The position numbers were made by a program, and so were the translations under genes. A stretch of 43,594 bases of DNA, from contig JAGBZM010000032.1 of assembly GCA_017628235.1 (NCBI GenBank), forward strand, positions 1 through 43,594, in the 5' to 3' direction. The DNA is from Lentisphaeria bacterium. GTDB lineage: Bacteria; Verrucomicrobiota; Lentisphaeria; Victivallales; Victivallaceae. Below are positions 1 through 43,594 of this stretch, piece by piece. Position 1 is the first letter of the stretch; every line of letters begins with the position of its first letter. The notes beneath the pieces were generated by a model. That model ran no database searches, was not told where the DNA came from, and was given only the letters and a program-made list of their open reading frames with translations.

Positions 1-10
1 AGGGTAAAAA

Positions 11-87
<77 letters not shown>

Positions 88-106
88 CGGATTATGACTC
101 CTGCTT

Positions 107-135
107 AATATAATCCATCTTATGCAAAATATCAA
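107..135 (-). promoter_or_regulatory. Sigma-70-type promoter of tRNA-Val
   Basis: On the minus strand TTGATA (130-135) is followed after 17 bases by TATATT (107-112), about 20 bases before the mature tRNA 5' end at 87. As a stable-RNA promoter it anchors the TTGnnn-17-TATATTA form that recurs in this window. Confidence 0.75.
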
Positions 136-182
136 GTGCCGCAACCGGATGATTGGATAAAACATTCAACATTGACCGCAAT

Positions 183-617
183 TCACCCCGCCGATAACCG
201 GAAAAGTTTGCCGTTCGCACCGCAACGGGCAGAAAATTGCAGCAGAATATGGTGGCTGCCGGTAAATGACGGAGTAAATTCCCAAACCGGCAGCAGACGG
301 CAATCCGGAAACAATAATTCCATTTCCGGACGGCAATCCGGATTTCTCAACAACAGTTCTCCGGAATTTCCCGGCTGCTTGTCCAGCAGTTCCAGTGCCA
401 GTTGAACCGCTTTTACCCGGAGCCTGATGACCGCTGACAGTTCCGGAACCGCTTCGATGGTGCGGGCCAAGGCAAAATTCTCCTGCACCGTGAAACTTTC
501 TGCTTCATATCCGGCACGGATCTCCGGCGGACAGGCCAATTCGCCCAGATCAGCACCGTTGTAAATTGCCCGGAAACGGCCGTGACGCTGACTCATCATC
601 TCTTTTATACTGCTCAT
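183..617 (-). CDS. Hypothetical protein, 144 aa
   Basis: I do not recognise this protein. It is a complete reading frame of 144 residues with a strong ribosome binding site (AGGAGGG, 5 bases before the ATG) and the codon style of the neighbours, so it is probably a real gene. It has no signal peptide or membrane segment. The first half is acidic with a helical stretch around residues 50-80. The second half ends in a hydrophobic beta-like segment (residues about 105-140). A TATAAT-like box lies just upstream of the Shine-Dalgarno, without a good -35. It is transcribed toward tRNA-Val, which has its own promoter. The C-terminal half faintly recalls small phage tail or virion proteins, but I cannot support that assignment. 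Confidence 0.6.
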   Translation of the reverse strand: MSSIKEMMSQRHGRFRAIYNGADLGELACPPEIRAGYEAESFTVQENFALARTIEAVPELSAVIRLRVKAVQLALELLDKQPGNSGELLLRNPDCRPEMELLFPDCRLLPVWEFTPSFTGSHHILLQFSARCGANGKLFRLSAG

Positions 618-715
618 TTTCCCTCCTGATTATACTCTCTTTGCTCCCCGATCGCCGGAATCAATTTCTGTATTCCGCAATGGCAACTCTGCCGGGGATC
701 GTCAACCGCTTTTTC

Positions 716-744
716 TTGATTTGCCCGGATTGAGGATGTATATT
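716..744 (+). promoter_or_regulatory. Promoter of the MFS transporter gene
   Basis: TTGATT (716-721), a 17-base spacer, then TATATT (739-744). The expected transcript start near 751 lies 54 bases before the ATG at 805. A TTG in the reading frame at 721 falls within the -35 box and therefore cannot be the translation start. Confidence 0.7.
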
Positions 745-804
745 ATATCAGGTGACCGGCGTAGTTTGCGTGGTCACTTGTTTTACATTTTCCGGAGAAA
801 TATT

Positions 805-2055
805 ATGGGATACAGAAAAATTGAACTCGGCCGTTACGATTTCGCCGGTTACGGCGCATTTGTGATGTATTCGGTCTGCTCACTGTCGATACCGCTGATG
901 ATCGTAGCCATCGGCAAAAGTCTCAACTTCCCGATGGATGACGGCGGCATGGCGGCCGGGGGAGTGCTGCATATGATCCGCAGCGTGGCGATGATGACCA
1001 CTTTGCTCTCCTGCGGCTGGATATCCGCGTGGTTCGGCAAGCGCATCACGATGGGGGCAAGCATCATTATGATCGGTCTGGGAATGCTGTGCTGCGCTCT
1101 GGCTCCGGCATACTGGGTTTTGATCCCGTGTCTGCTGCTGGCCGGGCTGGGCGAGGGTATCAGCGAAGGTCTGCTGACTCCGTTTGTTCAGGATCTGCAT
1201 CCGGATTCTCCGGAACGCTATGTGAATATCGCCCATTCATTCTGGTCTGTCGGTATCGTTATTGCGGTGCTGGTTGCCGGCGGATTGTTGACTCTGGGGG
1301 TGCATTGGCGGATCATTCTGGGGATATTCGGTATTCTCACGCTGCTGACCAGTCTGGGCTTTTTGTGGAAGGAAAATCCACGCGAACCCTATCCGGAAAG
1401 TTCGGCGGTTTCTGACTGGCAGGATGTTTTGCGCTGTACGGGAAAAATTGTGAAAGTTCCCCGTTTCTGGCGGTGCTGTCTGGCGATGTTTTTCGGTGCC
1501 GGGGCGGAATTCGGCTTGACTTTCTGGGCGGCGGCATACATTGAATTGACCTTCAATACCGGAGCGTGGATCGCCGGATTGGGGGTGGGGATGATCGCGC
1601 TTGGCATGTTTACCGGCCGGACTCTTTTCGGTTACTTTGCCAAGCCGCACTATCTGCGGTATATTCTGCTCTATGCGGCCGCTGCCACGATCCCGCTTAC
1701 GCTCATTCTTGCCTTTTTACGTCCGGGACTGATGGCTCCGGCAATGCTTTTCACTCTGTTATTCATCCTGCTTTTTGCTTCCGGCATCGGCATTGCACCG
1801 TACTGGCCGACCATGCAGGTTTACGGGGTCAGCAATATGCCGGAACTGGATTCGACTCTGCTCTATGTCTACTTTTCCGCAATGGGAATACCCGGCTGCG
1901 GATTTTTCGCCTGGTTCATGGGGTTCATCGGGGACCGGTACGGTCTGTCCGGGGCAGTGATGGTGGTTCCGGCCTGTCTGGTGATCTTCATCGCCATACT
2001 GTTGTGGGAATGCTGGTTCTGCGCCCGCAAACCGGTTTCAGTGCCAGCAGAGTAG
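805..2055 (+). CDS. MFS family transporter
   Basis: This is a 416-residue polytopic inner-membrane protein with about twelve hydrophobic segments and the general layout of a major facilitator superfamily carrier. A small charged loop with GKRIT follows the second or third helix, in the place of the family's loop 2-3 signature. A central hydrophilic loop around residues 190-215 (KENPREPYPESS) separates the two six-helix halves. The substrate cannot be told from the sequence; sugar or organic-acid uptake would fit the setting. The ATG at 805 is preceded by CGGAGAAA. Earlier in-frame codons are excluded because they overlap the promoter at 716-744. The gene runs convergently into the EamA transporter gene, and the two 3' ends overlap by 18 bases. 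Confidence 0.85.
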   Translation: MGYRKIELGRYDFAGYGAFVMYSVCSLSIPLMIVAIGKSLNFPMDDGGMAAGGVLHMIRSVAMMTTLLSCGWISAWFGKRITMGASIIMIGLGMLCCALAPAYWVLIPCLLLAGLGEGISEGLLTPFVQDLHPDSPERYVNIAHSFWSVGIVIAVLVAGGLLTLGVHWRIILGIFGILTLLTSLGFLWKENPREPYPESSAVSDWQDVLRCTGKIVKVPRFWRCCLAMFFGAGAEFGLTFWAAAYIELTFNTGAWIAGLGVGMIALGMFTGRTLFGYFAKPHYLRYILLYAAAATIPLTLILAFLRPGLMAPAMLFTLLFILLFASGIGIAPYWPTMQVYGVSNMPELDSTLLYVYFSAMGIPGCGFFAWFMGFIGDRYGLSGAVMVVPACLVIFIAILLWECWFCARKPVSVPAE

Positions 2056-2898
2056 GATCATTGCCGCCGCTCCGCAGAGCATGGCGGTGATTTTCCAGCC
2101 GGTGATCTTCTCTTTGAGCAGAATTGCGCTCAGTATAAAGGTCACAATGAAGCTCATCTGGGCAGTCGGTAGCACGATGCTGGCCTTGGCTCCGGGGGCG
2201 TTGAGGGCGGCGATCATGAAAAAGAGGATACCCGCCACCAGAATTCCGGAAGCAATGCCATATTTGATCACCTGGGCATCCGGGCGGCAATATTTGCGTT
2301 CTTTGAGATAATAATATGCCAGTCCGGTAACGATCCACATCACTTCGATAAGGAAGTTGATCCCGTTGGGGGAAGCTCCGGACATCGGACCGTATTTGCA
2401 GGCCACCCCCAGTCCGGCCCGGAATACGCTGGCGGTCACGATCATAACTGCCGGCAGCAGCAGCTTTCCGCCGCCTTCGGATTTATTTTCCCGGCCGGGA
2501 AGAAAGGACAATACTGCCGCAATGGCAAGTGCCACCCCGAAATATTGATGCAGCATCAGCTTTTCATGAAAGATCAGCACCGAAAGCGGCACGACCAGTG
2601 CCAGATTCATCCGGTAGACAGTCGAACACACTCCGGCACTCATAAAGCTCATACTTTCGATCAGCAGAATATTGCCAACCGCAGAAAATACGCCGCAAAT
2701 GATTCCCCATAACAGTGTCATCTGCCAATTTTCTCCGATCTTATCCGGCATAAAAGACATTACAATCGTACCGGTGATACCGATAAAGGTGATGAAAATT
2801 CCCCGGGAACGCTCTTTGCGCGCAAAATATTTGAAAAGCAGATCATTGAATGCAGTGCATCCAAGACAACAAAAAGTGTAAAACAGTGCCAATGCCAT
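2038..2898 (-). CDS. EamA/DMT family transporter
   Basis: A 286-residue inner-membrane protein with about ten hydrophobic segments in two repeated halves, typical of the drug/metabolite transporter (EamA) family. The second half contains conserved small-residue helices (GILVAGILFFMIAALN). Its last loop, LLKEKITGWKI, matches the LKEK/E-x-(x)-G pattern that closes the final helix pair in this family. The frame is open further upstream to a TTG at 2970, but that TTG is the -35 element of a good promoter (2942-2970), so I chose the ATG at 2898. Its Shine-Dalgarno (GGGGAT) is rather distant. The substrate is unknown. The gene is monocistronic by position and overlaps the end of the MFS gene. Confidence 0.82.
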   Translation of the reverse strand: MALALFYTFCCLGCTAFNDLLFKYFARKERSRGIFITFIGITGTIVMSFMPDKIGENWQMTLLWGIICGVFSAVGNILLIESMSFMSAGVCSTVYRMNLALVVPLSVLIFHEKLMLHQYFGVALAIAAVLSFLPGRENKSEGGGKLLLPAVMIVTASVFRAGLGVACKYGPMSGASPNGINFLIEVMWIVTGLAYYYLKERKYCRPDAQVIKYGIASGILVAGILFFMIAALNAPGAKASIVLPTAQMSFIVTFILSAILLKEKITGWKITAMLCGAAAMILLCWH

Positions 2899-2941
2899 AA
2901 TTACTAACTGAATCCCCAAAAATTTACCGGACAACTTTCTT

Positions 2942-2970
2942 AATATACCATCAACAGGCCGGATATACAA
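2942..2970 (-). promoter_or_regulatory. Promoter of the EamA transporter gene
   Basis: On the minus strand TTGTAT (2965-2970), a 17-base spacer and TATATT (2942-2947) followed by AA. It lies in the short gap downstream of the AraC gene and shows that the transporter is transcribed on its own rather than only by read-through. Confidence 0.65.
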
Positions 2971-2984
2971 TCATTGCGTAAAAA

Positions 2985-3764
2985 TTATTTACGGTATTTT
3001 GACGGGGAAATACCATAAATACTCTTGAACCGGCGGGAAAAAACAAATTGATTGCTGACTCCGGCAATGTCGCAGATCTCCCCGATGGTATAATTGGTGT
3101 TTTTCAGCAGTTCCGCTGCATAAGCATACCTTTTCCGCAGCTGATAGTGATAGGGGGTGGTTCCGGTTTCCCGCTTGAAGTTGCGCTGGAAAGTACTTTT
3201 TGACCCGAACCCGGCAATTTTCGCCATCCGCTTGACATCGATCTCCTCCTGGTAAAGATTTTCCAGAGAAGAACAGAGTTGGGTTATCTGAAAATTACCG
3301 GAAAAATTTTTCTGCAGACTGCCCGGCGGTAATTGAGCCAGACAGTAGGTGGTCAATGCGATCCCGGTCAGCCGGAGCATCTCCGTATCCTGCAGTTGGT
3401 TGAATTTTTTGAATGAATCGATCAATGCATTGATTTCCGGAGTGATTTTCAAACGCAGAAAAGGGTTCCCGGTTTCAGCGGTCAGCGGATTTATCAGAAA
3501 ATGGACATTGAGCTGGTTGATGACAGCGGTGGTTTTGGCAGAAAAATGAGTGTTGGGCGGAATAATATATATATATTCCGGCAAAAGCTGATAAAATTCT
3601 TTATTCACCGTGATGCCGCCACCGGAAATATCATGGTGATACAATCTCCAGAAGCGGGCAGTTAAATCTTTGTAACACCATTGTTTAGGAGTTATTCTGG
3701 TCAGATTTGCTCCAATCAGGTGAAACTGGAAAGAACTCTTTTTTGTCTTGACTTTTTTAGTCAT
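2985..3764 (-). CDS. AraC family transcriptional regulator (local to the fucosidase operon)
   Basis: A 259-residue cytoplasmic DNA-binding protein. The first 165 residues are a divergent sensor region with beta-strand character (YIYIIPPNTHFSAKT near residue 70), probably a cupin-like ligand pocket. Residues about 172-258 form the double helix-turn-helix of the AraC/XylS family: KRMAKIAGFGSKSTFQRNFK, then TIGEICDIAGVSNQFVFSRRF and the terminal GISPSKYRK. The start at 3764 is an ATG with AAGG upstream. The gene is divergent from the GH29 operon with overlapping promoters, so it is the likely regulator of that operon, responding to a released sugar. Activator or repressor mode cannot be told. 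Confidence 0.88.
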   Translation of the reverse strand: MTKKVKTKKSSFQFHLIGANLTRITPKQWCYKDLTARFWRLYHHDISGGGITVNKEFYQLLPEYIYIIPPNTHFSAKTTAVINQLNVHFLINPLTAETGNPFLRLKITPEINALIDSFKKFNQLQDTEMLRLTGIALTTYCLAQLPPGSLQKNFSGNFQITQLCSSLENLYQEEIDVKRMAKIAGFGSKSTFQRNFKRETGTTPYHYQLRKRYAYAAELLKNTNYTIGEICDIAGVSNQFVFSRRFKSIYGISPSKYRK

Positions 3765-3794
3765 GTTTTTGCCTTTTTATAATATAAAAACGGT

Positions 3795-3823
3795 TTGTAA
3801 TAACTATATCACCGGATTATATT
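3795..3823 (+). promoter_or_regulatory. Promoter of the fucosidase operon
   Basis: TTGTAA (3795-3800), spacer of 17, TATATT (3818-3823) followed by AAA. The transcript start is expected near 3830, about 50 bases before the ATG at 3879. It overlaps the opposite-strand promoter of the AraC gene almost completely. Confidence 0.7.
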
Positions 3824-3831
3824 AAAATCAA
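3803..3831 (-). promoter_or_regulatory. Promoter of the AraC regulator gene, overlapping the divergent operon promoter
   Basis: On the minus strand TTGATT (3826-3831), spacer of 17, TATAGT (3803-3808). It shares 21 bases with the plus-strand promoter at 3795-3823, so polymerase could hardly occupy both at once. Confidence 0.55.
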
Positions 3832-3878
3832 CAGGCGATAAAAATAATTTTACATTTTTTACCGGAGTTTTCATAAAT

Positions 3879-5111
3879 ATGTCAAAAGCACAATGGTTTA
3901 CCCGGGCCCGTTTCGGGTTGTTCATCCACTGGGGATTATACACACTTCCCGGCCGGGGGGAATGGATATTTGCCCGGAGTGACTGGCAGCCGGGGGAGTA
4001 TGAAAAATTAATGGAAAAATTCAATCCGTCAGGATTCGATCCGTATGAATGGGCGCGTCTGGCTAAAGCCGCCGGGATGAAATATGTGGTATTCACCACC
4101 AAACATCACGACGGATTCTGTATGTATGACAGCTGTTGTACAGAGTACAAAGTGACCAATACCGCTTACGGCAAAGATGTGCTGGCGATGCTGTTGGAGG
4201 CCTTCCGGGCGGAGGGGCTGCGGGTGGGACTTTACCACTCCCTGCCGGACTGGACCCATCCGGGATATGCTGATGAGGAGAGTCCGGAATATATCCGGCA
4301 TCAACGTCTGCACACTCCGACTGCCGAAGAACACCGCGCTTTCTGTGATTACCTTTATAATCAGGTGGAATGCCTGATGACCCGGTACGGCAAAATCGAT
4401 CTGCTCTTTTTCGACTACACCAGCCGGACCAAAAAAGGGATGGATTATTTTGATCGGAAACGGATTCTGGAAATGGTCTACCGTCACCAGCCGGATATAC
4501 TGGTCAATGACCGTTTGACCTATGAAAAGGAGATCGATCTGGACTTCGATTACTACACCCCGGAAGTGGCGGTTATGAATCAGCCGCTGGAGGTTAAGGG
4601 CAAACCGGTGGCTTGGGAAAGTTGTGCCACGATCAATGGCTTCTGGGGACATGTGAATAATGCCGGCAAGTGCCGGGAATTGATCTCTCTGACCGGCGGT
4701 CTGGCCGGATGTGTGTCAGTTGACGGCAATCTGCTGCTCAATGTCGCTCCGGATGCCGAGGGCAGATTTTCTCCGGAAGCGACCGCCAGATTGACTGAAC
4801 TTGCCCGGTGGTTCGAGAGCAACGGAGAATCGATCACCGGCTGCGGCAAAGCGGCATATCCGCCGCCATTCGGCAGTTGTTACACTGCCGCAGATAATAT
4901 TCTCTACTGCCACTTGTTTTTTCCGCCGATCGGGGATATGATCCTGCCGCAGTTGAAAGGCAAAGTGGAATCGATTTCGCTTCTGCGTACCGGAGAAACT
5001 GTGGAGATCGTACCGTTGTGGGGATATGAATTGCTCAAAGAAGATGACTTGCGGATCCGTGTCCCGCTGGACGCGGTCGCCGGAGATGTTTTAAGAATTG
5101 TCCTGAAATAA
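3879..5111 (+). CDS. GH29 alpha-L-fucosidase
   Basis: A 410-residue glycoside hydrolase family 29 enzyme that releases alpha-linked L-fucose. Family signatures in order: [19 protein letters not shown] (residues 11-29), KHHDGF (75-80), the GLYHS segment (117-121), the strand IDLLFFDY whose Asp179 sits where the catalytic nucleophile is found, [13 protein letters not shown] (246-258), and [13 protein letters not shown]. There is no signal peptide, so it acts in the cytoplasm on imported oligosaccharides or is exported by another route. It is shorter at the C terminus than many GH29 enzymes. The ATG at 3879 follows a GGAG. It is the first gene of a four-gene operon (gaps of 20, 23 and 17 bases) that continues with a pseudopilin and two secreted proteins. 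Confidence 0.93.
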
Positions 5112-5131
5112 ATCAAGAAAGGAGATGGATC

Positions 5132-5950
5132 ATGACAAAAGAAAAACAATTACTCTCCCGCAGGAGAGTAAAGCCGTGCGGCTTTACTCTGATAGAATTA
5201 CTTGTTGTAATCGCGATCATCGCAATACTGGCAGCGATACTGCTGCCGGCACTCAACTCCGCCCGTGAGCGCGGCCGCGCCGCCAGCTGTATCAACAATC
5301 TCAAACAGATCAATACCGGAGCATTGGGGTATTGTAGCGATTACGATGATTTTCTGCTGCCGGCCGACAGCACCGCTTCTGGTGAGACCAGACTGCGCGG
5401 CCGCTGGGTGTTGACCGGCTGGAGTTATTTCACCGGCGGCGGAAAGTATAAGGAGGAATTCAGTGACAACAACAACCGGGTGGAAGACAATGATCCGATT
5501 TTCTGGTGCGATTCGTGGACTTGGAAAGCCAAAGGGAAAAACGATTCCTGGCTGTATCCCAACCATTCGGCATACAAGATCAATAAATGGCACGGTGAAC
5601 ATGGTGATACTTCCGGCGAAACTGCCATCGGGGGGATCAAAAAAGTTGTCAAAGTTAAAAATCCGTCAGATAAAATACAATTTACCGAAGGTTTGTCAAC
5701 TACTACGACATGTCAGAAAAACGCTGGAAATAAATTTGCTGACATCGTAAATCTGCATGGCGGCAGAAGTGTATGGAATGAAACCAACAGCAACAGTTCT
5801 CTGACTGAAACTACCTGGGAACTGGCCAAAGCATCCGGCTGTACCGCAACCACCGGTTTTTATGACGGACATGTGGAAGCCAAGCCGGCAGACTATTTTA
5901 CTGAAAAGCTCCACGATCAGATATTCTATCACTTCTTTATTTTGAAATAA
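5132..5950 (+). CDS. Pseudopilin 1 (prepilin-type cleavage/methylation domain protein)
   Basis: A 272-residue type II secretion/type IV pilin-like protein. A 17-residue basic leader ending in Gly precedes the methylatable Phe18 of the GFTLIEL motif, followed by a 20-residue hydrophobic helix with Glu5 of the mature chain and then [18 protein letters not shown], the usual start of the periplasmic domain. The C terminus has [10 protein letters not shown], matching the end of the H-X9-DG domain common in PVC bacteria. However, the position ten residues before the DG is Ser, not His, and the nearest preceding His is about 36 residues upstream. The start at 5132 has AAAGGAG 7 bases upstream. It is located between the fucosidase and a secreted hydrolase. 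The leader codons carry the double inverted repeat at 5150-5190. Confidence 0.92.
5150..5190 (+). repeat. Overlapping inverted repeats in the pseudopilin 1 leader
   Basis: TTACTCTCC (5150-5158), loop CGCA and GGAGAGTAA (5163-5171) form a perfect 9-bp stem. AGAGTAAAGCC (5165-5175), loop GTGC and GGCTTTACTCT (5180-5190) form a perfect 11-bp stem. The middle arm AGAGTAA (5165-5171) can pair with the copy of TTACTCT on either side, so the two hairpins exclude each other. The element begins 18 bases after the ATG, and the second arm encodes the Gly-Phe cleavage site. The same design occurs in the other two pseudopilin genes. Confidence 0.9.
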
Positions 5951-5973
5951 ACCTGAACGTAAAGGAAAATATC

Positions 5974-8157
5974 ATGAAAATATTAAAGAAGATAGTATTA
6001 TTTTCTGCGGTTGCACTTCCATTGCTGACTCTTTCCGCAGCGGAAGTGGTGATGAAAAAACTTGCACCGCCGACCCTTATCGACGGTATGCTGGAGGAAA
6101 AATGCTGGCAGGACGCTCCGTCTACCGGAGAATTTTTCAATCTGCACACTGCCAAGGCTCCGGCAGAAAAGACCGTTGCCAGATATTTCGCGGATGACAA
6201 AAACATTTATATCGGTTTTGAATGCTTTTTCAAGGATTACTCTTTCAAGGAAAAAGAGATCGCCACCGTTGCCAAAGAGTGGCCGATCATCGACCATGTG
6301 GAAGTATTCCTTGATCCGGGCAGCACCGGAGTATATTGTCATCTGATGCTGGCCGTGAATGGTAATACCCTGTACCAGAATGTTTCCGGTGCGGTCAAAT
6401 ACGGTATCCAGCTGCACAAAGACCGCTACACGGTGGAAATACAGATTCCTTTTGAATCTCTGAAAGTCGCTGTGACCGGCAGCAATATCTGGCGGATGAA
6501 TCTCTGCCGGGCCAACCGGGCGGCCAAAGAGTGGTCATCATGGGCGAAACTGGAAAAAGGTACTTTCCATGATGTGGACAGCTTTTACCGGGTTTCCGGC
6601 ATAACTGCCGATCTGGCTTCGCTTTTCCGGAAGCAGCGGCTGGGGAACAAAATGCTTTCTCTGACTGCCGACCGGATGATCTACAATGGTGTAAAGGAGA
6701 TGAAACTCTCTGCTGAGATCAACACCCGCAAATCGTTGAAAAAGTGGTTCATCATCTGCCGGATCACCGACCGGGAGAATAAAAAGGTGTTTGATTCAGT
6801 CAGACAGCAGCCGGTATTTTTCACCAATGACATCACGATCCCGCTTACCGGTCTGGCTCCCGGACGTTATAAAATTCATGCGGAATTATTCAATGCCGAC
6901 GGTCAGAGTGTGGATCAGAACAGCAAATCCTTCTGGATCGTACCTCCGGCCGGCAGATTGGGCAAAAAACGTTTGAGCGTTAAAAACAACAATCTCTATC
7001 TTGACGGTGAATTTTTCTTCTGGTGCGGCACGACCAAACTCAATGTCGTCCGCAAAAAGGATGCGGTTCTCTGGGGCAAAAAACGCAGCTGGCTGCCGCA
7101 GAGCAGGGAGGAATTCCGTGACCTTTATAAGAGTGTGCTGGATGATTATCAGGCTGCCGGATTCAACTGCATCAGCGACTTTTTAAGCGATTATCACGGC
7201 GAAACTGAAGAAAATCTGCTCAAATACGGCTGGATCCGTGCATGGGAAAGACCCTGGTTTGAAACGATGCGTAAATTGAATATTTCTGCCGGAGAGGTCA
7301 ATGCCATGTTCGCTGAAAGGGGAATTTCGGTAATGCCGACCTGTGTCTATCTCTACGGAGATATCACCGATGAAAAAATCGACCGTTTTGTCGATAAGAT
7401 GATCAAATTCCGGGAAGAGGACAATATTCAGTGCTGGCACACTTCGGATGAAACTGACGGCGAAATCGAGGGCAATTTGCTCCGGCACCGGCTTTACAAA
7501 GAGATCGATCCGTCCCGACTGACCTGGTTCAATGCCATCAACGGGGTCACTCAGAATATCGATGCGGCGGATATCATCTCCTCGGATCCTTATCCCATCC
7601 CGGTATCTTCGGTGAAAATGGTTTCCGCGCATGTTGACCGGCTGCGGAAAACAGTTGAGCCTTTCCCGGACAAAGCATGCATCGTCTATCTGCAGAATTT
7701 TGCCGGCGGCTTGAATTGGACCCGTCCTCCCACCCGGGCGGAAGTGACTGCGATGACCTTTCTGGCAATGAATCACGGTGCTGCCGGTATCAGTTATTTC
7801 GCCTTTTATTCTCCGGAGGACCGCGACGGGAAAAAACAGGACCCCGATGCATTTGCCGCCATGCCGGAAATAACTTCCGCACTGAAAGAACTTGCTCCGG
7901 TCTACCGGCTCGGCAAAACTCTCACCCGCACAATGGTCGGAGATATCGACCTCGGCATCTTTGAATATCAGAACCGGGTACTGGTATCCTGTGTCAATAC
8001 CCTGCCGCAGGCGGTGAAAGGGGTGAAAATTCCGGTGCCGGTCAAAGCAGGTACAGCTGCAATTTACCGCAGTGACCGGCAGCCGGAGTTCAAAAACGGT
8101 ATGCTGACACTGGATTTCAAGCCTTACGAAGTGCAATTGATATTCATCAACAAATAA
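5974..8157 (+). CDS. Secreted glycoside hydrolase-like protein with N-terminal CBM9-like domain
   Basis: A 727-residue exported protein. A Sec signal peptide covers residues 1-22 (basic start, hydrophobic core, cut near LSA-A). Residues about 28-205 resemble the family 9 carbohydrate-binding/DOMON-like fold: PTLIDGMLEEKCWQDAP, then YIGFECF and DHVEVFLDPG. A beta-rich linker follows. Residues about 335-665 look like a TIM-barrel hydrolase: YLDGEFFFWCG opens it, the strand CWHTSDE places Glu493 as a candidate catalytic acid, and SSDPYP and a late AGISYFAFYS strand follow. The C terminus is a small beta domain. I cannot assign a GH family. It follows pseudopilin 1 by 23 bases with AAAGGAA before the ATG and belongs to the fucosidase operon. 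Confidence 0.8.
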   Translation: MKILKKIVLFSAVALPLLTLSAAEVVMKKLAPPTLIDGMLEEKCWQDAPSTGEFFNLHTAKAPAEKTVARYFADDKNIYIGFECFFKDYSFKEKEIATVAKEWPIIDHVEVFLDPGSTGVYCHLMLAVNGNTLYQNVSGAVKYGIQLHKDRYTVEIQIPFESLKVAVTGSNIWRMNLCRANRAAKEWSSWAKLEKGTFHDVDSFYRVSGITADLASLFRKQRLGNKMLSLTADRMIYNGVKEMKLSAEINTRKSLKKWFIICRITDRENKKVFDSVRQQPVFFTNDITIPLTGLAPGRYKIHAELFNADGQSVDQNSKSFWIVPPAGRLGKKRLSVKNNNLYLDGEFFFWCGTTKLNVVRKKDAVLWGKKRSWLPQSREEFRDLYKSVLDDYQAAGFNCISDFLSDYHGETEENLLKYGWIRAWERPWFETMRKLNISAGEVNAMFAERGISVMPTCVYLYGDITDEKIDRFVDKMIKFREEDNIQCWHTSDETDGEIEGNLLRHRLYKEIDPSRLTWFNAINGVTQNIDAADIISSDPYPIPVSSVKMVSAHVDRLRKTVEPFPDKACIVYLQNFAGGLNWTRPPTRAEVTAMTFLAMNHGAAGISYFAFYSPEDRDGKKQDPDAFAAMPEITSALKELAPVYRLGKTLTRTMVGDIDLGIFEYQNRVLVSCVNTLPQAVKGVKIPVPVKAGTAAIYRSDRQPEFKNGMLTLDFKPYEVQLIFINK

Positions 8158-8174
8158 GTCAATGGAGATATAAA

Positions 8175-8954
8175 ATGAAAAAACTGTTGATCGCCTTATG
8201 TTTTACTGCAGCGGCAGCGGCATTCGCGGACATTGAAATAAAAATATCTGCCGATCCGGCTCTTCCGGCAGCCAATATTATTGCTCAAGAACCGAATATC
8301 GACTTTTCAGAGGGAATGAAGCACTGGAAAACCGAACAGGATGACGTATTCAGCATTGTTTCTCCGGAAGATCTTCCCGGCAAAAAAGCAGTATTTGTGA
8401 GCAAAAGTTCCAAAGGCGGCATGCGCCGCTATTTGAACCGCAAACTTTTTACTCCCGGCAAGTCCTACATCTGCACCTGCATGATCAAGCCGTCTGCCGA
8501 TGCCACTGCCCGTACCACCGTCGGTTCGGGGCTGGGATTCAATGTCACTTATTGGGATAAAAGCTGGAAAAAAGGTGAAATCACCTATGCCCGGGGGCAG
8601 GGAAACGGTTCCTGGCAGCGGGTGGTCAGCAAACCGCTGGTCATCCATGATTGGATCAACCGGGTATCGCTTATGATGAATCTGGCCTACTCTCCCAAAG
8701 GCAGCGGTTATATTGCCGATCTGGCGATCATGGAAGCCGAAACTGTGTTGAAAATCGAAGTTTCCGCGCCGGAAAATATCCGTCAGATCAAAGTGGTGGA
8801 TGATATGGACAGAACGCTTTTTGACAGCGGCATTCTGAATAACGCCGGCAAGAGCTTTGTCAAAGAATTGACTGCCAGTACCGCATATTCGTACATCGTA
8901 ATGGTCATCACCGGGGACGGCGACGTGAAAAGTGTGACCTATCCGGAAAAATAA
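8175..8954 (+). CDS. Secreted jelly-roll (carbohydrate-binding-like) protein
   Basis: A 259-residue exported protein with a clear signal peptide (MKKLLIALCFTAAAAAFA, cut after residue 18). Residues about 35-190 read as a beta-sandwich of the CBM4/9 type: NIDFSEGMKHWKTE, a strand-rich centre with LFTPGKSYICTCMIKP and a GSWQRV segment, as seen in galactose-binding-like domains. The last 65 residues form a second small beta domain (ISAPEN-type start near residue 196). No catalytic residues are evident. It is the last gene of the operon begun by the fucosidase (gap of 17 bases, GGAGAT before the ATG) and is followed by a terminator. It probably assists the preceding secreted hydrolase in binding glycan; this is inference. 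Confidence 0.75.
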   Translation: MKKLLIALCFTAAAAAFADIEIKISADPALPAANIIAQEPNIDFSEGMKHWKTEQDDVFSIVSPEDLPGKKAVFVSKSSKGGMRRYLNRKLFTPGKSYICTCMIKPSADATARTTVGSGLGFNVTYWDKSWKKGEITYARGQGNGSWQRVVSKPLVIHDWINRVSLMMNLAYSPKGSGYIADLAIMEAETVLKIEVSAPENIRQIKVVDDMDRTLFDSGILNNAGKSFVKELTASTAYSYIVMVITGDGDVKSVTYPEK

Positions 8955-9023
8955 CCGGCAGCAGCGGTATTTGCCGGGAGAAAAGTCCGGCTGCCGGAGA
9001 AATCTCCCCCGCCGGATAAACGG

Positions 9024-9052
9024 AACCGGCTGGGGGAAATACCGGTTTTATT
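9024..9052 (+). terminator. Probable intrinsic terminator of the fucosidase operon
   Basis: AACCGG (9024-9029) pairs with CCGGTT (9042-9047) across a 12-base loop, followed by TTATTC. A second, longer-looped pair CCGGCAGC/GCTGCCGG lies just upstream, directly after the stop codon at 8954. Confidence 0.45.
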
Positions 9053-9186
9053 CTTGAAAAAAAGCTGTAATTTTCAGCGGGCTTCTGGATGGACAGAGTC
9101 CGGTTTTGCAATAAAGAACATGCCGGCATGACCCGCAGTTCTGAATATACAGCGTGGGATTACGTGCCATATCTGCCGTTGAAAAT

Positions 9187-9211
9187 GCCGGGCGGAAATT
9201 CCCCGTCCGGC
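9187..9211. other. Hairpin in the 354-base gap before the M20 gene
   Basis: GCCGGGCGG (9187-9195) pairs over nine positions (one G-U) with the arm at 9203-9211. No T tract follows on either strand, so it is not an obvious terminator. The rest of the gap 8955-9308 holds the operon terminator and the M20 promoter. An open frame from 9089 crosses that promoter and is not taken as a gene. Confidence 0.4.
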
Positions 9212-9223
9212 TTGGAAAAACGG

Positions 9224-9252
9224 TTGATTTTTTCCGATCCTGGAGATATATT
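9224..9252 (+). promoter_or_regulatory. Promoter of the M20 amidohydrolase gene
   Basis: TTGATT (9224-9229), spacer of 17, TATATT (9247-9252) followed by ATT. Transcription would start near 9259, 50 bases before the ATG. Confidence 0.75.
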
Positions 9253-9308
9253 ATTGTGTAACAGGCAATATCGATTTCCCGGATCATTTACTTTAAGGAA
9301 ATTTTTCT

Positions 9309-10613
9309 ATGGATAAAGCAGAACTCAAGCAGAAAATATGCGCTGCCATCGACCGCAACAGTGACCGTCTGATCGCCATCGGCAAAGATATCTGGAACCA
9401 TCCGGAACCCGGTTATGAGGAGTTCCGTACTGCCGGGATCGTGGAAAGAGAGTTCCGGGCGATGGGTCTGCCTTGCCGTACCGGTCTGGCCCGCACCGGA
9501 GTCCGGGCCGATCTGCAAACCGCCTCTGACGGCCCGGCGATTGCCATTCTCGGTGAACTTGATGCTCTGATCATGCCGGAAAATCCCGGGGCCGATCCGG
9601 AAAATCATTCGGCCCACGCCTGCGGACACAATATGCAGATTACCGGTATGCTCGGTGCGGCGATCGGCTTGAGTTCGGTGCCGGAGGTGCGTTCACTGCT
9701 TTCCGGCAAAATCGCATTCATCGCCTGTCCCGCCGAAGAGTGCCGGATCATGGAATTTCCGGGGATCAAATATCTGGGCGGCAAAGCCGAATTGGTCCGT
9801 CAGGGAGTTTTTGATGATATCCGCATGGCATTTATGACTCACGCCAATGCCAATTACGGTGCGGCGCAATGCAGTAACGGTTTTGTGATGAAAAAGGTGA
9901 TATTTCACGGCAAAGCCGGTCACTGCGGCCACCCCTGGAACGGGGTGAATGCCCTTTCTGCCGCCCGTCTGGCTTTAAGTGCGGTGGATATGCAGCGTGA
10001 TTTGAATAAGGATGATGATTGTGTCCGGATTCACGGAATCATCAAGCATGGCGGTTCGGTAGTGAATATCGTCCCGGAAACTGTGGAACTGGAATACCAG
10101 ATCCGGGCAATGAATATCGATGCCATCCGGCAGGCTTCGGCGATGTTTGACCGCTGTATGCGCGGTGCGGCGACTGCATTTGGTGTCGGAGTGGAATTGA
10201 CCACCTACGCCGGTTATCTGCCGCTGTACAATGAGCCGGAACTTCTGAAAATCCACCGTGCCAATCTGCATTGTCAGCGCCCGGAAGTGGAATTTGCCGA
10301 CTTCGGCCGCCGGACCTCCTCGACCGATATGGGTGATATCAGCCAGCTCATGCCGGCGATCCATCCCTACGGCGGGCACTGGCGCGGTATCGGACACCAT
10401 GAAAGTTTCCACTGGGAGGATGAAAAAGAATCTTTCGTTGATCCGGCCAAAGTGCTGGCGATGAATGCGGTCGATCTGCTCTGCGATAATGCTGCAGCGG
10501 CCCGGAAAATCGCGCAGATCAAACCGCGATTGACCAAAAAAGAATATCTGGACTTTCTGGATTCCCAGAACACCACCGAAAATTTCTCCGGTCAGACGGC
10601 AAAAACTTTGTAA
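9309..10613 (+). CDS. M20D-type amidohydrolase (N-acyl amino acid/aminobenzoyl-type)
   Basis: A 434-residue cytoplasmic metal-dependent amidohydrolase of peptidase family M20. Signatures: HPEPGYEE (31-38), LGELDAL with the bridging acidic residue (81-87), HACGHNMQ (103-110), and PAEE (141-144) with the general-base glutamate. A late GHHESFHWEDE segment around residues 360-372 supplies another conserved His and acidic cluster. The HPEPG and HACGH forms point to the M20D branch (AbgB, hippurate and IAA-amino acid hydrolases), so the bond cut is probably an amide. The substrate is unknown. TAAGGAAA precedes the ATG. It has its own consensus promoter and stands alone. The last 22 bases overlap the end of the convergent mannosidase gene. 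Confidence 0.88.
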   Translation: MDKAELKQKICAAIDRNSDRLIAIGKDIWNHPEPGYEEFRTAGIVEREFRAMGLPCRTGLARTGVRADLQTASDGPAIAILGELDALIMPENPGADPENHSAHACGHNMQITGMLGAAIGLSSVPEVRSLLSGKIAFIACPAEECRIMEFPGIKYLGGKAELVRQGVFDDIRMAFMTHANANYGAAQCSNGFVMKKVIFHGKAGHCGHPWNGVNALSAARLALSAVDMQRDLNKDDDCVRIHGIIKHGGSVVNIVPETVELEYQIRAMNIDAIRQASAMFDRCMRGAATAFGVGVELTTYAGYLPLYNEPELLKIHRANLHCQRPEVEFADFGRRTSSTDMGDISQLMPAIHPYGGHWRGIGHHESFHWEDEKESFVDPAKVLAMNAVDLLCDNAAAARKIAQIKPRLTKKEYLDFLDSQNTTENFSGQTAKTL

Positions 10614-13600
10614 GAGCGGATCTCGAATGGAGAAAGTTCCAGTTCAAGTCTGCCGTCCGGCAGTGTGATCATATTTTCATCGCGCCACTCGATCAGATCG
10701 GTGCGGCAGATTTTCACCGGTCCGGAAAACCGGAGTTCACCGCTGGAGAAACGGCCTTTGGTCTCCACCGTCCGGATCACATGACAGGCAGATTTTTCCG
10801 CCTTTTTCACAGCTCCGAGCGACACACCATCTCCGCTTATCCGGCAGAACGGCCGGGTTTGCCCGTTCCGGAACCGGTCAAACAGCAGAGCTTCCCGGTT
10901 AAGTGCGGCGGCTTCGGAGAGCAATCCGGAGTCCAGCGCGTTTCCGCTGTGCAGATAGAATGAGTAGGTAAATTCATGTTCTCCGGTATCTGCTGAAAAA
11001 TCCGGATATTTGGGGGAACGCAGCAGGGCCAGATCCAGCGTGGAACCTTTTACCCGGTAGCCGTATTTGCAATCATTGAGCAGTGCCGCACCGCAGCGGC
11101 TGTCGGAAATATCCGCATACCGGTGGCCGCAAACCTCAAATTGCGCGGCTTCCCAGCTGGTATTACTGCCGGTGGATCGCCGGATATTGCCGTACTGGAT
11201 GTCAAAGAGTGCATCCCGGGCATCGATTGCCACCGGGAATGCTGTACGCAGCATCTTTCTTACTTCGTGCCACTGGATGCGGTTCTCGAAATCCAGACGT
11301 TTACCGTTTTTATCCAGTTTGATTTTCTGGTACAGCACTGAATTGCCGAAGTGATAGGTAAATTCAAGGAAGTCATAGACTTCACCTTTGAAGCTGCTCC
11401 GGCTGTCAGCGGCAAGCACCTCTCTTACCTCATCCGGATAGAATATTTCCACATCCCATGCTTCATAAATATTGGGCTGATCGTGGTACAATGTCAACAC
11501 ATTGCCGGGAGCTGAAAGCATGGATAACGAAGTTTCTTTGTCCACCGCCCGGAGCAATCTGCCGGAAGGATCAAATTCAAACCGGACCAGATCGTTTTCC
11601 AGAATCAATTCACCGGTCTTCCGGGGCAGAGCTTTTTTCCGGCGGCCTCCTTTGACCAGACCGGTGAAACTGCAGCCATCCAGCAGCAGTGATACAGCAG
11701 TTTTGCCGGAAGTTTCATCCTGTACCGGCAGCACTCTGCCGTCCGTACTTTTCACCTCACACTCCTGCCAGCTTTCCGGCAGCAAGATTATCTGGCGGCA
11801 CTTTTCCGGCAGAGTATTGACCACAGTTGCCTGATTTTCATCCCGGACCAGCAACTTTTCTGCGGCTGCTTCCATTATCCGGCGGCAGCCGGAAGCGATT
11901 TCCGCGTGATCCTCTGCGGCATCTTTATAGACCATGCCGATGGATGAACCGGGGATAATGTCGTGGAATTGATTGCACAGCAGAGTTTTCCAGAAGCGGT
12001 CCAACTCCTCTGCCGGGTAGGATGCCAACGGCAGATGGGAAGCGATAAATTCAGTTGCCGCCAGCAGTTGTTCATTTTTCCGGTTGGCCCGTTTGACTTT
12101 TGCCTGAGTGGTGAAGGTGCCCCGGTGAAATTCCAGATACAATTCCCCGGTAAATTTCTCCAGTTTATCCTGATCCTGAGCCAGAGCTTCAAAAAATTCT
12201 TCTGCGCGGCGGCAGCAGACTTTGGGGGTGTATTCCCAGTTCTGTACCCGGCGGAAGTTTTCCATATACTCCTCATTCGGGCCGCCGCCGCCGTCACCGA
12301 TCCCGAAAAGCGAGATGAATTTATCCAGAAACGCATTCTCTTTGAATGTATTTTGAGCCTTGATGAGTTTACCCGGCAGCAATTTGGAATTGTAGGTCTT
12401 TTCCGGCGGGAAGTGTGCCAAGACCTGACTGCCGTCGATTCCCTGCCAGATAAAAGTTTCATGCGGGAAAGTATTGATCGTACTCCACGAGAGTTTCTGG
12501 GTCAGGAAAAAGTCACAGCCGGATTTGCGGATGATCTGCGGCATGGCGGCGGAATAACCGAAAACATCCGGCAGCCAGAGATTTTTCACCTCGATGCCGA
12601 ATTCATCCATAAAGAAATTCTTGCCGTGAATAAACTGCCGGATCATCGATTCTCCGGAAATCAGATTGCAGTCAGCTTCCACCCACATGCCGCCCTGCAG
12701 TTCCCAACGGCCCTCGGCCACCCGGCGTTTGATCTGGCGGTAAAGTTCCGGATAGTGTTCTTTGACGAACATATATAATTGCGGCTGGGAGGCTCCGAAA
12801 ATATATTCCGGATACTTCTCCATCAGGCGTAGCTGGCTGGCAAATGTCCGGGCTGCTTTGCGGATGCTTTCGCGTACCGGCCAGAGCCAGCCCACATCCA
12901 GATGGGCGTGACCGACCGCATAAACCGTCAATGCCGAAGCTGTCGCCGGCTGTTTGAGCAGTTTCTGCAGCACTTCTCCTGCCTGAACCGCTTTATCCGG
13001 ATCATCCTGATAGATACAGACCGCCTGATGCAGAGTATGCAGCATGATATTGGCCCGGTAATCTTCTTCAGGCAAAGCATTCATTGCATCAAAGATCACG
13101 CGGATATCCAACAGCAATTTCCACACATTTGTCCGGAATTCGACCAGACGTACAGTTTTTACCACTGCATCAAATGAACCTTCCGGGTGCGGCGTATTCA
13201 AAGCCACCTCATAGGGCAGATCCACGCCGAAAAGGTGATTGGCGGCGGCTTCGGCGTAAAACTCCACCTTTTCCCCGCCGGAAACTTCACCGATGACCCA
13301 GCGTTCTTTGGTAAATTCCGGATCGTGTACCGAACCGGCGGTCAAGCCGCACAAGGGAACTCCGGCAGCATCGGTCAGCAATATCTCCCCGCCGAGATTC
13401 AGCAGCAGTGCGGCAGTTTTGCCCTGCCAATTTTCCGGAACTTCACCCTGCAGATGGAACCAGGCACTCTCCCACTTTTCTCCCCAGCGGTCACCTTCGG
13501 CGGCCGGACGGAAGGTCAGATTGCCGATACCGGAAAACTTCACCGGCCTGACCGAATGGGCAAATTCGGCTTTCAATGGGATCGATTCGCCGTAAATATC

Positions 13601-13669
13601 CGTTTCCCGGCGTTCCAGAAAGAGCCGGATATGTTCCCGGTAAATATTATTGATATTGCTGTTATTCAT
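10592..13669 (-). CDS. GH38 alpha-mannosidase
   Basis: A 1025-residue retaining alpha-mannosidase of family GH38, about the usual length for bacterial members. After a beta-rich N-terminal domain come the zinc-binding HAHLDVGWLWP (residues 254-264, ligands His256 and Asp258), GGMWVEADCN (326-335), and WLPDVFGYS, in which Asp368 is the expected nucleophile and zinc ligand. QFHDIIPGSS follows with the distal His. The C-terminal half is the long beta-sandwich region. There is no signal peptide, so it is probably cytoplasmic. The start at 13669 is preceded by GGAGAAAATTGCA. A good terminator separates it from the upstream secreted hydrolase, so it is either read through or has a weak promoter that I cannot see. 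It releases mannose from N-glycan-type or similar oligosaccharides. Confidence 0.95.
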   Translation of the reverse strand: MNNSNINNIYREHIRLFLERRETDIYGESIPLKAEFAHSVRPVKFSGIGNLTFRPAAEGDRWGEKWESAWFHLQGEVPENWQGKTAALLLNLGGEILLTDAAGVPLCGLTAGSVHDPEFTKERWVIGEVSGGEKVEFYAEAAANHLFGVDLPYEVALNTPHPEGSFDAVVKTVRLVEFRTNVWKLLLDIRVIFDAMNALPEEDYRANIMLHTLHQAVCIYQDDPDKAVQAGEVLQKLLKQPATASALTVYAVGHAHLDVGWLWPVRESIRKAARTFASQLRLMEKYPEYIFGASQPQLYMFVKEHYPELYRQIKRRVAEGRWELQGGMWVEADCNLISGESMIRQFIHGKNFFMDEFGIEVKNLWLPDVFGYSAAMPQIIRKSGCDFFLTQKLSWSTINTFPHETFIWQGIDGSQVLAHFPPEKTYNSKLLPGKLIKAQNTFKENAFLDKFISLFGIGDGGGGPNEEYMENFRRVQNWEYTPKVCCRRAEEFFEALAQDQDKLEKFTGELYLEFHRGTFTTQAKVKRANRKNEQLLAATEFIASHLPLASYPAEELDRFWKTLLCNQFHDIIPGSSIGMVYKDAAEDHAEIASGCRRIMEAAAEKLLVRDENQATVVNTLPEKCRQIILLPESWQECEVKSTDGRVLPVQDETSGKTAVSLLLDGCSFTGLVKGGRRKKALPRKTGELILENDLVRFEFDPSGRLLRAVDKETSLSMLSAPGNVLTLYHDQPNIYEAWDVEIFYPDEVREVLAADSRSSFKGEVYDFLEFTYHFGNSVLYQKIKLDKNGKRLDFENRIQWHEVRKMLRTAFPVAIDARDALFDIQYGNIRRSTGSNTSWEAAQFEVCGHRYADISDSRCGAALLNDCKYGYRVKGSTLDLALLRSPKYPDFSADTGEHEFTYSFYLHSGNALDSGLLSEAAALNREALLFDRFRNGQTRPFCRISGDGVSLGAVKKAEKSACHVIRTVETKGRFSSGELRFSGPVKICRTDLIEWRDENMITLPDGRLELELSPFEIRSYKVFAV

Positions 13670-13692
13670 TGCAATTTTCTCCAGCTGACCGC

Positions 13693-13730
13693 AAAAAAAT
13701 CCCCGTCCGGACGGTCACTTTCCGGCGGGG
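13693..13730 (-). terminator. Intrinsic terminator after the secreted hydrolase gene
   Basis: On the minus strand CCCCG-CCGG (13722-13730) pairs with CCGG-a-CGGGG (13701-13710, one bulged base), followed by ATTTTTTT. It sits 12 bases after the stop codon of the gene ending at 13742. Confidence 0.75.
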
Positions 13731-13741
13731 AACAGGATTTT

Positions 13742-16342
13742 TCAGAGAATGATGGCGCAGGTTTCATTCCAATCGTCAAGTTTGACATTGATAATGAATT
13801 TGCCTTTGCCGTCGGGAGTTATGGAGTAATCAGCCGTTTTGGGTATTCCGTTGGAATCATACTGGTAAACTCCCTGCGGCGCGATATCCAGTACAAACTG
13901 CCGGGAAACGGCAGTTAAGATACGTTCTTTGCCGATGATGAAGCCTTTACCCAGTTCCACCGGGGTGATGGGGAACATCTTATCCAGAATACCGTAACCG
14001 CCGTAACGCTCATCGACACCCACATTGTAATTATAATAAACCAGTCCGTGCCGCAGAGCGATAATGATGGAACGGTTCAATATTTTCCCCCACTGTTTAC
14101 GGTCGGCAAGATGCATATGCGGCCGGATACCCAGTGTGGACGGTGTGGAACTCAACTGCCCCAGAGCCTGATAGAGAAAATCAGAAGGTTCATCTCTGCC
14201 CAACAGAGTATCGGTGACATTATTATTTTCCATCTCTGTAAAACGTACTCCGGGAACCAGCGTTTCCTCTTCGGTACACGGCTGGGTGTTGGCGATAAAT
14301 ATACCGCCCTTATCCAGCACATGCTGTGTGATATTCACCCGCGCAGAAGAGGCCGTAACAGTGTAATCATAAAGTTTGTCTTTGATTTTACCGTCTGCAC
14401 TCATATTCACGGAAAAACCATCCCATTTATCAAATCTGGCCCGGTCGACCCGGTTCCAGGCGGCAGCTCCGGCGGCGAATTGATCGATGTAAATACCGTT
14501 GTATCCGCATTCATCCATCAGATAATCTATCAGCTGTATCATGTGTTTATAACGGTAGTTGCCCACTTCGGCATAAACAAAGAAGTCGACAAAAGGCGGT
14601 TTGGAAAAGTAATTTTCCACCACGATGCGGCCGTTTTTATCCCGGATCATGGAATCAGCATTGGGATTGGATTCCAGAAGTTTGGATTGTGCGGCATTGA
14701 GTTTGATACCGTAATGCCGGGAGTCGCCGGGTTTGCCGGGGAGGATTTCACCGCCGGGGATTTTGGAAGTATCCACCGCAACCAGATTGTGTTCCAGTGT
14801 GGCCAGAAGTTTCATACCCGGATCTTTGGCATGGATAGCCGCAAGTTCCTCTTCAGCCATCTTTTTGATCTCTTCGCGGGATTTGCCGGAACCATTCATA
14901 TATTCGATCCAGGGGACACCGTTGACAATCGAATTGCGCATGGTTTTGGGCCACTCTTTCCACGCCCGGTGTCCGAATTTGAACGGGCCGGGAATGGTGA
15001 CATTGTTGCGGTTCAGCTCCCGGCGGAGCAGATTCAGATAGACGAATTCATCCGGAGAATCCATCAGATGCACCAGGCGCACGATGGTGCGGCTTTTCCC
15101 GGCGGGAATACCCAGATGGGTGTTGGTGAAGTTCACGGCATTGCCGACATGCCGTGCCTGGGTCTGATTGCGGAATACGGCATCATAAGCCATCATACCG
15201 GCTGATGCATTGCCTTTGATCGCCAGCACCGTCGGGTTGGCTCCGATTCCTTCACGGATATCCACATCGGTATTGCCGGCGAGGAAATACTTTTTACTGC
15301 CGAGCAACTCATCAGCGATCAGATTGTAACGGATCGCCACGGCGATATCTGATTTGGAGGTATTCTGCAAAGTATCTTCAATCCGCAAACCTTTCTGCCA
15401 ACGGGAGATTTTTCTGGTCAGCGTATACTGTGCGGAAACAGCTTTGACCGTAACTACCCCGTCTTTTGCGGAAATGACCGGCTTCCAGCTTTTCACCCCG
15501 GAATATTTTCCGGCGGAAAGAGTGTTGTATTTCATTTCCGGAGTCGCCGGATAGGAGAAGTCCGACTGCAAGGCAAAAGTTTCTTTACCGACTTTAAGCA
15601 GCATATCGCCGCCGTCGGTTACTTCCGCTTTACCCTCCGGCAGAGCGATTTGAGCGACCGTTTTGCCCGGGGTGGCAGGATAGGCAAAAAGTTCCTGCGC
15701 CGGACGCTCACTTTTGACCACACTTTCCGGAACCAGATCGATCTGCAGACCGCCGATAAACATATCTATCTGCGGACTGACGCCGTTGCGCTTGATGTAC
15801 TGCAGCAGATAGTTATTGGTCAGAACAAGGGTGTTTTCGTTGGCTGATTCGATCCGTTTATCTGCCCCGATTTCGATAAAATTGACCGTATCGGTGATAT
15901 CAAGGGCAAAACGATACCTCTCTTTTTTGGCATTTTTCACTCTGCCGTCAAATTTACCGGCGGGGCCGGGGCCGAAAAATGTCATCAGCATATCCCCTTT
16001 CCACCAGGGTTCATTGCCGATGGAAGTCTGCATCTCGCTGCCCCGGCGCAGCAGCCGTTTTTCCCCGGAAGAGATATTTTCCCGCAGCCGCACATCATTG
16101 AGCCGCAGCTGCACATAGTGATTCCAGCCGGCACATTTTTCCATTTCGAGCCATGAGTCGAATGAAAGTACTGCACGCATTTTTTCCATCTGGGGCAGAG
16201 CCGGAAATTTGACCGTTACTGCTGTTGGATGTTTGCCGGAAACGATCCGGATATTGCCCGGATGTTTCCACACGGTCCGGCTGCCGGAAGCCAGCACGAC
16301 CGAGGCGGCCAACGTAAGTATCGAAAGAGTTAACTTTTTCAT
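13742..16342 (-). CDS. Secreted TIM-barrel hydrolase-like protein (paralogue of the 33.2-35.2 kb gene)
   Basis: An 866-residue exported protein with a signal peptide (MKKLTLSILTLAASVVLASG, cut near residue 19-20). Residues about 25-210 are beta-rich, and 220-440 form a second beta domain of the kind that precedes hydrolase barrels. The barrel covers about 450-790 with the strand GYNGIYIDQFAAG, whose Asp620 is a candidate catalytic or binding residue, then GGIFIANTQP and a late YNYNVG. I cannot name a GH family. The protein at 33250-35235 has the same domain order and matching motifs (YFDTF for YIDQF; KMFFNGTP for GIFIANTQP; a closing MFPLT/MFPIT). The gene starts 21 bases after pseudopilin 2 with GGAGATATC before the ATG. 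Confidence 0.78.
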   Translation of the reverse strand: MKKLTLSILTLAASVVLASGSRTVWKHPGNIRIVSGKHPTAVTVKFPALPQMEKMRAVLSFDSWLEMEKCAGWNHYVQLRLNDVRLRENISSGEKRLLRRGSEMQTSIGNEPWWKGDMLMTFFGPGPAGKFDGRVKNAKKERYRFALDITDTVNFIEIGADKRIESANENTLVLTNNYLLQYIKRNGVSPQIDMFIGGLQIDLVPESVVKSERPAQELFAYPATPGKTVAQIALPEGKAEVTDGGDMLLKVGKETFALQSDFSYPATPEMKYNTLSAGKYSGVKSWKPVISAKDGVVTVKAVSAQYTLTRKISRWQKGLRIEDTLQNTSKSDIAVAIRYNLIADELLGSKKYFLAGNTDVDIREGIGANPTVLAIKGNASAGMMAYDAVFRNQTQARHVGNAVNFTNTHLGIPAGKSRTIVRLVHLMDSPDEFVYLNLLRRELNRNNVTIPGPFKFGHRAWKEWPKTMRNSIVNGVPWIEYMNGSGKSREEIKKMAEEELAAIHAKDPGMKLLATLEHNLVAVDTSKIPGGEILPGKPGDSRHYGIKLNAAQSKLLESNPNADSMIRDKNGRIVVENYFSKPPFVDFFVYAEVGNYRYKHMIQLIDYLMDECGYNGIYIDQFAAGAAAWNRVDRARFDKWDGFSVNMSADGKIKDKLYDYTVTASSARVNITQHVLDKGGIFIANTQPCTEEETLVPGVRFTEMENNNVTDTLLGRDEPSDFLYQALGQLSSTPSTLGIRPHMHLADRKQWGKILNRSIIIALRHGLVYYNYNVGVDERYGGYGILDKMFPITPVELGKGFIIGKERILTAVSRQFVLDIAPQGVYQYDSNGIPKTADYSITPDGKGKFIINVKLDDWNETCAIIL

Positions 16343-16363
16343 TTACAATGATATCTCCAGAAA

Positions 16364-17122
16364 TTAAGGGATTGCAACGACTGTTCCGTTTCCATTACGG
16401 ACGTAAGCGAAATCGTTTTCCAGTTCTTTCAATTTGCCCTGGGCCAGAGCTGACACATGGCCGTCAAAGAAGCAGACATTGACATTGCTGTTATGACGCG
16501 GCATCGGAGAATGAGTTTTGAGATCACTTTTTGAGCAAACCATCCATTGTCCCAATCTGTAATCTGAATCTCTGGCTGAGTCAGTATAAAACATGGTATT
16601 GGACGGCTTTTTGAAATTGGTAATATAATACGCTGAAAAATCTGTTTCACCGATATTATTATCTTTTTGGGCGTAAACATTTCCATAATGGTCCAGATAA
16701 TCACCGGCATGGGTATCATTCTGAATTGCCCAGATACCGTATATTCTTCCGGTATAGTCACTGGCATTCGCACTGGCATCCAATTTTACAGTCGAAGGAC
16801 AGAAGTATAATCCATCCGCTTTTTGCGTATACCCCGTGCTGGTAAATGTTTCAGCAAAAGAGTAACCGCTTTTGGTTGCACCCTGGATCGGGGTCATATC
16901 TTTATTGGCATCAGCATACTGCATACTGATCATACCCAGCTGTTTAAGGTTGTTGACACAGCTTGCCGCCCGTCCGCGTTCCCGGGCAGAATTCAGTGCC
17001 GGAAGCAGAATTGCCGCCAATATTGCGATGATCGCGATCACTACAAGCAGCTCAATAAGAGTAAAGCCTGCAGACTTTACTCTCTCCCGGGAGAGAGTAA
17101 TTACTGAATTTCTGTGGTTCAT
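16364..17122 (-). CDS. Pseudopilin 2 (prepilin-type, H-X9-DG domain)
   Basis: A 252-residue prepilin-like protein. A short basic leader ends in Gly before FTLIELLVV, followed by the hydrophobic N-terminal helix, [18 protein letters not shown] and a soluble domain. Near the end is [15 protein letters not shown], an exact H-X9-DG pattern. The frame is open to an ATG at 17152, but the ten codons between contain the strong site AAAAGGAGAT placed for the ATG at 17122, which I use. It would be processed by a prepilin peptidase and displayed in or on a type II secretion-like pseudopilus. It lies between a DUF6259-like gene upstream (133 bases) and the secreted hydrolase downstream (21 bases). The leader codons contain the inverted repeats at 17058-17100. 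Confidence 0.92.
17058..17100 (-). repeat. Overlapping inverted repeats in the pseudopilin 2 leader
   Basis: A perfect 24-base palindrome (17077-17100; half-site TTACTCTCTCCC) overlaps a second inverted repeat: AGAGTAAAGtC (17073-17083, read on the minus strand) and GGCTTTACTCT (17058-17068) around TGCA, with a single G-T wobble. The shared arm TTACTCT/AGAGTAA is the middle one, as in pseudopilin 1. The inner hairpin again covers the Gly-Phe cleavage codons. Confidence 0.9.
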
Positions 17123-17255
17123 CTTTCGATCTCCTTTTTTTGTTTCCGGCAAATTTTCCTGAAGATGCCTCCCGCACCCACGCTTTCAGACCACCCCGGT
17201 CCGGGCGTTCCGGTAAATTTCCCGGCTGTCTGCTGTTTCAGCAGAACTTTTTTAA

Positions 17256-19373
17256 TTATTTCAATCTTACCAATACCGCATTCAGCGGCGGAACTGCCGT
17301 TTTTAATCTGTCTGCGGTAAACTCCATACTCTTTTCTCCGGTGCAGAGTTCCATATCCCGCACCCGGTCAAACAACACCTCCGCCATCTCTTCTGACGCA
17401 GAATAGTTGACCAGAATCAGCTCTTCCCGTCCGTCGATCTGCCACAATGCGCTCTCCACTGCCGGCAGTCTGGTACGGCGGCCATCGGTGCCGACGACCT
17501 CTTTTTCCGCGCAGATCACCGGCGGGGCTTTCAACATTTTTCCCCGGCTCAGAGCCGCTTTGGCCGCCCCCTGCCGCCAGGCACAGAGATTGCCGGTCAG
17601 AGTCTGTACACTCTTTTGTTCCGGTTCCGGAACCTCCCAGCGCAATCCCCAGTGCCAATGGATTTTGCCGTCATTTTTCAGAACCAGCGAGAGCAGATTG
17701 CCGTTGACAAAATTCCATGCCACCGTCCATTGCAGGAAAAACGGGGTCGCGGCGAAGTCGATCCATGCATGCAGACAAACGCCGTTGCCGCTGAATCCGG
17801 CCACATATTCGTGATATAAATAGGGATACAACGGCACTGGCTTTCCGGCTGCGCCCCATGCCAGATGTGAACGCAAATCATTGAATGCACACACCTGCAT
17901 ATATGGTTCAGCGGCTGCGTTTTCACAACCGAGTACCATTTTTCCAGCCGATTCATGCGCCCGGTCGAGCAATTTCTGCATCGCCTGACTCTGCCGGTGA
18001 TCCGGCAGATTGCCGTGTCCGTGATCTTCAGCATAACACAATGGCGAAGTACATCCCTGATTCTGGTCAAAGTACTGCAGATAATCCACCTCTCCGGCCG
18101 CTGCAAAACTTATCTGACTGCAAACCGTTTCCACCGTAAACGTCCGGGAAGGACACAATTCATAACCGATCCGCTGACTGGTCGGACCGTTGCAGACCAG
18201 CGCAAATGCTTCACCGTGCGGTCCTTTGCACACCTCTTTGATCAACTCTTTTTCTTCAAACTCTTTGCGGCAGTCGTAACTGCGCTTGATCATACTCTGC
18301 TGGGTCCAGCCGATCCCGGAACAGTAAAGTCCCACCCGGTCGCCGTTTTCATGCATCCGGTCAATAAAACTTTTCAGCAATTCCGTACCGCCGACCGGCG
18401 GCCAGACATACGGCGGTGCCCAGGGCGCGGTGCCTTCCCAGTGGATAAGCAGGGCCATTACCGGATTTTTCCACATTTCCCGGTACTTTTCCATCACCGG
18501 CAAAGCCCGGTCATAAGGATAGTATTCATTTAATGACATATCGCCGTGATCTATGCCGTAACCTTTTACCGGATAAGCCAATACCACCGGCGCATCCATC
18601 AGCCATGCCGGAGCGCGTTTTTCCAGTTTTTCCGGCAGGATCTGACTTTTTTCCAGAAATTCCCGGTAAATATTTGCGGCATCCTGCCACTGACCGTGAA
18701 AACCCCGGATCACCGTCGCATAAGCAATTTTTTTCCTGCCGCCGGTAAAGTGCTGGATAAAGGGATAAAAACCGTGTTCCCCATCCGGCATAAAATCAAT
18801 GGTTTTGGGCGCAAAGGAGTTGTCCTCCACGCCGAAATAAAGTCCGCAGCCGGTATCATCGTAAACAGCTTCAAACTGCATAGCCGCCGGGCCGGGATAA
18901 AAACTGCTGACTCCGGTCAGCGGATAAGCAGCTTCCCGGCAGGGGAAATAGGATTCATTCTGCCGCAGGACAAGATCACTGACCAGCGTTCCCTCGGCAT
19001 ACGGCAACAGAAATCTGCTTTCCTGGCCGCAGCGCAGCGGCAATTCCGGAAAACTTACCCACTCCACCGCCAGTTCATCCCGGTCATTGTCCACTTCCAG
19101 AAACCAGCGAGACTCCATGTCTGTACATTTGATCGATACGTGTACAGTCAATTGCGGCAGCATCCGGGTACCGGAGAAGGTCAGCTGCCAGTTGCCGTCA
19201 CGCTCCTCCACGCGGCATTCCCGGAAATCCGCCCGGCTGAACCGCAGAGGATTACCGGCAAAATCGCGGAATTGAAGCGTAAAAAGCCGCGCTTTCCCTG
19301 TTTCGGCAAATCCGACACCGTCGACCGTCAGCCGATCCAGACAACCGCTTTTATCAAATGACAATCGGAACAT
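17256..19373 (-). CDS. DUF6259-like TIM-barrel glycoside hydrolase-type protein
   Basis: A 705-residue protein without a signal peptide. The first 240 residues are a beta-rich supersandwich-like domain (VEWVSFPELPLRC, then GLYFGVEDNS). The barrel starts near residue 250: DAPVVLAYPVKGYGIDHGDMS, ALLIHWEGTAPWAPPYVWPP, GDRVGLYCSGIGW, then VDYLQYFDQNQG with an Asp at a strand end and KMVLGCENAAAEP with a Glu, which are plausible catalytic residues. The pattern fits the DUF6259 family as I remember it. Activity is not established, and cytoplasmic oligosaccharide cleavage is likely. The ATG at 19373 has AAAGGTG upstream, and the gene has its own promoter. It is probably cotranscribed with pseudopilin 2 and the next secreted hydrolase. 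A small hairpin (TCTGCTG-aaa-CAGCAGA) follows its stop. Confidence 0.75.
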   Translation of the reverse strand: MFRLSFDKSGCLDRLTVDGVGFAETGKARLFTLQFRDFAGNPLRFSRADFRECRVEERDGNWQLTFSGTRMLPQLTVHVSIKCTDMESRWFLEVDNDRDELAVEWVSFPELPLRCGQESRFLLPYAEGTLVSDLVLRQNESYFPCREAAYPLTGVSSFYPGPAAMQFEAVYDDTGCGLYFGVEDNSFAPKTIDFMPDGEHGFYPFIQHFTGGRKKIAYATVIRGFHGQWQDAANIYREFLEKSQILPEKLEKRAPAWLMDAPVVLAYPVKGYGIDHGDMSLNEYYPYDRALPVMEKYREMWKNPVMALLIHWEGTAPWAPPYVWPPVGGTELLKSFIDRMHENGDRVGLYCSGIGWTQQSMIKRSYDCRKEFEEKELIKEVCKGPHGEAFALVCNGPTSQRIGYELCPSRTFTVETVCSQISFAAAGEVDYLQYFDQNQGCTSPLCYAEDHGHGNLPDHRQSQAMQKLLDRAHESAGKMVLGCENAAAEPYMQVCAFNDLRSHLAWGAAGKPVPLYPYLYHEYVAGFSGNGVCLHAWIDFAATPFFLQWTVAWNFVNGNLLSLVLKNDGKIHWHWGLRWEVPEPEQKSVQTLTGNLCAWRQGAAKAALSRGKMLKAPPVICAEKEVVGTDGRRTRLPAVESALWQIDGREELILVNYSASEEMAEVLFDRVRDMELCTGEKSMEFTADRLKTAVPPLNAVLVRLK

Positions 19374-19414
19374 TCTTTACACCTTTTTACTTTATTCTGT
19401 CATGTTCTGCGTTT

Positions 19415-19443
19415 AATATATACGCAAATCACTGCTGTGTAAA
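19415..19443 (-). promoter_or_regulatory. Promoter of the DUF6259-pseudopilin 2-hydrolase genes
   Basis: On the minus strand TTTACA (19438-19443), spacer of 17, TATATT (19415-19420) followed by AAA. The start site near 19408 gives a leader of about 35 bases. Confidence 0.6.
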
Positions 19444-19475
19444 GAAATAAAATAATAAATAAATGTAACGATCCG

Positions 19476-20345
19476 CTATTTTCGGCTTAATTGCCGTTTC
19501 CGGAATTGTTCGGGAGTAACCCCGATTTCCCGGTGAAAAAGTTTTATCATGTAATTTGGAGAACAAAATCCGCACTCTTCAGCAATATTCTGTACCGGTG
19601 CATCGGTCATGGTCAGCATATCGCAAACTTTCAGCAGCCGGATATGCTGTAAATAAGCCATCGGTGACAATCCGGTGGCGGTGCGGAATTTTTTGGTGTA
19701 GGACGGGATGCTCATGTGGGAAATGGAAGCCAGCTGTTTCAGGGTGAACTTCTTTTCCGGCTTGTCTTCCATCAGACTGATCGATTCAAGGATCCCGAAA
19801 CTTTCCACCCCCAGAGTGCTTTCCGGCCGGGGAGACCGGATCGCCGGGATCAGGAATTCCAGAAAAAGTGCGATCATCACCGTTTCAAAACCATCCTGAC
19901 GCAAATGCGCTTCCCGGATGGCCCGGTCCAGACATTCTACTGCCCGGCTCAACTGGCCGCCGGAAAGATGAAGTTTTTTCATCTCCAGATCGGTACGTTC
20001 ATGGAGCAGGATTTTCCAGTTGGGCAGGCTATGCAGCGAAATAAAATCATCGAGGATCGCCGCATCAAAATAGATATTATACAATACCATGCTCCGGCAC
20101 TGTTCATAAGCGTGGTATTCGCCGGGGAGAACAGAAAACAGATCGCCCTGAACCAAACCCTCCTGATAGATCACACCATCGCGGGAAATATGGGTGTGGC
20201 AGGCGCATCCGCAGGCGACAAAAGCGATTTCAGTAAATTCGTGTGAATGCATCGGCACCAGCGGATTCTGAGCATCCCGGACGATTTTTAAAGGAAAGCC
20301 GGTAGCAATATTCACCGATGCCGCTGAAAAAAATTCTCCTGACAC
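19476..20345 (-). CDS. AraC family regulator with cupin-like sensor domain
   Basis: A 289-residue regulator. The N-terminal 150 residues look like an AraC-type cupin: LVPMHSHEFTEIAFVACGCACH, then GDLFSVLPGEYHAYE, with the histidines expected near the sugar pocket. Residues about 190-288 carry two helix-turn-helix motifs (TLKQLASISHMSIPSYTKKFR and PVQNIAEECGFCSPNYMIKLFH) and the closing GVTPEQFRKRQ. I use the GTG at 20345 because GGAG lies 9 bases before it, and no ATG fits. It sits directly upstream of the DUF6259 operon on the same strand, so it is the likely controller of that operon, responding to a released sugar. The effector is unknown. Confidence 0.85.
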   Translation of the reverse strand: MSGEFFSAASVNIATGFPLKIVRDAQNPLVPMHSHEFTEIAFVACGCACHTHISRDGVIYQEGLVQGDLFSVLPGEYHAYEQCRSMVLYNIYFDAAILDDFISLHSLPNWKILLHERTDLEMKKLHLSGGQLSRAVECLDRAIREAHLRQDGFETVMIALFLEFLIPAIRSPRPESTLGVESFGILESISLMEDKPEKKFTLKQLASISHMSIPSYTKKFRTATGLSPMAYLQHIRLLKVCDMLTMTDAPVQNIAEECGFCSPNYMIKLFHREIGVTPEQFRKRQLSRK

Positions 20346-20380
20346 AGCTGAATTCTCCGAACCGGTTTTATTATGATAAT

Positions 20381-20407
20381 GCCGGAAGCGCAGAACGCGC
20401 TTCCGGC
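20381..20407 (-). terminator. Hairpin terminator after rubrerythrin
   Basis: GCCGGAAGCGC (20381-20391) pairs perfectly over 11 bp with GCGCTTCCGGC (20397-20407) around a 5-base loop, 21 bases after the rubrerythrin stop. Downstream on the minus strand the sequence is AT-rich (ATTATCATAATAAAA) but lacks a pure T run, so termination may be imperfect. Confidence 0.6.
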
Positions 20408-20428
20408 GGAAACATCACAGTTGATATT

Positions 20429-20962
20429 TCAATAGTTGGCTGCTTCGATCTCGAAATAGGCCTGCGGATGTTTGCAGGTCGGGCAGAGTTCCGGAGCTTT
20501 TTCACCGATGTGGATATGTCCGCAGTTGCGGCATTCCCAACGCTGCGGGCCGGTCTTGACGTAGACTTCGCCTTTTTCGAGGTTTTCGATCAGTTTCCGG
20601 TAACGCTGTTCATGCCGTTTTTCGATCTCCGCCACGCGGGCCAGCTGACGTGAAAGTTCATCAAAACCTTCGGCAGCAGCCACTTCAGCAAATTCCCGGT
20701 ACATCTGGGTCCACTCTTCATTTTCACCGGCGGCAGCGGCTTTGAGGTTGCTCAAAGTATCACCGATGCCATTGAGAGCCTTGAACCAGAGTTTGGCATG
20801 CTCTTTTTCATTGTTGGCAGTCGCTTCAAAGATGGCGGCGATCTGCTCATAACCCTCTTTGCGGGCCTTGGAGGCGAAGTAGGAGTATTTGTTGCGGGCC
20901 TGGGATTCTCCGGCAAAGGCATACCAGAGATTTGCTTCAGTTTTGCTTCCTTTGAGTTCCAT
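20429..20962 (-). CDS. rbr: Rubrerythrin
   Basis: A 177-residue non-haem iron peroxidase that reduces hydrogen peroxide in anaerobes. The N-terminal four-helix ferritin-like domain carries the di-iron ligands: Glu19 in [10 protein letters not shown], ExxH at 52-55 and a second ExxH at 114-117. The C-terminal rubredoxin-like zinc/iron site is formed by Cys144, Cys147, Cys160 and Cys163 (CRNC...CPTC). The frame is open upstream, but the ATG at 20962 is fixed by GAAAGGAA before it and by homology with the usual rubrerythrin N terminus. It lies 46 bases after the PerR-like gene and is probably cotranscribed with it, giving a peroxide-inducible unit. Confidence 0.96.
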
Positions 20963-21008
20963 AATATTTTTCCTTTCATTTTTGCGGAAACTTCCGCTGT
21001 TTTTTATT

Positions 21009-21434
21009 TTACTGCCTTGCGGCATTTTGACAATCTTCACAAACCCCGGTGAAACGGATCTCCATATGGCGGATCTCTCCGGGGACACTTCCGGCAAACC
21101 TGCTGACATCGTTTTCCAGAGCAAAATCGGAAATATTTCCGCAATTTTCACAGATAAAGTGGCCGTGCGGATGGGTATTGCTGTCGTAACGCGCACTGCT
21201 GACGTGGTCCAGACGCCAGATAAGATCGTGGCCGGCAAATTCATTGAGAATCCGGTAAACACTCTCTCTGGTCATGGTCGGCAGCTTTTTTCTTACCGTT
21301 TCCCACACCGAATCCACATCCGGATGGTGACGGTTGCCGAAAACACACTCGTAGACCGCCAGACGCTGCGGAGTGCATTTCCACTTGAAGTTCCGGCAGA
21401 TCCGGGAGAAATTTTCCTGTTGGCAATGATCCAT
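21009..21434 (-). CDS. perR: Fur family peroxide-sensing regulator (PerR-like)
   Basis: A 141-residue Fur-superfamily repressor. The N-terminal winged helix includes [24 protein letters not shown] and [11 protein letters not shown]. The structural zinc site is formed by two CxxC pairs, Cys95/Cys98 and Cys132/Cys135. The residues that form the PerR regulatory site are present in order: His36 or His37, Asp84, His90, His92 and Asp103. The Asp at 84, in place of the Glu usual in Fur, favours PerR over Fur, although this is not proof. Its downstream partner is rubrerythrin, a classic PerR target. AAAGGAG precedes the ATG. The promoter upstream contains an inverted repeat and is probably autoregulated. 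Confidence 0.88.
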
Positions 21435-21469
21435 TTTTTACTCCTTTGGCTGCTGTTATCTTTTGAATC

Positions 21470-21504
21470 TAATTAAATATAACAGTTAATTAAAGAAAAA
21501 GCAA
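21470..21504 (-). promoter_or_regulatory. Promoter and probable PerR operator of the perR-rbr operon
   Basis: On the minus strand TTGCTT (21499-21504), spacer of 17, TATATT (21476-21481). A perfect inverted repeat TAATTAA-9 bases-TTAATTA (21470-21476 and 21486-21492) covers the -10 and the spacer. Its AT-rich form and position suit a Fur/PerR-type operator that blocks polymerase. Confidence 0.65.
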
Positions 21505-21592
21505 ATGGATTTTTAAAATTTTTTTGAAAATTTTTACGGCAAAGCTGTTGTTGAGCGAAATCCGGTACAGATCATCCGGTTATTTTTCTGTT

Positions 21593-22438
21593 TCACCCCT
21601 GTCTTTTCTGAGACGGGGGAAAATTGAAGTGGCGGTGGTACTCCCGCGAAAAGAACTTCACATTCCGGTAACCGCACAAGGAAGCTACTTCATTGACGGA
21701 CATATATGGCAGTTTGAGCAGGGTACGGGCATAATCCAGCCGCAGAGAGATCAGATACTGGATCGGAGTACAGCCGAATTGTTCCCGGAATTTGCGGATA
21801 AAGGAGATTTTGGACATTCCGGCAACGGCGGCGAGCTGTTCCAGAGTCAGCTGATGCTGCAGATTATTCTGCATATATTCGCTGATGAAGTGCAGCGAAT
21901 GGCGCGGTGCGGTATTTTCCGACAGAGCCAGCTGCAGCAGAAAACGGTAACATTCAGTGGCCAGATACTGTTCCGGAGCAGAACCGGCCTTTATGGCATC
22001 ACCGAGCTGCCGGAAAAGCTGTATTGCTTCACAATCCCCGGAAAGCCGCAGCAATTCGCCGCCGCCGATCTGGGAACGGTAAAGCATCATCTGCAGCAAA
22101 GTACCATTGGTGATACCGAGCATGATTTTCTGCAATCCCTGTTCAGATACTGAGATCCGGCAGTGCCGTTCCGGAGAGATTATATACATTGTTCCCGGCA
22201 GCAGCTGATAGCGGGAATTGTCGGCATCGATCAAAGTACCTTTGCCCTGCACGATATATTCAAAACAGTAAAAATCCATACAGCCGGGGCGGGAAACTTC
22301 ACAGGCTTCCGACACGGTGCTTTCTCCATAAAAAGCCAGTACCATCTGCTTTTTCCGTGCCTGAAATGATGAAGAAAACCAGTAGGTTTCATCCCATTTT
22401 CTGGTATGATTTTCACTTTTTTTGAAAACGAAATCCAT
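21593..22438 (-). CDS. AraC family transcriptional regulator
   Basis: A 281-residue regulator. The N-terminal 160 residues are a cupin-like sensor (CFEYIVQGKGTLIDADNSRYQLLPGTMYIISPERHCRI has the typical strand pattern; only part is conserved). Residues about 180-278 hold the AraC DNA-binding domain: TLEQLAAVAGMSKISFIRKFR, then MSVNEVASLCGYRNVKFFSREY and the end FNFPPSQKR. Sixteen further codons are open upstream to an ATG at 22486, but that codon has no ribosome site, whereas AGGGG precedes the ATG at 22438. It lies downstream of the Gfo/Idh gene and has its own promoters. It may regulate the long operon that ends beside it, but no direct evidence shows this. Confidence 0.85.
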   Translation of the reverse strand: MDFVFKKSENHTRKWDETYWFSSSFQARKKQMVLAFYGESTVSEACEVSRPGCMDFYCFEYIVQGKGTLIDADNSRYQLLPGTMYIISPERHCRISVSEQGLQKIMLGITNGTLLQMMLYRSQIGGGELLRLSGDCEAIQLFRQLGDAIKAGSAPEQYLATECYRFLLQLALSENTAPRHSLHFISEYMQNNLQHQLTLEQLAAVAGMSKISFIRKFREQFGCTPIQYLISLRLDYARTLLKLPYMSVNEVASLCGYRNVKFFSREYHRHFNFPPSQKRQG

Positions 22439-22518
22439 CCGTACACCCCTGTATACTGTTTTCTGCCGCTTTTCCTGCTGGCACATACCGGCAAAATGCG
22501 GTATATTCTCTCTTTACT

Positions 22519-22547
22519 ACTTTACACCCATCCGGGAGAGTTTGCAA
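22519..22547 (-). promoter_or_regulatory. Candidate proximal promoter of the AraC gene
   Basis: On the minus strand TTGCAA (22542-22547), spacer of 17, TAAAGT (22519-22524). Confidence 0.4.
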
Positions 22548-22581
22548 GTCAGATTTTCCACAATTTGCAATTACCTTTTAC

Positions 22582-22610
22582 ATTTTATAATTGCGGATCG
22601 TGTTTATCAA
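22582..22610 (-). promoter_or_regulatory. Candidate distal promoter of the AraC gene
   Basis: On the minus strand TTGATA (22605-22610), spacer of 17, TAAAAT (22582-22587). It starts shortly after the Gfo/Idh stop codon; a clear terminator is not visible between them. Confidence 0.4.
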
Positions 22611-22634
22611 AAACGGATGGGAACGCCCTGTTTT

Positions 22635-23756
22635 TCACTTTTCCAGCCACGAAATGCGGTTGACGCAGCCGTCATCAATCACCGGCAGCATCGGTTCCGG
22701 ACGGCGGCAGCTCGATTCCAGTTCGATCCGGCGTCCCAGAGAAGAGGATTTCTCAAAGGCGAGCATGATTTCCAGCGCGTGATAAGCCAGTTCTCCGGAA
22801 GCCCGCGCCGGTTTTCCGGCCAGAATGGATTCGATCATATCCACGATCCCGATACTGCGGGCATCGCTGTTGTAGATAAAAGCCGGAGGCACTTCGCGCC
22901 AGTCGTCATAACCGTCCTGAAATACTTCCACCTTGCCGCCGAAGTAGTTGGGATGAAACATCGCCAAAGCTCCGCGCGAACCGTACAATTCAATAAACGG
23001 ATGACGGCTTGGGGCGAAAACTTCATAACTGTTGATCATGGTGATCTGCGCGCCATTGGCAAATTCGATGATTCCGCTTTGATGGGTGGGAACCGTCACC
23101 GGATAGATGCGCGGTACGGTATCAGCTCCGCCGACCCGGAAATCCGCCCCTTTGGTCACGGCGGCAGTGACGGCTTTGGCCGGACCGAGCAGATTGATCA
23201 GCTGCGTGATGAAATACGGCCCGATATCCAGCATCGGTCCGGCTCCGTCGCTGTAAAAAGCCGGGGCATGTTCCCACTTTTCCGGTCCCCGTCCCAGACA
23301 GATGACCGTTCCGGCCAGCACTTCACCGATCCAGTTGTCGTCGAGCAATTTTCGCATGGTTTGGTGTCCGCCGCCCATAAAAGTGTCCGGCGCACACCCC
23401 AGATACAGATTCTTTTTCCGGGCCAGTTCTACTGTTTTGCGTGCTTCAGCAAGATCGATTCCCAGAGGTTTTTCGGTATAGACGTGTTTACCTGCTTCCA
23501 GGGCCTGTTTGATGACAGCGCAGTGTGCTTTGGGCGGAGTCAGATTCAATATGACATCGATTTGCGGATCATTGTATATCTCTGCAACAGAGCGTACCGG
23601 GATCTGGTATTCCGCGCCCTGTTTTCCGGCCAGATCCTGCTTCAAATCGGCACAGCCGGTAATATGCATCTGCGGGAAACGTTTTGCCGCCCGGAAGTAC
23701 CAGTCAGAGATCATGCCGCAGCCGATAACTCCCACATTGAGAAAATTTCTGCTCAT
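22635..23756 (-). CDS. Gfo/Idh/MocA family oxidoreductase
   Basis: A 373-residue NAD(P)-dependent sugar or cyclitol dehydrogenase. The Rossmann fold opens with VGVIGCGMIS (residues 8-17). EKPLG (95-99) carries the conserved Lys of the family, and the C-terminal alpha/beta domain contains DIGPYFITQLINLLG, the region of the catalytic His/Asp-type signature. It would oxidise or reduce a hydroxyl of a sugar, inositol or amino-sugar derivative in the cytoplasm. Its start overlaps the stop of the ceramidase-like gene by four bases (ATGA), showing translational coupling, and it is the last gene of the long minus-strand run. The exact substrate cannot be read from the sequence. Confidence 0.9.
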   Translation of the reverse strand: MSRNFLNVGVIGCGMISDWYFRAAKRFPQMHITGCADLKQDLAGKQGAEYQIPVRSVAEIYNDPQIDVILNLTPPKAHCAVIKQALEAGKHVYTEKPLGIDLAEARKTVELARKKNLYLGCAPDTFMGGGHQTMRKLLDDNWIGEVLAGTVICLGRGPEKWEHAPAFYSDGAGPMLDIGPYFITQLINLLGPAKAVTAAVTKGADFRVGGADTVPRIYPVTVPTHQSGIIEFANGAQITMINSYEVFAPSRHPFIELYGSRGALAMFHPNYFGGKVEVFQDGYDDWREVPPAFIYNSDARSIGIVDMIESILAGKPARASGELAYHALEIMLAFEKSSSLGRRIELESSCRRPEPMLPVIDDGCVNRISWLEK

Positions 23757-25096
23757 AATGAATTTTCCATTTCCAAAAGTTTTTCAACGATGAAATTTAC
23801 AATATTCTCTTTGAATTTCGGACGGTGCAGTCCCGCCCCGAACCATACTTCATAAAAGCCGAATGCTCCGAAGTCATCGCAGCAGAAAATGTCCGGATAT
23901 TCCTTGAACATCTCCGCCGTCGGATAATAACCGGCATCGCCGTTGGCGACACTGACCGTCACCGGAAAGGCGGCAGCGGCCCCCGCCCGGAGAGCTTCAC
24001 CCATAGCCAGAAACGGTTCTCCCGGCACTGCGCTGACGGACAGATCACCCATTTTCAGCACCTGCAGGTCCCGGAGTATCCGGAAAGCCCGTCCTTTTTC
24101 AGCGAGTACCGCCATTTCCATCATCCGGTCATGGGTGTAACGTAAAAGAGTTTCAAACGGGCTGGGAAGTTTTTTCAGCAGTTTGGCTGCGGTTTCGCGG
24201 TAGACGGATGCCTCCACCGGTTCGGTGGGAAATTCAACGGTCTGTAGTACCGCTTTGACCGGAGCAAGGGAAATTTCCCGGCAATTATCCAATCCGGCAG
24301 CCAGATCATCGACATAACTGCGGCCGATCCTCTGCAGATTCTGAACCATTGATTTTTCGGAAGCAGTTGCCCAGACTTCGATGGGAATATCATTACCTTT
24401 TTCATCCTGCCAGATCACATTGATATCTCCGGCTGTACCGTAAAGGAAAAAGGGGATCTCCGCCAGTTTGCGTTCTTTGATCCGGGCATTGGCATTGCCC
24501 ATCCAGTCGGCGGAAACCAGTTTGGTCTCTCCGAAAACCACGCCATGCATCGCGTGATTATGCAGCAGTAGCTTCACCGAACCGTCTGCCCGGACGAATT
24601 TGACAAACCGGATCTCCGGATCGGTCGATTTGTCCATTCCGGAGGTTCGGCGCTGGCCGATAACCTGCCGGATCGGAGCTTTTCCGGCAAAGGTGCGCAC
24701 ACTCTCCTCATTGCCCAGAGCTTCGATCAATGTCCGGCGCACCGTTTTGCGCCAGTTGTCCCGGAACTCCATACTCGGTTCACCATAGCCGACATCACAT
24801 GAAGCGATACACGGTGCGGAATGGGTATGAGTTCCGCAAAACATGATCGATTCCGGATAAAGGGCAAATTCTCCGGCCAGTTCCATCCGCAATATCCGGC
24901 AGTTGAGTTCGTCGCTGGCGATGGTATCGGTCACGATGATCACATTGCGTCTTTTTCCGTCATTGACCGTAAGCACCCGGCAATACAGCGGGTCGCGCAC
25001 GCCGGTATTGCGGCGGCCGAGAAACGGACCGTAGCCGCCGAGTTCGGAAAAAAGCGGTACTTCAATGATATTTTCTGCTGCGCCGACGGTAATCAT
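23753..25096 (-). CDS. Neutral/alkaline ceramidase-like amidase (N-terminal catalytic domain only)
   Basis: A 447-residue protein resembling the catalytic domain of neutral ceramidases, zinc amidases that cleave an N-acyl bond. Signatures: GYGPFLGRRNTGVRDPLYCRVL near residue 20, FCGTHTHSAP (86-95, zinc His90/His92), HNHAMHGVVFG (179-189), SADWMG (195-200) and a GDINV-type segment near 225. It is much shorter than true ceramidases (about 650-780 residues) and has no signal peptide, so it lacks the C-terminal Ig-like domain and is cytoplasmic. A lipid substrate is therefore doubtful; a soluble N-acyl amino sugar is an alternative (inference). It overlaps both neighbours by four bases (ATGA junctions), so the three genes are a coupled set. 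Confidence 0.8.
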   Translation of the reverse strand: MITVGAAENIIEVPLFSELGGYGPFLGRRNTGVRDPLYCRVLTVNDGKRRNVIIVTDTIASDELNCRILRMELAGEFALYPESIMFCGTHTHSAPCIASCDVGYGEPSMEFRDNWRKTVRRTLIEALGNEESVRTFAGKAPIRQVIGQRRTSGMDKSTDPEIRFVKFVRADGSVKLLLHNHAMHGVVFGETKLVSADWMGNANARIKERKLAEIPFFLYGTAGDINVIWQDEKGNDIPIEVWATASEKSMVQNLQRIGRSYVDDLAAGLDNCREISLAPVKAVLQTVEFPTEPVEASVYRETAAKLLKKLPSPFETLLRYTHDRMMEMAVLAEKGRAFRILRDLQVLKMGDLSVSAVPGEPFLAMGEALRAGAAAAFPVTVSVANGDAGYYPTAEMFKEYPDIFCCDDFGAFGFYEVWFGAGLHRPKFKENIVNFIVEKLLEMENSL

Positions 25097-26310
25097 TTTG
25101 AATACACTTTCATAACTTTGGTGAAAGCTTCGACCAGTTTATCCAGAGCAGTCCGGTCACTCATCAGCCATTGGATGCCCAGCAGAATGATCCGGTTCTG
25201 AATGATCTCCCGGACGGTTGCGGCACTTGCCACCCGGTATTTTTCCGGAGATACGTTCCAGAGATTCTGCTCATAAGTCACTGCGCCCCAGCCGCCGAAA
25301 ACTTCATTTGCGCCCTCGGCATTGACCGCTTTGATAACATCGGCTTTGGTCAAACCCGCTTTCAGCACCTCCGGATCGACGGTCAGACCGAATACATAGT
25401 AGCTCTGCATGGTGGCGCAACGGCCGGGAGCTTGAACTTTTATACCGGGAATGGCTTCCAGTTTCTGCCGGAGATATCCGGCATTTTCCGCCCGGAAAAT
25501 GGTATCCGCTTCCAGATGTTCAAGCTGATCGAGCAGGATCTGCGCCTGAAATTCGGTGGCGCGGTAGTTATGACAGAGCAATCCGGCAGCCGGGGGGCCG
25601 CCGGCAACTTCGCCGCGTTTTTTCCCGGGGGCATAACCGATGTGCTTCAGGCGGCTGATGGTTTCAAAAAGTTCCGGATCACTGGTCGTGCAGAGGCCGC
25701 CTTCACCGGAGGTCATGATCTTGGTTTGCTGAAAACTGAAGCTGCCGACCTGGCCCATACTGCCGACACCCTTACCCTGCCATTTGCCGCCGTGAGCATG
25801 AGCGCAATCTTCGATCACCGCGATACCGTGTTTGGCGGCGATGGCGCAGATCTTTTCCATATCGGCCATCGAACCGAAAAGGTGGACGGGGATGACCGCT
25901 TTGGTACGCGGGGTGATGGCTGCTTCAAACGCCGCCGGGTCCAGACAGAAGGTATCTTTTTCACCGTCGGCAAAAACCGGGGTAGCCCCGAGATAAAGCG
26001 GAGCCATCGCGGTTGCCATCCAGGTCCAGCTTGGCACGATCACTTCATCCCCCGGTCCGATGCCCAGAGCTGCCAGCGCACACTCCAGCGTGGTGGTGCC
26101 GTTGGCCATGAATATACCGTATTCTGCGGTATGATATGCGGCAAATTTTTTCTCAAAGTCCCCTTCGACCGGGCCGTAAAAGCTCCAATTCGCGCTCATG
26201 TAGATTTCCCGCAGTTTATCTCCGGTTTCGGCATAAACCGGGGGCCAGGGGGCAAAGGTTTGAGCCGGTGAAAAGACGGGAGTACCGCCATTGATCGCCA
26301 ATGTTTTCAT
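25093..26310 (-). CDS. DegT/DnrJ/EryC1/StrS family PLP aminotransferase
   Basis: A 405-residue pyridoxal-phosphate enzyme of the sugar aminotransferase family. Seen in order: NGTTTLECAL (phosphate-binding turn, about 70-79), VIEDCAHAHGG with Asp168 under the pyridine nitrogen, and SFSFQQTKIMTSGEGG with Lys197 as the Schiff-base lysine. NYRATEFQA follows near residue 250. Family members usually aminate keto sugars, but some work as dehydratases or in the catabolic direction. The ATG at 26310 follows AAGGAAG. A 157-base gap with a GC hairpin separates it from the upstream hydrolase, and it is translationally coupled to the ceramidase-like gene. In this context it may remove or add an amino group on the same sugar handled by the amidase and dehydrogenase. 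Confidence 0.92.
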   Translation of the reverse strand: MKTLAINGGTPVFSPAQTFAPWPPVYAETGDKLREIYMSANWSFYGPVEGDFEKKFAAYHTAEYGIFMANGTTTLECALAALGIGPGDEVIVPSWTWMATAMAPLYLGATPVFADGEKDTFCLDPAAFEAAITPRTKAVIPVHLFGSMADMEKICAIAAKHGIAVIEDCAHAHGGKWQGKGVGSMGQVGSFSFQQTKIMTSGEGGLCTTSDPELFETISRLKHIGYAPGKKRGEVAGGPPAAGLLCHNYRATEFQAQILLDQLEHLEADTIFRAENAGYLRQKLEAIPGIKVQAPGRCATMQSYYVFGLTVDPEVLKAGLTKADVIKAVNAEGANEVFGGWGAVTYEQNLWNVSPEKYRVASAATVREIIQNRIILLGIQWLMSDRTALDKLVEAFTKVMKVYSK

Positions 26311-26370
26311 TTTTTCTTCCTTTTTCTTATTTATATTGTTTGGTTGTGAAAATTTTTAATTATCCGTATT

Positions 26371-26387
26371 CGCGGCATTGCGCCGCG
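26371..26387. other. GC hairpin in the gap before the aminotransferase gene
   Basis: CGCGGC (26371-26376) and GCCGCG (26382-26387) pair around a 5-base loop, within an otherwise AT-rich 157-base gap in the middle of the long minus-strand run. No T run follows closely on the minus strand, so this is a possible processing or attenuation site rather than a clear terminator. No gene is seen in the gap. Confidence 0.4.
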
Positions 26388-26467
26388 CCAAGTCGGCAGC
26401 GGCTTGCGGGCAATCTCCTGCTTCTGCGCGGTACGGTTTGTTACATATTATTCTGATAACAGGAGTG

Positions 26468-28279
26468 TCATCTTTTTTTGATTTTTTTACGGTATCCGTC
26501 AAAAATTTCTGCGATTTTACGGTACTCTTTTTCCGTAAGCGTCCGGTAATCCGCTGCGAAAAAGTAACGGTTGCGGCGCAAAAATTCCGCATTGTAGATC
26601 GTGGGTATCCCCAACTGTGCGCCGGTTTCCAAAGCATGCAGATAATCCGGGTCCAGATTGTAATTCATCTGGCTGTCCGTGTCGATCAGCACGTGCGGAT
26701 TGGTCGCCTTGAATACCGAATACCGCCGGAACATGGACTCCTCAGTGGTCAGACGGTAGGTGAACATATCGGCCAGACGCAGCATATCCGAAAATTCATC
26801 CAGATACGGATTGGCGGTGAATGTGGATATGCAGACATCCGGTTTGGCTTTTTTTGCTTCTGAATAAACGATCTGCAAATAGCGTTTCTGCAGTTCCAAT
26901 CCCCAGATGCTGCCATGATTTTTCAACCCTCTGCCCACCGGCAGAGCCATCAGGCCATCGATTTTCACCCCATCGGCATTCAAACATCCCGGATCGGGAG
27001 AAAAGTAACGGTAAATCATCTCCCGGAGCCGTTTTTCATAACGGGGATCGGTCACATCTCCGGCGACGGTCTCACCATCTCTGGTGATCGCTTCATCCTG
27101 CGGGATATCCTCATTGTGCCACGCCAGATTCCAGAGAAATACCCGGATACCACGCTGATGGCAGCGGTCGATCCATCCGCGCAGATCGGGCCACTTTTCC
27201 GGGTCCGGTTCAGCGGAAACTTTACTTTTCTGCCACTTGTCATCCAGAATGATGATCCCCGGCTTGATCCGGTTTTCCGCCAGTTTGTCCAGCCAGCGTT
27301 CTGCCCAGTACTCAGTGGCATAATCTCCGGGGCAGGCATCCGGCACCCGGTGATAATCGATCTCCGACTTGAATGCCAGTGCGGTCTGATCGTCCCACAT
27401 ACAGTAGACCGGTTCCTGCCACCATGAAGCATTTTTATGTTTCCGGGGTCTGGGAAGCAGTTTCTGCCGGTAGGCATACTTCAAGGCGGTACTCAGAGTT
27501 TCTTCAACGTTTCCGGGGAAAGTGAATACCAGAACCGGAGAAGTCCAGCTGCCGCTGATATGTTTTTTGCCGTAGTAAGTGATGGCAAAACCGCCGGCTC
27601 TGCTCAAATCGCCGTCATAATCCGAAGGCGGGATCAACACATCCGGGTTCCAGAGCATCTCATCCCAGAGATATTCCCCGGGGCGGGCAAAAACTGCAAC
27701 TCCGAGCTGTGTCCGGTCACGGCGGTCATGCAGTCCCATGACATGCGGTACTGAAGCCAATGCATGCAGTCCGGTCACCGGAGTGCTGTCATTGCCGCTG
27801 GAGATCACCACTTTGGCGCATGGATGGAAGTACTGCTGTTCCCGGAAATTCGGAGCAGCGGAATAAACTTCGTCAAAGTTTCCGGCGAACCCGTATTCTC
27901 TGCCCTGAAAACAGCTGCGGAAGTAGCGGACATCTTCCAGATCGCCTTCGCCGGACAGTTGATGATACCAGCTGAAATCCCTGTCCGTCACCCGCAGGCA
28001 GAACACTTTTTTCTGCCAGACAGCGGAAGTTTCCTCCCGGGTCAGCAGAAGAGTACCGTTATCTTCAGTCGTGACCTGCCATTGCCCGGTGTTTGAAACA
28101 TCCTCTTTTTTTCCGGAGACAGTACAATCTCCACCGGCGATGAAACCGAAAAGACGCCCGGTACTTTTACAGAAAAAGAAACTCGGCTGCGGCGGCAGGG
28201 CAAGAGTCAGTCTGCCGTAACGGTTTTCAACGGTGATATTTCCGTTCTCATACAAAATAAATGGTGTGACTCTTTTCAT
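26468..28279 (-). CDS. Alpha-galactosidase-like glycoside hydrolase (GH36/GH31-type barrel)
   Basis: A 603-residue protein with a beta-sandwich N-terminal domain (about 1-265) and a TIM barrel (about 290-590). Barrel motifs resemble clan GH-D or GH31 alpha-glycosidases: YCMWDDQ (292-298), GIIILDDKWQ with Asp346/Asp347, GIRVFLWNLAWHNED (377-391), DGVKIDG, where Asp441 is the likely nucleophile, and a later VLIDTDSQM. I infer a retaining alpha-glycosidase, most likely an alpha-galactosidase or alpha-N-acetylgalactosaminidase type. There is no signal peptide, so it is cytoplasmic. The start is ATG at 28279 with only a weak ribosome site. It follows the FAD oxidoreductase gene by 40 AT-rich bases. 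Confidence 0.72.
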   Translation of the reverse strand: MKRVTPFILYENGNITVENRYGRLTLALPPQPSFFFCKSTGRLFGFIAGGDCTVSGKKEDVSNTGQWQVTTEDNGTLLLTREETSAVWQKKVFCLRVTDRDFSWYHQLSGEGDLEDVRYFRSCFQGREYGFAGNFDEVYSAAPNFREQQYFHPCAKVVISSGNDSTPVTGLHALASVPHVMGLHDRRDRTQLGVAVFARPGEYLWDEMLWNPDVLIPPSDYDGDLSRAGGFAITYYGKKHISGSWTSPVLVFTFPGNVEETLSTALKYAYRQKLLPRPRKHKNASWWQEPVYCMWDDQTALAFKSEIDYHRVPDACPGDYATEYWAERWLDKLAENRIKPGIIILDDKWQKSKVSAEPDPEKWPDLRGWIDRCHQRGIRVFLWNLAWHNEDIPQDEAITRDGETVAGDVTDPRYEKRLREMIYRYFSPDPGCLNADGVKIDGLMALPVGRGLKNHGSIWGLELQKRYLQIVYSEAKKAKPDVCISTFTANPYLDEFSDMLRLADMFTYRLTTEESMFRRYSVFKATNPHVLIDTDSQMNYNLDPDYLHALETGAQLGIPTIYNAEFLRRNRYFFAADYRTLTEKEYRKIAEIFDGYRKKIKKR

Positions 28280-28319
28280 ATCTGTTTTTATGCCTGTTGT
28301 TTATATATTTTATAAAATT

Positions 28320-30020
28320 TCACCAATCGATCTTTTGTTTCAACCAGACGGCTGAAAGATTTTTCATTTTACCGGTTGCATCATATACTTCGCCGCAATA
28401 ACAGTTAAAACAGGGGATACTGTCCGCTGAATCAACAAATTGCCGGATGATCTGGCGCCCCGGTTCCAGCAGATGCGGATGCTTCGATGACAGCCGTAGA
28501 ATGGATCTCCATGCTGCAACCGTAAAAAAGAAATCTTTTTTCTCCATGAAAATATCCTGCAGAAGAGAAAAGCTTTCCGTGTCATCAAGAAAACCCAGAA
28601 GGTAAACTGCAATTGCTCCGTGACATTCACGCAACGGTTCATTTCTGCCGGTTTCCGATTTGGTCATATCCCGTCGCCGGGCCAATTCCCGCAACACCGC
28701 AAGTGCGCTTTTATCCTGCAGTATAGCCAGCGCAAAAGCCGCATGGGTCCCGGCAAAGTCCGGTTCATCCAGCAAGCTGTAAAGATACTCTTTCTGTCCC
28801 AGCAGATAAGCCGACCAGATCGCAGTACCAGGATTTTTCCGCCGGAGAGCATTTTTTATTTCTTCCGGATCTTTCAGCCGCAAATTTTCGTTATCCTGCA
28901 GCATTTTTCCGGCCGGAGGCAGAGGAAAACGGGCCGTGATCTCATCTGCGTGAACAGCCGCGACCGGTTTGCAGTTTTTCACCGCTGAAGCCGCCATAAT
29001 TCCGGCAACGGCTCCAAGATGTTTCATACACCCTTTCATCCTCACCGCCTGGGAAGCAGCATGATCCGCTGAAAGCATACGTCCGGCAGCGATAATACCG
29101 TCCACTCCCTCCGGTATGAGCGCACCGGCAGGAATGGCGATATTCATTCCGGTACTCCACTGCATTGCCGCGACGGAAAATAAAAACACATCATCCGCCT
29201 CAAATGCCAGATCGACGGTATGGGTATCAAAATTGGCATATTCCCATGCCACCGGTTCCGGATGTTGAATTCCCCGGATCACCTCACTGAACCGGATCGT
29301 CTGCCGGCCGCGCAGATGACGTCCTTCCCGGATACCGGGCACCGGAGCATAGCAGAAGCGTTTTTCAGTTTCCTCAAAACGTTCCGGCAGTTGAGCAGCG
29401 GCACTGCGGAGACATTCAGCACTGAAGTTTTCCGGATCAGCCGGATCGGTGTAACCGGCATCACCGCCGTAATTCCAGATCCTGCCATAGGCGCAATAAG
29501 TGAAAATACGGGCATAAGGCTGACAGGCATGCTCCATTTCATTTGCCGGCAGAAATTCTGCTCCGGCAAGAAACAGCAGCGTACCATCGCCGGTCGCATC
29601 AATGACTGCTCCGGATCCTGCAGTATGATTGCCCGCCGGATCATGCCATGATACACCGGTCACCCGGCTGCCATCTTTGCATACCCCGGTAACAACTGCC
29701 TGATAAATTATCCGCACGCCTTTCTGTTTCAGCGCATTTTCAAAAGCACCTTTCAGCAGTTCCGGAGCAGCGCAGTCATCTTTTAACGGCAGCAGAAATC
29801 CTGATCCGGTCTGTTGTTTCAACACCTGCGCATCCAATTCTGCCGAAAGCCGGAGATCATTTCTATCATAGTAGGGAGCAACTGCACCGTTGGTTCCGAT
29901 CCCGCCGCAGGCAGTGGTTTTTTCCAACATAAGGACAGACATCCCATCGCCGGCTGCTGCCAATGCGGCAAAGACTCCGGCAGTTCCTCCGCCGGCGACA
30001 ATAACATCATACCGTTTCAC
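28320..30020 (-). CDS. FAD-dependent oxidoreductase
   Basis: A 566-residue flavoprotein. The N-terminal dinucleotide motif VAGGGTAGVFAALAAA (residues 8-23) is followed by the acidic end of strand 2 (MLEKTTACGGIGTNGAVAPYYD, the FAD_oxidored layout). GAVIDATGDGTLLFLAG (around 133-149) is a second family signature, and DGIIAAGRMLSAD near 310-322 closes the FAD site. The last 170 residues are an alpha-helical region with repeats reminiscent of HEAT-like pairs. It starts at a GTG (30020) with GGAGG 6 bases upstream. It overlaps the preceding gene by 14 bases, so the two are translationally coupled. The substrate is unknown; oxidation of a hydroxyl or amine of the imported glycan unit is possible. 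Confidence 0.85.
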   Translation of the reverse strand: MKRYDVIVAGGGTAGVFAALAAAGDGMSVLMLEKTTACGGIGTNGAVAPYYDRNDLRLSAELDAQVLKQQTGSGFLLPLKDDCAAPELLKGAFENALKQKGVRIIYQAVVTGVCKDGSRVTGVSWHDPAGNHTAGSGAVIDATGDGTLLFLAGAEFLPANEMEHACQPYARIFTYCAYGRIWNYGGDAGYTDPADPENFSAECLRSAAAQLPERFEETEKRFCYAPVPGIREGRHLRGRQTIRFSEVIRGIQHPEPVAWEYANFDTHTVDLAFEADDVFLFSVAAMQWSTGMNIAIPAGALIPEGVDGIIAAGRMLSADHAASQAVRMKGCMKHLGAVAGIMAASAVKNCKPVAAVHADEITARFPLPPAGKMLQDNENLRLKDPEEIKNALRRKNPGTAIWSAYLLGQKEYLYSLLDEPDFAGTHAAFALAILQDKSALAVLRELARRRDMTKSETGRNEPLRECHGAIAVYLLGFLDDTESFSLLQDIFMEKKDFFFTVAAWRSILRLSSKHPHLLEPGRQIIRQFVDSADSIPCFNCYCGEVYDATGKMKNLSAVWLKQKIDW

Positions 30021-30807
30021 TCATGGCCTCCATTATTCCTGCATCCAGTGCGGAAAGGGGGTCTCTGAAATTTTTGCAAAAGTTCTGCGGTATTCTGTCC
30101 GTTTCGGTTCTTCTGCCGGTGATTTCAAAAAACTCCTGTGCTGTAACGGCGATCTTCCAACCGGACAGATCTGCCGGACGCTGCTTCCAGAATGCCCCGA
30201 TTTCCGCCCGGGCGGTACTGTAGTCCATATCCGGCGGACAGGGGAAATGCAAGACTGCTTCCGACGCAAACCGTCCCGCTGTGAGGAATGGCGTGTGCCG
30301 GATCTCCAGGCCGGGATTCAACCACTTTTCCGGAATCTTTTCCGGATGATCACTGTGCAAAAGTGCATTGAATTCTTTACAAACGACATTTCCCGGGGGA
30401 GTCAGTGTGTCGATGACCATATCGGCAGCAACTTCCATCATGCCACCGGTATTCATCAGAGAGATGCGATGCATGTTCTCTTTTTCATCTGTCACATCCT
30501 TGACAGGAGTGGTGTCCATCAGAATTTTCAAACCGTGTTCGATAATGAAAGAAGAGAGTACCGGAACCAATGCCGCCGGGTGGAGGCGGCCGCCGGATAC
30601 TGCATTCAACGAGAGCAGACGGCGGTAGAAATTCGCGGCGATCTGCGTTCTCAATTGTTCCGGTTTGCACACTTGCGTACAAAAAGTACCGGCAAATTCA
30701 TGGCCCGGATTTACCCCCGGATCGACGATCAGGGTACCGGAACGGCCGACAGCCTGACCGATACCATAGAATGTCGCTCCGCAAATCAACGTGGAGTACT
30801 TTTTCAT
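30007..30807 (-). CDS. Small FAD oxidoreductase-like companion protein
   Basis: A 266-residue protein that begins like an FAD-dependent oxidoreductase of the same broad family: LICGATFYGIGQAV, then TLIVDPGVNPGHEFAGTF. It lacks the remaining parts of a full enzyme, such as the second nucleotide motif and the C-terminal cap. It has no signal peptide or membrane segment. The frame is open to an ATG at 30858, but GGAGAAG lies just before the ATG at 30807, which I use. It starts 22 bases after the SSS symporter gene and overlaps the full-length FAD gene by 14 bases. Together they may form a two-subunit enzyme, or this may be an accessory domain split from a longer ancestor. Its function is unknown. 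Confidence 0.65.
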   Translation of the reverse strand: MKKYSTLICGATFYGIGQAVGRSGTLIVDPGVNPGHEFAGTFCTQVCKPEQLRTQIAANFYRRLLSLNAVSGGRLHPAALVPVLSSFIIEHGLKILMDTTPVKDVTDEKENMHRISLMNTGGMMEVAADMVIDTLTPPGNVVCKEFNALLHSDHPEKIPEKWLNPGLEIRHTPFLTAGRFASEAVLHFPCPPDMDYSTARAEIGAFWKQRPADLSGWKIAVTAQEFFEITGRRTETDRIPQNFCKNFRDPLSALDAGIMEAMSETV

Positions 30808-30829
30808 AAATCTTCTCCGGATGAGTGTT

Positions 30830-33133
30830 TCATTGGCCTTTCTCACTCTCTGTTTCAACTTTGTCCAGAGCAGCCTTATCCGCCAGAGAATCCTGACCCT
30901 CGACCATGCCGTTGTCCAGAATATTGATACTCTTTCTCGCTTTCAGATCCCGGAACATCTGCCGCATGTCAGTGATGCCGCCGATCATGAACCAGACCAT
31001 CGAAATGCAGGCCACCGCCCCGCCGATCACGATCGAAGTGATGTACACCCGCCAGCCCCACCAGTCGGCCGGCCAGGGAGTGATCGCATTCCAGATGACA
31101 GTGCCGACAAAGAGCAGCAGAAAGGTGATGACAAAACTGTAGATGAATGTACCCCAGGCAATGATCCGGTCTCCGGTGGTGTAATCCGGCGTGATGCCGA
31201 TCAGCTTTTTGAAAATATTACGGAATGTAAGTTTTTCAAAGGTTTTCACTTCCCCGTCGACCGCATATTTGCCGCGATGGAGCATGCGTTCAAGATTGAA
31301 AGGTTTGCGGCAGGTGAAAAGTGAGACCAGACAGTACATGATGATGCTCAACATCATCGACATGAACATGATTTCATTGGAATTGATCGGGAACTTCACT
31401 GCACTCATCCGCCAGACGATCCAGGGTTCAAACGGGCCGGAACAGCTTTCCAGTATTTTGGCGATCGTTTCCACCAGTCCGGCACGTTCCAGAAACGGAT
31501 AGATGTGATCGGCCCAGTTCCTTTGAACCAGCAGACCGCCGCCGGAGATGAAAGCCCCGGTGATAATGGAAGCATACGCTCCGGCCGTCGTGCCGAAACG
31601 CGTGTAAAGTCCGCCGAGCATCACCACTCCGGCCCCGCCGACCCAGATCGCCGTAACAATGATCGTATAGAGCCGGATGTAATCCAGCTGGGTCATGAAA
31701 AGGGCGGCGAAGTAGAAAAATACACAGGTCAATACGGTCAGTATCCGGATCAGTAAAATCTGTTTTTCCGGAGTCAGCGGCGTTTTCCGCAGCGGTACAA
31801 TAATATCCTGCACGATCGTCATCGCAGAACTGAAAATATAACTGTCATCCGTCGAAACCATCAGCATCAACATCAGCAGAATAAACAATCCCAGCATGAA
31901 TCCGGGCAGAATATTGCGGATGGTAACCGGCAGCCGCAGCTGGTTGTACAGCGTACGGAACTCCTGAAATTTGGCATTGCCGCCGGGAAGCTGCTGCAAA
32001 GTTTCATGGGCTTTTTGCATATAAGGCGTATCCAGATTCTGCTTTTCAGACAACGGTTCATCCTGACCGATGATGTGACGCTGTTCGGCTATCGCGGTGA
32101 CATTGCTGATCAATTCATTGCGTACCGCCGGGTCATGGACGATCTCGTTACTTATCTGTGTACACATATCGATCCGGATATCTCTGGCTTGGGCCGAATA
32201 GTTGACATGATTCATCACCGTCAGCAGCATGGCGGTCAGCAGCAGATAAAACAGCGGACTGAAGCCGTTGCGCCACGCTCCGAGAACACCGGCCATTTTC
32301 TGCTCATGCGCGCTGCGCGCCGCACTGGATGCGCCGCCGCCGAACCAGACGGCCCGGTTCAGTACCGTATCAAGCCAGGTGACCACCACTGCAAAAAGGT
32401 TGAAATCCCGGAGCGATTTGATATCGTAAGGATTGAGAAAACTCTCCCCCGGCACCCGGTCGGCCATCACCGGGATCAATTCATCCCACCAGGAGAATTT
32501 CAATACGATGAACATGGTGAATATGAAAATGATCGGATAGGTCATCAGTCCCTGAAAAGTATCGGTGATCACCAGCGACAACGTGCCGCCCATCAGCAGA
32601 ATGAACATCGCCAGCAGCAGCACGATACCGATCACCAGAGCCAGAGTTTGGATCCGCCAGCTGCCGATGGTTATATAGTGCGGAATCCCCAGCAGGTAGA
32701 TGAAAAAACGTGCCGAGATCGCCGGAATGATCGCATTGCTCAAAAGTTCCACCCCGGTTCGCAGAAAGGCGCAGAAAAGCCGGAACGATCTGTTGTAACG
32801 CATTTCCAGAAACTGCCCCATGCTCAAGGCTTTGGTCTCCCGCAAACGGTAGGTGCAGTATCCGGTCAGCGAAAGCATCAGCGATATCGGCAGGATCACT
32901 CCGCCCCAGAAGTTTGTGGAAAAACCGGTACGGTAATTTGCTTCAACATAGGCGACGATGGCAACAATACTCAAGCTGTTCGCCATATCCCCGACCGAAA
33001 TCAGATACCTGCCGCAAAGCCGTCCGCCGGCCAGAAAATCTGATACCCCACGCGCATAACGCCGGACATGATAAGCCATGTACAGCACAAAAGCAAAGGG
33101 GATGATCACAATCAGCCAATTATACCAATTCAT
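30830..33133 (-). CDS. Sodium/solute symporter (SSS family)
   Basis: A 767-residue inner-membrane protein with about thirteen to fifteen hydrophobic segments and the SSS layout. The first helix is followed by the signature ARGVSDFLAGGRLCGRYLISVGDMANSLS, and unwound-helix motifs (TLSLVITDTFQGLM, NRAVWFGGG) match sodium-coupled sugar or inositol carriers. A long hydrophilic stretch of about 100 residues (near 325-405) lies between two helices, which is larger than usual. The C-terminal tail is also long and charged. It probably imports the sugar or cyclitol processed by the downstream enzymes, coupled to sodium. AAAGG precedes the ATG at 33133. A 116-base gap follows the secreted hydrolase gene. 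Confidence 0.88.
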   Translation of the reverse strand: MNWYNWLIVIIPFAFVLYMAYHVRRYARGVSDFLAGGRLCGRYLISVGDMANSLSIVAIVAYVEANYRTGFSTNFWGGVILPISLMLSLTGYCTYRLRETKALSMGQFLEMRYNRSFRLFCAFLRTGVELLSNAIIPAISARFFIYLLGIPHYITIGSWRIQTLALVIGIVLLLAMFILLMGGTLSLVITDTFQGLMTYPIIFIFTMFIVLKFSWWDELIPVMADRVPGESFLNPYDIKSLRDFNLFAVVVTWLDTVLNRAVWFGGGASSAARSAHEQKMAGVLGAWRNGFSPLFYLLLTAMLLTVMNHVNYSAQARDIRIDMCTQISNEIVHDPAVRNELISNVTAIAEQRHIIGQDEPLSEKQNLDTPYMQKAHETLQQLPGGNAKFQEFRTLYNQLRLPVTIRNILPGFMLGLFILLMLMLMVSTDDSYIFSSAMTIVQDIIVPLRKTPLTPEKQILLIRILTVLTCVFFYFAALFMTQLDYIRLYTIIVTAIWVGGAGVVMLGGLYTRFGTTAGAYASIITGAFISGGGLLVQRNWADHIYPFLERAGLVETIAKILESCSGPFEPWIVWRMSAVKFPINSNEIMFMSMMLSIIMYCLVSLFTCRKPFNLERMLHRGKYAVDGEVKTFEKLTFRNIFKKLIGITPDYTTGDRIIAWGTFIYSFVITFLLLFVGTVIWNAITPWPADWWGWRVYITSIVIGGAVACISMVWFMIGGITDMRQMFRDLKARKSINILDNGMVEGQDSLADKAALDKVETESEKGQ

Positions 33134-33249
33134 GTAAAAATCCTTTCACTGCGGCAGTTGCCGGACACAATAAGCCCCCGGTACCGCATTTTTTGTTCCG
33201 GGAACAGCGGAAAGTGATATGCTCCGCCGCCCGGAGAAACAAGGAAAGA

Positions 33250-35235
33250 TCAAAAATTCAATTCGCTTGCCAGACAGTCATTTACGCTGTTCTGTTTTTC
33301 CAATACCGCGGCGAATCCTTTTTCCAGAGTGAGCGTGACGATGACTTTGCCGTCGACATTCTCGCATTGGGCCTGTTCCGCAGTTGCTTCCGATTCCACA
33401 CCATTGGGATCGTAGATGTAGATTTTCGGTTCAGTGGCATTGCCGAAGCTGTATTTGCCGGAACGTTTGGTAACGATCCTTTCTTCGCCTTCAACACATC
33501 CGGCGTAGATATTTTTGACCGTCAACGGGAACATGCGGGCGTAGATCGTCGGAGCTGTCGGCAGTTTGCTGACCAGCCAGTAAACATAGGTCAAACAGCC
33601 GTATTCCAGATTGTCCATCACGTTTTCATAGAGGTCTTTCGGAGTTTTCCATGCATCTTTACGGTGCTGATAGCCCGGATAATACCCCAGATTGACCGGA
33701 TGGGAAACATGCTGGGTGATCGGCAGCTGATTGTAGGATGATTCTGTAAAGCTGCTGCTGGTCGGCAGGATCGACATCTGTTTGCGGGTGGCAGGCGTAC
33801 CGTTGAAGAACATTTTTCCGCCCCGGCTGACGATAAGTTTGTTAAATTCCACTGCCGCATCGGAGGTGAGTATCGCCAGATCAGCTTTTTTCTTTGCGAT
33901 TTTCCAGGTTTTCTGATCGATATCCACCGTCCGGTTGTCCCAGCGGTCATAGGTCCAGCGGCCGTAAGGAGTCCAGAAGCTGTAGCAGAAAGTATCAAAA
34001 TAGATGGTTTTGATCCCGGCATCCATCGCCATATTGACCAGATCGGTCAAATATTTGTAATAGCTGTTGCCGACCATCGGGTAGTGGAGATTGATATAAC
34101 CGACCGGGGTTTTGTCTTTGCTCCGGGAGATCCGCTGTTTGGGTTTGCCGTCAGCTTCGATGATCACACTGTCGGCATAGGGAACGGGGTCGGTCAAGCC
34201 CTGCGGCGGACCGGCGAAAACGGTCTGGATCCGGGCCGTGACCGAGAGATCCTGCGACCAGTTGGCAGCTTTTTTCGCGGCATTCTGCAACTTTTTAAGC
34301 TGCTGTTCACGTGAGCCGTACTCTTTCATAAAGTTTCTTGATCCCGGAGTGATCCAGAATGAGGGTTGTCCGAACCATGAATTATTGGTTCCGCCGATAT
34401 ATTTGCCGCCGAGATACTGAGTGACAGCGGTTTTCAAGGTTTCCGGTGTGTAACTGGACAACTGCGGATGCGGGCAGGTGCAGAAAATGAGGTTGCCGTC
34501 GATTTTGGTATTGACCTGCCAATCCCGGCGCAGCTGATTGATAAAATCCCAGTAATCGCCATTGCCGATGGGATAAAAGCTGAATTCAAACGTATAACTG
34601 TCATTGGGCGGCAGACCGAAAGAACGGTTTTGCACCGCCCCTCTGCCGGTAGACTTTTTCAAGGCCGCCTGCAAACGGTAGAAGTCATCTTCCAGTACCA
34701 TTGCCAGCGTGGCATCAGGATATTCAAACAGGATCGACGAATTCTGTGCCGGAGAATCCGGAAGCGGTGCAGAACCCGGCCGGTAGCAGCCGGCGATCCG
34801 GACATTGTCTTTGGCCGGAATTTTGGCCGGGGTCAACACGTTGTCAAACGCGATGGCCAGATCACCGGAAGAGATGTTTTTGTAGGTGTCTTTGACCACC
34901 AGTTTGTGTCCGGCGGTCTGGATCACCCGGTGCAGAGTGTAATATTTGCACTGGAAATCAACGATAGCTTTTTCGCCTTCCCGGGAGACTTTTACATTAT
35001 TTCCCGGAATCAGATACCAGGCTTCTCTGGGCATATCCGGATAGGATATCCGGGTTTTCAGGGCATAACTGTTTCCCGGCAGGGTGATGGTCAATTCTCC
35101 ATTGTCCCTGACCTGCCATGACCACCGGGGAACCGGCTGCCGGTTCACGGTATCCAGTGGTTCCTGCGGCGCGGCGATGGCCGAAACCGCACTTAAAATC
35201 ACCGCCGCTCCGGCGGACTTCCATAATTTGAACAT
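33250..35235 (-). CDS. Secreted TIM-barrel hydrolase-like protein (paralogue of the 13.7-16.3 kb gene)
   Basis: A 661-residue exported protein with a signal peptide (MFKLWKSAGAAVILSAVSAIAA, cut after residue 22). Residues about 40-230 form a beta-sandwich. The barrel spans about 240-600 and contains TIYFDTFCYSF (Asp414), RGGKMFFNGTP and a late RMFPLTVKNIYAG. It lacks the extra N-terminal beta domain of about 200 residues found in the paralogue at 13742-16342, which accounts for the length difference. I cannot name the GH family, and the substrate is unknown. AAGGAG precedes the ATG at 35235. The gene begins 86 bases after pseudopilin 3 and is the second gene of the long minus-strand run. Confidence 0.76.
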   Translation of the reverse strand: MFKLWKSAGAAVILSAVSAIAAPQEPLDTVNRQPVPRWSWQVRDNGELTITLPGNSYALKTRISYPDMPREAWYLIPGNNVKVSREGEKAIVDFQCKYYTLHRVIQTAGHKLVVKDTYKNISSGDLAIAFDNVLTPAKIPAKDNVRIAGCYRPGSAPLPDSPAQNSSILFEYPDATLAMVLEDDFYRLQAALKKSTGRGAVQNRSFGLPPNDSYTFEFSFYPIGNGDYWDFINQLRRDWQVNTKIDGNLIFCTCPHPQLSSYTPETLKTAVTQYLGGKYIGGTNNSWFGQPSFWITPGSRNFMKEYGSREQQLKKLQNAAKKAANWSQDLSVTARIQTVFAGPPQGLTDPVPYADSVIIEADGKPKQRISRSKDKTPVGYINLHYPMVGNSYYKYLTDLVNMAMDAGIKTIYFDTFCYSFWTPYGRWTYDRWDNRTVDIDQKTWKIAKKKADLAILTSDAAVEFNKLIVSRGGKMFFNGTPATRKQMSILPTSSSFTESSYNQLPITQHVSHPVNLGYYPGYQHRKDAWKTPKDLYENVMDNLEYGCLTYVYWLVSKLPTAPTIYARMFPLTVKNIYAGCVEGEERIVTKRSGKYSFGNATEPKIYIYDPNGVESEATAEQAQCENVDGKVIVTLTLEKGFAAVLEKQNSVNDCLASELNF

Positions 35236-35321
35236 AAATAATATCTCCTTGATTTTTATTATTTTTACATTAACCCGGTCATTTATAGCATTAACTGTAT
35301 ATAAAAGATCGGAACTGTTTT

Positions 35322-36065
35322 TTACAAAGCAAGGTCGGCACCGGCTCCGGGAAAAGTGCCATCACAACTCCAATATTTCCGGTCAGCTCCGCGTGTCCAC
35401 ACCAGATCAAAATTCACCCATTCCACATGACCGTCAACCATGCAGAAATTGGCACTCTGGTTATGATGTTCACCGATATTGTTTTTCACAACGCCATTGG
35501 ATTTACGGGCATTAATATTATACGGGTAGATATTCCAAATCACCGGCAGCCGTTTTGTGCCGGCATACTCCGTCGCAGTATTGGTATCTGCAAATTGAAT
35601 CAAGGTGGAGGATGAAGTTATTTTAGAAATTTTGATATTGTTGGGATCATAAAAAAGTGTCTGCAATCCATAGCTTCCGTAACTGCCCGGTCCACCAAAT
35701 ATACCATTGGCGGTGGCACATTTGAATACATCGTTTTTCCATGCTTTACCCGCATTGGCAGTCGATATGACACTGTAATTTTCTCCCCCGACATACGGCG
35801 ATATCTGAGCTCCCCATATGGTACTCTGCCTGTTATTGAGCATGTATCCGTCAGATGCATCTGAATACATCGCTGACCCGGAACCGAGCTGTTTCAAATT
35901 GGATTTGCAGGAGGCATCCTGACCGGACAATCTGGCCTTCTGCAGAGCCGGGAGCAATATTGCCGCCAGAATGGCGATAATGGCAATGACTACGAGCAGT
36001 TCGATAAGGGTGAAGCCGTACGGCTTCACCATCTCAACAGATGGTGAATAAGTTTTCTTTTGCAT
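35322..36065 (-). CDS. Pseudopilin 3 (prepilin-type, H-X9-DG domain)
   Basis: A 247-residue prepilin-like protein. The leader ([17 protein letters not shown]) ends at the cleavage glycine before FTLIELLVV. The mature chain has the usual hydrophobic helix, then [23 protein letters not shown], and near the C terminus [17 protein letters not shown], an exact H-X9-DG pattern. AAAGGAC precedes the ATG at 36065. It is the first gene after a consensus promoter (36147-36175) and stands upstream of the secreted hydrolase and the transport and catabolic genes, so its abundance may be set separately from theirs. The leader codons hold the third double inverted repeat (36009-36048), which has different arm sequences from those of genes 1 and 2. 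Confidence 0.92.
36009..36048 (-). repeat. Overlapping inverted repeats in the pseudopilin 3 leader
   Basis: A 22-base perfect palindrome (36009-36030, half-site GGTGAAGCCGT) overlaps a 10-bp stem: TTCACCATCT (36025-36034, read on the plus strand) and AGATGGTGAA (36039-36048) around a 4-base loop. The shared arm is TTCACC/GGTGAA, unlike the TTACTCT/AGAGTAA arm of the other two genes, yet the layout and position relative to the Gly-Phe codons are the same. Confidence 0.9.
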
Positions 36066-36098
36066 AACTTTCTGTCCTTTCCTGTAGGTTGTTTACCG

Positions 36099-36123
36099 GG
36101 TCGGCCGGACCGTCCGGCAGACC
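36099..36123 (-). other. 5' leader hairpin of pseudopilin 3 mRNA
   Basis: GGTC (36099-36102) plus GCCGG (36104-36108) pair with CCGGC (36114-36118) plus GACC (36120-36123) across a 5-base loop with one mismatch. It lies between the predicted transcript start (near 36141) and the ribosome binding site, so it could affect mRNA stability or translation. Confidence 0.5.
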
Positions 36124-36146
36124 GCATGTCTTGAAGAACTGGTATT

Positions 36147-36175
36147 AATGTAGCAGTGTAAATAATAAATTGCAA
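36147..36175 (-). promoter_or_regulatory. Promoter of the pseudopilin 3 long operon
   Basis: On the minus strand TTGCAA (36170-36175), spacer of 17, TACATT (36147-36152), about 80 bases before the ATG. Confidence 0.6.
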
Positions 36176-36197
36176 ACAACTTATGGTGCATTATATT
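36170..36197 (+). promoter_or_regulatory. Possible divergent promoter sharing the palindromic -35
   Basis: TTGCAA (36170-36175) is its own reverse complement, and on the plus strand TATATT follows after 16 bases (36192-36197). The plus-strand DNA downstream (36198-36413) has no convincing gene, only frames of 16-29 codons, so any transcript would be a short RNA or antisense. Confidence 0.3.
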
Positions 36198-36413
36198 ATC
36201 AAAATGCGGATACAAAAATCACCGGTTGTTTCCGGTTTATACCGGGGATTTTATGGAATTTCGCGGGGGAAATATTACTGTTTCCGGGCATGACGGACAG
36301 TAACAAAGGGCTGAGCAGGATCAGCCGGCAGCTGCCGTAGAAAAGCAGCCGGGAGAATATGACAGATGGTATTATCAAACAAGCGGTTTGAAATTATGTT
36401 TAACAAAGTTTTT

Positions 36414-36557
36414 TCATTTTCCGTCGAGTTTGCGGGAGATTTCGTCGAGCTTTTCCAGAACTTCATTTACTTTGAAATACCAGCACCAGAAGGCCCGGAT
36501 GACCAGAAACAGAATAAGAACGATTGAGAAATAAAGCACCAACGGTAAAACAGCCAT
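36414..36557 (-). CDS. Small membrane protein, 47 aa
   Basis: A 47-codon gene that begins ATG at 36557 with a perfect AGGAGGT four bases upstream and ends TGA at 36414-36416. The product has one transmembrane helix (residues about 4-20, VLPLVLYFSIVLILFLVI), then an aromatic interface (AFWCWYFK) and an amphipathic charged tail rich in Glu, Lys and Asp (NEVLEKLDEISRKLDGK) that could form a short coiled coil in the cytoplasm. I do not recognise a family; small one-helix proteins of this design often assist larger membrane complexes. It lies alone between pseudopilin 3 and rsuA. The ribosome site and clean codon use make it a real gene. Confidence 0.75.
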   Translation of the reverse strand: MAVLPLVLYFSIVLILFLVIRAFWCWYFKVNEVLEKLDEISRKLDGK

Positions 36558-36610
36558 GACATACCTCCTGTAAAGTGTATAATAGTTTTTTTGATTTATG
36601 TTTCATACCG

Positions 36611-36642
36611 TAAATAAAAATCAGCCACCGGGTGCTGCCCGG
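36611..36642 (-). terminator. Probable intrinsic terminator after rsuA
   Basis: CCGGG (36628-36632) and CCCGG (36638-36642) pair around TGCTG; on the minus strand TGGCTGATTTTTATTT follows. It lies 180 bases after the rsuA stop. The DNA between (36643-36821) is unusually GC-rich and has no convincing gene. Confidence 0.5.
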
Positions 36643-36821
36643 ACGTGGTTCGGCGGCGGCAACGTGCCGCTGCGATAAGCGTGCCTTCGCTGCGCCGGGC
36701 GCGGTCGAGTATGATTTGGTACACTTCCGCGCCGTACTCGGTGCAAAATCCGACCTTATCCCGTACTGTCTCCACCGCTTGGATCAAAGCGTAAGCAAAA
36801 AAACAGCCGGAATTGCGGTTT

Positions 36822-37526
36822 TTACCAACCGAAAATTGCCAGTTCGGCAGCTGTCAATTCCCGTACCTGTCCGCACGGCAGTTCCTTATCCAGTTCCAGA
36901 GAACCGATTGCCACCCGTTTGAGAAACAGCACTTTTTTCCCGGCACGTTCACACATTCTTTTGACCTGATGATACTTGCCCTCGGAGATCTCCACATAAA
37001 CTTTGCGCGGATCAGCCGGATCGATTTCCAGCCGGGCGGGGCGGGCGGTAAATTCCCGGAATTCCATCCCCGCTGCAAAAAGTCCGATATCCGCTTCAAC
37101 TGCCGGCAGATCCAATTCAGCATAGTAACGCTTGTACAGATTTTTTCTGGGCGACATCAATTCATGGTCAAACTGTCCGTCATTGGTCAGCAGCAGCAAG
37201 CCTTCTGTATCTTTATCCAGTCTGCCCACCGGAAACGGCGCAAAGTGGCGGTACTCCTCCGGCAGCAGATCCACTACCACCGGATCACGGTCATCTTCCG
37301 TAGCACTCAAATACCCCTGCGGCTTATTCAGCATGAGATAGATGAACTTCCGGTAAACGATATTTTTCCCGTTGACCCATACGTTATCGCGGTTTTCATC
37401 GACTTTCATATCAACTTTTCCGGCAATGACTCCGTTGACGGTGACGGCCTTGCGTTTGACCAGTTCGCGCACCTCTTTGCGGCTGTAAGGCGCGGCATCT
37501 GAAAGATATTTATCCAAACGTATCAT
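36822..37526 (-). CDS. rsuA: 16S rRNA pseudouridine synthase (RsuA family)
   Basis: A 234-residue rRNA-modifying enzyme of the RsuA/RluB/E/F family. An N-terminal S4 RNA-binding domain (RLDKYLSDAAPYSRKEVRELVKRKAVTVNG, residues 3-32) is followed by the synthase domain. This has NKPQGYLSA (67-75) and GRLDKDTEGLLLLTNDG (101-117), whose Asp104 is the catalytic aspartate, then KRYYAEL and GKYHQVKRMCERAGKKV. Length and domain order fit RsuA, which makes pseudouridine at position 516 of 16S rRNA in E. coli; RluB or RluF activity cannot be excluded. The start is ATG at 37526 without a strong Shine-Dalgarno. It is a housekeeping gene unrelated to its glycan neighbours, divergent from the efflux operon. 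Confidence 0.9.
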   Translation of the reverse strand: MIRLDKYLSDAAPYSRKEVRELVKRKAVTVNGVIAGKVDMKVDENRDNVWVNGKNIVYRKFIYLMLNKPQGYLSATEDDRDPVVVDLLPEEYRHFAPFPVGRLDKDTEGLLLLTNDGQFDHELMSPRKNLYKRYYAELDLPAVEADIGLFAAGMEFREFTARPARLEIDPADPRKVYVEISEGKYHQVKRMCERAGKKVLFLKRVAIGSLELDKELPCGQVRELTAAELAIFGW

Positions 37527-37574
37527 AATTGTTTATTTATTGCTGTTATCTTATTTGTCGTGAAGACACTATCT

Positions 37575-37602
37575 AATATAATCCGATTTCCGGAAATTAA
37601 AA
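37575..37602 (-). promoter_or_regulatory. Probable promoter of rsuA
   Basis: On the minus strand TTTTAA (37597-37602), spacer of 16, TATATT (37575-37580) followed by A; the -35 is weak. Confidence 0.45.
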
Positions 37603-37636
37603 GCTATGACCGGAAAAAATCCCGAAACTTGTATCC

Positions 37637-37666
37637 GGCGGGAGGAAAACTCACCTCCCATGCGCC
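37637..37666. other. Hairpin between rsuA and the efflux operon
   Basis: GGGAGG (37640-37645) pairs with CCTCCC (37654-37659) across an 8-base loop, with an outer GGC/GCC pair. On the plus strand a run of six T lies about 12 bases later. It sits upstream of the efflux promoter and may insulate it from incoming plus-strand transcripts. No gene is seen in 37527-37758. Confidence 0.35.
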
Positions 37667-37706
37667 AGCTGGAAAATTTTTTACCGCAAATCCAACCATA
37701 AAGTCA

Positions 37707-37734
37707 TTGAAAAAAATACAAATCATCCTATAAG
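37707..37734 (+). promoter_or_regulatory. Promoter of the FUSC/HlyD/OEP efflux operon
   Basis: TTGAAA (37707-37712), spacer of 16, TATAAG (37729-37734), 25 bases before the ATG at 37759. Confidence 0.5.
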
Positions 37735-37758
37735 TATCAAACAGAGAGGAGAAGTTTA

Positions 37759-38736
37759 ATGTTTTCAGTGTCGTTGTCTGCATTCAACCGCGCGGCGGTC
37801 CTGCTTGCAGCCATTTTGTTCATGTCCGCCGTATGGGGACTCGGCCATATTCCGGATGCCAATTTGCAAATGATCGTTTTCACCAGTCTGGTTTCTGCGT
37901 TGCTGGCGGATATCGGGCCGTTTGGCAGCAGACTCAGGCAGGCTGTAATTTTGGCATGTTACAGTGCTGCTGCCCAATTTATTTTTTCAGTTTCAGGAAA
38001 ATTGCCTTTTCTGCAGGTGATCGTTTTCGTGATGTTTGCTTATTTTACCTTTTTGACTTTACCTGACCGCCGGGCCGGATGCATCGTGCTGCTGACCGGC
38101 TGCCTCGGGATTTCTGCTCCGCCGGGATTTCTTCCGGCTGCCGGCAGAAGTATCGATATTCTTACTGCAATACCCGTCATCATGGTTGTTACTGCTTTGG
38201 GCAATGCGGGACGGCAGGAGAACGGAGAAACCAATCTTGCACCGATCCCGTATTCTCCATATCAGGCAATGGTGTTCTCCGCCAAACTCGGTATCGCCAT
38301 GAGTATATCCGGCATATTGCAGCTGACTCAGGGAATATGGATCATGATGACACTGCTTTTTATAAATATGAGCAAAACATCTGATTCTTCCGGTGAAAAA
38401 CTTGCCTGGCAACGTGTATTTGCTGTGCCGGCGGGCATTCTTATCGGAGGCTTGCTGCTCGGAACATTTTTCCGGATCGATCACCGTTTCATCTGGCTGC
38501 TTCCATTGGTTGCTGCGACCGGTTTTTTCATTCTTTACAGCGGCAATTTTTTTCTGTTTTCCATTATTTTCATGATAACGCTGACAGTTTTTTCAGATTG
38601 GCAGACGGGAGCCGGTCACAGATTCAACTTCTGGGAAAACTTTTTTCCCCGTACAACCGCCACCTGGATCGGTGCAATGATCGAGCTGCTTTCCGGTTAT
38701 CCCGGAAAATATAACCAAGGAGATGCCTCGCGATGA
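37759..38736 (+). CDS. FUSC-like inner-membrane exporter subunit
   Basis: A 325-residue inner-membrane protein with about ten hydrophobic segments arranged as two similar halves, resembling the membrane part of the FUSC family (AaeB/YccS-like aromatic acid and amphiphile exporters). The first half has ALLADIGPFGSRLRQA, the conserved loop of the family, and the second has LTQGIWIMMTLLFINM, which matches the usual second-half helix start. It is far shorter than AaeB (about 650 residues) because it lacks the large cytoplasmic domain. GAGGAG precedes the ATG. Its stop overlaps the HlyD start by four bases (ATGA). With the next two genes it should form a three-part efflux pump across both membranes. 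The substrate is unknown. Confidence 0.75.
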   Translation: MFSVSLSAFNRAAVLLAAILFMSAVWGLGHIPDANLQMIVFTSLVSALLADIGPFGSRLRQAVILACYSAAAQFIFSVSGKLPFLQVIVFVMFAYFTFLTLPDRRAGCIVLLTGCLGISAPPGFLPAAGRSIDILTAIPVIMVVTALGNAGRQENGETNLAPIPYSPYQAMVFSAKLGIAMSISGILQLTQGIWIMMTLLFINMSKTSDSSGEKLAWQRVFAVPAGILIGGLLLGTFFRIDHRFIWLLPLVAATGFFILYSGNFFLFSIIFMITLTVFSDWQTGAGHRFNFWENFFPRTTATWIGAMIELLSGYPGKYNQGDASR

Positions 38737-39761
38737 ACTTCATCAGAAAATACCTGCCGTTGACAGTATTGCTCATCATTTTGCTCTGTTGGGCGGGCTA
38801 TTGGCTTTTCTGGCATATCCGGCCTTTTACCGGCAACGCCTTCATCTTTGCCAACACCCGCCCGGTTTCCCCCTGGACCGCCGGATATATTACCCGGATA
38901 CTGGTGAAAAACAATCAATTTGTTGCCAGAGGCACTCCGTTATTCACAATATTTTCGCCTCCGTATCTGCTGAAAGCAGAGGAGTTGAAACACGAGTTGG
39001 AATCTCTTTGCGCCCAATTGAAAAGCTGTGAAGCAAACCGGGTCCGCGCCCTTGAGGAAATAAAAACATTCCGGGCCGATGTCGAAAAGTTCCGTTTCCT
39101 TTATTCACGCGGTGAAAAAATGTTCAAAGCTGCCGCCGTTTCAGAAGATTATGTCATCGACCAGCGGAGAAACCTCGAAGTGGCTCTCGCCGGTATGGCG
39201 GCAGCCGGACATAAAGCTGAAGCTCTGGCCCACGATTGTACTTCATTGCAGGCACAGATAAAAAAGACCGAAGCGGCACTGAAACTCCAGCAGATCTGGT
39301 GCCGGCAGACCACAGTAACAGCTTTAAGCGACGGATATGTGGTCAATATGACCATCTCACCGGGCGGATATTATAAACCGGGGGATATCCTGTTTGCTTT
39401 CATCGATTCATCCGAGTGGTATGTACAGGCAAATTTCAAAGAGAGTGAACTTTCTGAGATCGTTCCCGGAACCCGTGCCCGCATATGGCTCAGACAATAC
39501 CCCGGACGGGAATATCACGGCGAAGTTTGCAGCATCAACTGGGGAACTGAACGCCGTCTGACTGCCCCGCACACAGGGGTGGCCGAGGTGAAAAAGGAAA
39601 ATGAATGGTTCATGCTGCCGCAGAGATATCCGGTGCAGATCAGAATTCTCGATCCGGATAAAGATCTGCACTTGCATTTCGGCGGCAGTGCCTATGTGGA
39701 ACTGGAAATACCGGCTCATCCTTTCCGTCAATTTTTCTGGGAGTTGTTTTTGTGGCAATAA
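38733..39761 (+). CDS. HlyD/EmrA-like membrane fusion protein
   Basis: A 342-residue periplasmic adaptor anchored by one N-terminal helix (residues about 8-27). The barrel-sandwich hybrid begins with FTGNAFIFANTRPVSPWTAGYITRILVKNNQFVARGTPLF (in part the biotinyl-lipoyl motif). A long alpha-helical hairpin (about 75-190, rich in Glu, Lys and Ala) follows, and the second lipoyl half has TVTALSDGYVVNMTISPGGYYKPGD. The beta-barrel domain has VQANFKESELSEIVPGTRARIWL, a strong family signature. It links the FUSC subunit in the inner membrane to the outer-membrane channel encoded next. It is translationally coupled to both neighbours: a 4-base overlap in front and a 10-base overlap behind. Confidence 0.88.
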   Translation: MNFIRKYLPLTVLLIILLCWAGYWLFWHIRPFTGNAFIFANTRPVSPWTAGYITRILVKNNQFVARGTPLFTIFSPPYLLKAEELKHELESLCAQLKSCEANRVRALEEIKTFRADVEKFRFLYSRGEKMFKAAAVSEDYVIDQRRNLEVALAGMAAAGHKAEALAHDCTSLQAQIKKTEAALKLQQIWCRQTTVTALSDGYVVNMTISPGGYYKPGDILFAFIDSSEWYVQANFKESELSEIVPGTRARIWLRQYPGREYHGEVCSINWGTERRLTAPHTGVAEVKKENEWFMLPQRYPVQIRILDPDKDLHLHFGGSAYVELEIPAHPFRQFFWELFLWQ

Positions 39762-41230
39762 GATATGTTTATGCAAAATGCAGCGGAATATTTGTCCGTT
39801 TCCTTTACTGTATGCTGATTCCGGCGGTGATATTTCTGTCCGGCTGCATGTCTCCGCCGGGGCCGTTTGAAACGCTTGATGATTTCCGCCGGGGATTCGC
39901 TGTACCGGAAAATATTATGGAAATTCCCGCAGACCGGGTGTTGACATTGCAGCAAGCAGTGGAGACCGCATTGCACAACAATCCGACCAATCTGGCAGCG
40001 GCGCAATCAGTGTATGCTGCCAGATACGGATATCTTCGCGCACTGGCGGCTTATGCCCCGGAACTCAATGCCGGTTATTCACTCGGACACACTCTGTCTC
40101 GCGGCTGGGATCTGAAAAATCCGCCGGTCGGAGTTATGAAAAAGAATGACCATCTGATCACCAACGGAACCATTCAGGCCAGCTGGCTGCTTTTTGACGG
40201 CTTCGCCCGTGAACTGGAGACCATTATCGCCAGACAGGAATACAATAAAAGCACCAAAATCGAAAAAAACGTCAGACGTCTGCTGGCACGTGCCGTAGCT
40301 TATGCCTATTACGACATGTACCTTGCAGGGGAAGAAATGATTATCTGCGAAGAAGATCTGGCATTTCAGAATCTGGCATTGCAGCAGGAAGAGGAGAGAT
40401 TCCGCAACGGGCACACCTCCAAAGCTTCGGTTCTGAATTTCAAGATTCTCGCCGCCCGCGCCCGGAGCAATATCCGCAATGCCCGTTACCGCCGTCAGGT
40501 GGCATTTCATGCGTTATCCGCCCTGCTTGGATATACTGACCGGCAGCTGCCGGAGGATATCGAACTTCAGAAAATCTCCCGGAAAGAGCTGCCGTACATT
40601 TATGATGAAAATTATTATCTCGAACTTGCCGTCAGCAACCGTCCCGATCTGGCAGCAGAAAAGATCACCCTGCACATCAGTTGGCGGGAGAAACAAAAAT
40701 CTTATGCCGGATTTTTTCCGGAGTTCCGTCTTTTTTCAGAATTAACTTTCGATACCTATAACGCCCGCTACGGCGGTTACCGGGTGTCGGGATCCCACAG
40801 CAGCCGGGGAAGTTTCATTTACGGAGTGGAAGGCAAATGGAATATATTCCGGGGGCTGGCTGCGGTGAACAGTGTGCGGAGGCAGGAGGCTCTGGAAAAA
40901 GTTGCCTTATGGGGACTGAATGCGAAGTTTCTGGAAATCGCCGCCGAGGTCAAAGATGCACATGCACATTGCGAAAATGCCGGTTATCAGGTGAAAATTT
41001 TTCAAGACATGGCACAATGGGTGCGTGAGCAGCGCGATCTTGTTTTCAGTGAATACCGCAACGGCCGGGAAACGATAACGCGGCTGAATGAAGTTCAGGC
41101 AATATTGATCGAAGCGCAAAGCCAACTGGTCATTTCGGAAGTTGAATTCAGTAAAGCTGCAGCTCAGCTTGCCGCTGCCGCCGGTCTGCCGCTGTCCCGG
41201 CTTTATGACCTTCCTGAAACGCAGTTTTGA
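39752..41230 (+). CDS. TolC-type outer-membrane efflux lipoprotein
   Basis: A 492-residue outer-membrane factor. The N terminus is a lipoprotein signal: a basic start, a hydrophobic core, then the lipobox LSGC with the modified Cys at residue 32. Two OEP repeats follow, each with long amphipathic helices (TLQQAVETALHNNPTNLAAAQS near 70, then YLELAVSNRPDLAAEKI near 290), as expected for the periplasmic tunnel and beta-barrel of TolC-like channels. The GTG at 39752 overlaps the adaptor gene by ten bases and has GGGAG upstream. An in-frame ATG at 39813 is an alternative but would leave a short n-region. It completes the efflux operon; no clear terminator follows. Confidence 0.88.
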   Translation: MAIRYVYAKCSGIFVRFLYCMLIPAVIFLSGCMSPPGPFETLDDFRRGFAVPENIMEIPADRVLTLQQAVETALHNNPTNLAAAQSVYAARYGYLRALAAYAPELNAGYSLGHTLSRGWDLKNPPVGVMKKNDHLITNGTIQASWLLFDGFARELETIIARQEYNKSTKIEKNVRRLLARAVAYAYYDMYLAGEEMIICEEDLAFQNLALQQEEERFRNGHTSKASVLNFKILAARARSNIRNARYRRQVAFHALSALLGYTDRQLPEDIELQKISRKELPYIYDENYYLELAVSNRPDLAAEKITLHISWREKQKSYAGFFPEFRLFSELTFDTYNARYGGYRVSGSHSSRGSFIYGVEGKWNIFRGLAAVNSVRRQEALEKVALWGLNAKFLEIAAEVKDAHAHCENAGYQVKIFQDMAQWVREQRDLVFSEYRNGRETITRLNEVQAILIEAQSQLVISEVEFSKAAAQLAAAAGLPLSRLYDLPETQF

Positions 41231-41388
41231 AAAGCGCGATCAAACATTCCGGAGTATTAAACTTTTTTTGAAGACATTTCCGGTGATACTGTTTCAATAA
41301 AAAAAAGAGACTTCGGCTAAAATAAAATTCAATTCCAGATTGGACGAAAAAAGCATAGATTTTTGATTATCAGGCACTCTTTTGATTT

Positions 41389-41431
41389 ATTTGATTAGTT
41401 GACTTGCTAATTGAATTTTTTGTGATATATT
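41389..41431 (+). promoter_or_regulatory. Promoter and probable autoregulatory operator of the ArsR-type gene
   Basis: TTGCTA (41404-41409), spacer of 16, TATATT (41426-41431). An inverted repeat ATTTGATTAG (41389-41398) and CTAATTGAAT (41407-41416), matching at 8 of 10 positions around 8 bases, overlaps the -35. Its size and AT-rich arms suit an ArsR/SmtB-type dimer. The rest of the gap 41231-41388 shows no gene. Confidence 0.6.
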
Positions 41432-41449
41432 ATGCTGCAGGAGGCAATT

Positions 41450-41782
41450 ATGGAAATATCACAAGTTCTCAAAGCGATGAGTCACCCCATTCGTTTGCAG
41501 ATGGTGGAACTTCTGCTGCAAAGACGGATGTGTGTCCGCAGCCTGGCACGCCATTTTGAAGTCTCTGAACCTACCATTTCGGTACATTTGAAAGTGCTGA
41601 AAAATGCCGGACTTATCGTTGGCGAAAAGAAAAGTTACTATATGCACTACCACGTTATCCGGGAAAATGTCGCAGCTCTTTCGCAATTCTTTGCCGCCTT
41701 GTCCGTCACCCCGGCAGCGGAGCTGCAATGCTGCAAAAAGTCCGGTTCCTGTCATTGCAAATGCCACTCAAAGAAGGATTGA
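41450..41782 (+). CDS. ArsR/SmtB family metalloregulator with Cys-rich tail
   Basis: A 110-residue winged-helix repressor. LKAMSHPIRLQMVELLL, then MCVRSLARHFEVSEPTISVHLKVLKNAGLI (recognition helix about 38-50) and a beta wing GEKKSYYMHYHV are all typical of the family. Cys28 stands where the alpha-3 metal site lies in ArsR/CadC proteins. The unusual part is the C terminus: Cys94, Cys95, Cys101, Cys103 and Cys105 in the last 17 residues, together with His102 and His106, a likely metal-binding cluster. The ATG at 41450 follows AGGAGG; an upstream ATG at 41432 lies at the transcript start and is rejected. The HlyD-type gene starts 6 bases downstream and should be under its control. Confidence 0.88.
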   Translation: MEISQVLKAMSHPIRLQMVELLLQRRMCVRSLARHFEVSEPTISVHLKVLKNAGLIVGEKKSYYMHYHVIRENVAALSQFFAALSVTPAAELQCCKKSGSCHCKCHSKKD

Positions 41783-41788
41783 ATTTAT

Positions 41789-42655
41789 ATGAAACGCCAC
41801 CAGATAACCATTATCAAAGCGGCAATAATTCTGATTGTTGCCGGAATCGCTTTTTATTTCTGGAAACTTGCTCCGGTAAGCGTGCCGACTTTGGAAGTAA
41901 AGTCTTCGCTCATTGGGCAAACGGTTTTCGGAACCGGCACGCTTGAGGGCAAAACCCGTCTTGCCGTCAGTCCAAGAGAAACCGGCGCAATCCGCAAACT
42001 TTATGCCGATCAGGGAGATATGGTCAAAGCCGGAACTTTGCTGGTTGAAATGGATGCCGATGATATTCTTCAACAGAAACGCGTTGCCGAAGCAGAACTT
42101 GCAGTGGCGCAGGCGGCTTTACAGCGGATCGATGCTGAGATCCGTTCTGCCAAAGCCAATTTGGAATACGCCAATTCGATGTTTCAACGCAGTGAAAAAC
42201 TTTTATCCAGTAACGTCGAATCCCGTTCAACTTACGATAAAAACCGCCAGAATATGCTCGTCGCCGCCGCCGATTTTGAACAGGCAGGGAAACTCCGGAT
42301 CGAAGCAGAATCCACCCTTGCCAAACATCAGGCACAAATCGCTTATTACAACACCAAACTTGCCGAAACACGCTTGACTGCTCCTTTTGATGCCCTGATC
42401 GTCCGCCGTAACCGGGAACAGGGAGCCATCGTCAATCCGGGCGTTTCCATTATGGACATTGTGGATACCTCCACTATTTGGGCGTCGGTCTGGGTGGATG
42501 AAACGCAAATCGCCCATTTGCAAAACGGTCTTGCGGTGGATGTATTTTTCCGAACCTTGCCGAAGCAGCGTTTCTCCGGAAAAATCTGCCGTCTGTGGCG
42601 TGAAACTGACCGGGAAACGCGGGAATATAAAGTTGACATCGCTTTAGCAAAATAA
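41789..42655 (+). CDS. HlyD/RND-type membrane fusion protein, C-terminally truncated
   Basis: A 288-residue periplasmic adaptor with one N-terminal membrane anchor (about 8-26). Lipoyl-domain half RKLYADQGDMVKAGTLLVEM (about 70-90) is followed by a helical hairpin of about 80 residues and the second half TRLTAPFDALIVRRNREQGAIVNPGVS. The beta-barrel part ends at ETREYKVDIALAK and stops. Family members usually continue for another 60 or more residues with a membrane-proximal domain, so the protein is probably cut short. The stop codon falls at the edge of a markedly AT-rich stretch (from 42650), which looks like a junction left by an insertion or deletion. Whether it is functional is doubtful; the pump genes that should follow are missing. 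Confidence 0.75.
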   Translation: MKRHQITIIKAAIILIVAGIAFYFWKLAPVSVPTLEVKSSLIGQTVFGTGTLEGKTRLAVSPRETGAIRKLYADQGDMVKAGTLLVEMDADDILQQKRVAEAELAVAQAALQRIDAEIRSAKANLEYANSMFQRSEKLLSSNVESRSTYDKNRQNMLVAAADFEQAGKLRIEAESTLAKHQAQIAYYNTKLAETRLTAPFDALIVRRNREQGAIVNPGVSIMDIVDTSTIWASVWVDETQIAHLQNGLAVDVFFRTLPKQRFSGKICRLWRETDRETREYKVDIALAK

Positions 42656-42787
42656 AACTTAAAAATCCCAAACCTATTGAAAGTACTTTTAGGATTACAT
42701 TAAGACAACCTTCTATTTTTTCATAGATACTACTCTTTTTGAGGGTTACATATAATTTTTCCAATCGAGCAAATTTATCTGTAATCG
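42656..42787. other. AT-rich junction segment
   Basis: This stretch of about 130 bases is far richer in A and T than its surroundings and separates the truncated adaptor gene from the DUF4143 gene. On the minus strand a GTG-started frame from 42812 reads a plausible amphipathic peptide (ITDKFARLEKLYVTLKKSS and onward) as far as the junction, then continues antisense through the adaptor gene. It may be the stump of a gene cut at the same point. No inverted terminal repeats or target-site duplication are evident. Confidence 0.4.
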
Positions 42788-43594
42788 TCAAATCAATGAT
42801 GCCGGAATGCACAATACATTTTTATTTGGTAAAGGCATTATTTCGGGACAACTGCAGACCACTGCTCCTTTTTTTACTTTTATTGTGAGCTTGTCAAGTA
42901 CGCTGAAATGTTTGGCATATTCCCCTTTCGGAGTGGAAGACTTTTTGAATTCTATTGGATAAAATCCGTCTGCTGATTCAATAAGCAGGTCGATTTCTTT
43001 TTTGTCCTTATCGCGATAGAAATACAACGAGGGCTCGTTGATTCCGGCATTCCAGTAAGATTTCAGTATTTCTGAAATGCACCAGGTCTCAAAAAATTCT
43101 CCGCTCATTGCGCCTGCTTCCAGAGTTTCCGGAGTGGGCCAGCGGGTAAGATATGCACATAATCCGGTATCAAGCATATAGAGCTTGGGAGTCTTGACCA
43201 ACCTTGCTGTAAGGCTTCCGGTGTATGGATGATGCAGATATACGATCCGCGAAGAAGTAAGAATTGTCAGCCAGCTTTGAGCCGTTTTATTGTCAATTCC
43301 GGCATCTCTGGCAAGCTCCGCATTATTGAGCAACTGACCGGTTCTGGCAGCACAGGAGCAAAGGAATTTATAGAATTTATCAAGATCGTGAACTTTCGTA
43401 AGATTACGGATATCACGTTCAAGATAAGTGGCAATATAACTTGAATAGAAGAAGTCCCGTTCCTGTGGAGTTGCATTGATGACTTCCGGATAACAGCCCG
43501 TCCAGATGCGTTTGAATAATTCACTTGCACTGATGCCTTTTTCTGATGAAAACTGCAAATCAGGTGCAAAGGGGGTATTTTTTCTATCTGCCAG
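42788..43594 (-). CDS. DUF4143 ATPase, C-terminal part (5' end beyond the window)
   Basis: The frame is open to the right edge of the window (43594), so the gene's start lies outside it and the upstream ATP-binding domain (AAA_14) is not seen. Over 269 residues it shows the DUF4143 pattern: CYPEVINATPQERDFFYSSYIATYLERDI, then LARDAGIDNKTAQSWL (a helix-turn-helix-like element), KLYMLDTGLCAYLTRW, and near the end KEIDLLIES...FYPIEFKKS. The last resembles a PD-(D/E)xK nuclease fold motif. These proteins are common accessory genes in gut bacteria and archaea, sometimes linked to defence, toxin-antitoxin or mobile elements; the function is unknown. Its position beside the AT-rich junction suggests it arrived by transfer. 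Confidence 0.82.
   Translation of the reverse strand: MADRKNTPFAPDLQFSSEKGISASELFKRIWTGCYPEVINATPQERDFFYSSYIATYLERDIRNLTKVHDLDKFYKFLCSCAARTGQLLNNAELARDAGIDNKTAQSWLTILTSSRIVYLHHPYTGSLTARLVKTPKLYMLDTGLCAYLTRWPTPETLEAGAMSGEFFETWCISEILKSYWNAGINEPSLYFYRDKDKKEIDLLIESADGFYPIEFKKSSTPKGEYAKHFSVLDKLTIKVKKGAVVCSCPEIMPLPNKNVLCIPASLI

Follow-up and report, generated by a model that had tools for sequence, protein, structure and literature searches.

A broken copy of a shared, putative arsR/MacA-type exporter operon in an incomplete Lentisphaeria genome

Genes at the locus

The window analysed here, that is, the whole stretch of DNA under study, is a complete contig of 43594 bp (C7 of G000, the window's own genome), and it belongs to an assembly of 1.46 Mb in 80 contigs with an estimated completeness of 54%. 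At its right end an arsR-type regulator is followed by the gene of a MacA-type membrane-fusion protein (referred to below as the adaptor), by a short AT-rich strip and, on the other strand, by a DUF4143 gene (Table 1).

Table 1. Features at the right end of the window (window coordinates; a dot marks features without a strand)
Feature	Position	Strand	Remarks
arsR promoter/operator region	41387..41431	+	usual left edge of homology with the operons of other species
arsR/SmtB-family regulator, Cys/His-rich tail	41432..41782	+	HTH_5; NF033788 above cut-off
MacA-type membrane-fusion protein, 3'-truncated	41789..42655	+	288 of about 380 aa; domain and profile matches, orthologs
Open frame through the junction	42474..42812	-	probably not a gene
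Junction	42652..42653	.	last ortholog-like codon is 42650-42652
Adaptor stop codon	42653-42655	+	already within the joined DNA
AT-rich strip, 133 bp	42653..42785	.	no match in the searches made
AAA_14/DUF4143 ATPase-like gene, C-terminal 268 aa	42788..43594	-	cut by the contig end

A promoter-like match precedes the regulator at 41404, in a region where the scan returned seven such matches compared with 3.9 ± 2.3 in shuffles, and ArsR presumably still controls what remains of the transcript. Directly upstream of arsR, an operon for a FUSC-like protein, an HlyD adaptor and an outer-membrane efflux protein occupies 37759-41230, and a partly palindromic dispersed repeat of 41 bp is found at 41311-41351.

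The adaptor carries the barrel-sandwich/HlyD domains of the RND_mfp/MacA-type proteins (PF16576, E 3.5e-20; PF13437, E 2.6e-18) and scores 131 bits with the TIGR01730 model (cut-off 94.9), and it lacks the complete C-terminal part of such a protein. Its open reading frame ends in ...ETREYKVDIALAK at residue 288, directly before the stop, and the profile match covers model positions 1-226 of 322 as compared with 1-314 in an intact ortholog (locus L063), so that the stop does lie at an internal position of the family, as the first-pass annotation of this DNA had proposed. The same annotation would have been contradicted by orthologs ending at the same residue. Among the 35 adaptor relatives retrieved in a scan of the genome_contigs set (one genome per species) none ends there: 32 of them extend 92-106 residues beyond the matched part, and the contig end cuts the other three earlier than the matched end.

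The truncated gene is free of decay and constrained like the intact copies, with dN/dS values of 0.07-0.14 against eight relatives, which range from 0.02 to 0.25 when compared among themselves. This implies either a recent break or a join made in the assembly. By analogy with MacA, the fragment most likely no longer works as an exporter, since neither the transporter nor the final quarter of the adaptor is left.

The junction, the AT-rich strip and the DUF4143 gene

The strip that follows the last ortholog-like codon has a GC content of 26.3%, a value as low as this being reached by 11 of the 4347 overlapping 133-bp windows of the contig. When the gaps longer than 60 bp between the main open reading frames of the contig were compared, four of the 15 others (3765-3878, 19374-19475, 35236-35321 and 41231-41431) were found to have 24-29% GC, and the remaining 11 had 36-53%. 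The AT-rich DNA reported earlier is indeed there, but low GC shared with 4 out of 15 other gaps is by itself no mark of foreign DNA. A minus-strand frame had also been thought to be cut at this point. In the assembly this frame runs straight through the junction. Its strip part has no relatives, and an open frame as long as the strip arose in 664 out of 5000 Markov strips of the same composition (about 13%), so that it provides no evidence of a second broken gene.

Our searches with the strip returned the strip itself: its DNA matched only itself among the 34 genomes of the genus, as did its translated frame in these 34 genomes and in 137 genomes of the order, with no match of this frame in phages or plasmids. 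Degenerate-pattern scans, which reach close relatives only, gave 288 pattern hits in genome_contigs and 93 in viral_contigs, none of them confirmed. The comparison with Pfam (E up to 10) yielded chance-level hits to FGFR3_TM and Zwilch only, the comparison with PADLOC yielded none, and a reading of the frame as a SLATT-like membrane protein was left without support. Likewise, a search for residual adaptor homology beyond the junction failed to rise above chance, as on the given strand 357, 497, 328 and 381 of 500 Markov resamples reached the score observed with each of four orthologs, and for the reverse strand the corresponding numbers were between 26 and 135 of 300. No Rfam family was detected at the gathering threshold between 41200 and 43594, and the terminator scan showed no terminator-like site at the junction.

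The DUF4143 gene that had been placed after the adaptor on the opposite strand is present, albeit incomplete, as the contig ends within it at the last base of the window. Its DUF4143 domain is covered over the entire profile (positions 1-160 of 160, E 1.3e-45), and the gene is 96% identical in amino acids and 93% in nucleotides (over 810 bp) to a gene of 435 aa in a congener (G020), the similarity beginning at window position 42785 and including an exact stretch of 170 bp. The G020 homolog consists of AAA_14 plus DUF4143, and a corresponding N-terminal AAA_14 part of the window's gene would fall past the contig end. The DUF4143 half also matches a PADLOC candidate defence family, PDC-S01 (E 8.3e-58). 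In viral contigs a DUF4143 pattern gave eight hits, of which none was confirmed. Copies of the 41-bp repeat seen upstream of arsR flank the G020 gene on both sides (L039 7537-7577 and 8913-8953; 93% and 83% identical), and, judging by the translations, another copy seems to overlap the start of that gene.

The operon in related genomes

A permease gene and an ATPase gene come after the adaptor in G021, G012, L061 and L063, and those of L063 were identified in a domain scan as MacB_PCD/FtsX and ABC_tran; neither gene stands beside the adaptor in the window. Given that a MacB-like permease and an ABC ATPase come next in the relatives, the broken unit is, by its predicted products, an arsR/MacA-type ABC exporter operon. 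The orthologs that carry both parts back the earlier proposal that the remainder of the adaptor and the pump genes were lost from this locus. Elsewhere in G000 the rest of the operon is absent except for an 87-bp, 71% match to the ATPase on C33, which is weak evidence in a genome that is 54% complete. Among solved chains the best match of the L063 adaptor by E-value was an RND adaptor (6vej, 1.5e-29), with MacA in second place. It is therefore the ABC genes next to the adaptor, and not its scores, that carry the MacA-type label.

The arsR-adaptor-permease-ATPase operon appears to be horizontally exchanged. Among eight congeners (G007, G015, G017, G021, G022, G029, G031 and G033) it is more alike than rpoC in 19 out of 20 comparable pairs, which were counted by hand, the other 8 of the 28 pairs having no overlapping piece of the operon. 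For example, the operon is 97.1% identical over 347 bp between G031 and G015 (rpoC 76.8%), 96.7% over 902 bp between G007 and G033 (86.5%), 86.1% over 1058 bp between G021 and G022 (69.4%) and 88.4% over 2068 bp between G029 and G021 (77.4%). The margin is small for G007-G021 (87.3% vs 85.4%) and for G029-G031 (90.3% vs 86.8%). The opposite direction, which counts against exchange, is seen for G029-G017 (operon 88.0%, rpoC 89.4%) and, in a separate comparison, for G004-G021 (68.5% and 76.9%), the G004 copy being more distant; some of the rpoC identities for G015 and G004 are averages over overlapping BLAST pieces. Apart from this comparison G004 stands outside the pair count, as do G012 and G019, both without an rpoC match. 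G000 has no rpoC match either, and we infer the exchange of the window's own copy from the rpoC of the other species. This baseline was adopted because a pseudouridine synthase gene with Pfam S4 and PseudoU_synth_2 domains, which we take to be RsuA/RluB-like, could not resolve closeness, its identity being 71-78% in all 36 pairs of nine genomes.

The DNA flanking the operon differs between species, placing the copies in several genomic settings. On the left, homology with the window begins at 41380-41390 in 8 out of the 10 copies that reach there (G007, G021, G004, G038, G017, L061, L063 and L065), the exceptions being G033 (41217) and G012 (41770), and L061, L063 and G007 have some additional upstream DNA in common with one another. 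The right edges vary among the copies that are 96-98% alike to L061: in L063 the similarity is lost just before the ATPase stop, and in G015, G029 and G031 about 9, 37 and 107 bp after it, respectively. In more distant copies the similarity would be lost at the stop codon in any case. As to the first-pass view of the junction as the edge of a transferred segment, a transfer appears to have taken place, but the break sits inside the operon and not at its edge.

Two other species have cut copies. In G012 there is no arsR before the adaptor; a promoter-like sequence resembling the arsR promoter directly precedes the adaptor gene (L016 4780-4900), possibly making this an unregulated copy. In G019 the ATPase gene, without its first ~33 codons, is found mid-contig behind the end of an unrelated gene (L051 3790-4404). 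The cut copy in G000 fits this pattern, with the reservation that the other two also come from assemblies. In G021 the whole arsR-ABC operon is bracketed by direct repeats of ~110 bp, 88% identical (L015 796-912 and 4522-4640), and a third copy of this repeat is found on contig C18 of G000 (L057 2558-2657). One could go further and see in the operon a discrete cassette that moves among Lentisphaeria of the ruminant gut without any recognised transposase, its regulatory left edge conserved and its right edges ragged and sometimes broken internally, with the window holding one copy broken at one end; we consider this quite unlikely.

Origin of the break and comparison with known systems

The explanation we favour, at slightly better than an even chance, is a recent non-homologous rearrangement. 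An exchanged operon of arsR regulator, MacA-type adaptor, MacB-like permease and ABC ATPase would have been broken in this lineage, with codon 288 of the adaptor joined to unrelated DNA bearing the DUF4143 gene, and with the permease and the ATPase lost from this locus. The junction would then be present in the organism as the product of an illegitimate join, through deletion or replacement. In favour of a real junction, exact matches between the window around it and four orthologs do not exceed 18 bp, and none of the 12-mers that span it recurs in the contig, unlike the situation at the contig ends of the relatives (see below). If the break is real, it must have happened very recently, as the fragment is constrained like its relatives. 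Against the rearrangement stand the 80 contigs and 54% completeness of the assembly, together with a contig end 942 bp past the junction. Among the 34 genomes of the genus the junction occurs in G000 itself only, and the searches made turned up no source for the strip, the other partner in the join.

It is also possible, with a lower probability, that the junction is an artefact of assembly or binning, in which an operon present in several co-resident species caused the assembly graph to break or tangle, and the contig was joined to a DUF4143 piece of another genome or locus. A contig ends within the operon in 7 out of 12 carrier congeners (G000 counted) compared with 6 out of 26 for the 3.2 kb rpoC, a difference that is suggestive only (Fisher p = 0.064). 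Here, carriers were those of the 34 genus genomes (G000 included) with a membrane-fusion protein match of at least 59% in amino acids or an operon match of at least 71% in nucleotides over at least 330 bp, ATPase-like hits shorter than 200 bp being dropped; for rpoC, contig ends were judged by positions near base 1 or by splits over two contigs, and a 36-bp hit in G025 was dropped (27 to 26). At seven of eight tested contig ends in relatives, at least 118 bp are identical to the copy of another species, and the contigs of G007 (L019, 3' end) and G017 (L018, 5' end) end on the same exact 127-mer, 127 being a k-mer size that SPAdes uses. This 127-mer lies inside the adaptor gene, the two copies being otherwise 88.6% identical over 903 bp. 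The lack of decay in the adaptor fragment and the closeness of the contig end to the junction point in the same direction, as does a published benchmark in which short-read assemblies are reported to break around genes found in several contexts (PMC11479545). On the other hand, joins in an assembly graph require a shared k-mer, and around the junction no exact match to the four orthologs is longer than 18 bp, nor does any 12-mer spanning it recur in the contig. The DUF4143 side need not stem from a distant genome, as a congener has the gene at 93% nucleotide identity. In the same benchmark metaSPAdes produced no misassembled genes save in one dataset (PMC11479545), although it may not be the assembler used for G000.

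An insertion into the adaptor of a mobile element composed of the strip and the DUF4143 gene, with the remaining adaptor codons and the pump lying past the far end of the element and outside the contig, seems unlikely. The G020 homolog does stand in an unrelated setting between copies of the 41-bp dispersed repeat, and its close DNA identity with the window's gene, including the long exact stretch, would suit such an element. However, no transposase gene adjoins the junction, and there is no room for one, the DUF4143 gene taking 807 of the 942 bp up to the contig end. In addition, no exact repeat of at least 12 bp crosses the junction within the contig, the one inverted pair that touches it (42641-42657 and 42820-42836; 17 nt, 76%) is of a size that chance expects, the strip is unrepeated in G000 or in the genus, and the absent stretch of the operon did not turn up at any other place in G000, itself an incomplete genome. 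By far the least probable is a short adaptor that is a functional natural variant serving the upstream FUSC-adaptor-OEP operon. The frame stays open, and conserved, all the way to the junction, but none of the 35 relatives was seen to be short, the upstream operon already has an adaptor of its own (38733-39761), and the family model and the MacA chains cover the lost part to the end.

Overall, the locus is a broken copy, of an ordinary kind, of an operon shared between species; it may be an effect of assembly, and nothing about it needs a new mechanism or a new kind of system. The main point of the first-pass observation stands, the meaning of the AT-richness and the second cut frame have to be corrected, and the interpretation is partly supported. 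The case adds another broken example of an exporter operon that uncultured Lentisphaeria of the gut seem to pass from species to species, and it serves as a warning that, where genes of such operons are truncated beside a contig end, the cause may be the assembly and not the biology.

As compared with known systems, the locus resembles the benchmark's cases of genes cut in metagenome assemblies around multi-context genes (PMC11479545) in that the operon occurs in several contexts and contigs end inside it in many relatives; unlike those cases, the window's contig runs on through 942 bp of other DNA. With the AAA_14/DUF4143 genes (PADLOC PDC-S01) it has the DUF4143 domain in common, and it differs in that its AAA_14 part would lie beyond the contig end. 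With respect to MacA, all that is left in the window is the N-terminal portion of the adaptor (its first 288 residues), the last ~92 residues and the transporter genes being gone. Both the window adaptor (78 bits) and the intact L063 adaptor (98 bits) are below the MacA equivalog cut-off of 342 bits, the latter being above the RND_mfp subfamily cut-off. The intact operon is unlike MacAB operons in having the permease and the ATPase as separate genes and an ArsR regulator in front. It is like them in that the L063 adaptor aligns with MacA (chains 5nik, 3fpp and 9qgy) over 10-366 and is followed downstream by a MacB_PCD/FtsX permease (PF12704) and an ATPase of the DevA/LolD/MacB type.
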